Source: Pseudorhodoplanes sp.
GTDB taxonomy: Bacteria > Pseudomonadota > Alphaproteobacteria > Rhizobiales > Xanthobacteraceae
Assembly: GCA_022843165.1 (NCBI GenBank)
Contig: JALHOD010000018.1
Span: forward strand, 1 to 64,000
Reading direction: 5' to 3'
DNA length: 64,000 bases
A program made the translations under genes and the position numbers. Each line of letters begins with the position of its first letter. The first letter of the stretch is position 1. Shown here piece after piece: positions 1 through 64,000 of this stretch. The notes under the pieces were generated by a model. That model was not told where the DNA came from. It did no database searches and saw only the letters and a list, made by a program, of their open reading frames with translations.

Positions 1-2
1 TG

Positions 3-1091
3 CTCGATTCCGAGCACAAGTCGGGCGATCCGTTCGCCGCGGCGATCCGCTCCACGCGCCTGTCGATGCTGATCACCGATCCGCGCCAGGACGACAATCC
101 GGTCGTCTTTGCCAACGACGCCTTTCTGGATCTCACCGGCTATCCGCGCGAGGAGGTGATCGGCCGCAATTGCCGCTTCCTGCAGGGCGCCGACACCGAC
201 CCGGCGACGGTGCGGAAAATCCGCGAGGCGATTGCCGAGCGCCGCGACGTGACGGCGGAAGTGCAGAACTACCGCCGCGACGGCTCGCCGTTCTGGAACT
301 CGCTCTATATCAGCCCGGTCAAGGACGAGCAGGGCGCCTGCGTGTTCTTCTTCGCCTCGCAGTTCAACATCTCGCGCCACAAGGAGCGCGAGTTCCGCAT
401 GATGCACGACAAGAATTACTTTGAGCAGGAAATCTCCGCACGCACCACCGAGCTTGAGGAGGCGCTGCGCGCCAAGACCATCCTGCTGCACGAGGTCGAT
501 CACCGCATCAAGAACAACCTGCAACTGATCAATTCGCTGCTGCTGCTGCAGATCCGCCGCGTCGCCGATCCGGAGGCGAAAAAGGTGCTGCGCGCCACGC
601 TCGAGCGCATCGAGGCGCTCGGCACCGTTCACCAGCGGCTGTACCAGAGCAAGGACGTCGGCAGCTTCGAGATCGCGGCCTTTGTGCGCGATCTGGTCGG
701 CAACGTCATCGATGCCGCCGGCCGCGACAACGTGAAGGTCGCGCTCGAACTGGAAGCGGCGCATCTGCCGGCGGCCAAGGCCGCGCCGCTCGGCCTTCTG
801 ATCAACGAGGTGCTGACCAATTCGCTCAAGCATGCCTTTGCCGAGGACGAGCAGGGCGAAATCCGCGTGGCGCTGTCGCGCAGCAACGGCGACCTGCGGA
901 TCAAAATCGTCGACAACGGCGTTGGTGTGACGGACGACGCGATGAATGGCGGCGGGAAGGGCACCTTCGGCCGCACGCTGATCGAGACCCTGGCGAAGCA
1001 GCTGCACGCCCGGATCGACTACAGGAATGCCAGCCCCGGAACCACGGTCGACATCACGATGCCGGTCGAGACAGTGAGTGGAAATGCATGA
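3..1091 (+). CDS. LOV/PAS-domain HWE/HisKA_2-type sensor histidine kinase, 5' end outside window
   Basis: Flavin-Cys LOV motif GRNCRFLQG, then LLHEVDHRIKNNLQLINSLL (HisKA_2/HWE H-box) and an HATPase C-terminus; the frame is open to base 3 upstream of the listed ATG at 66. Confidence 0.9.
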   Translation, partial: LDSEHKSGDPFAAAIRSTRLSMLITDPRQDDNPVVFANDAFLDLTGYPREEVIGRNCRFLQGADTDPATVRKIREAIAERRDVTAEVQNYRRDGSPFWNSLYISPVKDEQGACVFFFASQFNISRHKEREFRMMHDKNYFEQEISARTTELEEALRAKTILLHEVDHRIKNNLQLINSLLLLQIRRVADPEAKKVLRATLERIEALGTVHQRLYQSKDVGSFEIAAFVRDLVGNVIDAAGRDNVKVALELEAAHLPAAKAAPLGLLINEVLTNSLKHAFAEDEQGEIRVALSRSNGDLRIKIVDNGVGVTDDAMNGGGKGTFGRTLIETLAKQLHARIDYRNASPGTTVDITMPVETVSGNA

Positions 1092-1548
1092 GGCCCGCGA
1101 GTCCCGTCTGCGCATTCTGATCGTGGAGGATGAAGCCCTGCTGGCGCTGCTCCTGCAGGAATGCATCGAGGACATCGGCCACGAGGTGGTCGGCACCGCC
1201 GCGACCTCGGCCGAGGCGCTGGCGCTGGCGCGGGCGCACAAACCCAATCTCGCCTTTGTCGATATTCACCTGGCCGACGGCCCGAGCGGCGTGGAAACCG
1301 CGCGGCGGCTGTCGGAGAGCGACGACACCATCGCGGTGTTCATGACCGCCAACCAGAAGCTCATTCCCGGCGATTTTGCCGGCGCGGCGGGGCTGGTGGT
1401 GAAGCCCTATACCGCCAACGGCGTGCTGGCGGCATTGCGCTTCATCCAGCGCTGCATCAACGAGAAGATCGCGGCCGGCCCGGCGCCGGCCAGTCTGACG
1501 CTGTCGCGCAGCTTCAGCGAGCGCTGGCGGGTGCCCGCCGCCGGCTGA
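1078..1548 (+). CDS. CheY-like response regulator receiver protein
   Basis: RILIVEDEALLALLLQECI...LAFVDIHLADG...VVKPYTANGVLAAL; overlaps the 3' end of the kinase gene. Confidence 0.9.
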   Translation: MEMHEARESRLRILIVEDEALLALLLQECIEDIGHEVVGTAATSAEALALARAHKPNLAFVDIHLADGPSGVETARRLSESDDTIAVFMTANQKLIPGDFAGAAGLVVKPYTANGVLAALRFIQRCINEKIAAGPAPASLTLSRSFSERWRVPAAG

Positions 1549-1576
1549 CGCGCCGTCTTCGCGGCGAGAATTTCTG

Positions 1577-1972
1577 TCACGCCCCGCGCAGCGCCTGGAT
1601 CGCCGGCGCATTCGGGCAGAAGGCCGCATAGCTGTCGCCGGCGCGACCCTGCGCCAGTTCCTCGCCGCAATGCGCCTTGCTGCGGCAGCGGCTGCAGGTG
1701 CGCGCCAGCGCGTCGCGCGTTGCGGGTGCCAGCCGGCTTTCATCGAGGCCGGCCGCCCACAGCATGTGCGGCAGCAATTCGGTGTGGCCGGGATCGCGAC
1801 CGGCGAGCCAGCGCAGGTCGGCCGGCGTGCGGCGCAGATGCGCGCGGATTCGCTGCGGCTCCTCGCCGCCCTGGTCCAGGAAATTGCGCTCGCCCTGCGG
1901 CGCACAGGCACTCGCCCATTGCGACAGGATATCAAAAAGCGGCCAGCGGGCCGGGATGGAGGAGGTGGTCAT
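1577..1972 (-). CDS. Small Cys-rich protein, DUF6455-like
   Basis: C-terminal CSRCRSKAHC...FCPNAPAI cysteine pattern; frame preferred over shadow ORFs. Confidence 0.55.
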   Translation of the reverse strand: MTTSSIPARWPLFDILSQWASACAPQGERNFLDQGGEEPQRIRAHLRRTPADLRWLAGRDPGHTELLPHMLWAAGLDESRLAPATRDALARTCSRCRSKAHCGEELAQGRAGDSYAAFCPNAPAIQALRGA

Positions 1973-2100
1973 GCGATCCTCGTCTTAAATTTGTTGTCAA
2001 AATGCCGCTTTTGCGGACGCGCGCCTTGCGCTGGATCAACGCCGCACGCTTCGCTCATATTCATGTTATTGATAATGTTTGCCGCCCCCGGGAGGACACC

Positions 2101-2601
2101 ATGACGCTGTCACGCTTCGCAATGCTGCTCGCCGTGCCGCTGGTCGCGGCCATGCCGGCCCAGGCGCAGGAGGCGCTGGTCACCTACAAGTCGATGAGCC
2201 CGGAAATCGCGCTCGACCTGGCGCGCGCCACGCTCGCCGATTGCCAGAAGCGCGGCTTCCAGGTCGCGGTCGCCGTGGTCGACCGCTTTGGCCAGACCCA
2301 GGTGATGCTGCGCGACCGCTTTGCCGGTCCGCATACGCCGGCGACCGCCGCCGGCAAAGGCTGGACCGCCGTCAGCTTCCGCACCAATACCACCGATCTG
2401 GTCGCCATCAGCCAGCCCGGCATGCCGCAGGCCGGTCTGCGCGATCTGCCCGGCGCCGTGATCCTCGGCGGCGGGGTGCGGGTGGAGGCAGGCGGCGCGA
2501 TCGTGGGGGCGGTCGGCGTCTCCGGCGCCCCGGGGGGCGACGCCGACGACGCCTGCGCCAAGGCCGGCATCGACGCGGTCAAGGACAAGCTGGATTTCTG
2601 A
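2101..2601 (+). CDS. GlcG/HbpS-type heme-binding-like protein, exported
   Basis: Signal peptide MTLSRFAMLLAVPLVAAMPAQAQ; ALDLARATLADCQKRGFQVAVAVVDRFG and PGAVILGGGVRVEAGGAIVGAVGVSGAPGG are typical of the family. Confidence 0.85.
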   Translation: MTLSRFAMLLAVPLVAAMPAQAQEALVTYKSMSPEIALDLARATLADCQKRGFQVAVAVVDRFGQTQVMLRDRFAGPHTPATAAGKGWTAVSFRTNTTDLVAISQPGMPQAGLRDLPGAVILGGGVRVEAGGAIVGAVGVSGAPGGDADDACAKAGIDAVKDKLDF

Positions 2602-2704
2602 GCCGGCCGCCTCACGTGCGCCGGCCTCTTGCCGATTGCGGGCGCGCGGCGCAGTCTTCTCGCTCGATCGCCGCGACGGCGACGCATCCTGGGGAGGATT
2701 TATA

Positions 2705-3670
2705 ATGGCTCGCATCAGCATTCGTAATGCGTCCATCGGCGCGGCGCTGATCGCGCTTGCGGCCGTCACCGCCAACGCGCCGGCGCTGGCGCAATATCCC
2801 GAACGCAACGTCACGCTGATCGTGCCCTATGGCGCGGGCGGCGGCACCGACATCACCGCGCGCATGCTGGCGAAGGATCTCGAAGCCGTGCTCGGCAAGC
2901 CGGTGACGGTCGAGAACAGGGCGGGCGGCGGCGGCTGGGTCGGCTGGGGCTCGCTCGCAAAGGCCAATCCCGACGGCTACACCATCGGCTATCTCAATGT
3001 CCCGTCGATGTATGCCGGCTATCTCGACCGTCAGTACAATCGCAGCGAGACGCTCGACAGCTTCACCCCGCTGATGAACCATGTGCTCGACTACAATGTC
3101 TGGGCGGTGAAGGCGGATTCGCCGTTCAAGAGCGTGAAGGACGTGGTCGAGGCGGCGAAGAAGGCGCCCGAGAGCATCAGTATCTCGGCCTTCGGCGCAG
3201 GATCGGACGATCACCTCGCCATTCTGTCGATGCAGGCGGAGAACGGCATCAAGCTGATCACCGTGCACCACAAGTCCACCGCCGACGCCAAGACCGGCGC
3301 GCTCGGCGGTCATCTGCAGGTGCTGGGCGCCAACATCTCGGAAGTGGCGGAAGAGGCGAAGGCCGGCACCATCCGCATCCTCGGCGTGATGTCGCCGGAG
3401 CGCTCGCCGTTCCTGCCGAATGCGCCCACCTTCAAGGAGCAGGGTTTCAACCAGGTCTGGTCGGTCTCGCGCGGCATCGCCGCGCCGGCCGGGCTGCCGA
3501 AGGACGTGCAGGAAAAACTGACCGCGGCGCTGGAGAAGACGCTGACCTCGTCCGAGCATCAGGCCAAGGCCAAGCAGCTCTCGCTCGAGCCGCGCGTCAT
3601 CAAGGGCGACGCCTACAAGACGTTTCTGAAGGACAACGAAGTCAGCACCAAGAAGCTGATGGGTTGGTAG
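2705..3670 (+). CDS. Tripartite tricarboxylate transporter substrate-binding protein (TctC/Bug family)
   Basis: Signal peptide plus YPERNVTLIVPYGAGGGTDITARMLAKDLEAVLGKPVTVENRAGGGGWVG. Confidence 0.93.
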   Translation: MARISIRNASIGAALIALAAVTANAPALAQYPERNVTLIVPYGAGGGTDITARMLAKDLEAVLGKPVTVENRAGGGGWVGWGSLAKANPDGYTIGYLNVPSMYAGYLDRQYNRSETLDSFTPLMNHVLDYNVWAVKADSPFKSVKDVVEAAKKAPESISISAFGAGSDDHLAILSMQAENGIKLITVHHKSTADAKTGALGGHLQVLGANISEVAEEAKAGTIRILGVMSPERSPFLPNAPTFKEQGFNQVWSVSRGIAAPAGLPKDVQEKLTAALEKTLTSSEHQAKAKQLSLEPRVIKGDAYKTFLKDNEVSTKKLMGW

Positions 3671-3689
3671 CGGGTTTGACGTTTTTGCC

Positions 3690-3718
3690 GTCACCCTCTC
3701 CCTGTCGGGGAGGGTGAC
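3690..3718. repeat. Intergenic palindromic (REP-like) hairpin
   Basis: GTCACCCTCTCC-CTGTC-GGGGAGGGTGAC, 12-bp stem with one G-T pair. Confidence 0.6.
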
Positions 3719-3737
3719 GCGCTATGGGAGAATGTGA

Positions 3738-4718
3738 ATGACGGCGATCGCCGAAGTCGACAAGCTTGAAATCCAGATCCTGGTCGACAACGCGACCGAC
3801 ATGCTTTCCTCGACCCCCGCCCATGTCGAGCACGAGGGCGCCGGCCTGATGCGGCGCGGCATCCGCATGATGGGCGGCAAATGCCTGTGCTGTGCTGCGC
3901 ATGGCCTGTCATGTCTTTTGACGGCTGAGCGCGGCGGCGTGCGCCACACGCTGCTGTTCGATACCGGTCCGGAGGAATATGCCTTCGAGCGCAATGTGAC
4001 GCGGCTGGCGGCCGATATCGGAGCAGTGGAGAGCATCGTGCTGTCGCACGGGCATTGGGATCACGCCGGCGCCATGTTGCTGGCGCTCAACATGATCCGC
4101 GGCCGCAACGGCGGCAAGGAGATTCCCTATTACGCCCATCCCGACATGTTCCGCACCCGCGCGGTGAAGATGCCGAACGGCAGCTATCGCCAGATGGAGG
4201 ATATCGCGAGCGTGGAGGAACTGACGTCGTTCGGCGCCAGGGTGGTGGTGACGCGTGAGCCGCAGACGCTGCTCGACAATATGTTTCATGTCAGCGGCGA
4301 GGTTCCGCGCGTGACCGGCTATGAGCGGGGCTATCCCGGACAGGTGCGGCGCACACTGGACGGCAAGGATTGGGAGCCCGACGAATTGCTGATCGACGAG
4401 CGCTGGATCGCGGTGAACGTCAAGGGCAAGGGACTGGTGGTGCTGTCGGCCTGTTCGCATGCCGGCGTGGTCAATGTGCTCACGCATGCGCGCGACACCT
4501 TTCCGGGCGTGCCGTTGCACACGGTGATGGGCGGATTGCATCTGTCGGGCGCCAACGAGGCGGTGATCCCGCAGACGGTGGAGGGTCTGAAGCAGTTCGG
4601 ACTGAAGACCATCGCCGCCGGCCATTGCACCGGCTGGCGGGCGATGAGCGCGCTTGCCAACGCTTTTGGCGACCAGGTGCTGGCGCCCTCGGCGGTCGGA
4701 AAACTGTACCGCTTCTGA
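3738..4718 (+). CDS. MBL-fold metallo-hydrolase (methenyl/dihydropterin-MBL-like)
   Basis: LSHGHWDHAGAM (HxHxDH), GHCTGWRA C-terminal motif. Confidence 0.88.
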   Translation: MTAIAEVDKLEIQILVDNATDMLSSTPAHVEHEGAGLMRRGIRMMGGKCLCCAAHGLSCLLTAERGGVRHTLLFDTGPEEYAFERNVTRLAADIGAVESIVLSHGHWDHAGAMLLALNMIRGRNGGKEIPYYAHPDMFRTRAVKMPNGSYRQMEDIASVEELTSFGARVVVTREPQTLLDNMFHVSGEVPRVTGYERGYPGQVRRTLDGKDWEPDELLIDERWIAVNVKGKGLVVLSACSHAGVVNVLTHARDTFPGVPLHTVMGGLHLSGANEAVIPQTVEGLKQFGLKTIAAGHCTGWRAMSALANAFGDQVLAPSAVGKLYRF

Positions 4719-4813
4719 GCGGCGCTTCACAGGATCGCCGCTTTGCGGGCATGCTGTTGCCGCCGCCGCGCGCTTGGTGTCCACTCGGGTGTTCGATGGC
4801 AGGGGAGGGATGC

Positions 4814-5860
4814 ATGAAACACGTTGGCGTCTTGTCGCTGGTGCTGGCCGCAGGAATCTTTCTGGCCGCGCCGCAGGTCTTCGCGCAAAACCGCTGGCCG
4901 GCCGGTGACGAGATCGGCATGGCCAATCATCTCGGTCCGGTCACCTGGCAGCGTTGCGCGCCGCATCTCGCCAGCCCGCAATCGCGCTCCTACGAGGTCT
5001 CGCACATCCGCTCCAACACCATGCCGCAATCGCCGTTCGGCACGCCGCTGGTCGACAAGTACCGGCCGACCGTCGGCATTCCCGGCACGCGTCACGCCTT
5101 CAACGGCGAGGAGACCGTGAGCGGCGAGGCCGGTGCGCAGGGCACGCAGATGGACGCGCTCGGGCATTTTGCGGTGCTGCCGGATGCCTGGGACGGCAAG
5201 GGCGAATTTCCCTCCGGCCGCGCCGGCTATTACGGCGGCTATACCCAGAAGCAGGTGAAGCCGACGCCGGATTCGCCGCTGCAGAAACTCGGAATCGAAA
5301 AGGTGCCGCCCATCGTCACCACGGCGATCCTGCTGGATGCCAAAAGCCACATCGGCAAGGGCCAGCCGATGGCGCCCGGCGCCGTGGTCACCGCGGCGCA
5401 GATCGAGGAGATGCTGAAGGTCCAGAAGCTGAACGAGCGCGGACTGCTGCCGGGCGACGTGCTTTACATCTATACCGGCTGGGGCGACGGCTGGGCCGAT
5501 CCCGACAAGGACAAGAGCTATTACACCAAGGGTCCGGGACTGGCCTACGACGCCGCCAAATATCTCGAGAGCAAGCAGATCGTGCTGGTCGCGCTCGACA
5601 ACCCGTTCACCGATCCGGTGCCCGACGGCCTGTTGCAGGGCAAGGCCAAGCCGGCCGACGGCACCCCCGCCGGCCTGCCGTTCGCCATCCATCACCACAA
5701 TCTGGTGCAGGCCGGGATTCACAATATCCAGAACGCCAATCTGGGCGCGCTGGCGCGGGACCGCGTCTGGCTGTCCTGCACCATCATCCTGCCGCTGCGC
5801 TCGCAGGGCGGCTCCGGCTCGCCGGTGCGGCCGGTCGCGATCGGCGTGCCGGGGCAGTGA
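4814..5860 (+). CDS. Cyclase-family protein (PF04199-type), exported
   Basis: Signal peptide MKHVGVLSLVLAAGIFLAAPQVFAQ; GTQMDALGHF metal-site-like motif; internal start in ORF 4370..5860. Confidence 0.85.
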   Translation: MKHVGVLSLVLAAGIFLAAPQVFAQNRWPAGDEIGMANHLGPVTWQRCAPHLASPQSRSYEVSHIRSNTMPQSPFGTPLVDKYRPTVGIPGTRHAFNGEETVSGEAGAQGTQMDALGHFAVLPDAWDGKGEFPSGRAGYYGGYTQKQVKPTPDSPLQKLGIEKVPPIVTTAILLDAKSHIGKGQPMAPGAVVTAAQIEEMLKVQKLNERGLLPGDVLYIYTGWGDGWADPDKDKSYYTKGPGLAYDAAKYLESKQIVLVALDNPFTDPVPDGLLQGKAKPADGTPAGLPFAIHHHNLVQAGIHNIQNANLGALARDRVWLSCTIILPLRSQGGSGSPVRPVAIGVPGQ

Positions 5861-5870
5861 GAGACGCCGC

Positions 5871-6260
5871 ATGGACGCCAAAGCGATCAACTACGAAGAC
5901 GCCTCTCCGCAGGTGCGCGCGGTGTTCGACGACATCAAGCGCAGCCGCAACCTGCCGGACGTGAACAATTTCTGGAAATATCTGGCGCGCGATCCGGCCC
6001 TGCTGAAACGGACATGGGAGAGCGTGAAAGAGGTGATGGCGCCCGGTGCGCTCGATCCGCTCACCAAGGAGATGATCTATCTCGCGGTCAGCGTCACCAA
6101 TGGCTGCGCCTATTGCATCGGCAGTCACACCGCTGCCGCGCGCAAGGCCGGCATGACCGAAGATATGTTCGGCGAGGTGATGGCGGTCACCGGCATGGCG
6201 AACGAGACCAACCGGCTCGCGAATGGCTATCGCGTGCCGGTCGATCCGCAATTCGAGTGA
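5871..6260 (+). CDS. Carboxymuconolactone decarboxylase/AhpD-like protein
   Basis: AVSVTNGCAYCIGSHTAAARKAG (CxxC...H AhpD motif). Confidence 0.88.
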   Translation: MDAKAINYEDASPQVRAVFDDIKRSRNLPDVNNFWKYLARDPALLKRTWESVKEVMAPGALDPLTKEMIYLAVSVTNGCAYCIGSHTAAARKAGMTEDMFGEVMAVTGMANETNRLANGYRVPVDPQFE

Positions 6261-6264
6261 GCCG

Positions 6265-6588
6265 CTAGCGGGCGGAATCCGCCGGGCCGGGCCTGGCGGG
6301 CCCCGGCTGCTGCGGCTCGGCGGCGGGCGCCGCGCCGGTTGTTTCCGCGGCGGGCGGCGCTGCCGCCGTGCGTGGCTCCTTCGGCGTCTGGGTCACGCCG
6401 TACAGCACGATCCCGAGCACCAGCAATGTGCCGAAAGCCGTCGCCCAGATCTGGGTGCGGCTGGCCTTGCCGCCGCTCAGAGCCAGTTCCGGATCGGGCT
6501 GCAGGCGGGCGTCGTTCTCCATCGCGGTCTGCAGATAGCGGTCGTCAGGATAGCGAGTGTCGCGGGGGCGGTTGTCCGTGGGCATCAT
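6265..6588 (-). CDS. Hypothetical membrane-anchored protein
   Basis: One TM segment (TQIWATAFGTLLVLGIVLYGV) then an Ala/Pro-rich tail; SD GGGAGA upstream. Confidence 0.7.
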   Translation of the reverse strand: MMPTDNRPRDTRYPDDRYLQTAMENDARLQPDPELALSGGKASRTQIWATAFGTLLVLGIVLYGVTQTPKEPRTAAAPPAAETTGAAPAAEPQQPGPARPGPADSAR

Positions 6589-6616
6589 GGCGCATCTCCC
6601 GTGCGGTGTGCGGGAT

Positions 6617-6641
6617 AACGCCGTCGTTCAGCTCCGGTTCC
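6617..6641 (-). promoter_or_regulatory. Putative sigma-EcfG-type promoter
   Basis: Minus strand GGAAC-N16-CGTT, -10 about 28 nt from the ATG at 6588. Confidence 0.6.
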
Positions 6642-6654
6642 CGGGCGCCGGCTG

Positions 6655-7782
<1,128 letters not shown>

Positions 7783-8002
7783 ACCAGCCTCCCGTCCATG
7801 ACCGTGTCCGCGGCCATTGGGTCAAATCTTGGCGAATGCCGCAATTCCTCTGTCAGAGCCGGTGCCCACAATCAAGACATGGCCGCGTCATGCGCGCGGT
7901 CCGCAAGCTGAAAGCGTGCCGGGGGCATGCCGCCAGGACACGGCTTGGCTGCGCCGGGCAGGGCTATCTGCCCGCGCTTGAATCCGCTAATCACCCTCGG
8001 CC

Positions 8003-8881
8003 ATGCCGGGACCTGCCGACAGCCTGATCGTCCGATCGGCGCCGCTGATCTTCGTGTTCTTCTGGAGCACGGGATTCATCGCGGCGAAATTCGGCTTGCC
8101 CTATGCCGAGCCGCTGACGTTTCTGGCCACTCGCATGGCGCTGGTGGTCGCGATTCTGGCGGTGATCGTTTTCGTGACGCTGCCGGTTTGGCCGAGCCGG
8201 GCGGAGGCGGGCCACAGCGTGGTGGTCGGTCTGCTGGTGCATGGCCTGTATCTCGGCGGAGTCTTTGTCTCGATCTCGCAGGGCGTGCCGGCGGGCATTT
8301 CCGCGCTGATCCCCGGCCTGCAGCCGGTGCTGACCTCCACGCTCGCCAATCGCTGGCTGGGCGAACGGGTGACGCCGCTGCAATGGTTCGGGCTGGCGCT
8401 CGGGCTGATCGGCGTGCTGCTGGTGCTCAACGATCGCGCCATCACCATGTCGGGCTCGCTGCTGGGCTGGATCGCCACCTTCCTGTCGCTGATCGGAATC
8501 ACCGTCGGCACGCTTTACCAGAAGCGCCATTGCGGCGCCGTCGACTGGCGCTCCGGCAATCTCGTGCAATACATCGCCGCTGTTGTTTTCTTCGGGCTCG
8601 GCGCATTTGTGTTCGAGACCCGCGTCATCCACTGGACCACGGATTTCATTTTCGCGCTCACCTGGTCGGTGGTGGTGTTGTCGATCTGCACCGTGGCGCT
8701 GATGTACTGGCTGATCCGCAGGGTCTCGGCGGCGAAGGTGGCGAGCCTGTTCTATCTCGTCCCCGCCGTTACCGCGCTGATGGCCTGGCTGTTGTTCGAC
8801 GAGCGGCTGAATGCGCTCGCCATCGCCGGCATGGTGCTGTGCGCCGGCGCTGTCCTGATCGTCAATTACAGGCGCGCCTGA
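8003..8881 (+). CDS. EamA/DMT-family transporter
   Basis: About 10 TM segments, PLIFVFFWSTGFIAAKFGLPYAEPLTFLATR. Confidence 0.9.
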   Translation: MPGPADSLIVRSAPLIFVFFWSTGFIAAKFGLPYAEPLTFLATRMALVVAILAVIVFVTLPVWPSRAEAGHSVVVGLLVHGLYLGGVFVSISQGVPAGISALIPGLQPVLTSTLANRWLGERVTPLQWFGLALGLIGVLLVLNDRAITMSGSLLGWIATFLSLIGITVGTLYQKRHCGAVDWRSGNLVQYIAAVVFFGLGAFVFETRVIHWTTDFIFALTWSVVVLSICTVALMYWLIRRVSAAKVASLFYLVPAVTALMAWLLFDERLNALAIAGMVLCAGAVLIVNYRRA

Positions 8882-8884
8882 TGC

Positions 8885-10321
8885 TCAGACCCTGATCGTC
8901 CTGAGCGCATCAAGCGCGCGCTGGCGCGCGGTGTCGTGATCGACGATGGGGGCAGGGTAGGTCGTGCCGAGCGCAACGCCGGCTTCCACGAGTTCCAGTG
9001 GAGACGCCCGCCACGGCTTGTGGATGAGCGAATCGGGCAGGCCCGCAATCTCCGGCACCCATTGCCGCACATAGGCGCCGTGCGGATCGAATTTTTCGCC
9101 CTGCAGGACGGGATTGAAGATGCGGAAATATGGTGCAGCATCCGCACCTGAGCCCGCGACCCATTGCCAGCTCGCACTGTTGCTGGCCGGGTCTGCGTCG
9201 ACGAGTGTGTCCCAGAACCATCGTTCGCCGTGCCGCCAGTCGATCAAAAGATGCTTGATGAGGAACGATGCCGCGACCATCCGCACGCGGTTGTGCATCC
9301 AGCCGGTGTGCCAGAGCTGGCGCATGCCGGCGTCCACGACCGGATAGCCGGTGAGGCCGCGCTGCCATGCGCGCAGTCCGGCGGAGTCGTCGCGCCACGG
9401 AAACGCATCGAAACGCGCGTTGAAGTTTTTGGTCGCCAGATCGGGAAAGTGATGCAGCAGGTAATGGGAAAAATCCCGCCAGCCGAGTTCGCTCAGGAAT
9501 TTTCCGGTGTCCGCGCCGTTCGCGCGGCCTGCCTCGGCTGCGAATCGTGCCGTGTGAAAGATCTCGTTCGGACTGATCTCGCCAAAGCGCAGATGCGGCG
9601 ACAGCCGTGACGTCGCAAGCATGTCGGGCCGGTCGCGGTGGTCCTTGTAGCCTTTGATGTCGTCCAGAAAGTCCGACAGCCGCACCCGCGCGGCAGCTTC
9701 GCCCACGCTCCAGCATTCGCGCAATCCGACGGCCCAGTCGGGGTGCATCGGTTCGAGCCGCCAGTCGTCGAGATGCTCGCTGCTCATATTGACCGGCGGC
9801 GGCAGCGCCTGCGGCGCGGGCAAAGGCTTGCGCGGATCGCCGAGCGCCAGCAGCCGTTTCCAGAATGGCGTGAACACCTTCATCGGCGCGCCGGCCTGAT
9901 TGGCGATCCTGTGCGGTTCGGCCAGAAGCCCGCCGGGACATGTGCCGCCGCTCAGGCCGAGCGTTTTGAGCCGTTCGATGACCTGATTGTCGATGGCGAT
10001 GCCGGGCTGGTCATAGCGGCGGGTCCAGAACGCCGCCGATGCTCCGCTGTCCTGCGCCAGTGCCGGAATGACGCTGGCCGCCGCGCCGCGCCGCAGGATC
10101 AGCCGCTGGCCGTGCGCCGACAGATCTGCCGCGAGCGCGCGCAGGGATTGCGCCAGCCACCAGCGCGACGCGCCGCCAGGCGGACGCACACCGTTGCTGC
10201 CGTCGTCCATCACATACACGCAGACCAGCGGCTGCTGCGTGCGCAGCGCCGCATGCAGCGCGGGATGATCGGCCAGCCGCAGATCGTCCCGGAACCACAC
10301 GATGACCGGCGGCTGCGCCAT
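8885..10321 (-). CDS. phrB: Deoxyribodipyrimidine photo-lyase (cryptochrome/photolyase family)
   Basis: VIVWFRDDLRLADHPAL N-terminus; C-terminal TGYPVVDAGMRQLWHTGWMHNRVRMVAASFLIKHLLIDWRHGERWFWDTLVDAD; internal start in the longer ORF. Confidence 0.95.
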   Translation of the reverse strand: MAQPPVIVWFRDDLRLADHPALHAALRTQQPLVCVYVMDDGSNGVRPPGGASRWWLAQSLRALAADLSAHGQRLILRRGAAASVIPALAQDSGASAAFWTRRYDQPGIAIDNQVIERLKTLGLSGGTCPGGLLAEPHRIANQAGAPMKVFTPFWKRLLALGDPRKPLPAPQALPPPVNMSSEHLDDWRLEPMHPDWAVGLRECWSVGEAAARVRLSDFLDDIKGYKDHRDRPDMLATSRLSPHLRFGEISPNEIFHTARFAAEAGRANGADTGKFLSELGWRDFSHYLLHHFPDLATKNFNARFDAFPWRDDSAGLRAWQRGLTGYPVVDAGMRQLWHTGWMHNRVRMVAASFLIKHLLIDWRHGERWFWDTLVDADPASNSASWQWVAGSGADAAPYFRIFNPVLQGEKFDPHGAYVRQWVPEIAGLPDSLIHKPWRASPLELVEAGVALGTTYPAPIVDHDTARQRALDALRTIRV

Positions 10322-10328
10322 GCGGGGA

Positions 10329-10727
10329 TTACTTCGCCGGCTTGTTCGGAATGACGATCTGGGTCTGCGTGACCATGGCGGCGAGCTTGCCGTCGCCGCG
10401 GGTGATTCTCGTTTGCCAGACCATGGTGGTGCGTCCGCGATGCAGCGGAACGCATTCCGCCCGGGCGACATCGCCGACCGCGATCGAGGCGAAGAAATTG
10501 GTCTTGCTCTCGATGGTGGCGGTAGTCATGCCTTCCGGCAGATTGATGATGGTGGCCGCGCCGCCGAGGTCGTCGGCAAAGGCCATCACGGCGCCGCCAT
10601 GCAGGTTGTTGTTGCGGTTGGCGAGTTCCGGGCGCACGGGCAATTCCGCCTCGATGCGGTCGGCAGAGTAGTGAATGACCTTGATGCCGAGCGTGGAGGC
10701 GAAGGCCGGGGGAATGTCGGGGCGCAT
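10329..10727 (-). CDS. PaaI-type hotdog thioesterase
   Basis: NRNNNLHGGAVMAFADDLGGAAT. Confidence 0.85.
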   Translation of the reverse strand: MRPDIPPAFASTLGIKVIHYSADRIEAELPVRPELANRNNNLHGGAVMAFADDLGGAATIINLPEGMTTATIESKTNFFASIAVGDVARAECVPLHRGRTTMVWQTRITRGDGKLAAMVTQTQIVIPNKPAK

Positions 10728-10876
10728 GAAATATCCTGTGAGACGGCCCGGCACCTTAGACGGCCCCGGCGCGGGCCGCCAAGATGGCCCGTGATCGGGC
10801 GTGATATGCTGAAACCCGGGCCGTGTCCGGCCCGTATCTCCACACCAATTACCCTGTCGGCGGCGGAGCGCCTCGC

Positions 10877-11278
10877 ATGAAACGCTACATTCTTCTGTAT
10901 CTCGCGACCCTATTGGTGATGGTGCCGCTGGATTTTCTGTTTCTGGGTGTGCTGGCGAGGGATTTCTTCAAGTCGCAGGTGGGCGGCGCGCTCGGCGACC
11001 TGAAGATGATTCCGGCCATTCTCTTTTACCTGCTGTATCCGGCCGGCATCGTGATCTTCGCCCTCGGGCTGGCCGGCTCGAACTGGCAGCAGGCGCTGCT
11101 CTACGGCGCGCTGTTCGGCTTCTTCTGCTATGCCACCTTCGATCTCACCGCGCTCGCCTTGTTGCGCGGCTGGACCTGGCCGGCGGCTGCGGTCGATATC
11201 GCCTGGGGCACGTTTGTTACCGCCGTATCCGCGACCCTCGGGCTGCTGATCGCCAACGCCGTGAGCCGTTACGTCTGA
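10877..11278 (+). CDS. DUF2177-family membrane protein
   Basis: YLATLLVMVPLDFLFLGVL...FYLLYPAGIVIFAL...GFFCYATFDLTALALLRGW. Confidence 0.85.
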   Translation: MKRYILLYLATLLVMVPLDFLFLGVLARDFFKSQVGGALGDLKMIPAILFYLLYPAGIVIFALGLAGSNWQQALLYGALFGFFCYATFDLTALALLRGWTWPAAAVDIAWGTFVTAVSATLGLLIANAVSRYV

Positions 11279-11895
11279 GCCGTGACATGCGAGCGGAGCC
11301 AGCTTTCGGCCAGCACAAGGTCCTGGCCGGTGAGCCCATGCCCGGCCGGCAGCACCTCGAAGGTTGCGTCCGCGCCGGCTTCCCCCAGATAGGCCGCCAG
11401 CAATCCGGCCTGTTCGCTCGGCGCCAGCGGGTCCTGCGCGCCGGCCAGAACCAGAACCGGCAATCCGGTGAGATCGGGCAGCGGCCTTGGATCGAACGGC
11501 ACCATGGCGCGGATCAGGATCGCGCCGGCCAGCAGCGATGGATCATGCAGCAAAAGTGACCAGGCGATATTGGCGCCGTTTGAAAAGCCAACCGCGACCG
11601 GCCTGCCGATGTCGTAAACGTTGCGCGCCTGTCGCACGAAATCCGCCAGCTCGACGGTGCGCTGACTGAAATCGGCGAGATCCCATTCGCCTTCGCCGAT
11701 CCGCCGGAAGAACCGCGGCATCGATCCTTCCAGCACCTTGCCGCGCGGCGAGAGCAGGGCGGCGCCCGGTGACAGGCGTTCGCCGAGCGGAATCAGATCG
11801 TTTTCATCGCCGCCGGTTCCGTGCAGCAGCAGGAGCGGAGGCCGATCCGCACTCTGCGCCGGAATGAAACGATGGATGAAGCCGAGATCGCTCAT
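11269..11895 (-). CDS. Alpha/beta hydrolase (carboxylesterase/phospholipase type)
   Basis: LLLLHGTGGDENDLIPLGERL, GFSNGANIAWSLL, GHGLTGQD. Confidence 0.88.
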   Translation of the reverse strand: MSDLGFIHRFIPAQSADRPPLLLLHGTGGDENDLIPLGERLSPGAALLSPRGKVLEGSMPRFFRRIGEGEWDLADFSQRTVELADFVRQARNVYDIGRPVAVGFSNGANIAWSLLLHDPSLLAGAILIRAMVPFDPRPLPDLTGLPVLVLAGAQDPLAPSEQAGLLAAYLGEAGADATFEVLPAGHGLTGQDLVLAESWLRSHVTAQT

Positions 11896-11968
11896 GGAGA
11901 CTCCCGCCATGCCAAAGGGCGCGGCTTGCGCCGCGCCCTGCAATCCTAGTTGAAATGGCGTGCGATTG

Positions 11969-12628
11969 TTAACGGGGTTGCGGCACGATCCGGATATAGG
12001 GCCTGGGCGCCTTCCAGCCGTTCGGATATTGCTTCCTGGCGTCGTCGTCGCTGACCGAGCCCGCGATGATGACATCGTCGCCGTTCTTCCACTGCGCCGG
12101 GGTGGCGACCTTGTGCCTGGCTGTCAGTTGCAGCGAGTCGATCACGCGCAGCACCTCGTCGAAGTTGCGGCCGGTGGTCATCGGATAGACCAGGATCAGC
12201 TTGACCTTCTTGTCGGGGCCGATGACGAACACATTGCGCACGGTCTGGTTGTCGGCGGCGGTGCGCTTGGCCGGATCGCCCGACACCGCGGCCGGCAGCA
12301 TGCCGTAGAGTTTCGAGACGTTGAAATCGGTGTCTCCGATCATCGGATAGTTCGGCGCAAAACCCTGCGTCTCCCTGATGTCGTCCGACCATTGCGCGTG
12401 CTTGTCGGTCGGATCGACCGAGAGCCCGATGATCTTCACGCCGCGCTTGTCGAATTCCGGTTTGATGCGGGCCATATAGCCGAGCTCGGTGGTGCAGACC
12501 GGGGTGAAGTCCTTCGGGTGCGAGAACAGCACGGCCCAGGAATCGCCGATCCAGTCGTGGAACTTGATCCGGCCCTGCGTGGTGTCGGCTTCGAAATTGG
12601 GGGCGATGTCATTGATCTGGAGCGTCAT
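11969..12628 (-). CDS. 1-Cys (Prx6-type) peroxiredoxin
   Basis: LFSHPKDFTPVCTTELGYMARIKPEFDKRGVKIIGLSVD. Confidence 0.94.
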   Translation of the reverse strand: MTLQINDIAPNFEADTTQGRIKFHDWIGDSWAVLFSHPKDFTPVCTTELGYMARIKPEFDKRGVKIIGLSVDPTDKHAQWSDDIRETQGFAPNYPMIGDTDFNVSKLYGMLPAAVSGDPAKRTAADNQTVRNVFVIGPDKKVKLILVYPMTTGRNFDEVLRVIDSLQLTARHKVATPAQWKNGDDVIIAGSVSDDDARKQYPNGWKAPRPYIRIVPQPR

Positions 12629-12848
12629 CGGACAACCTCATGGAAAATGCGGCGAACGGCGTCTGCGGCCCGTTCCGGGCAAGGAGTCTGGCCGGCTCCG
12701 CAGCCGGCTTGAAACTCGTATATAAATCTCTTGCTATCCGGGGTAAGGCGTCAATTCTTCCAAAAACGGCGGCGGCGGTGGAACAACATTCGGCTGGAGC
12801 AATTGCGCAGAGCATGGCTTTTTGCGTTATTGCGGCTGAGCAAGGATA

Positions 12849-14150
12849 TTGACCATGCCGATTGAGGACCTCCTGTCGCATTTCGCCGTGGCGCTCGGAA
12901 TCGGTCTTCTGATCGGGCTGGAACGCGGATGGAAGGCCCGCAAGGATCAGCCCGGAAGCCGCACCGCCGGAATCCGCACTTTCGCCATTACCGGTTTGCT
13001 CGGTGGCACCGTCGGCGCAATGGCGCTGGCGCTGGGCGGAGCAGCAAGCGCCGCCGGCGGCCTCGTGCTGGGCCTTGGCTTCGCTGCCTATGCCGCCGTC
13101 ATTGCTCTGTTCTGTCTCGAGGAGAACCGGGCCGACAAAAGCTATTCGGCCACGACCGCGATAGCGGCCATGATTGCATTCGCGCTTGGCGCCTATGCGC
13201 TGGTCGGTGACGCGCGGGTGGCGGGCGCGGCGGCAATTGCCGTGACGATCCTGCTGGCGGCGCGCGAGCAGATGCATGGCTGGCTCAAGCGGATCACCGA
13301 AACGGAATTGCGCTCTGCTTTGATTTTGCTGGCCATGACCTTCATCGCCCTGCCGGCGGTGCCGGACGATCCGGTCGGTCCGTTCGGCGGCGTCAATCCG
13401 CGCGAGATCTGGCTGATCGCCATCGTGCTGGCAGGCGTGTCCTTCCTCGGCTATGCGGCGGTGAAATATTTTGGCGCGCGGCACGGCGTGCTGATCGCGG
13501 CCGCGGCCGGCGGTCTCGTATCCTCGACCGCGGTGACGGCGGCGAATGCGCGGCACGCCGCCGCCGGCGAAGGATCGCCGCGGCTGCTGGCCGCCGGCGT
13601 CGCGCTCGCGACAACGGTGTCGCTGATGCGGGTGCTGGCGATTGTCACCGCGCTCAACCCGGCGCTGCTCTGGCTGCTGGCGCCTCCGCTTCTGGCGGCC
13701 GGTGCGGTCGCGACCGCGTATGCATTCGCGTCGGTCTATTGGCGCAGGGAGCGCGCAGGGCGGCAGCAGCCGGTGACCTTCCGCAATCCCTTCGGCTTCT
13801 GGTCGGTGGTCGGATTTGCGATTTTTCTGGGTCTGGTGGTGGTGCTGGGACGCGCGCTCGGTGAGGGCTTTGGCGCCGCCGGCGCCATTGTCGGCGCCTT
13901 TGCGCTCGGACTGGCGGACGTGGATGCGGTCACCGTGTCGATAACGCGGCTTGCGCCGCAGCCGCTGTCCCTGCAGGACGCCACCTTTGCCATCCTGGCG
14001 GCGGTCCTGAGCAACTCCCTGAGCAAACTGGCCATTGGCGCCGTGGTGGGGCGGAGCCGGTTCGCGCTCGAGATCATGGTCATGTCTGCGGCCTGTCTGG
14101 TCGCGGGCGGGCTGGCTTTGGCTCTGGCCTTAGCCCTATTTCCTGCATGA
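12849..14150 (+). CDS. MgtC/SapB-DUF4010-type membrane protein
   Basis: ALGIGLLIGLERGWKARKD...GIRTFAITGLLGG; many TM segments. Confidence 0.85.
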   Translation: MTMPIEDLLSHFAVALGIGLLIGLERGWKARKDQPGSRTAGIRTFAITGLLGGTVGAMALALGGAASAAGGLVLGLGFAAYAAVIALFCLEENRADKSYSATTAIAAMIAFALGAYALVGDARVAGAAAIAVTILLAAREQMHGWLKRITETELRSALILLAMTFIALPAVPDDPVGPFGGVNPREIWLIAIVLAGVSFLGYAAVKYFGARHGVLIAAAAGGLVSSTAVTAANARHAAAGEGSPRLLAAGVALATTVSLMRVLAIVTALNPALLWLLAPPLLAAGAVATAYAFASVYWRRERAGRQQPVTFRNPFGFWSVVGFAIFLGLVVVLGRALGEGFGAAGAIVGAFALGLADVDAVTVSITRLAPQPLSLQDATFAILAAVLSNSLSKLAIGAVVGRSRFALEIMVMSAACLVAGGLALALALALFPA

Positions 14151-14209
14151 CATGTGATTGACATTTTTATTGCAGCGCCGAAAAGTCGCCCCTGAGGGGT
14201 CGCCGCCAC

Positions 14210-16216
<2,007 letters not shown>

Positions 16217-16253
16217 GCGTGACGGGCATCGCTCCGGCCAGTATCATTGCATC

Positions 16254-16715
16254 ATGACTCTTCACTTCGCCTACGGCTCCAACATGGATGTCGCCGCCAT
16301 GGCGCGGCGGTGCCGCGGCGCGATCGCGCTCGGGCGGGCGGTGCTCGACAATCACCGTTTCATCATCACCGCCGACGGCTATGCCTCGGTGGCGCATGTC
16401 CCGGGCGAACAGGTGTATGGCGTGCTGTGGCGGCTGACGCCACGCGATCTCGCCGCCCTCAACGCCTATGAAGGTCTCGACAGCGGCCTGTACACGCGCG
16501 TGATGATGCCGGTGCGCTCCGACGAACGGCGGGTGTCGGCCATGGTCTATCTCGGGCGTTCGCGCCGCGAGGGCAAGCCGAAGCCCGGCTACATGGAGAG
16601 CGTGCTCGATGCCGCGCGCGCCGCGCATCTGCCGCTCGCCTATATCCAGAACCTGCAGCTTTGGTCGCCGTCCTTTCGCGGGGCGCGCGAAACCGAAACC
16701 GGAGACGTCGCGTGA
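16254..16715 (+). CDS. Gamma-glutamylcyclotransferase-like protein
   Basis: HFAYGSNMDVAAMARRC...VYGVLWRLTPRDLAALNAYEG. Confidence 0.88.
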   Translation: MTLHFAYGSNMDVAAMARRCRGAIALGRAVLDNHRFIITADGYASVAHVPGEQVYGVLWRLTPRDLAALNAYEGLDSGLYTRVMMPVRSDERRVSAMVYLGRSRREGKPKPGYMESVLDAARAAHLPLAYIQNLQLWSPSFRGARETETGDVA

Positions 16716-17011
16716 GCGGCGCGGTGATCCGGCTGGTGATCATTCGCGGGCGCGTGCAGGGCGTCGGCTACCGCGCCTGGACCGAATACACCGCCGACAT
16801 GCGGACGATCGAAGGCTGGGTGCGCAACCGCCGCGACGGTTCGGTCGAGGCGGTGTTTTCAGGTTCCGCGCAAGTCGTGCGCGAGATGATCGATCTCTGC
16901 CGCCAGGGTCCGCCCGGCGCGCGCGTGGACGCGATCGAGGAGCGCGAGGCGACGACGGAAGAATTCGAACTGCGCGGCGGCTATCGCTTTGCGATGCTGG
17001 CGACGTTCTAG
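16712..17011 (+). CDS. Acylphosphatase
   Basis: VIIRGRVQGVGYRAWTEYTADM...GWVRNRRDGSVEAVFSG; GTG start overlaps the upstream stop (GTGA). Confidence 0.92.
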   Translation: MSGAVIRLVIIRGRVQGVGYRAWTEYTADMRTIEGWVRNRRDGSVEAVFSGSAQVVREMIDLCRQGPPGARVDAIEEREATTEEFELRGGYRFAMLATF

Positions 17012-17021
17012 CGAATCTTTT

Positions 17022-17942
17022 TCACGCCGGCGCTGACGAGACGGCCGTTGACCGCGGCATGCGGCGGCGGAATTTGCGCCGCGCCCACAGCCACAGGCCG
17101 GTCGACAGCAACAGGATGAAGGCCGCCGAGATCGCGACGTTGATCAGCGCCGACAGGCGGCCGCCCCAGTTGCCTTCATGAATCAGCCGCGGCCAGTTGC
17201 GCGTCGTCGGCACCAGCCCCGTGCGGGTGACGGTGAAGACCCGCATCTCGCCGCCGTCGTTGACGCGCGCGCGCAGCGCGCCTGCAAGCGGCCGGATCCA
17301 CACGACATTGGCGAGATCGTGCGCCCCGCCGACAATGGTGACCGCCTCCTGAAGGCCGATGGGGGCTCCGCCCGCAGCCGGCCGCGCCGGCGGAGGCGCG
17401 AATGTAATGCCGTAGGCGAGAAACAATCCGGTGAGCGGGCTCGCGATCAGCAGCGGCAGCAGGAACCAGCCGGTGCCCTTGTGCCAGCCGGCCAGCGTGT
17501 TGCGCAGGCGCGGCCAGCCCATCAGCACGCCGAGCGCGATCAGCGCCAGCAAGGCGAAGGTGGACAGGCTGACCAGCCAGCCGAGATTCATCAGGAACGT
17601 CTCGTGCAGGCGCCGCGACGTGGTGAAGACTTCGGCGAGCGTGCCGGGCGAGGCGATCTTTTCGTTGCTGGCGAGATCGACATGCACGGCGTCGCCGCGC
17701 TGCGCGCCGCCGATCGAGACGTTGCCGGCATAGGCCCGCACCACCAGCGAACGTGCTTTCGCGTCGGGATCGTGTTTGGCGAGCACGGCGTTCAGGGTGT
17801 CGGCGCTGAGGCGGCCCGACGCCGGTCCGGTCGCCATCGGCTCGAACGACAGAACCAGTCCGGTCAGGATCAGGACGGCGAGCGGAACGGCGAACAGCAG
17901 CGTCGTCCAGCGATGAATCCGCAGGAGCCAGTTCTTGAGCAT
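17022..17942 (-). CDS. PepSY-associated transmembrane protein
   Basis: IHRWTTLLFAVPLAVLILTGLVLSF...GWHKGTGWFLLPLLIASPLTGLFLAYGI. Confidence 0.85.
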   Translation of the reverse strand: MLKNWLLRIHRWTTLLFAVPLAVLILTGLVLSFEPMATGPASGRLSADTLNAVLAKHDPDAKARSLVVRAYAGNVSIGGAQRGDAVHVDLASNEKIASPGTLAEVFTTSRRLHETFLMNLGWLVSLSTFALLALIALGVLMGWPRLRNTLAGWHKGTGWFLLPLLIASPLTGLFLAYGITFAPPPARPAAGGAPIGLQEAVTIVGGAHDLANVVWIRPLAGALRARVNDGGEMRVFTVTRTGLVPTTRNWPRLIHEGNWGGRLSALINVAISAAFILLLSTGLWLWARRKFRRRMPRSTAVSSAPA

Positions 17943-18038
17943 GGAACGACCGCCGACATTGTGAATGATGCAGGCAGGTTAGGCGCCGCCGCTATGGCGT
18001 TGCAAATTACCGATACTTAATTTTCGCGGCTTGATCTG

Positions 18039-18054
18039 GCGCAATGTGTTGCGC
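18039..18054. promoter_or_regulatory. Operator-like palindrome upstream of the PepSY gene
   Basis: GCGCAA-TGTG-TTGCGC; the overlapping 18031..18044 TTGA-N6-GCAA resembles an FNR/FixK-type box. Confidence 0.4.
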
Positions 18055-18079
18055 GCTTGCGACCGCCGTCGTGATGGCG

Positions 18080-18823
18080 TCAGGCGATCAGTTTCGGCTC
18101 TGCCGACGCCGACGCCGACGCCGAGGCCGCGCCGAACAGCGGCTCGAATTCCGCCCGCAGCGCCACGTCCACATCTTCCATCGTCACCGGCAGTCCGAGA
18201 TCGACAAGACTCGTGACCCCGTAATCCTGTTCGCGCACGCCGCAGGGCACGATGCCAGAAAAATGCGAGAGATCAGGATCGACATTGATGGCGATGCCAT
18301 GCAGCGACACCCAGCGTTTCACGCGGATGCCGATGGCGGCGATCTTGTCCTCGCGCGTCGCGCCCTTTTCCGGCCGTCGCACCCAGACGCCGACGCGGTC
18401 CTCGCGCCGCTCGCCGCGCACGTTGAAGGCCGCCAGCGTGCGGATGATCCATTCCTCCAGCGTCGCCACATAGGCGCGCACGTCCGGCCGCCGGCGTTTC
18501 AGATCCAGCATCAGATAGACCACCCGCTGGCCGGGGCCGTGATAGGTCATCTGCCCGCCGCGGCCGGCCTCGTGGACCGGAAAGCGGGCATCGATGACAT
18601 CGGCGGCGGCACTGGCGCCGGTGCCCGCGGTGTAGAGCGGAGGATGCTCGAGCAGCCAGACCAGTTCCGGCGCTCGGCCGTCGGCGATGGCCGCCGCGCG
18701 GGCGTCCATCTCGGCCAGGGCGGTCTCATAGGCGAGCGGCTCCGCGCTCACCCGCCATTCGGGGGGAGCGGCGTCGGGGGCCGTTTTCAGCCCGAAACCC
18801 AGCGTATCGCGCGCATTAACCAT
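18080..18823 (-). CDS. lipB: Lipoyl(octanoyl) transferase
   Basis: [64 protein letters not shown]. Confidence 0.95.
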
Positions 18824-18893
18824 CGATTTACCATCGCGGGGCGACTGTAGGCTTACCGGATTCCCGGTGCCGCTTTGGAAGGATGTAACCGCC

Positions 18894-19136
18894 TTGCCCA
18901 CCCTTGACCATGTCTCCCTCGATATCTCCGTCGTGCTCGGCGATACCGTCATGCCGATCCATCAGGTGCTCCGGCTCGGCCGCGGCGCCATCATCGAGCT
19001 GGCCCAGGGGGAAGAGGACGACGTCAAAATCCTCGCCAACAATTTCCCGGTCGCCAGGGGCAACGTGATCGTCAGCGGCAACCGGATCGCGGTCCAGGTC
19101 AAGGAATTGCTGCCGCGCCCCGCCGACATGCGCTGA
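18894..19136 (+). CDS. FliN/SpoA-domain (flagellar motor switch-like) small protein
   Basis: [30 protein letters not shown]...[23 protein letters not shown] start after GGAAGGA, alternative GTG at 18867. Confidence 0.82.
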
Positions 19137-19261
19137 ATCTCCCGGTTTTCAGGGCTTTTTCGATGCGGGCGGTCCACAGCCGCCCTTGTTCGCCGGGGGC
19201 TGATTTGTTACATGCAGCCCCACCTCGCGCCCGGCCTTGCCGCCTGGCGCTCTTTTGGTTC

Positions 19262-19346
19262 GCGGCCGTGGCGGAATTGGTAGACGCACTGCCTTGAGGT
19301 GGCAGCGGGGCAACCCGTGGAAGTTCGAGTCTTCTCGGCCGCACCA
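19262..19346 (+). tRNA. tRNA-Leu(GAG), CCA encoded
   Basis: GCGGCCG...CGGCCGC-A-CCA acceptor, anticodon arm CTGCC-TTGAGGT-GGCAG, long variable arm, GTTCGAGTC T-loop. Confidence 0.96.
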
Positions 19347-19501
19347 ATATTTTTCCAGTTTAAATTCAGTGACATAGGACACGACTAGTCTGGCGCTTCG
19401 TAGTATCGCTGTGGTGCGCCTTTTGTGACACCGCAAAGCTGTGCGGCTATGCTTACGATGGTATTTTTAAACGTTCGCACGTCAAACTTGCGCCAAGCGG
19501 A

Positions 19502-20458
19502 TTGCACCATGCCTTCACTCTGGAGACTGTTTTTGTAGCCGCGTTGTTTGTTTCAGCGTCGGCGCTTTCGCCAGCGCTGGGCAACATGTGTCCAAAACCG
19601 CAGGTCGGCTTGAAGATGGGTGACACCGACGTCGACGCTCAAATGGTCACGTTTGAACACCAATCCCGGTTATATCCGACTGAAATATATTCGGCTTTTG
19701 CAGCGCGCGACCCAGCAACTGCTGGATATTGTCTTCGTTACGAAGCTGAGAACCACGGGCCGGGAGACATCTCGTCATTTTATTGGAAAGTGCCGGACTT
19801 CCGGTTTTCGAATTTTCCTCCGCGTGATCGTGCATCTGTAGCATTTACCGTCGAACCGGGATTAAAACCGGTGATCAAACCAACAACGCTTCATGGGTTC
19901 TTAAACGCTACCAGAAACACCCTTGCGTATCAGACTGAAACCAAAAAGGCCGCTCTTGAAGTGAGTGACGCGGTTCGAACTGCTGAGTTGCTCAATGATG
20001 CGTCTGAAAAGATTGAGTTGGCAGACGACAAGACTCTCTCGCTCGCCGCCATTGGTATGGAATTCTCAATGCGCGGAATTAACGTCATCACTCATTCTGC
20101 CGGATTTTGGGACGGAAAAGGGCGCCTAACGATTAGTTTCGACGTTGACATGGGTGATCCAAAGGTCGCGGCGACTTTGATCTCACCTTTTAGTTCCGCA
20201 ATAGCAAAAGCCGATGCCACGGTCTTGGCTATGATGGCCATGGCCAAAGATACTTGGCGCTCGCGTATGGGGCTTACTGAAAGAAAAATGGTTCTCAAAA
20301 AGACGTTCGAGATAAAGGCGTCTGACGGAGTTCGGATTGTTTCCCATCCGTTGATCTTCAATACGAGCTTTGGGCAAGTTTGCATTACAGCCCGGTCATA
20401 TGCACCGGGCGGCTATAATTTGTCTGAGGGCTGTCACGTGATGAACTTTAATCGATGA
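19502..20458 (+). CDS. Uncharacterised exported protein in an AT-richer segment (TTG start)
   Basis: 318-aa ORF with signal-peptide-like N-terminus, no family recognised. Confidence 0.65.
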   Translation: MHHAFTLETVFVAALFVSASALSPALGNMCPKPQVGLKMGDTDVDAQMVTFEHQSRLYPTEIYSAFAARDPATAGYCLRYEAENHGPGDISSFYWKVPDFRFSNFPPRDRASVAFTVEPGLKPVIKPTTLHGFLNATRNTLAYQTETKKAALEVSDAVRTAELLNDASEKIELADDKTLSLAAIGMEFSMRGINVITHSAGFWDGKGRLTISFDVDMGDPKVAATLISPFSSAIAKADATVLAMMAMAKDTWRSRMGLTERKMVLKKTFEIKASDGVRIVSHPLIFNTSFGQVCITARSYAPGGYNLSEGCHVMNFNR

Positions 20459-20856
20459 AGGCTATTAAAGAAGCCGTAGCGTGGCTCGTAACGATAGCGG
20501 GGCAAGTGCCTGCTATATCCAGCGCGTTGAGCCATCCGCTTTTGTCGCTGTATCAACCGTATTATTCTGACGGAAGACATGCCTTTCTTTTTTTGCCGCT
20601 CGCAATTGCTTTTGTTGCGACCTGGTGTGCAACTCGAAGCGACAGAGGATTTATATTGGTGGCGGTCTTAACGGTTCTTACGTTTGCCGTCGTCTTCGCA
20701 GTATGGGAACTTGTCCCGGCTTCAAGCGCCATTCATAAACTAAACTGGCTTCTTTATTACTGTGCTATTTCGCTTTTGGTTGCGGTCATCGCTCGCGTTG
20801 TATCCGAGTTGTGGCCATCCTCAACAAGTGATTCTGCAGGTTCGGGAAAGCAATGA
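20455..20856 (+). CDS. Uncharacterised multi-TM membrane protein
   Basis: Start overlaps the previous stop (ATGA at 20455); hydrophobic segments FLPLAIAFVATWCA, LTVLTFAVVFAVWEL, WLLYYCAISLLVAVIARVV. Confidence 0.65.
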   Translation: MKAIKEAVAWLVTIAGQVPAISSALSHPLLSLYQPYYSDGRHAFLFLPLAIAFVATWCATRSDRGFILVAVLTVLTFAVVFAVWELVPASSAIHKLNWLLYYCAISLLVAVIARVVSELWPSSTSDSAGSGKQ

Positions 20857-21056
20857 TCGGAATTAGCTTCGCTCCTTTAGGGCCACATCCGATGGCATTG
20901 GTCCCAAGTGCAGAGGAGAAATGACAAGAGCAGCCATAAGTTCAGCATCCCTGCGATCTTGACCGGGCGCCGCCTCCAGGGCTGTGTTCTTTGATCTTTA
21001 TATTTCACGGCGACTTGCCTTCTAATCGGCGGCATGCGTCGCGCAGCCAAGCATCA

Positions 21057-21712
21057 TCAGTGCTGTTTACGGCTCGGCGCCTTTCGCTTCTGCGCGCTTA
21101 GCGATGTCACGGTCATGATCTTGGCGACGACCAGATCGTGCAGTGCCGGCGATTTGTCGATGCTGGTGTGATCGATGCTCTTGTCGCCGGTGAGATCCAT
21201 ATTGGTGAGTTCGCCCTTGAAGCCGGGCGCTGCGGCGACGCGGCGGCCAAAGCCGTTCAGCTGAAAGAGGTTGAGCAGGTAATCGACGTTTTTCGGAACG
21301 GCATAGGAATTGGTCGGATCGAAGGTGACCACGAGCCGCACCGGAACGCCGTCGCCGTCGAGGCGCTCAGCGAGCTGAAACAGCACATCGGCGCCGAGCG
21401 AATGCCCGATCAGAACGATCGGGCCTTTTTGTCCGCGCCGGTACTCGTCGATGAGCTGGGGCGCGAGGGCCGACCAGCTGTCGTGGTTGAGAACTTCCGC
21501 TCGTATTCCATTCGCATTCAGCTTTTCGGCAAGGGTGTCCATGCCGAGCGAGAAGATATTCAGAAGGCCGCGCAGCAGATAGACGCGCGGTTCGCCCGCG
21601 GTGCTGCATTTTCAGCGCGAGGTTTCGGCGCGGCGGCGACGTGCGCCGGGTAGCTGGCCGTGAACAGAAGGATGGCGGCGCCGAGAAGCGGCAGAACATA
21701 ACGTCGTATCAT
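21057..21712 (-). pseudogene. Alpha/beta-hydrolase-fold exported protein, apparently frameshifted after the signal peptide
   Basis: Signal-peptide frame (MIRRYVLPLLGAAILLFTASYPAHVAAAPKPRAENAAPR) and body frame (GEPRVYLLRGLLNIFSLGMDTLAEKLNANG...VLIGHSLGADVL) are offset by one base near 21595-21605. Confidence 0.7.
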
Positions 21713-21719
21713 ATGAGGG

Positions 21720-22757
21720 TCACGGTGTTGCGATGGGGGCATGATGTGTCACGGGCCTGGCTGACGCCGTCCGGCGATGCGATGCCTTCTGTGCGCGGTG
21801 CTGCGACCGCTCATGCCGCCGCCCCAGCCGGCTCGCCGATTTCGCCTTGGCCGGCAGGCCGCAGAAATCGATCGCGCTCATGGCGTGCTGCTCGGCCAGA
21901 TTGCCATTCAGGTTCCTGATGTCGCTCGCCAGCAAGGCGGGAAGCGGCGATTGCGAGGGCGGTTGCAATTCCCAGTCCTTCGGTTCGGTCTGCGTGGCGA
22001 GCCGCGTCTCGGTCGCCGCCTGCACATGCACGATCCTGTAGCCGCGCTGCTTCAGTTCCCTGAAGATCAGCGGCAGCGCTTCGACCGTCTTGGGATGAAT
22101 GTCGTGCAGCAGCAGGATGCCCCGGCCCTTGGCCTCCAGCCGGTCGATCGTGCGCCGCACGATGCCGTCGGCGGTGATGCGGCGCTTCCAGTCATGCGAC
22201 ATCACGTCGGTGCTCCACACCATCAGCCCTCGCGCGGCGGCAACGCTCTCGACGGTGTCGCCGCGCAGCAGGCCGGGAATCCGGAAGAACGGCGCGATCT
22301 CGGCCTGTTCGCCCAGCACGCCGCGCACCGAGGCGATGCCGTCGTCGATTTCCTTTTCCGCCCGCGCCGTCGCCATCCGGTTGAAGGTGAGGGGATGTTT
22401 CTCGCTGTGCGTCCCGATGGTGTGGCCTGCGGCCTGGATGCGGCGCAGGATGTCGGGATAGTCGCGCGCATGCTTGCCGATGATGAAGTAGGTCGCCTTC
22501 ACGCAATGCGCGGCGAGAATGTCAAGCGCGGGCGCCGAAGCCGGGCGCGGCGCGTCGTCGAGCGTCAGTACCACTTCCTTGTCTTCGAGCGGCAGGGTCT
22601 CGGCATACTGGAACGAACCGATGCGCGGATGCTCGCGCGGATCGACCACGATGGTGCGGCTGGTGCCGATCGCATCGGGATTGCCCGGGCAATCGGCCGC
22701 GCCGCCGGTCGCTGTGCCGACGAGCAAAGCCAGAGAGGCCGCCATCAAGATGCGCAT
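21720..22757 (-). CDS. Polysaccharide deacetylase family protein, exported
   Basis: VVLTLDDAPRPASAPALDIL, IGTHSEKHPL, RIPGLLRGDTVESV; internal start in ORF 21720..23384. Confidence 0.88.
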   Translation of the reverse strand: MRILMAASLALLVGTATGGAADCPGNPDAIGTSRTIVVDPREHPRIGSFQYAETLPLEDKEVVLTLDDAPRPASAPALDILAAHCVKATYFIIGKHARDYPDILRRIQAAGHTIGTHSEKHPLTFNRMATARAEKEIDDGIASVRGVLGEQAEIAPFFRIPGLLRGDTVESVAAARGLMVWSTDVMSHDWKRRITADGIVRRTIDRLEAKGRGILLLHDIHPKTVEALPLIFRELKQRGYRIVHVQAATETRLATQTEPKDWELQPPSQSPLPALLASDIRNLNGNLAEQHAMSAIDFCGLPAKAKSASRLGRRHERSQHRAQKASHRRTASARPVTHHAPIATP

Positions 22758-22810
22758 GAAAATCCCTATCCCCGGACCCATCGGGTAGGGATTCGTACCT
22801 GAATGCAAGA

Positions 22811-23626
22811 TTAACCCCGGTGCTTGCTGCGCTTGGGCGGTTTGGCGGGCCCGGGGAGCGGGGCGGCCGCCACCGGCGGCTCGCCGCCCGCCGGAACGAC
22901 ATGAACCACCTTGTAGCCGCGCGCCTTCAGCGCCCGCAGGAAGGCCGGGATCATGGCGGCGGTCTGCGGCTGGGTGTCGTGAAACAGCACGATCCCGCCG
23001 CCGGTGCGGTCCAGCCGCTCCAGCGTCAGCCGCAATTGCTGTTCCGGCGGCATCCGGTTCCAGTCGCTGGCCCAGAGGTCGGCGCCGAACACGACCATGC
23101 CCTTGTTCTCCAGCCGCCGGAGCGTCTCCGGGCTGGAGGCAAATCCCGGGAAGCGGAAGAAGCGGGTGACCGTTGTGTCGCGGGCCGCGCCGAAGGCGGC
23201 GCTCTCCACGGCGGCGACGCCGCGGTCGATTTCGGCGTCGGCGGCCTGCGGCGTCAGCCGGTTCAGCAGCCGGTGCGAATAGGTGTGATGCGCGACGGTG
23301 TGGCCCTCGGCGCGGATCCGGCGAGCGAGGTCGGGATGCGCGGCGGCGTTGCGGCCGAGCAGGAAGAAGGTGGCGCTGACGCATTCCTGCCGCAAGGCCG
23401 CCAGCACCCGCGGCGTCGGTCCCGGCATCGGGCCGTCATCGAAGGTCAGCACGACCTCCTTGCGCGCCAGCGGCAGCGTCTGCGGAAAGTGCTTTCGGCC
23501 CACGTGCGGATGCGCCGCCGCGTCCAGCGTCAGCACCCGCGCGGTGCCGAGTGTGCCGCCGCCGCATTCCGCCGCGAGCGCCGGCGAGGCAAGGAACAGG
23601 CCGAGCAGGATGAGCGTTCTGATCAT
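22811..23626 (-). CDS. Polysaccharide deacetylase family protein, exported (paralogue of the previous)
   Basis: VVLTFDDGPMPGPTPRVLAAL, AHHTYSHRLLNRL, RFFRFPGFASS. Confidence 0.92.
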   Translation of the reverse strand: MIRTLILLGLFLASPALAAECGGGTLGTARVLTLDAAAHPHVGRKHFPQTLPLARKEVVLTFDDGPMPGPTPRVLAALRQECVSATFFLLGRNAAAHPDLARRIRAEGHTVAHHTYSHRLLNRLTPQAADAEIDRGVAAVESAAFGAARDTTVTRFFRFPGFASSPETLRRLENKGMVVFGADLWASDWNRMPPEQQLRLTLERLDRTGGGIVLFHDTQPQTAAMIPAFLRALKARGYKVVHVVPAGGEPPVAAAPLPGPAKPPKRSKHRG

Positions 23627-23733
23627 GCCGTTTCATGCGCCGTTGCGATTGCCAGCGCAAATCTCCAAGCGTACAAGCCCGAAAGATCGCCCAGACCTGC
23701 GTTTTTGACGCCCCGTTCCGTGTTGAGGCCGGC

Positions 23734-25158
23734 ATGCTCGAGCCAGAAGAGATGACCGAGACGCCGGCGCAGCGCGGCGCCCCCGAGCCGGTCGCCCTGC
23801 GCGACGAGGACGGGGCGATCCGCGCCGATTTTGTCGAGACGGTGCAGGCGGCGATCGCCACGCACGACAGCGCCACCCTGCGCGCGGTGGTCGGCGACTT
23901 GCATGAGGCCGATACCGGCGACCTGATCGAGGCGCTCGACCCGGACTCGCGGCCCAGGCTCATCGAGCTGATGGGCAAGGATTTCGACTTCTCGGCGCTG
24001 ACCGAAGTCGACGACACCGTGCGCGAGGAAATCCTCGAAGAACTCGAACCGAAAACCGTCGCCGAGGGCGTGCGCGACCTCGATTCCGACGACGCGGTCT
24101 ACATCCTGGAGGACCTGCCCAGGCAGGAGCAGGCGGAGATCCTCGATCAGCTGCCGCATTTCGAGCGCGCCGCGCTCGAGCGCAGCCTGTTGTACCCGGA
24201 AGAATCCGCCGGCCGGCGGATGCAGACCGAATTCATCATGGTGCCGCCGCACTGGAATGTCGGCCAGGCCATCGACTATATGCGCGAGACCGCCGACCTG
24301 CCGGACCGTTTCTACGAGCTTTACGTCGTCGATCCGGATTACAGGTTTCAGGGCGCGGTGCCGCTCGATCGCCTTCTGCGCAGCAAGCGGCCGGTTCCGA
24401 TCGCCGAATTGATGGACGAGGACCGCAGACGGGTGCTCGCGACCGATGATCAGGAAGAGGTTGCGCGTTTCTTCGAGCGTTACAACCTCGTCGCCGCGCC
24501 GGTTGTCGACGAGTCCGGGCGCCTGGTGGGCGTGCTCACCTTCGACGACATCGTCGACGTCATCGAGCAGGAAGCCGAAGAGGACATCAAGGCGCTGGGC
24601 GGCGTGAAGGCGGACGAAGAACTGTCCGACTCGGTCTGGGACATCGTCAAAAGCCGTTTCCCCTGGCTCCTGGCCAATCTGGTCTGCGCGCTGGTTGCCG
24701 CTTGGGTGATCCGGCAATTCTCCACCTCGATCGAGAAGATGGTGGCGCTCGCGGTGCTGATGCCGATCGTGGCGTCGATGGGCGGCAATGCCGGCACCCA
24801 GACCATGACGGTGGCGGTGCGCGCGCTGGCGACGCAGGACCTGAGCGACGCCAATTCGTGGCGGGTGGTGCGGCGCGAATTGATGGTCGGCATCGTCAAC
24901 GGCGTGGGCTTCGCGCTGGTGCTGGGCGTGATCGCGGCGCTGTGGTTCAACGTCAACGACCTCGGCATCGTGATCGGGCTGGCCATGGTCTGCGTGCTGG
25001 CCGCCGCGGCGTTTGGCGGCATCGTCATTCCGTTGCTGCTGACGCGGCTCGACGTCGATCCGGCCATTGCGTCGGGGCCATTCGTGACCACCATCACCGA
25101 CGTGGTGGCGTTTTCGTCCTTCCTGGGGATCGCCACGCTCTGGTTCGGGCTGCGCTAG
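23734..25158 (+). CDS. mgtE: Magnesium transporter MgtE
   Basis: MgtE_N repeats, two CBS segments, VALAVLMPIVASMGGNAGTQTMTVAVRAL. Confidence 0.95.
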   Translation: MLEPEEMTETPAQRGAPEPVALRDEDGAIRADFVETVQAAIATHDSATLRAVVGDLHEADTGDLIEALDPDSRPRLIELMGKDFDFSALTEVDDTVREEILEELEPKTVAEGVRDLDSDDAVYILEDLPRQEQAEILDQLPHFERAALERSLLYPEESAGRRMQTEFIMVPPHWNVGQAIDYMRETADLPDRFYELYVVDPDYRFQGAVPLDRLLRSKRPVPIAELMDEDRRRVLATDDQEEVARFFERYNLVAAPVVDESGRLVGVLTFDDIVDVIEQEAEEDIKALGGVKADEELSDSVWDIVKSRFPWLLANLVCALVAAWVIRQFSTSIEKMVALAVLMPIVASMGGNAGTQTMTVAVRALATQDLSDANSWRVVRRELMVGIVNGVGFALVLGVIAALWFNVNDLGIVIGLAMVCVLAAAAFGGIVIPLLLTRLDVDPAIASGPFVTTITDVVAFSSFLGIATLWFGLR

Positions 25159-25748
25159 CCGGGCGGGGCGAGCAGGGCCTCGATCGCGATGTCGATGGTC
25201 GCCGGGGTGACGATCTTTGTATCGAGCAGGCTCTGGCCGAACAGATAGCTGTAGAACAGCACGGCCCGCGCCCGGGCATCGTCCGCCGGCCAGCCCAGTT
25301 TTTCGAACAGCCTGGTGACATGGGTGAGGCGCTCGCTGTCGACCTCGCGCACCGCTTTCGCCGCGTCCTCGTCATTGCGAGCATAGGCGCGGATCGCGAG
25401 CTCGATCGCCAGCCCGCGGCTGTTGCCGTGCCGGGTATAGAGATCGGCCAGCCGCAACAGGATCACGGTCGGGGAATCCTTCGGCTTCTCGCCCGCGGCC
25501 TGGCCACGGATCGCGGCGATCCGGCCCTCCGCCCAATGCGCCAGCATGGCGTCGAGCAGGGCGCGGCGGTCGGCGAAATGCCAGTAGAAGCTGCCCTTGG
25601 TGACCTTGAGCGCCTTGGCCAGCGGCTCGACCCGCACGCTGTCCACGCCGCCATCGGCGAGCGTCTCCAGCGCCGCCGCGATCCAGGCCGGCGCATCCAG
25701 CCGATCCTGCTTTGGCGGCGTTGCCGCCGCTTTCTTCTTCTTGGCCAT
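25155..25748 (-). CDS. TetR/AcrR-family regulator
   Basis: VEPLAKALKVTKGSFYWHFADRRALLDAMLAHW. Confidence 0.93.
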   Translation of the reverse strand: MAKKKKAAATPPKQDRLDAPAWIAAALETLADGGVDSVRVEPLAKALKVTKGSFYWHFADRRALLDAMLAHWAEGRIAAIRGQAAGEKPKDSPTVILLRLADLYTRHGNSRGLAIELAIRAYARNDEDAAKAVREVDSERLTHVTRLFEKLGWPADDARARAVLFYSYLFGQSLLDTKIVTPATIDIAIEALLAPPG

Positions 25749-25784
25749 CCGCCCCGCCTCATCTTGACAAAAGCCAGTTTCCGC

Positions 25785-25820
25785 CATACGGTCGCGTATG
25801 TCAACATACGGTAACGTATG
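25785..25820. promoter_or_regulatory. Two phased palindromic operators in a divergent promoter region
   Basis: CATACG-GTCG-CGTATG (25785..25800) and CATACG-GTAA-CGTATG (25805..25820), start-to-start 20 bp; TTGACA on + (25764..25769) and on - (25804..25799). Confidence 0.78.
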
Positions 25821-25829
25821 GATGGGCCG

Positions 25830-26309
25830 ATGAGCGATTCAGGGACGGTTCATACGCCGCGCAATCCGGACTGGGAGCGCGTGGTGCGCGAAAGCTTCGC
25901 GCGCCAGGCCTATATGACGCTGATCGGCGCCCGCATTGCGGCGCTGGCGCCCGGGCGGGTGAGCCTGGAACTGCCGTTCCGCGACGATCTCTGCCAGCAG
26001 CGCGGCTTTCTGCATGGCGGGGTGACCACCGCGATTGCGGATTCCGCCGCCGGCTATGCCGCTTTCACCCTGATGCCGCCGAAATCCTCGCCGCTGACGG
26101 TGGAATTGAAGATCAACCTGCTGGCGCCGGCTGCCGGCGAGCGGTTTGTCGCCACCGCGCATGTCCTGCGGTCGGGCCGCACCTTGTCCATCGTCGAGGC
26201 TGACGTGCTGGCCGAGGCAAAAGGCGTGCGGAAGCCGATTGCCCGGATGCTGGCGACGCTGATCTGCCTCGAAAACACCTCCGACGCTCCGGAGCGGACG
26301 GCGGTATAG
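25830..26309 (+). CDS. PaaI-family hotdog thioesterase
   Basis: [24 protein letters not shown]. Confidence 0.88.
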
Positions 26310-26337
26310 TTCCATTCTGATCCGGCGGGAGGCCTGC

Positions 26338-27510
26338 ATGATCGCGAATGCCTGGAGCGGGTTCGATTTTGGTCTCGGTGAGGACGTCGACATGCTGCGC
26401 GACAGCGTGCGCCGGTTTGCCCAGCAGAAGATCGCCCCGCGCGCCGACGAGATCGACCGCAAGAACGAGTTTCCCCGCGACCTCTGGCCGAAGCTCGGCG
26501 ATCTCGGCCTGCTGGGCATCACGGTCGAGGAGAAGTGGGGCGGCACAGGCCTCGGCTATCTTGAGCATTGCGTGGCGATGGAGGAAATCTCCCGCGCCTC
26601 CGGCTCGGTGGGGCTATCCTATGGCGCGCATTCCAATCTCTGCGTGAACCAGATCCGCCGCAACGGCTCCACCGACCAGAAGAAACGCTATCTGCCCAAG
26701 CTGATGTCCGGCGCGCATGTCGGCGCGCTCGCCATGTCCGAACCCGGTTCCGGCTCCGATGTGGTGTCCATGCGCACCCGCGCTGACAAGAAGGGCAGCC
26801 GCTACATCCTCAACGGCTCGAAAATGTGGATCACCAACGGGCCGCTGGCGGAAACCCTGATCGTCTATGCCAAGACCGACGCCACCGCCGGTGCGCGCGG
26901 CATTACCGCCTTCATCGTGGAGAAGAAATTCAAGGGCTTCTCGACCGCGCAGAAGCTGGACAAGCTCGGCATGCGCGGCTCCGACACCGGCGAGATCGTG
27001 TTCCAGGATTGCGAGGTGCCGGAGGAGAACGTGCTGGGCGCGGTCGGCAATGGCGTGAATATCCTGATGTCGGGCCTCGATTATGAGCGCGTGGTGCTGG
27101 CGGCGGGCCCGCTCGGGCTGATGCAGGCCGCGATCGATCTGGTCATTCCCTATGTGCACGACCGCAAGCAGTTCGGGCAGTCGATCGGCCGCTTCCAGCT
27201 CATCCAGGGCAAGATCGCCGACATGTATGTCGGCATGAACGCGTCCAAGGCGTATGTGTATGCGGTGGCGCGCGCCTGCGACGAAAACCGCACCACGCGC
27301 GAGGACGCCGCTGGCGCGATCCTGTTCGCCTCCGAGAAGGCCACGCAGATGGCGCTGGAGGCGATCCAGACGCTCGGCGGCAACGGCTATATCAATGAAT
27401 TCCCCGCCGGCCGCTTGCTGCGCGACGCCAAGCTTTACGAGATCGGCGCCGGCACCAGCGAAATCCGTCGCATGCTGATCGGGCGTGAAATTTTCGAGAA
27501 GACCAAATGA
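26338..27510 (+). CDS. ivd: Isovaleryl-CoA dehydrogenase (acyl-CoA dehydrogenase family)
   Basis: [94 protein letters not shown]. Confidence 0.92.
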
Positions 27511-27517
27511 GCCTGCA

Positions 27518-27946
27518 ATGCCCGAACCGCTCCTGACCTATCGCGGCGCCGTCTATCCCTGGCAATGCGACCACATGGGCCACATGAACGTGATGTGGTA
27601 TGTCGGCAAATTCGATGAGGCAACGTGGAATCTGTTAGGTGAGATGGGTCTCAGCCCGGCCTTTCTCCGCGCGCATGATCGCGGCATGGCGGCGGTCGAG
27701 CAGATCATCTCCTACAAGAAGGAACTGGTGGCGGGTGATGTGGTCACCGTCTATTCGGCCGTCATCGAGATCAAGGAGCGAGTGCTGCGCTTCTCGCACG
27801 AGATGCGCAAGACCGACACCGGCGAGGTCGCCGCCGCCACATTGCTGACCGCAGTGCATCTCGACACCAAGGCCCGGCGGGCCTGCCCATTCCCGGCCGA
27901 TGTCGCGGCACGCGCGCAGGCGCTTGTGGCATCGGTCGGCGGCTGA
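27518..27946 (+). CDS. 4HBT-type acyl-CoA thioesterase
   Basis: VYPWQCDHMGHMNVMWYVGKFDEA. Confidence 0.88.
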   Translation: MPEPLLTYRGAVYPWQCDHMGHMNVMWYVGKFDEATWNLLGEMGLSPAFLRAHDRGMAAVEQIISYKKELVAGDVVTVYSAVIEIKERVLRFSHEMRKTDTGEVAAATLLTAVHLDTKARRACPFPADVAARAQALVASVGG

Positions 27947-28031
27947 CCGCTGATCCGCCGGCCGAGTTGCCGGCAGCCCGCCGCGATGCGCCGTTAAGGG
28001 TCCATTGACCGAATCGGCTAATCTTCAAGGC

Positions 28032-28388
28032 ATGGATCGCAAACCCGAATTGCGGCTGCGCCTGAAAGCGGACGGACGCATCGTCGAAATCCTGTCCACC
28101 GGGCAGGAACGTGAGGTGTCGAACACGCGCGAGCTTCCGCATTTGATGCCGCATCGGCCCATGGCAATTGCAGGCGATGACGCGGCCTATGCCCGCGCCA
28201 TCCGTGCCGCCAGCAATCTGACCCAGGCCGAATTTGCCACCCGCATCGGGGTGCCGCTGGAAACCGTGCGCAACTGGGAGCAAGGCAAGCGCGCCCCGCG
28301 CGGCCCGGCGCGCGCCCTGCTCAAGCTGATCGACAATGCCCCGGACCTGGCCTTTGCGGTTCTGGGGCCGGCAAAAGCGCAAAACTGA
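28032..28388 (+). CDS. XRE-family HTH protein (antitoxin-like)
   Basis: NLTQAEFATRIGVPLETVRNWEQGKRAPRGPARALLKLI. Confidence 0.88.
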   Translation: MDRKPELRLRLKADGRIVEILSTGQEREVSNTRELPHLMPHRPMAIAGDDAAYARAIRAASNLTQAEFATRIGVPLETVRNWEQGKRAPRGPARALLKLIDNAPDLAFAVLGPAKAQN

Positions 28389-28463
28389 CCACTGCCAAAG
28401 GCGGTTGGCAGCCGTGCGCTGGCGCGGCATTGTGGCAGCGGTTTTCTGTCCTGCGAGGTCGGC

Positions 28464-29288
28464 ATGGTTCCCCTGATTGAGGCTCACGGCGCCCGCATTC
28501 CGGCCATCGGGCTCGGTACCATGACGCTCAAGGGCGGCGTCTGCATCCAGACCGTCAGCGCGGCCCTGCAGATGGGCTATCGGCATCTCGACACGGCGAC
28601 CTTCTATGACAACGAGCGCGAAGTGGGCGAGGGGCTGCGCGTCTCCGGCATTCCGCGCGACGAGGTCTTCATCACGACCAAGGTCCGGCATGTCGATCTC
28701 AAGCCGGACGATTTCGAGCGCGCGGTCGAGAACAGCCTGTCGTTGCTCGGCCTGCCGTCGGTCGATCTGCTGCTGATCCACTGGCCAAGCCCGGACCTGC
28801 CGCTCTCCGCCTATATTCCCGCGTTGTGCAAGGCCAAGCGCGCCGCGCAGACGAAACATATCGGCGTCGCCAATTTCACAATTCAGCTTCTGGATGAAGC
28901 ACTGAAGATTGCGGATGAACCTCTGGTCAGCAACCAGATCGAGGCGCATCCCATGCTCGACCAGAGCAAGCTAATCGCCGCCTGCAAGAAACTGGGGCTC
29001 GCCATCACCGCCTATTGCCCGATCGGCCGCGGCAAGGTTGCCGCTGCCGAGGTGCTCGACCGCATCGGCGCAAAACATGGAAAGAGCGGTGCGCAAGTCT
29101 CGCTGCGCTGGCTGATCCAGCTCGGGTTGATCCCCATTCCGCGCACCTCGAATCCCGACAAGCTCAAGCAGAATCTGAATGTGTTCGACTTCGAGCTGAA
29201 CGCCGGCGAGATGGCCGAAATCGCAACCCTGAAGCGGCCGGACGGGCGCATCGTCAATCCGCCGCAAGCGCCGAAATGGGATAGCTGA
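28464..29288 (+). CDS. Aldo/keto reductase
   Basis: YRHLDTATFYDNEREVGEGLR...VDLLLIHWP...ITAYCPIGRGK. Confidence 0.94.
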   Translation: MVPLIEAHGARIPAIGLGTMTLKGGVCIQTVSAALQMGYRHLDTATFYDNEREVGEGLRVSGIPRDEVFITTKVRHVDLKPDDFERAVENSLSLLGLPSVDLLLIHWPSPDLPLSAYIPALCKAKRAAQTKHIGVANFTIQLLDEALKIADEPLVSNQIEAHPMLDQSKLIAACKKLGLAITAYCPIGRGKVAAAEVLDRIGAKHGKSGAQVSLRWLIQLGLIPIPRTSNPDKLKQNLNVFDFELNAGEMAEIATLKRPDGRIVNPPQAPKWDS

Positions 29289-29290
29289 TC

Positions 29291-30109
29291 ATGCAGTTTC
29301 TAGAGGCCAAGGGCGCCAGCATTCCGCCCGTGGGATTGGGCACCTGGGAGTTGCGCGGCCGCGAATGTGCGCGTCTGGTCACGCAGGCGATCAAGCTCGG
29401 CTACCGGCACATCGACACCGCGCAGATGTATGGCAACGAGCGCGATGTCGGCGAGGGCGTGCGCGCCTCCGGCATCAAGCGGGAGGAGATGTTCGTCGTC
29501 ACCAAGGTGTCGCCGGAGAATCTCGCGCCGCGTCTGCTGGAGCGATCGGTGAAGGAAAGCGTCCGCGATTTGCGCCTGGGCGAGATCGACCTGCTGCTGC
29601 TGCACTGGCCGAACAAGGACGTGCCGCTGAAGGACACGATCGACGCGTTGGTGAATGTGAAGCGCGACGGCCTTGTGCACCAGATCGGCGTCTCGAACTA
29701 TACCGTGGCTCTGCTCGAACAGGCCGATCGGCTTGCCGAACATCGCCTGGTCTGCAACCAGGTCGAGATGCATCCCTATCTTGATCAGTCGAAGGTGATT
29801 GCCGCCTGCCGCGCGCTTGACATGACGGTGGTTGCCTATTCTCCCATCGCGCGCGGCAGCGCCAAGCGCGATGCCGTGCTGGAGCGCATCGGCAAGACGC
29901 ATGGCAAGAGTGCCGCGCAGGTTTCGCTGCGCTGGCTGGTGCAGCAGGGCATCGGCGTCATTCCGCGCACCAGCCGGTTGGAACGGCTGAGCGAGAACAT
30001 CAGCATTTTCGATTTTGAGTTGAGTGATGCCGAAATGAAGCAGATCAGGTCTCTGGCGCGCGCCGACGGCCGCATCGTCGATTGGTCGTGGTCTCCGCAA
30101 TGGGATTAA
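29291..30109 (+). CDS. Aldo/keto reductase (paralogue of the upstream gene)
   Basis: [21 protein letters not shown]...IDLLLLHWP...[11 protein letters not shown]. Confidence 0.94.
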
Positions 30110-30116
30110 GCCGCCG

Positions 30117-30830
30117 TTGACTCTCTCGCATGACAAGGCGCTGGTGCTGTTTTCCGGCGGACAGGATTCCACCGTCTGTCTCGCCTGGGCGCTTCAGCGT
30201 TTCGCCGAGGTCGAGACCATCGGCTTCGATTACGGCCAGCGCCACCGCATCGAACTGGATCTGCGCCCGCGCATCCGCACCGCTCTTGCGAACCTCGATT
30301 CAGGCTGGAAGCAAAGACTCGGCGAGGATCACCTGTTCCGGCTCGACGCGCTCGGCGCGATTTCGGACACCGCGCTGACCCGCGATGTGGACATCGCAAT
30401 GTCCGAAAGCGGATTGCCTACGACTTTCGTCCCCGGCCGCAATCTCGTCTTCTTCACGTTTGCCGGTGCGGTGGCCTATCGGCGGGATGCCAAACATCTT
30501 GTTGCAGGCATGTGCGAGACCGACTATTCGGGCTATCCCGATTGCCGGGACGACACGGTCAAGGCCATGCAGCTCGCGCTGTCGCTCGGCATGGATCGCC
30601 GCTTCGTCCTGCATACTCCGCTGATGTGGATCGACAAGGCGGCGACCTTCGCGCTGGCGCGCGAGATCGGGGGAGACGGGCTGCTCGACCTGGTGGTCGA
30701 GGAAACGCATAGCTGTTATCTCGGCGACCGCTCGCGGCGCCATGCCTGGGGCTATGGATGTGGGGACTGTCCCGCCTGCCGCCTGCGCGCGGAGGGGTGG
30801 GCGAAGTGGGTAAGGGAATGCACGCCGTGA
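30117..30830 (+). CDS. queC: 7-cyano-7-deazaguanine synthase QueC (TTG start)
   Basis: [70 protein letters not shown]. Confidence 0.94.
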
Positions 30831-31396
30831 TGATGAAGCTCGAAGCGCGCCGCTGGATCGAAGGCCTGATTTTTCTGGCTCTGTTCTGTCTCACGGTGCC
30901 GGCCGCGAACTGGATGATTTTGAACGTCGGAACGGCCTGCAAGGCGAACGCGCCCTGTCTTATTCCCGTCGCCCCTGGATTGATGGCGCCCTCCGGCGTG
31001 CTGATGATCGGCGTGTCCTTTGTGCTGCGCGATCTCGTGCAGCGGCGTCTGGGCGTCGTGGCCTCGGTCGCCGCCATTCTGATTGGCGCGAGCTTGTCCG
31101 GCCTTTTCGCGCCGATGGCGCTGGTCTCGGCGTCGGCGACCGCCTTCCTGATTTCGGAACTCATCGATCTGGCGGTCTACACGCCGCTGGCGCGCCGGCG
31201 GATGATGCTCGCCGTGATTGCGTCGAGCTTTGTCGCGCTGATTGTCGATTCCATGATCTTTCTCTGGCTGGCTTTCGGCTCGCTCGAATTCCTGGCCGGG
31301 CAGGCGGTCGGCAAGTCCTGGATGGTCTTGCTGTCGCTCCCGCTGATTGCGATGCTGCGCCGGCGCGACGAGCGGATCGGGCTGCTGCCGGCCTGA
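30830..31396 (+). CDS. VUT-family (YhhQ-like) putative queuosine-precursor transporter
   Basis: PAANWMILNVGT...APSGVLMIGVSFVLRDLVQRRLG...SELIDLAVYTPL; TGATG junction with queC. Confidence 0.85.
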   Translation: MMKLEARRWIEGLIFLALFCLTVPAANWMILNVGTACKANAPCLIPVAPGLMAPSGVLMIGVSFVLRDLVQRRLGVVASVAAILIGASLSGLFAPMALVSASATAFLISELIDLAVYTPLARRRMMLAVIASSFVALIVDSMIFLWLAFGSLEFLAGQAVGKSWMVLLSLPLIAMLRRRDERIGLLPA

Positions 31397-31435
31397 GGAT
31401 CGCCGTCAGGATGATGTGAAAACGGGAGCGATCAC

Positions 31436-32281
31436 ATGTTTTTTGTCGCTTCCAAGATTTTCGGCTTCCTGACGCTGCCGTCGAATTTGTTGTTCACGCT
31501 GGCGCTGGTCGGCATCCTGCTGATGGCGACGCGCTATGCGAGGCTCGGCCGCGTCCTGCTGATCGGGGCGGTGCTGCTGCTCACCGCTTTCGGCCTGGGA
31601 CCGGTCGGCAACTGGCTGATCTATCCGCTCGAACAGCGTTTTCCGAAATGGGACCATTCGCGCGGCGCGCCGGACGGCATCATAATTCTCGGCGGCACTG
31701 TCGGGCCTGAAAATTCCGCCGCGCGCGGCGAGCCGGCGCTGAATGAATCCGCGGAGCGTCTGACGGCGGTGGCCGATCTCGCGCGCCGCTACCCGAAAGT
31801 GCCGGTGGTGTTCACCGGCGGCAATGCCAGCCTGCTGCAGATCGGACACACCGAAGCGCAGTTCGTGCGCGGGTTGCTGGAAAGTTTTGGCATCGCGCCC
31901 GAGCGCATCAGGCTGGAAGACCGTTCCCGCACCACAGCGGAGAATGCGATCCTGACCATGGCGCTGGTGAATCCGAAGCCGGGCGAACGCTGGCTGCTGG
32001 TGACGTCGGCCCATCACATGCCGCGCTCGGTCGGCGTCTTCCGCGCCGCGAATTTTCCGGTCGAGCCCTATCCCGTCGACTGGCGCACGGCGGGACCCGA
32101 CGATCTCTATGCGCTGTTCTCGACCTTCCCGAGCGGACTCGGCCGCGCCGATGCGGCGATGCATGAATGGGCCGGGCTCCTGGCTTACTGGCTGACCGGA
32201 CGGACGGCGGAACTCTTTCCCGGTCCGCGCGCGACGAGCGGCTGCGACACCACAAAATCCACAGACAATTGCCGGCCTTGA
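31436..32281 (+). CDS. YdcF/ElyC-family (DUF218) protein
   Basis: GIIILGGTVGP...VPVVFTGGNASL...LEDRSRTTAENAIL...LLVTSAHHMPRSVGVF. Confidence 0.88.
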   Translation: MFFVASKIFGFLTLPSNLLFTLALVGILLMATRYARLGRVLLIGAVLLLTAFGLGPVGNWLIYPLEQRFPKWDHSRGAPDGIIILGGTVGPENSAARGEPALNESAERLTAVADLARRYPKVPVVFTGGNASLLQIGHTEAQFVRGLLESFGIAPERIRLEDRSRTTAENAILTMALVNPKPGERWLLVTSAHHMPRSVGVFRAANFPVEPYPVDWRTAGPDDLYALFSTFPSGLGRADAAMHEWAGLLAYWLTGRTAELFPGPRATSGCDTTKSTDNCRP

Positions 32282-32360
32282 AACGGCCCGCCGGGGCGCG
32301 GCGCTTACAGAAAAACAATCTGTTGGTGGCAGGATCGACGGGCAAAGAAGGGGCCCGTCC

Positions 32361-32534
32361 ATGTCGTCCGACGTTCAGTCGCATTTGAAATCGCATCTGC
32401 CGGCGCGAGTCGCCGAGATCCAGCCCGACCAGACTACGGCCTTCGACCAGCTGGAGAGCGTTCTGCTGGTGCTGGCCAGCGGCCTGGCCGCCGTTTTGAT
32501 TTCAACCCTCTGGGTGACCCTGTCATTAGGCTAA
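32361..32534 (+). CDS. Small (57 aa) single-TM protein, absent from the ORF track
   Basis: MSSDVQSHLKSHLPARVAEIQPDQTTAFDQLESVLLVLASGLAAVLISTLWVTLSLG read directly. Confidence 0.5.
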   Translation: MSSDVQSHLKSHLPARVAEIQPDQTTAFDQLESVLLVLASGLAAVLISTLWVTLSLG

Positions 32535-32698
32535 TCGCTTGAATTGGTTGATAGTTTGCGTGTCAGCCGAATAAGACTTTCGTATTAGTTCAAAAGTTGT
32601 ATACTGATAACAGGCCGTGCCGCGGGAGCTTCCGGGCGCGTCGTCACAGGAAGCCAGCCCGGTGGCCCGACCGACAGGAAAGGCAACAGGAGGCTTTC

Positions 32699-32815
32699 AT
32701 GGCCACCACTCCCGACACCAATCAGGCGCCTCACGAGAGCATGACGTCCACGCTGGTCTGGACCGGCGCGGCGCTGATCGTGGTCGCCGTCTTGGCGATC
32801 TTCTACATCCAGTAG
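32699..32815 (+). CDS. Small (38 aa) single-TM protein
   Basis: Strong SD (AGGAGG) before ATG; MATTPDTNQAPHESMTSTLVWTGAALIVVAVLAIFYIQ. Confidence 0.6.
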   Translation: MATTPDTNQAPHESMTSTLVWTGAALIVVAVLAIFYIQ

Positions 32816-32875
32816 CGTTGGCGTGTGTGTTGCGGACAGCCGGACGGCGGGCGATGTCCCGCCGTCCTGGCAGGA

Positions 32876-33559
32876 TTATTTTGCCAGCATCGCCCTGCGC
32901 GCGTCAGAGGTGAACTGCCGCTGCCACATCACCATCACCACGGCGGCGGTGGTCGCCATCAGCAGCCACGGGCTGACGAACCAGCCGAGGTAACCGAGCG
33001 CGAAGAAGAACGCGCGCTGCCCGCGGTTGAAATGGCGGCCTGCGGATTCGCATAATTTTCCGGTGCGCGCGGCATGGATTTTGGCATGCGCCGATTTCTT
33101 CTGCGTGTGGGGCGGCATCGCGCCGATCATGATCGCCACGTAATTGTAGAGCCGGTAGCACCAGGCGAATTTGTAGAAGGCGTAGATGAAGATCACGACC
33201 AGCCCCATGGTCTTGACCTCCCATTCAATGCGCGACGACGGCACGCCGAATGGCAGCGACGCCACCACGGTCAGGAGATCGTCGGTCGAGCGCAGCAGCG
33301 TGAGCGCACCGCCGATCGCCAGCAGCGAGGTGGAGGCGAAGAAGGCGGTGCCGTTCTGCAGCGAGGCCATGATCTGGCCGTCCAGCATCCGCATGTCGCG
33401 CTCGAGCATGCGCTGCATCCACTCGTCGCGATAGACGTCCATCTTGGCGTTGAGACCGTTTTGGCCATGCGGAGTCCATTCCAGCAGGATGGCATAGACG
33501 ATCCAGGCGCCGGCAAAGAGCGCGAGCGCGGCGAGATCGAGCGGTGAGAACAGGGTCAT
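32876..33559 (-). CDS. DUF599-family membrane protein
   Basis: MTLFSPLDLAALALFAGAWIVYAILLEW...NGTAFFASTSLLAIGGALTLL...YKFAWCYRLYNYVAIMIGAMP. Confidence 0.88.
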   Translation of the reverse strand: MTLFSPLDLAALALFAGAWIVYAILLEWTPHGQNGLNAKMDVYRDEWMQRMLERDMRMLDGQIMASLQNGTAFFASTSLLAIGGALTLLRSTDDLLTVVASLPFGVPSSRIEWEVKTMGLVVIFIYAFYKFAWCYRLYNYVAIMIGAMPPHTQKKSAHAKIHAARTGKLCESAGRHFNRGQRAFFFALGYLGWFVSPWLLMATTAAVVMVMWQRQFTSDARRAMLAK

Positions 33560-33670
33560 GGATCGGCCTCGATTCGCGGCATGGTGCCATTGCGGGCATG
33601 ACCCGACAACGGGGCCTTGACCTCTCGGCCTGCTCTGCAACCATGGCGCCCCGGAACGAGGAACAACGGA

Positions 33671-34084
33671 ATGCCGCAACAGATCACCACCAGCGTGCGC
33701 GCCCTGGTCGAAGAAGCCGAGCGAAACATCGAGACCCTGGCGGCGGACGCCGCCATCGACCTGCATGGCGATGCCGGCGTGGTGCTGGTCGATATCCGCG
33801 ATATCCGCGAATTGCAGCGCGACGGCCGGGTGCCGGGAGCCTTTCATTGCCCGCGCGGGATGCTGGAATTCTGGGTCGATCCGGAAAGCCCTTATCACAA
33901 GCCGGTTTTCGCGCAGGACAAACGCTTCGTGTTCTTCTGTGCCGGCGGATTGCGCTCGGCGCTGGCGGCCGACACCGCGCACCGCATGGGCCTGAAGCCG
34001 GTGGCGCATGTCAAAGGCGGCTTCGGGGCGTGGAAGGCGGCCGGTGGTCCGGTCGAGGCGCCGGAGCCGAAACCGTCCAGGTGA
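33671..34084 (+). CDS. Rhodanese-domain protein
   Basis: VVLVDIRDIRELQRDGRVPGAFHCPRGMLEFWVD...FVFFCAGGLRSALAA. Confidence 0.92.
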   Translation: MPQQITTSVRALVEEAERNIETLAADAAIDLHGDAGVVLVDIRDIRELQRDGRVPGAFHCPRGMLEFWVDPESPYHKPVFAQDKRFVFFCAGGLRSALAADTAHRMGLKPVAHVKGGFGAWKAAGGPVEAPEPKPSR

Positions 34085-34175
34085 TCATTGCATCGTCTGA
34101 TCCGGCCAATCAGCAGAATTGGCTTGTGGCCGCGCCGCCGCGCCCCGATGATCGGTTCGGGTGATGGAGAGATCG

Positions 34176-34829
34176 ATGACGCTCAAGCTCATTCTCGGCA
34201 ACAAGAATTACTCGTCGTGGTCGCTGCGGCCGTGGATCGCCATGCGCCATGCCGGCATTCCCTTTGAGGAGGAAGTCATCCCGCTTTACGAGCCGGGCAG
34301 CCGCGAACGCATTCTGCGTTATTCTCCCGCCGGCAAGGTGCCAATCCTGCTCGACGGCGAGATGACGATCTGGGAATCGCTTGCCATCCTCGAACATGTC
34401 GCCGAAAAATTTCCCAAAACGCAACTCTGGCCGGCCGACGAGAAGATCCGCGCCTATGGCCGTGCGATCTCAGCGGAGATGCATGCCGGCTTCGGCGCGC
34501 TGCGGCGGCATTGCCCGATGAACATGCGCCGGATCAACAAGCGGCGCGAACTGACGCGGGAGGTGGCCGACGACGTGCGCCGTATCGAGATGATCTGGAC
34601 CGAGAGCCGGGACCTGTTCGGGCAGGACGGACCTTTCCTGCTCGGGTCCTTCTCCATCGCCGACGCCATGTACGCGCCCGTGGTGTCGCGCTTCTTCAGC
34701 TATGCCATCGGCGTGGGCGCGGCGGCGGAGGCCTATATGGCGACGATGATGAAGCTTCCGGCCTGGCAGGAATGGGAAGCGGCGGGCCGGGTCGAGCCCT
34801 GGGTGATGCAGAACAACGAGCTCGATTGA
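34176..34829 (+). CDS. Glutathione S-transferase family protein
   Basis: LILGNKNYSSWSLRPWIAMRHAGIPFEEE...GKVPILLDGEMTIWESLAILEHVAE. Confidence 0.93.
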   Translation: MTLKLILGNKNYSSWSLRPWIAMRHAGIPFEEEVIPLYEPGSRERILRYSPAGKVPILLDGEMTIWESLAILEHVAEKFPKTQLWPADEKIRAYGRAISAEMHAGFGALRRHCPMNMRRINKRRELTREVADDVRRIEMIWTESRDLFGQDGPFLLGSFSIADAMYAPVVSRFFSYAIGVGAAAEAYMATMMKLPAWQEWEAAGRVEPWVMQNNELD

Positions 34830-34845
34830 TCCCAAAAACAGAAAA

Positions 34846-34863
34846 CCCGGCGTTGCAGCCGGG
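34846..34863 (-). terminator. Rho-independent terminator reading on the minus strand
   Basis: Minus-strand CCCGGC-TGCAAC-GCCGGG followed by TTTTCTGTTTTT. Confidence 0.65.
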
Positions 34864-35002
34864 CTTCCCACTCACGCGCAGGCCCGGGAGTACATCCGTC
34901 CTCGGTCGCGCCTGAGTAATCTCTCGAACCTATGTAATAACCATATGACAATTCGCAAGGGGGCCGAAAAGTTTCGTCTTTATTGCGGTTTTCCGGCCGG
35001 CC

Positions 35003-35028
35003 GGCGCAAGGGAAATCGCCCTTGCGCC
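35003..35028. repeat. Perfect 10-bp-stem hairpin 3' of the DUF1236 gene
   Basis: GGCGCAAGGG-AAATCG-CCCTTGCGCC. Confidence 0.7.
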
Positions 35029-35047
35029 GTCGGTCTGGTGTCTGTCG

Positions 35048-35716
35048 TCAGGCGTCGATCACGGCCACGATCCGGTAGGAACCCGGCTCGATGATGATGA
35101 TCTCATCGGCCACCAGCACGAAGCGGTAGCCGCGCCAGGCCGGATACACCTCGACGATGGTCGCGGGCAGCGGATGCAGCTCGATTGTGCGCGGCACCAC
35201 GGTGCCGACCGAGATGTTGAAGTTGACGTTGGTCACCGGCCGTACATTGGTCTGCTTGATCGTGGTCTTGATCTTGGTACGCTGCTCGGTGGTGAGGTTG
35301 GCCGATGTGGCGGCCGCACCCTGACCGGTGGTCGCGTCGTTGCTCTCGGCCTTGCCGGATGCGGACGATTTGGTGTCGGTCTTGGTCTCGGTCTTGCCGG
35401 ATGCCGACGACTTGTTGTCGACCGCCGGCTTGTCGCTGGCCTTGGTGTCGCCGGCCTTCATGCCGTTGCTCTTCTGGCCGTCGCGTGCAGCCGGCGCCTG
35501 TGCGCCCTGCGGACGCTCCTGCTCCATGCGCGCGGGCGCGCCCTGTCCCGTGGTTTCGGACTTGGGAGCAGGTGCGATCTTTTCCGCCGGAGCGGACTGG
35601 ATCGCAGACGGCGCCGGCTGCGCGGCGCCTTCATTCTTCATGCCCTGTGCGAGTGCGAGATTGCCGCCGGCGATCAATGCGATCGCGGAAGCCGATACAA
35701 GAAATGTTGTCCTCAT
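35048..35716 (-). CDS. DUF1236-domain exported protein with low-complexity middle
   Basis: Signal peptide MRTTFLVSASAIALIAGGNLALAQ; internal repeat KSSASGKTETKTDTKSSASGKAES; C-terminal VVPRTIELHPLPATIVEVYPAWRGYRFVLVADEIIIIEPGSYRIVAVI. Confidence 0.85.
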   Translation of the reverse strand: MRTTFLVSASAIALIAGGNLALAQGMKNEGAAQPAPSAIQSAPAEKIAPAPKSETTGQGAPARMEQERPQGAQAPAARDGQKSNGMKAGDTKASDKPAVDNKSSASGKTETKTDTKSSASGKAESNDATTGQGAAATSANLTTEQRTKIKTTIKQTNVRPVTNVNFNISVGTVVPRTIELHPLPATIVEVYPAWRGYRFVLVADEIIIIEPGSYRIVAVIDA

Positions 35717-35775
35717 GGCAAAGTTCCTCTCTGTCCCCGTTGGCTCGTGCACCGATCGCTATCGGTTGCGACGGC

Positions 35776-35800
35776 AACGCGTCCGGCAGGGAACGGTTCC
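35776..35800 (-). promoter_or_regulatory. Putative sigma-EcfG-type promoter for the DUF1236 gene
   Basis: Minus-strand GGAAC-N16-CGTT, -10 about 60 nt from the ATG at 35716. Confidence 0.65.
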
Positions 35801-35814
35801 GGCGATACGGCGTT
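35790..35814 (+). promoter_or_regulatory. Putative divergent sigma-EcfG-type promoter (plus strand)
   Basis: GGAAC-N16-CGTT, sharing the palindrome GGAACGGTTCC with the minus-strand promoter. Confidence 0.45.
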
Positions 35815-35929
35815 TATGCGATTAACGCACGGTCATCGACGCGGCGAAGATGCGGCAGCGTCAATGGTTTCAACGTGGTGCAGTCGTCGTGCCGTACATG
35901 TCGGTTCCACCAGGGGAACCGAAGCAGTT

Positions 35930-36343
35930 TCACCACGGTTTTTCGACGTTCGTCACATGATCTCGGTCGGGCGCGGTCAGGCAGAGCGCGACGCAGTGAA
36001 ACGGAAGATCGGGATGCGGATTGTGGCCGCGATGAATCTTGCCGATCGGCTCGGAATAGACGTCGCCGGCTTTCGCCTTGACCAGTATCCCCTCCTGGAA
36101 ATGCGCTTCGAAAATGCCCTGCAGCGCGACGAAGAAGGTCGCGCCATTGTGGCAATGATAATTGGTGAAGCCGCCCGGCAGGATCTCCGCATTGTAGACC
36201 TGCACCTGGACCTTGGGATCGCGCGGCAGGGACTCATACAGCGTCTCCAGCAGCACGTTGCGGAAGAATTCGCGCCCCGGCGGCACGACGCCGCCCAGCT
36301 CGAGTTTCAGTGCCTTGTAGTCGTTGATCGAAATGGCGGTCAT
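35930..36343 (-). CDS. Cupin-domain protein
   Basis: EILPGGFTNYHCHNGATFFVALQGIFEAHF...KAGDVYSEPIGKIHRGHN. Confidence 0.88.
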   Translation of the reverse strand: MTAISINDYKALKLELGGVVPPGREFFRNVLLETLYESLPRDPKVQVQVYNAEILPGGFTNYHCHNGATFFVALQGIFEAHFQEGILVKAKAGDVYSEPIGKIHRGHNPHPDLPFHCVALCLTAPDRDHVTNVEKPW

Positions 36344-36426
36344 GGTCCAGTCCCCTGATTGCGACGCGAAACTAGCCGACCGGGGCCGGACCGTCATGTC
36401 CGAAGCGAGATCGGGGCAAAGAAAAA

Positions 36427-36446
36427 GGGCGGCCTTCCGGCCGCCC
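36427..36446 (-). terminator. Rho-independent terminator
   Basis: GGGCGGCC-TTCC-GGCCGCCC with minus-strand U-tract, just downstream of the stop at 36470. Confidence 0.85.
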
Positions 36447-36469
36447 TCTCAAGTCGCTCTTGCGTTCGT

Positions 36470-36784
36470 CTACTGGACGTTCTTGGAATTGTTCGACGGC
36501 GTGGTGGGATCGTTGCGCTGCGGCCCCTTGGTCGCAGGTGTCTCGCCGCTCGGGCTCATCCGGTCGCCAGATGCGGCGCCCGTGGTGCCGCGCTGATCCG
36601 GCGCCGTCCGCGGATCCTGCGCCGTCGCCGGCTTGTTCGGATCGTTGTTGCTCGAGGACGAGGACCCTGGCGCCACCGAGACGCCCGGCTGGCCCGGGGT
36701 CGGGGTGGACGAGGTCTGCGCCGAGGCGATGGCGGTGGTGGCGAGCAGCGCGGCAGCCGCGCTTGTCATGAGAATCCTGTGCAT
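36470..36784 (-). CDS. Short exported low-complexity (Ser/Pro/Thr/Asn) protein
   Basis: MHRILMTSAAAALLATTAIASAQ signal peptide, then a disordered SSTPTPGQPGVSVAPGSSSSSNND tail. Confidence 0.75.
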   Translation of the reverse strand: MHRILMTSAAAALLATTAIASAQTSSTPTPGQPGVSVAPGSSSSSNNDPNKPATAQDPRTAPDQRGTTGAASGDRMSPSGETPATKGPQRNDPTTPSNNSKNVQ

Positions 36785-36830
36785 GATGTCTCCCTTGAGA
36801 TGTGATGTTGAAATCCCCGCTCGCATCGAC

Positions 36831-36855
36831 AACGTGGGGTGCCGCGGATCGTTCC
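36831..36855 (-). promoter_or_regulatory. Putative sigma-EcfG-type promoter
   Basis: Minus-strand GGAAC-N16-CGTT, -10 about 46 nt from the ATG at 36784. Confidence 0.65.
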
Positions 36856-36913
36856 GGACTGCGTCTCACAGCCCCGTGAAAGTGCGTTTTCTTTCAGCGC
36901 GCGGCGCGTCATA

Positions 36914-36926
36914 GTTCCACTGGAAC
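36914..36926. promoter_or_regulatory. Perfect short inverted repeat upstream of mccB
   Basis: GTTCCA-C-TGGAAC about 20 nt upstream of the TTG start. Confidence 0.35.
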
Positions 36927-36946
36927 CTGAGAATCGGGAGGTCCGC

Positions 36947-38554
36947 TTGGCGCGCCTGGAAACTGCCATTGATACGACGTCGCGTGACTATCGCGCCAAT
37001 GCCGCGCTGTGGAAGCAATTGTCCGACGAACTGAAAAGCTGTCGCGCCGCGGCGGCGCTCGGCGGCAGCGAGAAATCGCGCGAGCGTCATGTCGCGCGCG
37101 GAAAACTGCTGCCGCGCGACCGCGTCACGCAACTGCTCGATCCCGGCTCGCCGTTTCTGGAATTGTCACCGCTCGCGGCTTTTGGATTATACGAGGAAGC
37201 GATCCACGGCGCCGGCCTGATCGCCGGCATCGGCCGCATCGAGGGCCGCGAATGCATGATCGTGGCCAACGATTCCACCATCAAGGGCGGCACCTATTAT
37301 CCGATGACGGTGAAGAAGCATATTCGCGCGCAGGAGATCGCGCGCGAGAACAGGTTGCCCTGCGTGTATCTGGTCGATAGCGGCGGCGCCAACCTGCCGC
37401 ATCAGACCGAAGTGTTCCCCGACCGCGAGCATTTCGGCCGCATCTTCTACAATCAGGCCAACATGTCGGCGCAGGGCATCGCGCAGATCGCGGTTGTCAT
37501 GGGGTCCTGCACCGCCGGTGGCGCCTATGTGCCGGCGATGTCGGACGAGAGCATCATTGTGAAGAACCAGGGCACTGTCTTTCTCGGCGGCCCGCCGCTG
37601 GTGAAGGCGGCGACCGGGGAGGTGGTGTCGGCGGAGGATCTCGGCGGCGGCGACCTGCATGCCCGCAAGTCCGGCGTGGTCGATCACCTGGCGAACGATG
37701 ACGCGCACGCGCTGGCGCTGGCGCGCCGCATCGTCGGCAATCTCAACACCAGGAAGCCGAACGAACTGGCGATCATCCCCTCGCGCGATCCGCTCTACGA
37801 TGCTGCCGATCTGGAAGGGCTGGTGCCGGTCGACCTAAAAAAACAATACGACGTGCGCGAGGTGATCGCGCGGCTGGTGGATGGTTCCGAATTCGACGAG
37901 TTCAAGAAGCTCTATGGCACGACGCTGGTGACCGGTTTTGCGCATCTTTACGGCATGCCCGTCGGTATCATCGGCAACCAGGGCATTCTCTATTCCGAGA
38001 GCGCGCTCAAGGCCGCGCATTTCATCGAACTCTGCTGCCAGCGCCGGATTCCGCTGCTGTTCCTGCAGAACATTGTCGGCTTCATGGTCGGCCGCGATTA
38101 CGAGGCCGGCGGGATAGCTAAGGACGGCGCCAAGATGGTGACGGCCGTCGCCACCGCGAAAGTGCCAAAAATCACGCTGATGATCGGCGGCTCCTACGGC
38201 GCGGGCAATTACGGCATGTGCGGGCGCGCTTACTCGCCGCGTTTTCTGTTCACCTGGCCGAACGCGCGCATCTCGGTGATGGGCGGCGAGCAGGCGGCCT
38301 CGGTGCTGGCGACGGTGCGGCGCGACAATCTCGAGGCGGCGGGCCGCACCTGGTCGGAAGTGGAGGAGGAGGAATTCAAGGCCCCGATCCGCGACCAGTA
38401 CGAGCGCGAGGGCAATCCCTATTACGCCGCCGCGCGGTTGTGGGATGACGGGATCATCCTGCCATCGGAGACCCGGCGGGTTCTGGGCCTGGCATTTTCC
38501 GCGACGCTGAACGCGCCGTTGGAGGAGACGAAATTCGGCGTGTTCAGGATGTGA
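36947..38554 (+). CDS. mccB: Methylcrotonoyl-CoA carboxylase carboxyltransferase (beta) subunit
   Basis: [95 protein letters not shown] start after GGGAGG. Confidence 0.93.
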
Positions 38555-38563
38555 GGATTTCCT

Positions 38564-38876
38564 ATGCAAGTGTCAGATTGGTTGCCTTATGTCACCACTA
38601 TATCCGTGGTTGCTTCAGGCTTGTTTGCAATTATCAAATGGGCCGACCAAAGAAACCGCGAGCTGATAGAACGGCGATTTGAACAGTATTGGAAGCTCAT
38701 TGAGTTCAGCAACGAAAGTGTATTTCTGGGCACTGCTTTTGTTGAAACGTTTCCCGGAGTACCGCAGTGAAACAATTGAGTTTTTGAACGATTCACGAAA
38801 GTTGGGTGAGCTCTGGTTCCAACAAAATTCAAAGCAGATAGATGAGGTGCTAAATTTTCTTTCGAAAACGAAATAA
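38564..38876 (+). pseudogene. Small AT-rich membrane-anchored protein gene split by an apparent frameshift
   Basis: Frame A MQVSDWLPYVTTISVVASGLFAIIKWADQRNRELIERRFEQYWKLIEF... continues in another frame as ...ALLLLKRFPEYRSETIEFLNDSRKLGELWFQQNSKQIDEVLNFLSKTK. Confidence 0.6.
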
Positions 38877-38899
38877 TTTCATTTGGATGTGTTGATTGT

Positions 38900-39115
38900 T
38901 CACGCCGCGCTCTTGCGCTTTGGCTGAATCTTCCGCAATGCCGCCGCAGCCGCATCCTGCGCGTGTTCCAGATCGTATTGCGTCTGCAAGTTCATCCAGA
39001 ATTCCGCGCTGGTGGCGAAATAGCGCGCCAGCCGCAGAGCGGTGTCGGCGGTGACCGGCGTTTCCTCGCGCGCAAGGCGCTCGATGCGGGTGCGCGGCAC
39101 GCCGGCCGGCCGTGG
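38900..39115 (-). pseudogene. higA: HigA-family antitoxin lacking its N-terminal portion
   Basis: AGVPRTRIERLAREETPVTADTALRLARYFATSAEFWMNLQTQYDLEHA matches the HigA HTH C-terminal half; an in-frame TGA precedes it. Confidence 0.75.
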
Positions 39116-39204
39116 TCAACGGCGTGCGCGGTTATCGCTGCGGCAACGTCGTCTACCGGCGCACCGTGCAGGCCGGCCGCACGGTCTATGTCGTGGTGCC
39201 GTAA
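39112..39204 (+). pseudogene. Orphan 3' tail of an unrelated gene
   Basis: VVNGVRGYRCGNVVYRRTVQAGRTVYVVVP* with no start; abuts the truncated higA. Confidence 0.5.
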
Positions 39205-39284
39205 GCCGCGCCGTTTCACGCGCTCGTGAAAAGTGAGGTTTCAGGGTGTTAACCGGCACGTCCTAGCGTGCGCCGGGAGCCCGC

Positions 39285-39560
39285 ATGATCACTGTGGTTA
39301 ACGGATTCTTTTGCGAGAATGGCTGCGACGCCGCCAAGGCGAAGCGCGGCGTGGATCCGCATCCCAGGATCGATCCGGAAACCGGCCAGCCGGAAAAGAA
39401 AGGCGCGCTGCAAAAGTCGCGCGATCCGGAGGCCGTGACTTTTGGAGGCGCTCTCAGCGATCTCAATGCCACGCAGCGCGTGACCGGCGTGGTGGCGACC
39501 GACACGGAGCAGGCTGTCAGCGGGCGGCTGCGCGCCCCCGTCGTTGATCTGCTGGCCTAG
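39285..39560 (+). CDS. Hypothetical protein
   Basis: 91-aa ORF MITVVNGFFCENGCDAAKAKRGVDPHP...VTFGGALSDLNATQRV. Confidence 0.6.
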   Translation: MITVVNGFFCENGCDAAKAKRGVDPHPRIDPETGQPEKKGALQKSRDPEAVTFGGALSDLNATQRVTGVVATDTEQAVSGRLRAPVVDLLA

Positions 39561-39599
39561 TCGGCGGCCGCGATTGCCGGCTGGCTGCGCGTGCATCCG

Positions 39600-40400
39600 C
39601 TATTTCGTCGGCAAGCTACGCGTATAGGCGAGGATGTCGATCGCATCCTTGAATGGAAAGCCGCGCAGATTGATCATCGCCGCGCCTGGATGCCCGTTGC
39701 GGATCTTGTGCAGCACCTCATGCGGGAAGGTGTTGGCCTCGGTGCCGATATAGGCCGGCTCCTGCGCCGTGCCCCAATTGAGCAGGCGGCCGTCGAAGCC
39801 GTGGCAGGCGGCGCAAATGGTATGAAACAGGCCGGCGCCGCGGGTCCTGTCGCCTTTCACGTTGCCGGTTTTCAGATCGATGAAGCGGTCGGCATTGTCC
39901 TGGCCGCGGCTGACGAAAATCGCCAGGCGTCGCAATTCCTCGTCCTTGATCATCTCGGGTGTATAGCCATGCGGCGCGGCGCGCAGCAGCGACATGATGC
40001 GGGTGATATCGCGGCCTGCGGCCGTGCGGATGCCCTTGATGCCGGTAAAACGCTCGCCGCTGCCGTACAAGCCGTCCTTGCCGTTATAGTCCCAGCCGTG
40101 ACATTCGACGCAGCGCCACGTGTTCGCGCCCGCGCGCTGGCCGCTCTTGGGATAGGCGGGGTGGCTGCCATCCGGCTTTTTGCGGCCGAGTGCCTCCCAC
40201 CAATTGTCATAGATGCGCCCGCCGGCGGAACGCAGCCAGATTTCGGTCGGCTGGGGCGGTGCGCGATGGATGAAATCGTCCAGCGTACTGTGATCTGACG
40301 CCGGCGCGGTGTCCTTGCGCGCTTCCTGCGCATCCACGGCGGAGACCGCCGACAGGAGAAATACCGTGGCGAACAGTCGGACGAGTCGGTGGGGCGTCAT
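39600..40400 (-). CDS. Exported di-heme cytochrome c-type protein
   Basis: Signal peptide; CVECH and CAACH heme sites. Confidence 0.9.
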   Translation of the reverse strand: MTPHRLVRLFATVFLLSAVSAVDAQEARKDTAPASDHSTLDDFIHRAPPQPTEIWLRSAGGRIYDNWWEALGRKKPDGSHPAYPKSGQRAGANTWRCVECHGWDYNGKDGLYGSGERFTGIKGIRTAAGRDITRIMSLLRAAPHGYTPEMIKDEELRRLAIFVSRGQDNADRFIDLKTGNVKGDRTRGAGLFHTICAACHGFDGRLLNWGTAQEPAYIGTEANTFPHEVLHKIRNGHPGAAMINLRGFPFKDAIDILAYTRSLPTK

Positions 40401-40532
40401 GGCTGCGAAAACCTTACCTGGCTTTGACGTCGCTCTGGCGGGTACATACATATGCAATAATTTGAATGCGTTTGTCTATCCTTGGCCTATGTCATCCGCG
40501 CGCGACTGCATTGCGAAACACTCGGTGGATCA

Positions 40533-41510
40533 TCATGCGCTGCCAATGAGGATTCCCGCCGCAAACACCAGCGCGCCGCCGAGCACCACCTGGAACGCGG
40601 CGCGGAAGAACGGCGTCTCCATGTAGCGGTTCTGGATCCAGACAATCGCCCAGAGCTCGAAGAACACCACGATGAAGGCGATCGTGGTCGCGGTCCAAAA
40701 ATGCGGAATGAGATAGGGCAGGGCGTGGCCGAGACCGCCGATCGCGGTCATCACGCCGGACGAAATACCGCGTTTGACCGGCGAGCCGCGCCCGGACAGC
40801 GAGCCGTCGTCGGAGGCGGCTTCGGTGAAGCCCATGGAGATGCCGGCCCCGACCGAGGCGGCGAGCCCGACCAGAAAGGTCTGGAAGGTGTCGCCGGTGG
40901 CAAATGCCGCGGCGAAGATCGGCGCCAGTGTGGAGACCGAGCCGTCCATCAGCCCGGCGAGTCCCGGCTGCACCCAGGTCAGCACGAATTGCCGGTGGGC
41001 CACGCGATCTTCCTCGCTGCGCGTGTCCTCGGGCAGATATTTCTGTTCCAGCCTGTCGGCGGTCTTGAGATGAACCGCTTCCGCCGCCGCCAGGTCGCCG
41101 AGCAGCTTGCGGGTGGCGGCGTCGGTCGTGCGCTGCGCGGCATTCAGATAGAAATTGCGCGCATCGTCCTCCATCAGCGCGACCTCGTCGCGGATGCGTT
41201 CCAGTCCGAGATTCTCGATCAGCCAGACCGGCCGGCGTGAATAGAAGCCCGCCACATGCTCGCGCCGGATCAGCGGAATGGTCTCGCCAAAACGCCGCCG
41301 GAACAGCTCGATCAGGCTGCGCCGGTGCTGATCCTCCTGCTTGGCCATGTCCTCGAAAATCTGCGCCGATTGCGGATAATCCGCGCGCAGCTTCTGCGCA
41401 TAGGTCAGGTAGATGCGGGAATCGTCCTCCTCCGAGGAGATCGCCAGCGCCAGAATTTCCTGTTCGCTCAGGTCGGAAAAGCGGCGGCGGCTGGCAATGC
41501 CGGGAATCAT
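40533..41510 (-). CDS. mbfA: Membrane-bound ferritin-like VIT1/CCC1 protein
   Basis: N-terminal rubrerythrin-like ferritin (SSEEDDSRIYLTYAQKL...KQEDQHRRSLIELF) fused to a VIT1 domain (GLAGLMDGSVSTLAPIFAAAFATGDTFQTFLVGLAASVGAGISMGFTEAASDDG). Confidence 0.92.
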   Translation of the reverse strand: MIPGIASRRRFSDLSEQEILALAISSEEDDSRIYLTYAQKLRADYPQSAQIFEDMAKQEDQHRRSLIELFRRRFGETIPLIRREHVAGFYSRRPVWLIENLGLERIRDEVALMEDDARNFYLNAAQRTTDAATRKLLGDLAAAEAVHLKTADRLEQKYLPEDTRSEEDRVAHRQFVLTWVQPGLAGLMDGSVSTLAPIFAAAFATGDTFQTFLVGLAASVGAGISMGFTEAASDDGSLSGRGSPVKRGISSGVMTAIGGLGHALPYLIPHFWTATTIAFIVVFFELWAIVWIQNRYMETPFFRAAFQVVLGGALVFAAGILIGSA

Positions 41511-41675
41511 GCGGTCTCTCTCTGCCGTGGCGGACGCGGCATGTCCCTGCGGTCGCGTCCTCGCGTGGCGTTTTATAGCATGGCCCCGACAAGGCGCGAA
41601 GATCGGCGCAGAGGAAAGGCTGTCTGAAGTGCGCGGCGGCGCGTAAGATCGCCCGACTCGCGCAACGGAGACGGG

Positions 41676-42854
41676 ATGCGAAGCTGCACGGTCCGGCTAT
41701 TGGCGCTCTGGAGCGCGATGCTTGCTGCCATCGCGGCATCGGATGTGCGCGCGCAGGGTTCTTTCTATGATCCCGCGGCGATGGAAATTCCCGGCAAGCC
41801 GGGGACGCTGATCCGCTCGGAAGTGCTGACGGCCGGCCCCTGGGGCTCGACCGCCTATCGCGTGCTTTATCGGTCCACCAATCCGAAGGGTGAGCCGATC
41901 GCGGTCTCGGGCGTGATCGTGGTGCCGCTGCAGCCGGGGCCGCGCAGCGGACGCGACATCGTGGCCTGGGCGCATCCGACCAGCGGGGTGGCGCGCCGCT
42001 GTGCGCCGTCGCTGCGGCCGACGGTCCTGCAGCGCATCCAGGGCCTCTCCGACATGATCGGGCGCGGCTATATCGTCACCGCCACCGACTATCCCGGCCT
42101 CGGCACCGCCGGCGTGCATCCCTACATGGTTGGCGAAAGCGAAGGCCGCGCGGTGCTGGATTCGGTGCGCGCCGCGCGGGCGCTGTCGCGCGCCAATGCC
42201 GGCGCGCGTTACGCGGTCTGGGGACATTCGCAGGGTGGACATGCGGCGCTGTTCGCCGGCGAGATGGCGCGCCGCTACATGCCCGATCTGCAGCTCACCG
42301 GCGTTGCGACGGCGGCGCCGGCGACCGAGATCGGCGCACTGATGCGCGCGGACCTCACCGAACAATCCGGCAAGGTGCTCACAAGTTTTGCGCTGTGGTC
42401 GTGGTCGCAGATCTATAACGTGCCGCTCGAGCCAGTGCTGCAGGACCGCGTCCGGCTGGTGTTCAACCGGATCGTCGGCGAGTGCAACGAGTCGCTGCGG
42501 GAAGATCTCGGGCTGTGGCTGTCGGAACAGCCGTTCGAGCGCGAAGGCTTTCTGAAGGTCGATGTCACCGCCATCGAGCCGTGGCGCGATCTGATCGCCC
42601 GCAATACCCCCGGCCAGGCGCTGGCGGGGGCGCCGCTCTTCATCGCGCAGGGCGAAGCCGACACCACGGTGCGGCCCAAAATCACCGAGGATTTTGCCGC
42701 CCGGCTCTGCGCCCGCCGCACGCCGCTGCGGCTTGTCTGGATGCCGGGAGTCGATCATGCCAGTGCCGCCGTGCAGAGCGCGGGCGCCGCGGTGGCGTGG
42801 ATCGCCGGGCGCTTCAAGGGTGACCCGCCGCCGGACGATTGTCCGCGCCGGTGA
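41676..42854 (+). CDS. Exported secretory-lipase-type alpha/beta hydrolase
   Basis: VWGHSQGGHAALFAGEMARRYMPDLQLTGVATAAPATEI. Confidence 0.88.
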   Translation: MRSCTVRLLALWSAMLAAIAASDVRAQGSFYDPAAMEIPGKPGTLIRSEVLTAGPWGSTAYRVLYRSTNPKGEPIAVSGVIVVPLQPGPRSGRDIVAWAHPTSGVARRCAPSLRPTVLQRIQGLSDMIGRGYIVTATDYPGLGTAGVHPYMVGESEGRAVLDSVRAARALSRANAGARYAVWGHSQGGHAALFAGEMARRYMPDLQLTGVATAAPATEIGALMRADLTEQSGKVLTSFALWSWSQIYNVPLEPVLQDRVRLVFNRIVGECNESLREDLGLWLSEQPFEREGFLKVDVTAIEPWRDLIARNTPGQALAGAPLFIAQGEADTTVRPKITEDFAARLCARRTPLRLVWMPGVDHASAAVQSAGAAVAWIAGRFKGDPPPDDCPRR

Positions 42855-43018
42855 CGCGGCCAGCGCGGCGCAGGGCGGCCCCGTTAACGGCAAGAGATTC
42901 GCAGGGAATCAGATGCGTTGATAGAATATGCCATTGTTTGTGCATTGATCCGCGAGTCCTGCCGGTTTCGATCGCGTCGTTGCGTTCTCTCTGGATTTGC
43001 AAAACACCGAGGATTGTC

Positions 43019-43729
43019 ATGCGAGGTCTCATCGCTTTGATCGGGCTGCTGTTGCTGCCGTTCGCGGCTGCGGCCGCCGATCTGCGGATGCCGGTCAAGG
43101 CGCAACCCATTGTGGCGCCGATCCCGTCCTGGGCCGGCGCCTATCTCGGCCTGCATGCCGGTTACACCATCGCATCGGCCGAGGGCGACTATACCGGCGT
43201 GCCGCCCCCTCCGCCGATGTCGTTCTACACTTTCGACCTCAAGCCCAGCGGCGCCGCGCTCGGCGGCCAGTTCGGCTATAACGCACAATACGGGGCATGG
43301 CTGTTCGGCGTCGAAGGCGACCTGAGCTGGATCGTCAGCGGCAGCGATCTGATCTGGGACCCCGCCGGGTCTCCTCGCTTCGATGAGATCGAGCTGTTCT
43401 GGACCGCGCATGCGCGCGGCCGCATTGGCTATGTCGCGGGCGGCAGCATGATCTACCTCGCTGGCGGTGCTGCATTTGCCGGCGTGCGCGCCACGCATCA
43501 GGGACCGGTGGGAGCAAGCAGCGCCACCTGGTTCGACAGCCGCACGCTCACCGGCTTCAGCCTTGGCGGCGGGTTCGAGACATTCTTTGCGCCCAATTGG
43601 ATCTTCCGCGCCGAATATCTCTACGATCGTTTCGGCAATGAGCGTTATGACTGGGCGCCCGACAGCCGCTATTCCAACTCCGATCTGACGCTGAACACGG
43701 TTCGGCTGGGCGTCATCTACCGGCCCTAG
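43019..43729 (+). CDS. Outer-membrane beta-barrel (Omp25/31-type) protein
   Basis: Signal peptide; WAGAYLGLHAGY...GGQFGYNAQYGAWLFGVEGDLSW...IFRAEYLYDRFG...LNTVRLGVIYRP. Confidence 0.9.
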   Translation: MRGLIALIGLLLLPFAAAAADLRMPVKAQPIVAPIPSWAGAYLGLHAGYTIASAEGDYTGVPPPPPMSFYTFDLKPSGAALGGQFGYNAQYGAWLFGVEGDLSWIVSGSDLIWDPAGSPRFDEIELFWTAHARGRIGYVAGGSMIYLAGGAAFAGVRATHQGPVGASSATWFDSRTLTGFSLGGGFETFFAPNWIFRAEYLYDRFGNERYDWAPDSRYSNSDLTLNTVRLGVIYRP

Positions 43730-44313
43730 GCGGGCGCCGCTGCGATGGCCTTCACAACGACCGGCGCCGCCGAGATACGGCTGTAGAGTTGCGCGCGCCG
43801 GCGCAGCGGCCACCAGTCGTACAGGTAGATTTCGATCGGCCGCCAGTTCGCGACCCAGCCGACCAGGATGAAGCTCTCCTCGACGATCCGCGAGGTGGTC
43901 GGGTTGGTGATCAGTGGCGCGACCATCTGGCTGGCCATCAGGCAAGCGATCAGCACGGCAATGCCGATGCCAAGCGAATGCCGGCCGATGCGGAACAGCT
44001 CGCGCAAGTCGCGCTGGATCATGCGGGCGCGATAATCGAAATAATAGGCGAAGGCTTCGGGAATATGCGCCGCCTCGGGTTTGGCCGCTTCCGCGGCGGG
44101 GAGATGCACGGTGATGCCGAACGGAGCGCCGCGTGGCAATTCGCGCACCCAGCCCACGATGAATTCCTCGGCGTCGCGGTCCAGGTCTTTTTCGTGAAAC
44201 GGCGAGGGGTCGAAGGAATTGAACAACTGGCCGATGGTGCGCAGGCGGATGGCAATGTCCGCGATGCCGTTTTCCGGGGCCGCTATTTCCTGACTCATAA
44301 GGACATTGTGCAC
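43726..44313 (-). CDS. Hypothetical membrane protein
   Basis: 195-aa ORF, FNSFDPSPFHEKDLDRDAEEFIVGWVRELP then TM segments. Confidence 0.8.
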   Translation of the reverse strand: MHNVLMSQEIAAPENGIADIAIRLRTIGQLFNSFDPSPFHEKDLDRDAEEFIVGWVRELPRGAPFGITVHLPAAEAAKPEAAHIPEAFAYYFDYRARMIQRDLRELFRIGRHSLGIGIAVLIACLMASQMVAPLITNPTTSRIVEESFILVGWVANWRPIEIYLYDWWPLRRRAQLYSRISAAPVVVKAIAAAPA

Positions 44314-44322
44314 CCTCCGACC

Positions 44323-44340
44323 GTGTCATCAAACTGAAAT
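44323..44340 (+). promoter_or_regulatory. PHO-box-like site
   Basis: GTGTCAT-CAAA-CTGAAAT compared with CTGTCAT-N4-CTGTCAT, about 54 nt upstream of btaA. Confidence 0.5.
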
Positions 44341-44393
44341 GCTCCTGCCGTTAGGTTGTCGCAACGCGACTCGGATGACCAACGGAGCCTGGA

Positions 44394-45641
44394 TTGAGCG
44401 CCACCCTGGATGCCACCGCCAGCGCCCGCCTGAAACAGGCCGTCGGCTGCAAGCCCGCAATTTCGCGGCAAGGCCTGTCGGCGAAAGGACTGCTTGATCG
44501 TCTGTTCGCCTTCGCCTTCCGCGGGCTTGTCTATCCGCAGATCTGGGAAGACCCCGAGATCGACATGGAGGCGCTGGCGATCACGCCGCAATGTCACGTC
44601 GTGGCGATCGCCTCCGGCGGCTGCAATATCCTCTCCTATCTCACCGCCGATCCGGCGCGGATCACCGCGCTCGATCTCAACACCGCCCATGTCGCGCTCA
44701 ACCGGCTGAAGATTACGGCGGCGCGTTCGCTGCCGTCCTGGGACGAGTTCTTCCGCTTCTTCGGTGCCGCCGATGAGGAGCGGAATGTGGATGTGTACCG
44801 TCAATTCATCCGCGCGCGGCTCGACCCGGCGACGCGCGCCTACTGGGAGTCCCGCCGCTATGGTGGCTTTGGTCCCAGGCGCATTTCGCTGTTTACGCGC
44901 AATATCTATCGCTATGGCCTGCTGGGCCGCTGCATCGGTCTTGGCCATGCCGTGGCGCGCGCCTATGGCGTGGAGCCGCGCGATTTTCTGCGCGCGCGCT
45001 CGCTGATCGAACAGCGCCGCTTTTTCGAAATGCGGCTGGCGCCATTGTTCGAGCGGCGCTTCATGCGCTGGGTGTTGTCACGCCGGATGTCGCTGTTCGG
45101 GCTGGGCATTCCGCCGGCGCAATACGCCTCGCTGGCCCTGGCCGGGGGCGGCGACATGGCCAGTGTCGTGCGTGAACGGCTGCGCCACCTGACCTGCGAT
45201 TTCAGCATCGAGCACAACTACTTCTCCTGGCAGGCTTTCGGCCGCTCCTATGGCGAGGGGCCGGTGCCGCCCTATCTGCGCTACGAGCATTTCGATCTCT
45301 TGCGCGCGCGCGTCGGACGGATCGAGGTGCTCAACCGCTCTTTCACCGAATATCTGGAAGGCCGTTCGGACCGTTCGCTCGACCGCTATGTACTGCTTGA
45401 TGCGCAGGACTGGATGACCGACGACCAGCTCAACTCGCTTTGGCGCGAGATCACTCGCACCGCGCGGCCCGGCGCACGGGTGATTTTCCGCACCGCCGAT
45501 CTGCCGAGCCTGCTGCCCGGGCGCATCGATCCGGCCGTGCTCTCGCGCTGGCGTTATGAAGCGGACAAGTCGCAGGACTTCACCTTGCGCGACCGCTCGG
45601 CGATCTATGGCGGATTCCATCTCTATGTCTTCGCGGGATAG
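44394..45641 (+). CDS. btaA: BtaA (DUF3419) S-adenosylmethionine:diacylglycerol 3-amino-3-carboxypropyl transferase
   Basis: LVYPQIWEDPEIDMEAL, VVAIASGGCNILSYLTADPARITALDLNTAHVALNRLK. Confidence 0.92.
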   Translation: MSATLDATASARLKQAVGCKPAISRQGLSAKGLLDRLFAFAFRGLVYPQIWEDPEIDMEALAITPQCHVVAIASGGCNILSYLTADPARITALDLNTAHVALNRLKITAARSLPSWDEFFRFFGAADEERNVDVYRQFIRARLDPATRAYWESRRYGGFGPRRISLFTRNIYRYGLLGRCIGLGHAVARAYGVEPRDFLRARSLIEQRRFFEMRLAPLFERRFMRWVLSRRMSLFGLGIPPAQYASLALAGGGDMASVVRERLRHLTCDFSIEHNYFSWQAFGRSYGEGPVPPYLRYEHFDLLRARVGRIEVLNRSFTEYLEGRSDRSLDRYVLLDAQDWMTDDQLNSLWREITRTARPGARVIFRTADLPSLLPGRIDPAVLSRWRYEADKSQDFTLRDRSAIYGGFHLYVFAG

Positions 45642-45645
45642 CGGC

Positions 45646-46302
45646 ATGACTGGAGCTTTGGCCGCGGCCGGCGCGATGGACCGAATGTACCGGCACCAGC
45701 GCCATATCTACGACGCCACCCGCAAATATTATCTGCTCGGCCGCGATCTGCTGATCGATCGCCTGCGGCCGCAGCCCGGAGATGCGGTGCTGGAAATCGG
45801 CTGCGGCACCGGCCGCAATCTGATCCGGGCGGCGCGGCAATATCCGCAGGCGCGGTTCTTTGGCATCGACATTTCCGGCGAGATGCTGGCGACCGCGCGC
45901 GGCCGGATCGCGCAGGCCGGTTTGTCGGCGCAGGTGCAGGTGGCGCAGGCCGATGCAACCTCGTTCGAGACCGAAAAGCTGTTCGGGCGCGCTCTCTTCC
46001 AGCGCGTGTTCATGTCCTACACGATTTCGATGATCCCGCGCTGGCGTGCCGTTCTGGAGCAATCGACGGCCTCGCTGTCCGACGGTGGTGAATTGCTGGT
46101 GATCGATTTTGGCGGGCAGGAGGGATTGCCGGGCTGGTTCCGGCCGGTTCTGCGAAAATGGCTGTCGTTGTTCCACGTCATGCCGCGTGCGGAACTGGAA
46201 CTGGAAATGACCGTCCTCGCCGACCGCAAGGATGCTTCGCTCACGTTCGAGCGTCCTTATCGCGGCTACGCGCAATATGCGAAACTGAAGATGCCGGGCT
46301 GA
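45646..46302 (+). CDS. btaB: BtaB-type SAM-dependent methyltransferase
   Basis: MYRHQRHIYDATRKYYLLGRDLLIDRL, VLEIGCGTGRNLIRAA, adjacent to btaA. Confidence 0.9.
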   Translation: MTGALAAAGAMDRMYRHQRHIYDATRKYYLLGRDLLIDRLRPQPGDAVLEIGCGTGRNLIRAARQYPQARFFGIDISGEMLATARGRIAQAGLSAQVQVAQADATSFETEKLFGRALFQRVFMSYTISMIPRWRAVLEQSTASLSDGGELLVIDFGGQEGLPGWFRPVLRKWLSLFHVMPRAELELEMTVLADRKDASLTFERPYRGYAQYAKLKMPG

Positions 46303-46308
46303 GGCCGT

Positions 46309-47040
46309 TCAGAACGCAACGCTCTTGCCGTCTTCGGCGACCTCCAGCTCGACATCGTCAAGATGTCCCAGCATGTCGTCGCTCAGATGGGTGAGGATGA
46401 CGCGCTTCGCGCCGATCCTGCCGAGATGCTGCCGCAGAGTCGACAGCGACATGTGCGACTTGCGCGGTTTTTCGTACATATAGCACTCGCACACGAACAT
46501 ATCCGCGCCGCGCGCGGCGTCGATCAGCGTGTCCGTCCATGCGGTGTCGCCGGAATAGCAGATCACCTTGCCTTCGGCTTCGATGCGATAGGCAAGACAG
46601 GGGCCGGCGCGCTCGTCATGCAGCACCGGAAAGGGCGTCACGCGCAGGCCGCCGACATCGTTGGCTTGTCCGATATTAACTTCCCGCAATTCGAGCGGGA
46701 AAGGCAATGTTCGCTCGCCCGGAAAGGCCAGCGCCATGGCGCGCGCATACCAGTCCGGCAGGCCGGGCGGCCCCGCGATCAGCAGCGGCCGGGTGCGTCT
46801 CACATTCAACTGCTGGTCGAGGACGAAGAACGGAATTCCGCCGAAATGGTCGGCGTGGAAATGGGTCAGCAGGATCGTGTCGATGGCGGCCCGGTCGATA
46901 CCGAAGGCCTTCATGGCCACCAGCGAGGAGGCGCCGCAATCGATCAGGCTGTTGGTCCGGGCGCCGGTCAGATGCAGGCAGGTATTGAACCGTCCGCCCG
47001 AGCCGAATGCGTCGCCTGATCCCATGAATTGCAATTGCAT
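46309..47040 (-). CDS. MBL-fold (RNase Z-like) metallo-hydrolase
   Basis: LLTHFHADHFGGIPFF, VICYSGDTAWTD, RVILTHLSDDML. Confidence 0.9.
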   Translation of the reverse strand: MQLQFMGSGDAFGSGGRFNTCLHLTGARTNSLIDCGASSLVAMKAFGIDRAAIDTILLTHFHADHFGGIPFFVLDQQLNVRRTRPLLIAGPPGLPDWYARAMALAFPGERTLPFPLELREVNIGQANDVGGLRVTPFPVLHDERAGPCLAYRIEAEGKVICYSGDTAWTDTLIDAARGADMFVCECYMYEKPRKSHMSLSTLRQHLGRIGAKRVILTHLSDDMLGHLDDVELEVAEDGKSVAF

Positions 47041-47310
47041 CGCTGTCCTCCGCCGCGACCGTGCCCGGCGCGGGTATTTTTGACGACCGGTCTTGCCCGG
47101 TTCGGGCTGGTTTACCATATGATTTCGCGGCGCCCCGCGGTTTGACGGATTCCAGGTTTCATCGTAAGGGGTGCCGCGCAACCAGGTTTTAGCTGCCTTG
47201 CTATGCTCCCGATTTTTGGGCTGCTTCAAGTCATCTCCAAAACTCGGATGTCTACATGCCGTCCTTGCGATGAGCGCAGGGGCGGAACTGCATAGCCAAG
47301 GAGGGCCACG

Positions 47311-47514
47311 ATGGCCGTTGGTAAAGTGAAGTTCTTCAACACCCAAAAGGGTTTCGGTTTCATCCAGCCGGATGACGGCTCGCGCGACGTGTTCGTTCAC
47401 ATCAGCGCGGTCGAAAAGGCCGGTCTGGGCACGCTCGAGGAAGGCGAAAAGATTTCCTACGAGCTCGTCACCGAGCGCGGCAAGCAGGCGGCCGGTAATC
47501 TCGCCCGCGCCTGA
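47311..47514 (+). CDS. cspA: Cold-shock protein
   Basis: GKVKFFNTQKGFGFIQPDDGSRDVFVHISAVEKAG; SD AAGGAGG. Confidence 0.96.
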   Translation: MAVGKVKFFNTQKGFGFIQPDDGSRDVFVHISAVEKAGLGTLEEGEKISYELVTERGKQAAGNLARA

Positions 47515-47537
47515 GACCGCAGGAACTTCGTCGATCG

Positions 47538-47564
47538 ACGCCCGGCGCCGCAAGCGCCGGGCGT
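47538..47564 (+). terminator. Rho-independent terminator of the csp gene
   Basis: ACGCCCGGCGC-CGCAA-GCGCCGGGCGT then TTTCG. Confidence 0.8.
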
Positions 47565-47631
47565 TTCGATTCAACCGGCCTCGCGGACGTGCTAGGGTTG
47601 GATTCGGGCAGGGGGCCTGTACGGGACGACC

Positions 47632-47826
47632 ATGACCCACAAATACGCGATCGGCCAGAATGTCTATTTCGCGGCGGGCTTTCCCCGCACCGGCGCCGAC
47701 GGGACCTACCGGATCGTGAGCCTGCTGCCGGTCGAGAAGGACGAGCGCCTGCGCTACCGCATCAAGAGCGTTTCGGAAAATTTCGAGCGCGTGGCCGATG
47801 AACTGCAACTCAGCATCGACGACTGA
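47632..47826 (+). CDS. Small conserved-looking basic protein, copy A (SH3-like?)
   Basis: HKYAIGQNVYFAAG...DGTYRIVSLLPVEKDERLRYRIKSVSENFERVADELQL; paralogous to 50983..51180. Confidence 0.8.
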   Translation: MTHKYAIGQNVYFAAGFPRTGADGTYRIVSLLPVEKDERLRYRIKSVSENFERVADELQLSIDD

Positions 47827-47963
47827 GCGGGCGTCTGCCCGCCATCGAGCACCATCGGAACCAGGATAAAAGACCCGAATTTTCATTTTTCAGAGAACGC
47901 GATTGATCTTCCGATCGGGCCTGGATGCAGGACGGACGATGCGCGTTCGGCGGCCTGGCCACG

Positions 47964-49181
47964 TTACACTGGCGCCGTCATCCAGCGCCGCACCCGCACA
48001 AAGCCGACATAAAACAGCGCGGCGCCGGCGATCATCCAGCAGATGGTGGGCGCCCATTGCAGCAGGCCGGTCCAGGCCGGATCGCGCTGCAAGCCGGCGG
48101 CGATCGCCGCCATGCGTGTGAAGGTGGCAAAGGCCAGCGCCGAAAACAAGATGCCGACCATCTTGCCTTCGGTATTGGCCTTGGCGGCGTCGAAAGCGGC
48201 GCAGAACGCGCTCATCAGGATACAGCCCCAGGAGGCGCCGGCGGCCACTTGCGCCACCACCAGCAGGTTCAGTGCCGCGGCGGATTCGGCCACCACGATG
48301 GCGAGCGCCCCGATGATGCCGAACACGCCCATCACCGCGAAGCCGCCCCAGCGCTTGACCAGCAATGTGGCGGGGAACATGGCGACATTGAATCCGATCC
48401 AGAAGACCGGCATCAGCAAATCGATATCCTGGCTGAACTGCCGGAACAGCGGCGCGGTGTTGATCGCAAAATGCAGCTGGTAGCCGAGCGCCAGCACCAC
48501 CATCGCGATCGCGAACACCACGGGCGTGACTTCGGCGGGTTTGCGCTCGGGCGGCGTCGCAGAGGGTGCGGGCGGTGCCGCGTCGCGGGCGAGCGCGCGC
48601 TCGACATAGACGAGTCCCAGCGTGGCGAGGACGACCGCGATGCTCGCGATCGCAAACGGCCAGCGCGGATCGACCTCCCGCAACGTGATGGCGAGATAGG
48701 GCGCAGCCGCGCCGGCCAGTCCGTAGCCGACCATCGCCAGACTGGAGAGATAGGGAATGGCGGGCTTGGCGGCGTATTTGCCGAGCAGCATCAGCGGCGG
48801 CGCGCGCAACGCCGAGGATGTGGTCGTCCAGATCACCGTCAGGGTGAAGAACACCGCCACCGAAGCCGGGCTGGCGCCGGACACGAAGGGCAGGGCCACG
48901 AAGGCGATGCACGACAGGATCGTGACCGCGGCGACGATGCGCCCCAGCCGTCCGATGGTGCGCGAGACCTTGTCGGCGGCGACGCCGGTGGCGAAATCCG
49001 ACAGCGTGAAGATCGCCTGGTCCATCATCAGGATCAGGATCACGGCCGAAGGTGGAATGCCGACCTGCGCGGCCAGCCGCGGCAGGTAGATCGCATAGAC
49101 CGTCCAGGTCAGCGTGAACAGCAGCTGGATCAGTGCCAGATAGAGTCCGGCGGAATGCGGGATCGGCGATCGCGTGCTCAT
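47964..49181 (-). CDS. MFS transporter
   Basis: About 12 TM segments; DFATGVAADKVSRTIGRLGRI. Confidence 0.9.
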   Translation of the reverse strand: MSTRSPIPHSAGLYLALIQLLFTLTWTVYAIYLPRLAAQVGIPPSAVILILMMDQAIFTLSDFATGVAADKVSRTIGRLGRIVAAVTILSCIAFVALPFVSGASPASVAVFFTLTVIWTTTSSALRAPPLMLLGKYAAKPAIPYLSSLAMVGYGLAGAAAPYLAITLREVDPRWPFAIASIAVVLATLGLVYVERALARDAAPPAPSATPPERKPAEVTPVVFAIAMVVLALGYQLHFAINTAPLFRQFSQDIDLLMPVFWIGFNVAMFPATLLVKRWGGFAVMGVFGIIGALAIVVAESAAALNLLVVAQVAAGASWGCILMSAFCAAFDAAKANTEGKMVGILFSALAFATFTRMAAIAAGLQRDPAWTGLLQWAPTICWMIAGAALFYVGFVRVRRWMTAPV

Positions 49182-50251
49182 CGTTTCTCCCGCTTGGCGA
49201 GGTCGACGCTGTCGTCGGCAATATACAGGTCCTGGCGGCAGGCCACCCGCATCTCGACGCCGAAGATCGCGCGCATGGTGATCAGCGCCACCGCGATCCC
49301 GGCCACCAGCGCGAGATAGGCCGGCAGCGCATGCGGCGACATGCTCGGAATGCCATACAGCACGAGCGCGTCGTTGCCGCCGGGCAGGAGCGCGGTGCCA
49401 AATCCCATCATCACGCCGCCGAGGATGTTGCGGATCCAGGACAGCCGCGGCCGCCAGTCGATGCGAAAGCTGCGGCGCTGCCAGGTCGAGGACAGCATGC
49501 CGAACAGCACCGCGCCGAGCACGATCCAGCGCCCGTGCGGCGGCCAGTCGCGGGTGCCGAGATAGCCCTCGATCACCTGCTGCAAGGTGGTGGTGTAGCC
49601 GGGCGATCCGAACAGCAAGAAGATCGTGCCGCTCGACAAGCCGATCAGCATGGCGGCGGTCGACAGCCGGTATTGCTTCGCGAATGCGAGTTGGCGCAGC
49701 GAGCGGTTCTTCGGGCGCGTGCGCCACAGGCGCAGCAATTCATAGACCGCCCAAGCCAGCAGAACCGCGCCGATGATCCAGGCATAGGGAAGAATCGCCG
49801 GCACCATACCCGGCGTGGACGCCGGACGCGCCAGCACCTGTCCGCTCAGCAGAACGACAAACGCCCCCACTCCCAGCACGAAACCGACGACGGTCAGCAG
49901 CATGCCGATCTCGCCGTCCACCATCCGCGCCATGGTGGAATAGGCGCAGGCCCCGTTCACCGCCGCGCCGATCCCGAACAGCAATCCGCCGATGATCGCC
50001 ATGCCGGTCAGTTGCCAGCCGCCGATGCTGGCGGCGGTCTGCGGCAGCAGGACGAAGACCGGAATGGTGACGGCGAACACCCACAAGGCCGACTTGCCGA
50101 TCGAGAACATCATGTGGCCGGTGCCGGAATGGGTGTATTCGGCGACCGCGCGCACGGTGCAGACGCTCGCGCGATGCGCCGCGAAACCGAGAATGCCGGC
50201 CAGCAGCACGCAAAACAGAAAAGCAATCAGCGGGAGCATTGAAAATTCCAA
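49178..50251 (-). CDS. YeeE/YedE-family sulfur-compound transporter
   Basis: GFAAHRASVCTVRAVAEY, GAAVNGACAYSTMARMVDGEIGMLL, GFGTALLPGGNDALVLYGIPS. Confidence 0.9.
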   Translation of the reverse strand: MEFSMLPLIAFLFCVLLAGILGFAAHRASVCTVRAVAEYTHSGTGHMMFSIGKSALWVFAVTIPVFVLLPQTAASIGGWQLTGMAIIGGLLFGIGAAVNGACAYSTMARMVDGEIGMLLTVVGFVLGVGAFVVLLSGQVLARPASTPGMVPAILPYAWIIGAVLLAWAVYELLRLWRTRPKNRSLRQLAFAKQYRLSTAAMLIGLSSGTIFLLFGSPGYTTTLQQVIEGYLGTRDWPPHGRWIVLGAVLFGMLSSTWQRRSFRIDWRPRLSWIRNILGGVMMGFGTALLPGGNDALVLYGIPSMSPHALPAYLALVAGIAVALITMRAIFGVEMRVACRQDLYIADDSVDLAKREKR

Positions 50252-50305
50252 GCGGCCTGCATGTGATCAGTGGCCCGGAACCGGGCGGGATCGTGGCGGA
50301 ACTTA

Positions 50306-50335
50306 GCCGCGAAGAGGGACGCCGCGAAGAGGGAC
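50306..50335. repeat. 15-bp perfect tandem duplication
   Basis: GCCGCGAAGAGGGAC x2, abutting the putative -35 at 50337. Confidence 0.9.
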
Positions 50336-50336
50336 C

Positions 50337-50362
50337 GGAACGATAACACCGGCTTTTGCGTT
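50337..50362 (+). promoter_or_regulatory. Putative sigma-EcfG-type promoter
   Basis: GGAAC-N17-CGTT, about 30 nt upstream of the ATG at 50393 (SD AGGAGG between). Confidence 0.65.
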
Positions 50363-50392
50363 GGGCTTCGGTTCTTTCAGAGGAGGCCAATC

Positions 50393-50698
50393 ATGAGGAC
50401 GTCCATTGCAATGGCTGCGCTTGCCGCGGCGATGTTCACCCTTCCGTCCCTCGCCAACGCGCAGGATGCGGCCGCCGGTGCGGCGACGGGCGCAGCCGTC
50501 GGTGCCGGTGTCGGCGCCGTGGTCGGCGGCCCGGTGGGGGCCGCGATCGGCGCGGGTGTCGGCGGAACGGTCGGTGCGGGCGCCGGTGACACCAATCGTG
50601 ACCGCGTGATCATCGAACAGCGCGAACCGGCTGTGCGGGAGCGCAGCTGCGTCACCAACGCGGCCGGCACGACCATCTGCGAGGAGGTCCGGCGCTAG
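50393..50698 (+). CDS. Exported glycine-zipper protein
   Basis: Signal peptide; AAAGAATGAAVGAGVGAVVGGPVGAAIGAGVGGTVGAGAG. Confidence 0.85.
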   Translation: MRTSIAMAALAAAMFTLPSLANAQDAAAGAATGAAVGAGVGAVVGGPVGAAIGAGVGGTVGAGAGDTNRDRVIIEQREPAVRERSCVTNAAGTTICEEVRR

Positions 50699-50728
50699 GC
50701 CGCGCTGGACTGACAGCCGGTATGCCGC

Positions 50729-50750
50729 GTCCCCGGCCTCGGCCGGGGAC
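50729..50750 (+). terminator. Rho-independent terminator
   Basis: GTCCCCGGCC-TC-GGCCGGGGAC followed by GTTCTTTCTT. Confidence 0.85.
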
Positions 50751-50982
50751 GTTCTTTCTTACCCCGGACGTTCATGTGAAATCTGAGCGGGCCGCCGCAA
50801 AACCCTGATTATTTCTGTTAACGCTCTGATTTTTAAGGAAAAAGGCAGACCGAATGGCGCGGATTTTTCCCCCGGCCGCCATGTCAGGTGCTATAATAAT
50901 TAAACGCAAAGAACCAAAATCCGGGGCCTCAAACCCCGGGCGCAGTTTGGGCGGGCTGCGTGCGTGACTGGTGGAGAGTAGC

Positions 50983-51180
50983 GTGCTGAAATCACATAAA
51001 TATACGCTCGGCCAGACCGTGCGTTACATCGCGGGTCCGCTCAACCGCGGGACCACGGGAACGTTCAAGATCGTCAAGTTGATGCCCCCGGAAGGCGATG
51101 AGCATCAATACCGGATCAAGAGCACCGACGAGGCATTCGAGCGCGTGGCGAAGGAAAGCCAGCTCGACCGTTATCGCTGA
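50983..51180 (+). CDS. Small conserved-looking protein, copy B (paralogue of 47632..47826)
   Basis: HKYTLGQTVRYIAGPLNRGTTGTFKIVKLMPPEGDEHQYRIKSTDEAFERVAKESQL; GTG start after GGAGAG. Confidence 0.82.
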   Translation: MLKSHKYTLGQTVRYIAGPLNRGTTGTFKIVKLMPPEGDEHQYRIKSTDEAFERVAKESQLDRYR

Positions 51181-51197
51181 ATCCGCAACGGATCCGC

Positions 51198-51416
51198 TCA
51201 GCTGCGGTCAACCCGCGCCTTCAGATCGGCCCAGCCCGCTTGCGCCTTGATCTTGAAACTGTTCCAGTTGGTTTCCACCACATCCCAGTTCACCATCGTG
51301 CGGTTGGTGCTGGCATTGGTGCCGGTTGCGACCGAGGATGTCTGCATCGAGTCATAATAATAAGTGAAAGCCACCGTAAGGATGGCGCCGAAAATCATTC
51401 CGAGCAGCAAACGCAT
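51198..51416 (-). CDS. Small single-TM protein
   Basis: MRLLLGMIFGAILTVAFTYYYDSMQTSS...; 72 aa. Confidence 0.7.
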   Translation of the reverse strand: MRLLLGMIFGAILTVAFTYYYDSMQTSSVATGTNASTNRTMVNWDVVETNWNSFKIKAQAGWADLKARVDRS

Positions 51417-51448
51417 GTTCCGTTCTCCCCGTTCAAGCTGACAGTTTG

Positions 51449-51473
51449 AACGTTTGTCATACCGAATAGTTCC
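51449..51473 (-). promoter_or_regulatory. Putative sigma-EcfG-type promoter
   Basis: Minus-strand GGAAC-N16-CGTT, -10 about 33 nt from the ATG at 51416. Confidence 0.65.
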
Positions 51474-51505
51474 CGCGGAACAGTTCCGCGTGTGAGGAGG
51501 CCGCG

Positions 51506-51841
51506 ATGCCGATTTTCGTCACCCAGGGGCGTTACACGCGCGAGGCCATCAAGGGCATGGCGATCAAGCCCGAAGACCGCGCGGAAGCGGTGTCGCGACT
51601 GCTGGCGAAAGCGGGCGGGCGTCTCATCGGCCATTATCTGACCTTCGGAGAATACGATTTTCTGGTGATCTGCGAGGTGCCCAGCGAAACACAGATGGCG
51701 GCTGTGCTTCTCGCCGCAGGCGGCAGCGGCGGCGTGACCGACCTGCGTACCACTCTCGCCATGACGTCGATCGAAGCCAAAGGCGCTTTTGCGGCGGCGA
51801 GCGATCTCGCGCCCGCCTTCCGCTCGCCGGGTGGGACCTGA
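51506..51841 (+). CDS. GYD-domain protein
   Basis: FVTQGRYTREAIKGM...GGRLIGHYLTFGEYDFLVICEVPSE. Confidence 0.88.
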   Translation: MPIFVTQGRYTREAIKGMAIKPEDRAEAVSRLLAKAGGRLIGHYLTFGEYDFLVICEVPSETQMAAVLLAAGGSGGVTDLRTTLAMTSIEAKGAFAAASDLAPAFRSPGGT

Positions 51842-51912
51842 TCGGTAGAATTTCGCCTTGATCCCGCCGGTTTTACAGGCAGGATCGTTTCGCGGAAGGG
51901 GCCTGTGCGACG

Positions 51913-52884
51913 ATGCCGGACATTGATCCTGCAACCTGGATGCTGACGATGCCGTGGTGGGCGGCGGCGGTTGCTGCCGGCTGCGCACTGATTCTCTGTG
52001 TCTTCGCGTTCATGCGCAACGGCGTCGGACGAACGCTGGCGGCAATCGCCGTGTTCGGCGTTTTGTCCCTTGGGATGGGAATTGTCTGGCAATTCCACGA
52101 GCGGCTGGCGGCGCGCGACCGCGCCGACGACCGGCGCGCGCTCGATGTGCGGATCTCCGACCTTGCGCTGCGCGCGATGGCGCCCGGCTCGTCTCTGGCC
52201 TGTCTTGCTGCGAGCGCCGGCGATGTAATCGAGACGGCTTGCGAGAAGAGTTTGTTTGCAAGTCCCGAGGCGGTGGCGGCGGCGGTCGCTTATGCCGAGG
52301 CACGCGTGACGCTGCTTGCGGACGCCAGCGATTTCGCCGCGCGCGGCAATGATTACGAGCAGGCGCTCTCAATGCTGCGCCGGCCGGTCGAAACCGACCG
52401 TTTCGGATTTTTCGCGCATGTCCTGTCGGCGCGCCCCGGCTGCGCCGCCGATAACTGTGACGCAGCGGAATTGCTGCTCCAGGATTCGTCCAGGATTCTC
52501 GCCAATCTGAAGAATGGCACGTTCCAGAGTCATGTCGGACGCCATGTGCTTGCGTGGGAGCGGCCCGCCGGCCCCGCCTTGGCCGGCATCGCAACGAGCC
52601 CGGTGACACCGGGCCCTACCGCCGCCCACACCGTGGCATCGTCGGCCGATTTCCCGACGGCCTCCTCGATTCCGCCGGTCAGCATCATGAACAATGAGCC
52701 GGGCATGCCTGGCCAGAACGGCATGGACAACGATGCCAGGCCGGAGCCGAAGCCGGCTGCACCGGCCCGCAGGACCAGCGCCAAAGGCCCCCCGCGCGCG
52801 GCCGCCGCGCCCGGTGCCCCGATCCCGATCGCGCCGCCGCGGCCGGCGGCGGCCAATTCAGCGCCGCCCGCGTCCGCGCAATAG
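51913..52884 (+). CDS. Hypothetical membrane-anchored protein with Pro/Ala-rich C-terminus
   Basis: Two N-terminal TM segments, helical middle, low-complexity tail. Confidence 0.7.
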   Translation: MPDIDPATWMLTMPWWAAAVAAGCALILCVFAFMRNGVGRTLAAIAVFGVLSLGMGIVWQFHERLAARDRADDRRALDVRISDLALRAMAPGSSLACLAASAGDVIETACEKSLFASPEAVAAAVAYAEARVTLLADASDFAARGNDYEQALSMLRRPVETDRFGFFAHVLSARPGCAADNCDAAELLLQDSSRILANLKNGTFQSHVGRHVLAWERPAGPALAGIATSPVTPGPTAAHTVASSADFPTASSIPPVSIMNNEPGMPGQNGMDNDARPEPKPAAPARRTSAKGPPRAAAAPGAPIPIAPPRPAAANSAPPASAQ

Positions 52885-52966
52885 CGACAAATCGACGAGG
52901 ATAGCCGGCTCGAAGCCATGGCATGTGCCGGCGCGGCGGCTACAATCGCATGGGTAAAGCGGGTCC

Positions 52967-54925
52967 ATGCTCTCCTCCGTCCTGATCGCCAATCGCGGTG
53001 AAATTGCCTGCCGCATCGCGCGCACCGCGAAGCGCATGCGCATGCGCACGATCGCGGTCTATTCGGATGCCGACGCCAATGCATTGCATGTGCGTATGTG
53101 CGACGAGGCCTATCCGATCGGTCCGGCGCCGGCGCGCGAAAGCTATCTGGTGATCGCCACGCTGATCGAGGCGGCGAAGAAGGCGCGTGCCGACTGCGTT
53201 CATCCCGGTTATGGCTTCCTGTCCGAGAATGCGGACTTCGCCGAAGCCTGCGCGCGCGCCGGACTCGTCTTCGTCGGCCCGTCGCCGGACGCGATCCGCG
53301 CCATGGGACTGAAGGATCGCGCCAAGGCGCTGATGGAGAAAGCCGGCGTGCCGGTGGTGCCGGGTTATCACGGCGAGCAGCAGGATCCGAAGTTTCTCAA
53401 GCGCAAGGCCTACGAGATCGGCTATCCGGTTCTCATCAAGGCGGTGGCCGGCGGCGGCGGCAAGGGCATGCGGCGCGTCGACAAGCACGCCGATTTTGAC
53501 GACGCGCTGGACGGCGCCATGCGCGAAGCCGGCAGCGCCTTCGGCGACAGCCGCGTGCTGATCGAAAGATATGTCTCCGCACCCCGCCACATCGAAATGC
53601 AGGTTTTCGCCGACCGTCAAGGCAACACCATTCATCTCAACGAACGCGACTGTTCGCTGCAGCGGCGCCATCAGAAGGTGATCGAGGAGGCGCCGGCACC
53701 CGGCATGACGCCGCAGGTGCGCGACGCGATGGGGCAGGCGGCGGTCGCGGCGGCGAAGGCCGTGGGATATTCCGGCGCAGGAACCGTTGAGTTCATCGTC
53801 GACGGAGAGAACGGCCTGCGGCCGGACGGCTTCTGGTTCATGGAAATGAACACGCGCCTGCAGGTCGAGCATCCGGTAACCGAAAGCGTGACCGGGCTCG
53901 ATCTGGTGGAATGGCAATTCCGGGTTGCGAATGGCGAGACGCTGCCGGCTACCCAGGAGGAGATTGCGCTGCGCGGTCACGCCGTCGAGGCGCGTATCTA
54001 TGCCGAGGATCCCGAGCGCGGCTTTTTGCCGTCGACCGGAAAGATCGTGGCGCTGGAATTTCCCGAAGACGGCAGCGTGCGCGTGGACAGCGGGATCGAG
54101 AGCGGCGGAGAGATCTCGCCTTATTACGATCCGATGATTGCCAAGGTGATCGCGCATGCGCCCACGCGCGAGGCCGCGCTCGAGAAGCTTGCAGGCGCGC
54201 TCGATCGCACGACCGTGGCCGGCCCGCGGACCAATGTCGGCTTTCTGGCCGCTCTGTGCCGGGCGCGCGAGTTTCAGAACGGCCGCTTCGATACCGGTTT
54301 CATCGACCGCAATCTGACCGCGCTGCTGGCGGGAACGCAGCAATTCGATCACGCCGCGATTGCGCGCGGCGCCATGCATCTGCTGGAGCGCGACCGCAGT
54401 CGCCTCGCGGGCCGGCGCGATCCGGAGGCGCCGGATTCGCCCTGGGATGTCGCGGATGCGTTCCAGTTGTCGGGTCCGCGCGTGAGTGCAATATCCCTGG
54501 TCGTGGACGGCAAGCCCGCCCGTGCCGAGATTGTCTATTCGCCCGCCGGTCCCGTGCTGACGGTCGAAGGTGTCGCGCCGGATCCGCGCGCCGCGGTGAT
54601 CGAGACCGGCGAGGCCGTCTATGTCATGCGCCAGAGCCGTCAGACCCTCCTGCGGCTGGGCTATGTCGCAGCGGACGAAGCCGATCAGGGTGAGGGCGGC
54701 GGAACGATCAGGGCACCCATGCACGGAAAGGTGCTGGCGCTGCTCGTCGAAACCGGTGCAAGGATTGCCAAGGGCCATCCGGTCGCGATCATCGAGGCGA
54801 TGAAGATGGAACACACATTGACCGCGCCGTGTGACGGCACGATATCGGATGTCCGGGTGGCCGCCGGCGCGCAGGTGCCCGAAGGCGCGGCGATCGCGGT
54901 GATCGCCGCGGATGCGCAGGACTGA
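52967..54925 (+). CDS. mccA: Methylcrotonoyl-CoA carboxylase alpha subunit, biotin-containing
   Basis: LIANRGEIACRIARTAKRMRMRTIAVYSDADANALHV...VEFIVDGENGLRPDGFWFMEMNTRLQVEHPVTE...IIEAMKMEHTLTAP. Confidence 0.93.
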   Translation: MLSSVLIANRGEIACRIARTAKRMRMRTIAVYSDADANALHVRMCDEAYPIGPAPARESYLVIATLIEAAKKARADCVHPGYGFLSENADFAEACARAGLVFVGPSPDAIRAMGLKDRAKALMEKAGVPVVPGYHGEQQDPKFLKRKAYEIGYPVLIKAVAGGGGKGMRRVDKHADFDDALDGAMREAGSAFGDSRVLIERYVSAPRHIEMQVFADRQGNTIHLNERDCSLQRRHQKVIEEAPAPGMTPQVRDAMGQAAVAAAKAVGYSGAGTVEFIVDGENGLRPDGFWFMEMNTRLQVEHPVTESVTGLDLVEWQFRVANGETLPATQEEIALRGHAVEARIYAEDPERGFLPSTGKIVALEFPEDGSVRVDSGIESGGEISPYYDPMIAKVIAHAPTREAALEKLAGALDRTTVAGPRTNVGFLAALCRAREFQNGRFDTGFIDRNLTALLAGTQQFDHAAIARGAMHLLERDRSRLAGRRDPEAPDSPWDVADAFQLSGPRVSAISLVVDGKPARAEIVYSPAGPVLTVEGVAPDPRAAVIETGEAVYVMRQSRQTLLRLGYVAADEADQGEGGGTIRAPMHGKVLALLVETGARIAKGHPVAIIEAMKMEHTLTAPCDGTISDVRVAAGAQVPEGAAIAVIAADAQD

Positions 54926-54936
54926 CGGGTAACGAC

Positions 54937-55374
54937 ATGCCGCTTCATCTCATCAAGCTTTGCGTCGGTTGCGACTCCGTCGAGGAGCTCGAAGGCTGGA
55001 TCGCGCAGCGCCTGAAGGAGCGCAAGACGCGCGGGCAGAAGCTCGAGCACATTCACACCACGCGCATGGTGCCCAAGCGCGCCGAGGAAATTCTCAACGG
55101 CGGCTCGCTCTATTGGGTGATCAAGGGCGAACTGATGTGCCGGGAACGCATCATCGACATCCGGCCGTTCCGCGACAGTGACGGCATCGGACGCTGCCGC
55201 ATTGTGATGGACGGCAAGGTGAAGCTGGTCGCGCCGCGACCCTGGCGGGCCTTTCAGGGCTGGCGCTATCTCGTCGACAAGGACGCGCCGGCCGATCTCG
55301 CAAGCGCGGCGCCGGGCGCCGCCGCGATGCCGGAGCCGTTGCGGCGCGAATTGCGCGAACTCGGTTTGCTGTGA
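54937..55374 (+). CDS. DUF1489-family protein
   Basis: LHLIKLCVGCDSVEELEGWI...HIHTTRMVPKRAEEILNGGSLYWVIKGELMCRERI. Confidence 0.9.
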   Translation: MPLHLIKLCVGCDSVEELEGWIAQRLKERKTRGQKLEHIHTTRMVPKRAEEILNGGSLYWVIKGELMCRERIIDIRPFRDSDGIGRCRIVMDGKVKLVAPRPWRAFQGWRYLVDKDAPADLASAAPGAAAMPEPLRRELRELGLL

Positions 55375-55424
55375 CGGCGCGTTCGCGCGGCTCGGACAAC
55401 AAGAAACCACAAGGGACGGACGCG

Positions 55425-56318
55425 ATGATCATCGCAGGACAGGAAGACGTCACCCAGGCGGTGCTGGACGCATTCGAGAACACGCCGGATCCGCGTCTGC
55501 GCGAGATCCTCACCGCCTTCGTGCGCCATCTGCACGGCTTTGCGCGCGAGGTGCGGCTGACCGAGGAGGAGTTTCATCAGGCCTGCAATTACGTCGTCCG
55601 GATCGGCCAGAAATCGAACGCCTCCCACAACGAAGCCGTGCTGATGGCGGGATCGCTCGGCCTGTCCTCGCTGATCTGCCTCCTGAACAACGGCAACAAG
55701 GGCCAGACCGAAACCTCGGCGTCCATGCTGGGGCCGTTCTGGCGGCTGAATTCGCCGCGCACCGCCAACGGTGCGTCGATCGTGCGCTCGCCGACGCCGG
55801 GGCCGGAATTGTTCGTCACCGCGCGGGTGCGGGACGGTCAAGGCCAGCCCGTCGCCGGCGCGGAGATCGACGTCTGGCATTCCTCGCCGGAAGGTTTTTA
55901 CGAGAACCAGCAAGAGAGCCAGGCCGACATGAATCTGCGCGGCAAGTTCGTGAGCGAAGCCGACGGCTCGTTCGGATTCCGCAGCGTGAAGCCTGCCGGC
56001 TACCCCATCCCCGTCGACGGCCCGGTCGGCGATCTCGTGCGTGCGGTGCGCCGGCCGCACAATTATAGGCCCGCGCATCTGCATTTCCTGATCTACAAGC
56101 CCGGCTTCAAGACCCTGATTTCGCAGATCTACGCCAGCGACGACGATCGCCTTGAGACCGACGTGCAGTTCGGCGTCACCCGGGCGCTGATCGGAAACTA
56201 CGAGCGTCACGACACGGCCGGACCTGCGCCGGATGTGAAGGCGCCGTGGTATTCGCTCGACTATATGTTTGTGATGGAACCGGGTGAGGCGAAATTGCCG
56301 CGCGCGCCGATCGAATAA
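55425..56318 (+). CDS. Intradiol ring-cleavage dioxygenase
   Basis: MLGPFWRLNSP...AGAEIDVWHSSPEGFYENQ...RRPHNYRPAHLHFLI Fe-ligand region. Confidence 0.9.
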   Translation: MIIAGQEDVTQAVLDAFENTPDPRLREILTAFVRHLHGFAREVRLTEEEFHQACNYVVRIGQKSNASHNEAVLMAGSLGLSSLICLLNNGNKGQTETSASMLGPFWRLNSPRTANGASIVRSPTPGPELFVTARVRDGQGQPVAGAEIDVWHSSPEGFYENQQESQADMNLRGKFVSEADGSFGFRSVKPAGYPIPVDGPVGDLVRAVRRPHNYRPAHLHFLIYKPGFKTLISQIYASDDDRLETDVQFGVTRALIGNYERHDTAGPAPDVKAPWYSLDYMFVMEPGEAKLPRAPIE

Positions 56319-56320
56319 CT

Positions 56321-57172
56321 TCAAACCGCGATGTTGTCGATCAGCCGCGTCGTGCCGAGCCGCGCGGCGACCAGCAGGCGCAGCGGGCCCTGTCCGGGGT
56401 TGGTGACAGGTTCCAGACTGTCGGCGTTGCGCGCTTCCAGATAGTCCAGAACAAAACCGGCCGCGGTCAATGCCTGTCCGCCATCGGCCATCACCCGGTT
56501 GAGCGGCTGGCCCTTCTTGATCTTGTCGGCGCAGTCCAGCAGCGTCCGGTGCAGCAGCGGCGCGGTCCGGCGTTCGCCCGGCGCGAGATAGACGTTGCGC
56601 GAGGACATGGCGAGGCCGTCCTCCTCGCGTACGGTCGGCACCCCGACGATCTGGACCGGGATGTCGAGATCGGCCGCCATGCGCGTCACGACCTTGAGCT
56701 GCTGATAGTCCTTCTCGCCGAAGAAGGCGAAGTCTGGCGCCGTCTGCAGCAGCAGCTTGCTCACGACGGTGGCGACGCCGCCGAAGAAATGCGGGCGGAA
56801 CGCGTCCTCCAGCCCGGCATAGGCCGGCCCACCGGGCGCGATCCGGGTGGAGAAGCCGTCCGGATACATCTCCGTCTTGTCCGGCGCCCAGACCGCATCG
56901 ACCTCCAGCCGCTTCAGTCGCGCCAGGTCGTCGTCCATGGTGCGCGGATAGGTTGAAAAATCCTCGGTCGGCGCAAACTGCTGCGGGTTGACGAAGATCG
57001 AGACGATGACTCGCGCGGCCTTTTTCTTGGCGGCTTCGACCAGCGACATATGCCCGTCATGCAGCGCCCCCATGGTCGGGACCAGCGCGATCTTGGCGCC
57101 GCCTTTCCGATAGGTGCCGACGGCTTTGCGCAGCCCGGCAATTGTCTCGATGACACGCGGCGTGCGAGCCAT
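56321..57172 (-). CDS. panC: Pantothenate synthetase
   Basis: ALVPTMGALHDGHMSLVEAAK, VSIFVNPQQFAPTEDFSTYPR, FGEKDYQQLKVV, MSSRNVYLAPGER. Confidence 0.96.
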   Translation of the reverse strand: MARTPRVIETIAGLRKAVGTYRKGGAKIALVPTMGALHDGHMSLVEAAKKKAARVIVSIFVNPQQFAPTEDFSTYPRTMDDDLARLKRLEVDAVWAPDKTEMYPDGFSTRIAPGGPAYAGLEDAFRPHFFGGVATVVSKLLLQTAPDFAFFGEKDYQQLKVVTRMAADLDIPVQIVGVPTVREEDGLAMSSRNVYLAPGERRTAPLLHRTLLDCADKIKKGQPLNRVMADGGQALTAAGFVLDYLEARNADSLEPVTNPGQGPLRLLVAARLGTTRLIDNIAV

Positions 57173-57328
57173 GGCGGTTCGATTCCTCATAGACCCCGGC
57201 AAGGGGACGGACACTATCAAAGCCGTTGCCGCGCCGCCACGCCAGTTAAGGATGAACGGGCAAGTTCGCAGTGTTCTCTTGACCAATCCCCAGCCAAATT
57301 GAAGGATGACGGACGTGAGAGGTGCGTC

Positions 57329-58249
57329 ATGTTGGTGCAACCCAACAAAGGACCCAACAGATCCGCCTATGTTGTCGTTGTCGGCAACGAGAAAGGCGGA
57401 TCGGGCAAGTCCACGACCGCCATCCATGTCGCCATCGCCTTGCTGAAGGCCGGCCAGCGCGTCGCCACCATCGACCTCGACGCCCGCCAGAAAAGCTTCA
57501 CGCATTACATTGAGAACAGGCGGTCCTGGGCCAGGCGCAACCGCCTGGATCTGGAAATCCCGACCCATTTCTATGTCGACCGCGTCGAAGGCATCCGCGC
57601 CGACGAGAACGAGGCGGCCGAGTTCTCCTCGTTCTCGCGCACCATCGCGATGATCGAGCACAGCCACGATTTCGTGGTGGTCGACACGCCGGGAACCGAC
57701 GCCTATCTGATGCGGCTCGCCCATGCCATGGCCGACACCCTGATCACACCGCTGAATGACAGCTTCGTCGATTTCGACGTGCTGGGAACCGTCGATCCCC
57801 AGACCTATGCCCTGACCGGCATCAGCCATTACGCCGAGATGGTGCGCGAGGCCCGCCGCCAGCGCCGCAAGGTCGACCAGGAGGACACCGACTGGATCGT
57901 GGTGCGCAACCGCCTGTCGACGCTCGGGTCCCGCAACAAGCGCCTGATCGCCGAGGGTTTGAACGACCTCGGTCTTCAGCTCGGATTCCGCTGCGCCGAA
58001 GGTTTTGCCGAGCGGGTGATCTACCGGGAATTCTTCCCGCGCGGGCTGACCGCATTGGACAGCATCAACGAGTCCACCCTCGGCACCCGGCCCAACATGT
58101 CGCATGTCACCGCCCGCGAGGAGGTGCAGCGGCTGCTCGCCGCGCTGCGGCTGCCGATCGACGAAAAGGGGCTCCGCCGCGCCGCGGCCCGATCCGAATG
58201 GTTTGCGTCTCTCGACAAGCCCCTGGAAATCCACGACTTGCTGGATTGA
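57329..58249 (+). CDS. mipZ: MipZ/ParA-like division-plane positioning ATPase
   Basis: YVVVVGNEKGGSGKSTTAIHVAIALLKAGQRVATIDLDARQKSFTHYIENR. Confidence 0.92.
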   Translation: MLVQPNKGPNRSAYVVVVGNEKGGSGKSTTAIHVAIALLKAGQRVATIDLDARQKSFTHYIENRRSWARRNRLDLEIPTHFYVDRVEGIRADENEAAEFSSFSRTIAMIEHSHDFVVVDTPGTDAYLMRLAHAMADTLITPLNDSFVDFDVLGTVDPQTYALTGISHYAEMVREARRQRRKVDQEDTDWIVVRNRLSTLGSRNKRLIAEGLNDLGLQLGFRCAEGFAERVIYREFFPRGLTALDSINESTLGTRPNMSHVTAREEVQRLLAALRLPIDEKGLRRAAARSEWFASLDKPLEIHDLLD

Positions 58250-58348
58250 GCGGGGTGGCCAGCGGATTGTCGCGTCCCCATTGCGCCGGACCCCGCCCGT
58301 TGCGACTTATAGGCCGTGGCCCGAGTCGTTCGGGTCGAGGCGGATGAC

Positions 58349-59086
58349 ATGAGCAAGAACCGTTCTGATGCCCCGGCACCGGTCAAAGGCAAGGCCGGCC
58401 CCGTGCCGGTCTCGCCGCGGTCGGAGATCGATGCCTTTCTGGCGCAGGTGAAAACCCTGTCGCCCAGCGTGGCGCCGGGCCAGCGCGGCCGGCTGATCTT
58501 TGCCCTCGACGCCACCATGAGCCGCCAGCCGACCTGGGACAGCGCCTGCCGCCTGCAGGCCGACATGTTCAAGGAAGCTGCCGCCATCGGCGGGCTCGAC
58601 GTGCAGCTGGTCTATTATCGCGGGCTCACCGAATGCCGCTCCTCGCAATGGGTGTCGCAGCCGGAACGGCTCGCGTCGCTGATGGAGAAGATCGATTGCC
58701 GCGGCGGCCATACCCAGATCGGCAAGATCCTCGGCCATGCCCGGCGCGAAGGCGAGGGCCGCAAGGTCCAGGCCGTGGTCTTCGTCGGCGACGCCATGGA
58801 AGAGCCGATCGACGATCTCTGCGCGGCGGCGGGAGAACTGGGTCTTCTGGGCGTGCCGGTCTTCATGTTCCAGGAGGGAGCCGAGCCGGTGGCGGAACAG
58901 GCCTTCCGGGAAATCGCCCGCCTCAGCCGCGGCGCCTATTGCCGTTTCGCGCCCGGCGCCGCCCATGAGCTTGCGGAATTGCTGCGCGCCGCCGCCGCTT
59001 ATGCGGCCGGCGGCATGAAGGCGCTGGCCGATCTGTCGGCGCGTAAGAGCGCGGGCGCCCAGATGCTGCTCAGGCAGATGAGCTGA
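58349..59086 (+). CDS. VWA-domain protein
   Basis: LIFALDATMSRQPTWDSACRLQADMF...VFVGDAMEEPIDDL. Confidence 0.85.
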   Translation: MSKNRSDAPAPVKGKAGPVPVSPRSEIDAFLAQVKTLSPSVAPGQRGRLIFALDATMSRQPTWDSACRLQADMFKEAAAIGGLDVQLVYYRGLTECRSSQWVSQPERLASLMEKIDCRGGHTQIGKILGHARREGEGRKVQAVVFVGDAMEEPIDDLCAAAGELGLLGVPVFMFQEGAEPVAEQAFREIARLSRGAYCRFAPGAAHELAELLRAAAAYAAGGMKALADLSARKSAGAQMLLRQMS

Positions 59087-59089
59087 CGC

Positions 59090-59791
59090 ATGCCGGGGCT
59101 CCTGCTGGGTCTTGTCGCTCTGCTCCTCGGCTTGTGGGCGCTGCACGCCTTCAGCAAGACCGACCCGAAGCGTCTGGTGCCGATCGTGAAGACCAGCGGC
59201 GGCATCGGGGCATTGGCCGGGGCGGCGTTCCTGGCCGCGCGCGGCCAGTTCGGTCTGGCGCTGCCGCTTGGCGTTGCGGGCCTGAGCCTTCTCGGCTGGC
59301 TGCCGGGGCTGGCCAGTTACAGCCAGCGCACCAAGAAGAGCACCGGCCAGACCTCGCGGGTGCGAGCGGCGTTCATTGAAATGGAGCTCGACCACGACAC
59401 CGGCACCATGCGGGGGCGTATCCTGGCCGGCCGGCACGAAGGCGTGCCGCTGGACGCGCTCGACGTGGCGACGCTGGTGCCGCTGCTGACCGAATTCGAC
59501 GAGGAAAGCCAGGCGCTATTGATGGCTTATCTTGATCGCCGGGAGCCCGGATGGCGTGAACACGCAGACGGAGGTGCGTACACGGGGACGGCTGCGCCGC
59601 GAGGCGGAAAAATGACCGAAGAGGAGGCCTATCAGATCCTTGGCGTGCAGCCGGGGGCGAGCGCGAAGGATATCAGCCGCGCCCACCGGGCCCTGATGAA
59701 GAAACTGCATCCCGACCAGGGGGGGTCGACGTATCTGGCGGCGCGCGTCAATGAAGCTAAGGACATCCTTCTTCGGCGTCATCACACTTAG
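59090..59791 (+). CDS. Membrane-anchored DnaJ-like (J-domain) protein
   Basis: N-terminal TM segments; AYQILGVQPGASAKDISRAHRALMKKLHPDQGG. Confidence 0.92.
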   Translation: MPGLLLGLVALLLGLWALHAFSKTDPKRLVPIVKTSGGIGALAGAAFLAARGQFGLALPLGVAGLSLLGWLPGLASYSQRTKKSTGQTSRVRAAFIEMELDHDTGTMRGRILAGRHEGVPLDALDVATLVPLLTEFDEESQALLMAYLDRREPGWREHADGGAYTGTAAPRGGKMTEEEAYQILGVQPGASAKDISRAHRALMKKLHPDQGGSTYLAARVNEAKDILLRRHHT

Positions 59792-59826
59792 GTTCCGCTC
59801 CGATTCGCGATCTGGCGTCATAGGCG

Positions 59827-61515
59827 TCAGTTCCTGATAGCCATACATGCGAAATCGTTTTGTTTTAGATAACGGCAGGCGGCTTCCGCCTGGTGCTGCT
59901 TGAATCCGGCGAAACGCGCCCGGTAGAGCGTCTTGTCGCCCTTGGTGACGGGCTCGGTGAACGAATCGGCGCTCTCCAGAAGTTTTGCGGCCTTGGTCTT
60001 GGCATTGGCCAGCTTCTCGCGCGCCTCGCCCTCGTCCGGAAAGGCGCCGACCTGGATGATCCAGCCGGTGCGCTTGATCTCGCGGGTGGGCGGCGCGGCC
60101 TTGGCGGCCGCTGGCGCGGAGGATGTTGTGATGTCGGCAGCGGCCGAGGCGACCGCGACCGGTTTGGCCGCCGCAGCCATGTCCTTTGCCGTTAGCACGC
60201 CCAGGACGCCGGGCCGTGCGCCGGGAGGCGGCGGAGGCGGGCTGTCCTCTCGCGCCGGTGCCATCGCGGTGGTGTGACGGACCGGTTGGGCGGTTTCGGC
60301 GGCTGGACTGGCCTGGGCGGTGATCGGCTCGGGCGAGAGCAGCGACAAAGGCGCGACCGCCGCAACCTGGGTCGTGCCCGGGCGCATGGTCAGGGTTTTG
60401 ACCAGACGCGGCTTGATCGGTTCGGTCGAACCGGCTTGCGGCTGCGGCACCAGCGGGATCGGTTTGGCCGCTTCCACCTTGACGGGCTCGATATCCTTGC
60501 GCGTGACGGATGCCGCGGGTTCCGGTTTCGGCTCGGCCTTTGCTGTCGGGGCCGCCAGGGCCACACGCACGGGCTTTGCCGGTTCGGCGGCCGCCACTTC
60601 GGTCACTTTCGGGGAGGTCCGTTTCACCGACGCCTCGACGATGCGCGCTTCGATCAATTCGCGCATGCGCGCGTCGCGCTGTCCCGCCGACGTGCCGCCC
60701 AGCACGACCGCAACGATATGGCGGGGACCGCGCCGCACCGACGTGACAAGATTGAAGCCGGAAGCGCGGATATAGCCGGTCTTGATTCCGTCGACGCCAT
60801 TCACGCGCCCGAGCAGGCGATTGTGATTGCCCATGCCGCGACCGCGGAAGGTGAAGCTCCGGGTGGAGAAATACTGGTAGTAGCGCGGGAAGCGATCCTG
60901 GATCGCGAGGCCGAGCAGCGCCTGGTCGCGCGCGGTGGTGACCTGATCATCGTCCGGAAGGCCCGACGCGTTCTTGTAGACGGTCTTGCTCATGCGCAGG
61001 GCGCGCGCCTTGCGCGTCATCTGTTTCGCGAATTCCTCTTCGGAACCTGCCAGCGCCTCGGCGACGACCACCGCGATGTCGTTGGCGGATTTCGTCACCA
61101 GCGCCTTGATCGCGTCTTCCGCTGAAATCGTCTGGCCGGGTTTCAGCCCGAGCTTGGAGGGCGCCTGCGCGGCGGCGGCGGCGGACACCTCAAGCTGGCT
61201 ATCGAGTTTGATCCGGCCGGACTCCAGCCGCTCGAACAGAAGATAGAGGGTCATGATCTTGGTGAGCGAGGCCGGGTGGCGCAGACTGTCGGGGTTGGCG
61301 GAATGCAGCAGGTCGCCGGTATTGGCGTCCACCACGATGGCGGCATATTGCGGATTGTGAACGATGCTCGATGTCGCGGAGCCGGAATTGCCGCGTTTCT
61401 TGCGCCAGCGCGCATCGGCGGGATCGGTGGCGGCCGTCAGGACGACGAGGGCGGCAAGCAAAGCGGCGAGACCTCCGCGAAGCCTGTGCGAGGCGCCGAC
61501 CGATACGCAATACAT
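59827..61515 (-). CDS. D-alanyl-D-alanine carboxypeptidase with C-terminal SPOR domain
   Basis: RHPASLTKIMTLYLLFERL (SxxK), KSANDIAVVVAEALAG (SxN), VDGIKTGYIRASGFN (KTG); C-terminal GWIIQVGAFPDEGEAREKL. Confidence 0.94.
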   Translation of the reverse strand: MYCVSVGASHRLRGGLAALLAALVVLTAATDPADARWRKKRGNSGSATSSIVHNPQYAAIVVDANTGDLLHSANPDSLRHPASLTKIMTLYLLFERLESGRIKLDSQLEVSAAAAAQAPSKLGLKPGQTISAEDAIKALVTKSANDIAVVVAEALAGSEEEFAKQMTRKARALRMSKTVYKNASGLPDDDQVTTARDQALLGLAIQDRFPRYYQYFSTRSFTFRGRGMGNHNRLLGRVNGVDGIKTGYIRASGFNLVTSVRRGPRHIVAVVLGGTSAGQRDARMRELIEARIVEASVKRTSPKVTEVAAAEPAKPVRVALAAPTAKAEPKPEPAASVTRKDIEPVKVEAAKPIPLVPQPQAGSTEPIKPRLVKTLTMRPGTTQVAAVAPLSLLSPEPITAQASPAAETAQPVRHTTAMAPAREDSPPPPPPGARPGVLGVLTAKDMAAAAKPVAVASAAADITTSSAPAAAKAAPPTREIKRTGWIIQVGAFPDEGEAREKLANAKTKAAKLLESADSFTEPVTKGDKTLYRARFAGFKQHQAEAACRYLKQNDFACMAIRN

Positions 61516-61699
61516 GGTCTCACCCGTCTTCTGTCTTCGTTCAGGCCGGCGCTTCGGCAAGCGCCAACGTCCACCCCGTTCGTGCGCGACACGCGTATCC
61601 GGACCGGTGGGTCCCGATGTCCGCGGCGGCACAGTCAAAAACCGTATGGGAACGGAATTGCTAAAAAGTTAATAAAAACCGATGGTTAAGTTTTTGTGC

Positions 61700-61737
61700 T
61701 GCAATGCAAAATTTCTCTTGATTTATTGTGCGATGCA
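61700..61737 (+). promoter_or_regulatory. Paired PhaR-like sites upstream of the phasin gene
   Basis: TGC-AAT-GCA (61700..61708) and TGC-GAT-GCA (61729..61737). Confidence 0.5.
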
Positions 61738-61821
61738 ACATAAGTTTTGTAAGACGGTCAGGGTGACCGCCATAGAGGCAACGGCAACGCGGCCCGGGTT
61801 GGCCGGACAAAGGGCAGTGTC

Positions 61822-62160
61822 ATGATCAAGAACTTCGATGAAATTCAGCAAATCGGAAAAGAGAATGTCGACGTCGCGATGAAGTCGTTCGGCGCCGCGT
61901 CGAAAAACGCGCAGGCGATCGCGGTCGAAATGGCCGACTATTCCAAGAAGGCGTTCGAGGACGGCGCGCAGGCTTTTGAAAAGCTGCTTGGCGCGAAGTC
62001 GATCGAAAAGGCGATCGAGTTGCAGCAGAGCTACTTCAAGGACGCCTATGAGGGGTTCGTGACCAAGGCGACCAAGGTCGGCGAATTGTATGCCGATCTC
62101 GCCAAGGAAACCTACAAGCCCTACGAAGGCTTCCTCGCCAAGGTGACGCCGGCGAAATAA
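61822..62160 (+). CDS. Phasin family protein
   Basis: EIQQIGKENVDVAMKSFGAASKNAQAIAVEMADYSKKAFEDGAQAFEKLLGAKS. Confidence 0.92.
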   Translation: MIKNFDEIQQIGKENVDVAMKSFGAASKNAQAIAVEMADYSKKAFEDGAQAFEKLLGAKSIEKAIELQQSYFKDAYEGFVTKATKVGELYADLAKETYKPYEGFLAKVTPAK

Positions 62161-62211
62161 GCTGCGCCGGTATGGCGTACGAGTTGCGTCAGTCTGATCA
62201 GTTTGAAATGA

Positions 62212-62239
62212 AAAAGCCCGGCCTTTCAGCCGGGCTTTT
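62212..62239. terminator. Bidirectional Rho-independent terminator between convergent genes
   Basis: AAAAGCCCGGC-CTTTCA-GCCGGGCTTTT. Confidence 0.92.
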
Positions 62240-62260
62240 GTTTAGTCGATAGTTGGCGGG

Positions 62261-63592
62261 TTACTCGGCCAGCCGCAGGTTGGCCAGGCTGTTGGCGATG
62301 GTCGTGAACACGACATTGAGCTGCGAGGCGTCCTGCACGTCGTAATACATCGAAGTGTTGGTCGCGCAGCTTCTCAGCAGATTGGCGTTCCCGTTGATCA
62401 CGCGGATCGTATAGAGCTTGATGCCGGCGGCCTTGATGTTGGTGCAGGCGAGCTGGGTGCGCGCGTCGATCGAAGACTGCTTCGTCACCTCTTCGTTTTT
62501 CTTGTTGTCCCACGCCTCGGTGTTGTCGCCGTCCGTCAGCAGGATCACGACCTTATCGAGATCGCTGTTCGGCGCCAGCGCCTGCGTCAGCGGCACCTGG
62601 GTCGTCAGCGAATGCCAGGCCCAGACCAAGCCGATCGTCACATTGGTCATCCCGTTGGGCGACATCGAATCGATCTTGCTGGTCAGGTTGGTCCAGTTCG
62701 ACGTCAGCGGCATGAGTGTGGTCAGCGATCCGCAATCCGCCGTCGGGAAGAGGCTGTCTGCGACCGATATGTTCGGCACATTGTCGTTGGTGTCGTAGGG
62801 GTAGGTGCGGTCGCGGAGGCAGCCTTCCCAGTTGCTGTGGTTCTTGGGAGTCCACTTCTTGTTGTATTTGATGCAGCTATTGTAGGTCTTGTAGTCCTTG
62901 TCGCTGCAGCTGCCGTTGGCCTTGTCCCATTCGTCCCAGTCGAACCATTCGTTGTCCTTGTAACTGTTGCCAAGGTTTACGGTCGTATCGAACGGGATGA
63001 TGGAGATCTTGATGTCGCCCTCGGCCTTGGCGGCGGACTTCAGCGTCGTGATCAGGTTCTTTGCGGCGATCTTGAGCTGCGTCATCTTTCCGCTCGATGA
63101 CATCGAGCCGGTATTGTCGAGCGCCAGCGCCAGTTCGAGCTTCTTGAATCCCCAGATCGCCTGCGAGTCCGCGCCGAACGAGATGTCCGGCCGCCACATC
63201 CCCGTCAGGGTGGTGTCGATTTTCGCGGTGGCGGCGACGGTGAGTTTGAACTTGTTGTTGGCCAGCGGCTCGTAGCTCGCCTTGACGATCTTGAGGTCCT
63301 TGGCGTCCGAACGGTTGAAATTGGCCTGGACATACTTGAACGCCGTTCCCGGAAGATCCTGGGTCTTAGCGGCGTCTTTCGACAAGGTCAGGGTGGCCGC
63401 GTCCACAGCGGCCTGCAGCGAGGATTTGGCGGAATTGGCGCGGCTGTAATCCACCGCGGCGCCGATCAGGCCGAGCACCGGCAGGCTCGCCAGCGCGAAA
63501 GTCATGGCGACGTTGCCGCCTTGCGCCGGACCGAACTCGCGCAGCCGCACGCGGCAGGATGCGAAGAGGGACTTCATGCTCATGGCTGTCAC
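62261..63592 (-). CDS. TadG/TadE-like pilus-assembly protein with VWA domain
   Basis: GGNVAMTFALASLPVLGLIGAAVDYSRANSAKSSLQAAVDAATL; LELALALDNTGSMSSSGKM; KVVILLTDGDNTEAWDN. Confidence 0.9.
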   Translation of the reverse strand: MTAMSMKSLFASCRVRLREFGPAQGGNVAMTFALASLPVLGLIGAAVDYSRANSAKSSLQAAVDAATLTLSKDAAKTQDLPGTAFKYVQANFNRSDAKDLKIVKASYEPLANNKFKLTVAATAKIDTTLTGMWRPDISFGADSQAIWGFKKLELALALDNTGSMSSSGKMTQLKIAAKNLITTLKSAAKAEGDIKISIIPFDTTVNLGNSYKDNEWFDWDEWDKANGSCSDKDYKTYNSCIKYNKKWTPKNHSNWEGCLRDRTYPYDTNDNVPNISVADSLFPTADCGSLTTLMPLTSNWTNLTSKIDSMSPNGMTNVTIGLVWAWHSLTTQVPLTQALAPNSDLDKVVILLTDGDNTEAWDNKKNEEVTKQSSIDARTQLACTNIKAAGIKLYTIRVINGNANLLRSCATNTSMYYDVQDASQLNVVFTTIANSLANLRLAE

Positions 63593-63779
63593 CTGTTACC
63601 AATCTTCCGATACAGGTCGTAAACAGCGCGCATGAAATTGCAGTAAAGCTCGATGCAAAAAGACGCTTACCGGCCGTTAAGCATGCGGCTTTGGCCGCGG
63701 AGCGTGAACGAAAATGAAACCGGTTGCATAAGGTTCTAACGGTCGCGGTGACATTGCGTTAACGCTGTGCCGGCCGGGG

Positions 63780-64000
63780 CTATTTCGAGAGCCGCAGATT
63801 GGCGAGATTTTGCGCGATCGATTTGAACACCGTGTTCAGTTCGCTCGCGTCCTCCACGTCGTAATACATGTCGGGCTTGGTCGCGCAATTCTTCAGCAGC
63901 GACGCGTTGCCGTTGATGACACGCACCGTGTAGATCTTGATGTTGTCGGCCTTGGCGTTGTCGCAGGCTTTCTGTGTGCGGGTATCGATCGACGAGGTTG
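63780..64000 (-). CDS. 3' end of a second TadG/VWA paralogue (runs off window)
   Basis: Minus-strand translation ...TSSIDTRTQKACDNAKADNIKIYTVRVINGNASLLKNCATKPDMYYDVEDASELNTVFKSIAQNLANLRLSK*, matching the C-terminus of 62261..63592. Confidence 0.88.
   Translation of the reverse strand, partial: TSSIDTRTQKACDNAKADNIKIYTVRVINGNASLLKNCATKPDMYYDVEDASELNTVFKSIAQNLANLRLSK

Follow-up and report, generated by a model that had tools for sequence, protein, structure and literature searches.

Pairs of genes that encode a Sec-exported effector or bacteriocin together with an immunity protein in the membrane are a known general architecture. Genomic islands associated with tRNA genes are likewise a known general class. 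The locus described here resembles both in its layout. It lies in a stretch of 64,000 nucleotides from Pseudorhodoplanes sp. (the whole stretch is called the window below) and carries a gene for a putative exported protein, P1, followed by an overlapping gene for a predicted membrane protein, P2. A sequence-only reading of the window had singled out this segment as an insert whose two products belong to no recognised family. What is new is that the apparent orphan insert, judged by similarity of both products, is a two-gene family with a plasmid-borne second member.

The interval between tRNA-Leu(GAG) and the deacetylase gene

The features that define the interval are as follows.
19262 to 19346, forward strand: tRNA-Leu(GAG), found by ARAGORN and as Rfam RF00005; left border of the variable spot
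19347 to 21720, no strand assigned: inserted segment of 2.4 kb that separates the tRNA from the polysaccharide deacetylase gene, absent from congeners
21057 to 21713, reverse strand: alpha/beta-hydrolase (thioesterase-like) gene, frameshifted between signal peptide and hydrolase domain
21720 to 22810, reverse strand: polysaccharide deacetylase gene, 83% identical at the protein level in congener G007; right border of the variable spot

Both borders recur in congener G007. The tRNA-Leu(GAG), which is the sole tRNA gene found in the window by ARAGORN and Rfam, is identical to the G007 copy at 85/85 positions, and the deacetylase copy of G007 matches Pfam PF01522. Composition changes abruptly at the tRNA, as the sequence-only reading had noticed. 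GC falls from about 66% (0.64-0.68 left of the tRNA) to 50% across 19347-20990 and recovers in two steps, to 0.60 at 20991-21720 and to 0.65-0.68 past 21720. GC3 is 0.52 in the P1 gene and 0.46 in the P2 gene, whereas the long ORFs of the window average 0.78 (sd 0.09). Genomes of the genus carry several members each of the family to which the hydrolase gene at the right end of the insert belongs; the member closest to it (68%) is in G004, at a locus unrelated to this one. Two other regions of the window are also lower in GC. The patch at 38560-39250 (GC about 0.56) contains a HigA-like antitoxin reading frame, recognised by eye only (38900-39100, reverse strand), as well as a small ORF (38564-38770) whose product has a hydrophobic N-terminal stretch. 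The region at 61500-63000 has a GC of about 0.55-0.60.

Relative to congeners G003 and G004, the segment 19347-21720 is an insertion. Their tRNA and deacetylase genes are separated by only 136 bp (G003) and 80 bp (G004), and this empty-site comparison bears out the earlier proposal of an acquired insert. A P1 homologue is present in 0/7 other genomes of the genus and is also absent from other sampled family members. Comparison of 19347-20990 and 20857-21760 with the syntenic loci of six congeners returned chance-level matches only. It is therefore highly improbable that P1 and P2 are ordinary genes inherited vertically within an AT-rich patch. The missing integrase is the only point in favor of such inheritance, whereas the absences and the empty sites refute it for the sampled genus.

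Other congeners have other contents at this position. In G006, a HWE histidine kinase gene sits between the tRNA and the deacetylase gene. In G005, the next shared sequence, matching window position 23800, starts 217 bp past the tRNA. In G007, the tRNA and deacetylase genes are separated by 2.2 kb of native composition with two ORFs (L039:4009-6029). One encodes 169 aa with a signal-like N-terminus and the adjacent one is large and repeat-containing (about 496 aa in frame); neither matches a Pfam family. These ORFs were considered as counterparts of P1 and P2 and were rejected, being unrelated to them in sequence. Because different congeners carry different contents or none, the interval between tRNA-Leu(GAG) and the deacetylase gene changes its cargo and can be marked as a variable spot of the genus.

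The sequence-only reading had pointed to the tRNA 3' end as a likely integration site while reporting neither an integrase nor a duplicated tRNA end. The two absences were confirmed: the inserted segment holds no integrase, and a search of the window for the tRNA 3' end, with up to 3 mismatches allowed, found a single copy and hence no att direct repeat. Site-specific integration is for this reason unsupported: it has left no trace at a spot whose cargo differs between congeners. A simpler explanation would be that recombination in the conserved flanks swaps the cargo.

The overlapping genes P1 and P2

The reading frames discussed in this section are the following.
19502 to 20458, forward strand: P1, 318 aa from a TTG start, putative exported protein whose start is uncertain; homologue at L037:4845-5948 on NZ_CP076854.1
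20455 to 20856, forward strand: P2, 133 aa with four predicted TM helices; homologue at L037:5948-6304
19509 to 19538, forward strand: alternative ATG start in another frame, found by three-frame translation, with the purine-rich AAGCGGA 8 nt upstream

The start of P2 overlaps the stop of P1 as ATGA. From stop to stop the P1 frame has 361 codons, a length that none of 500 resamplings of the segment under a first-order Markov model attained (the maximum was 286). Frames of 133 codons are common by chance, arising in 212 of the 500 resamplings, and the P2 ORF therefore needs support other than its length. The Rhizobium homologue described below supplies it.

P1 contains one hydrophobic segment, which is N-terminal, and no other; the same is true of its Rhizobium homologue. 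The signal peptide is called from hydropathy only, and the N-terminus is uncertain in the window copy. Cleavage is predicted at ASA/L and VAA/Q in the two proteins (the slash marks the cut), which would make the first cysteine (C30 here, C52 in Rhizobium) mature residue 9 in both. The mature cysteines of P1 are C30, C77, C294, and C311. A single-sequence structure model of P1 was too poor for use (pLDDT 32). The hydrophobic segments of P2 are at residues 7-25, 42-60, 65-83, and 99-117, and a weak single-sequence model (pLDDT 60) has four helices that correspond to them. The loop that joins helices 2 and 3 is basic and should be cytoplasmic under the positive-inside rule, which gives a clear signal there and a weak one elsewhere. 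With that loop in the cytoplasm, the SLYQP and IHxLNW loops would face the periplasm. These two loops are the most conserved parts of P2 in one pairwise alignment.

The sequence-only reading had described an exported protein with a TTG start overlapping a membrane protein, both without a recognised family. The description holds, except that the TTG start is itself doubtful. TTG at 19502 is the only usual start in the P1 frame. It has no Shine-Dalgarno sequence at a usable distance, and the signal peptide that it would give has no basic residue. The frame of the ATG at 19509 reads MPSLWRLFL and then meets TAG at 19536-19538, and it overlaps the P1 frame at a run of five T inside the hydrophobic core. 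Either the TTG is used, or the window copy contains a frameshift, whether genuine, phase-variable, or introduced by a sequencing error.

For that reason the window copy is possibly non-functional or affected by a sequencing error. Compared with its G004 homologue, the hydrolase gene of the insert is broken into two frames, and this favors decay or local sequence errors. A decaying passenger, no longer functional since its P1 start was lost by frameshift and with a frameshifted hydrolase gene as its neighbor, is a serious possibility, if somewhat short of probable. It would account for the lone TTG without a Shine-Dalgarno sequence and for a better-placed ATG whose frame ends in the signal-peptide region. 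However, P1 is open over its remaining 297 codons, P2 is open throughout, the two overlap precisely, TTG starts exist, and an assembly error at the T-run would look the same as a true frameshift. The poor start of P1 and the split hydrolase gene therefore limit claims of function for this strain, not for the family. Both pairing and function can be approached on the intact Rhizobium copy.

A second pair on a Rhizobium plasmid

A tblastn search of 72,556 plasmids with P1 gave one credible match, on NZ_CP076854.1 of Rhizobium sp. WYJ-E13 (E 2e-5). The search with P2, run independently, led to the same plasmid, directly downstream of the P1 homologue (E 5e-5). The plasmid is 2.15 Mb in size. Its pair (L037:4845-6304) has 367 and 118 codons, lies in the same order as the window pair, overlaps as TGATG, and is missing from the annotation in the PLSDB gene table. 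Global identity between the two copies is 26% for P1 and 32% for P2, and the local alignments score 21 sd (P1) and 19 sd (P2) above 1000 shuffles. All four cysteines of P1 are kept, residues 30, 77, 294, and 311 aligning with 52, 98, 339, and 357 in Rhizobium. In the aligned codons, the second position agrees in 50% (P1) and 56% (P2) of cases and the third in only 30% and 38%, where about 26% is expected. Third positions are thus near-saturated, and the higher agreement at position 2 indicates that the protein sequence was constrained. By these alignments the window pair and the WYJ-E13 pair are one family.

The two copies share homology over most of both genes, gene order, the stop/start overlap, a predicted signal peptide, four mature cysteines, four predicted TM helices, and a composition AT-richer than that of their neighbors (GC3 of 0.58-0.65 in the Rhizobium pair against 0.73-0.80 in the genes around it). 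They differ in that the Rhizobium P1 is about 50 residues longer and has a normal signal-peptide start. The surroundings differ as well. Instead of lying beside a tRNA, the Rhizobium pair has an IS3-like HTH gene together with a ParB-like fragment at one end, and at the other a fragment of an ISNCY transposase. Because of these flanking remnants and the AT-richness on the plasmid too, both known copies look like mobile cargo. It follows from the plasmid pair that the two genes travel together, and this recurrence means that P1 and P2 probably work together as one module. The earlier reading would have fallen if all relatives had the same genes at this place with native-like codon usage, or if one gene lacked homologues and purifying selection; instead, the locus lacks the genes in the relatives compared, and each gene has a homologue whose protein sequence is under constraint.

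The P1-P2 family is very rare. About 1,500 genome searches with P1/P2 profiles and with P1 alone, covering overlapping samples taken at family, order, class, and phylum level and one further family guessed as Rhizobiaceae, yielded no further credible members. No relative was found in GTDB contigs and no homologue in phages or viral contigs, and neither protein has a significant match in Pfam, NCBIfam, PHROGs, PADLOC, or PDB. Literature searches returned no paper describing such a pair. Several weak matches were set aside. The profile matches L046, L047, and L048 are frames that lie within other genes or antisense to them, L049 has five stops in the matched frame, and an Azospirillum candidate (H2, E 0.5) is a 529-aa protein among glycosyltransferases with no annotated partner gene. 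With two members known, the family motifs come from one pairwise alignment.

Possible working of the pair and comparison with known systems

The explanation that we favor, by a modest lean, is a rare, laterally moving accessory envelope module of two genes whose products come together as a complex on the periplasmic side of the inner membrane. Such a module would move among Hyphomicrobiales-type bacteria and would have inserted here between tRNA-Leu(GAG) and the deacetylase gene. P1 would be exported by Sec and lose its signal peptide, leaving a mature protein of about 300 residues that folds in the periplasm or beyond, with C30/C77 and C294/C311 as the likely disulfide pairs. P2 would be made by translational coupling and place four helices in the inner membrane, with the SLYQP and IHxLNW loops predicted on the periplasmic side, the expected site of P1. 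In this complex the acting or sensing may fall to P1, and P2 may anchor it, serve as transmitter, or give self-protection. Taken as a whole, the evidence supports joint work of the pair at the interface of inner membrane and periplasm. Of the undescribed two-component envelope system proposed from sequence, the pairing has been strengthened by the Rhizobium plasmid, while the envelope role stays a prediction. A broader claim, that a new two-component envelope system, in which a disulfide-bonded exported protein docks on the periplasmic loops of its four-helix membrane partner, is spreading on alphaproteobacterial chromosomes and megaplasmids and possibly includes a new exported antibacterial with membrane immunity, is speculative and on present evidence unlikely.

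One special case of the favored module is an exported antibacterial, P1, that is toxic from the periplasmic side and is countered by P2 as membrane immunity. The sporadic distribution, the coupled translation, and the presence on accessory DNA would suit such cargo, as would an exported protein beside a four-helix partner with conserved loops predicted on the periplasmic side. However, searches for toxin, bacteriocin, immunity, or defence models found nothing above cut-off in Pfam, NCBIfam, PADLOC, or PHROGs, no release or delivery gene adjoins either copy, and an exported protein with only a Sec signal stays in the Gram-negative periplasm. This special case is rather improbable. Should the accessory envelope module serve competition or envelope protection, that role would gain a new protein family; if not, the pair joins the many rare accessory modules.

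Compared with known tRNA-associated genomic islands, the insert is only 2.4 kb long and has neither an integrase nor a repeat of the tRNA 3' end. It shares with them cargo of foreign composition directly 3' of a tRNA, variability among relatives, and an empty site. Compared with exported effectors or bacteriocins and their immunity proteins, P1 and P2 have no sequence relation to such families and no delivery gene. The likeness lies in the layout, in which an exported and a multi-TM protein are encoded by two coupled genes on accessory DNA.
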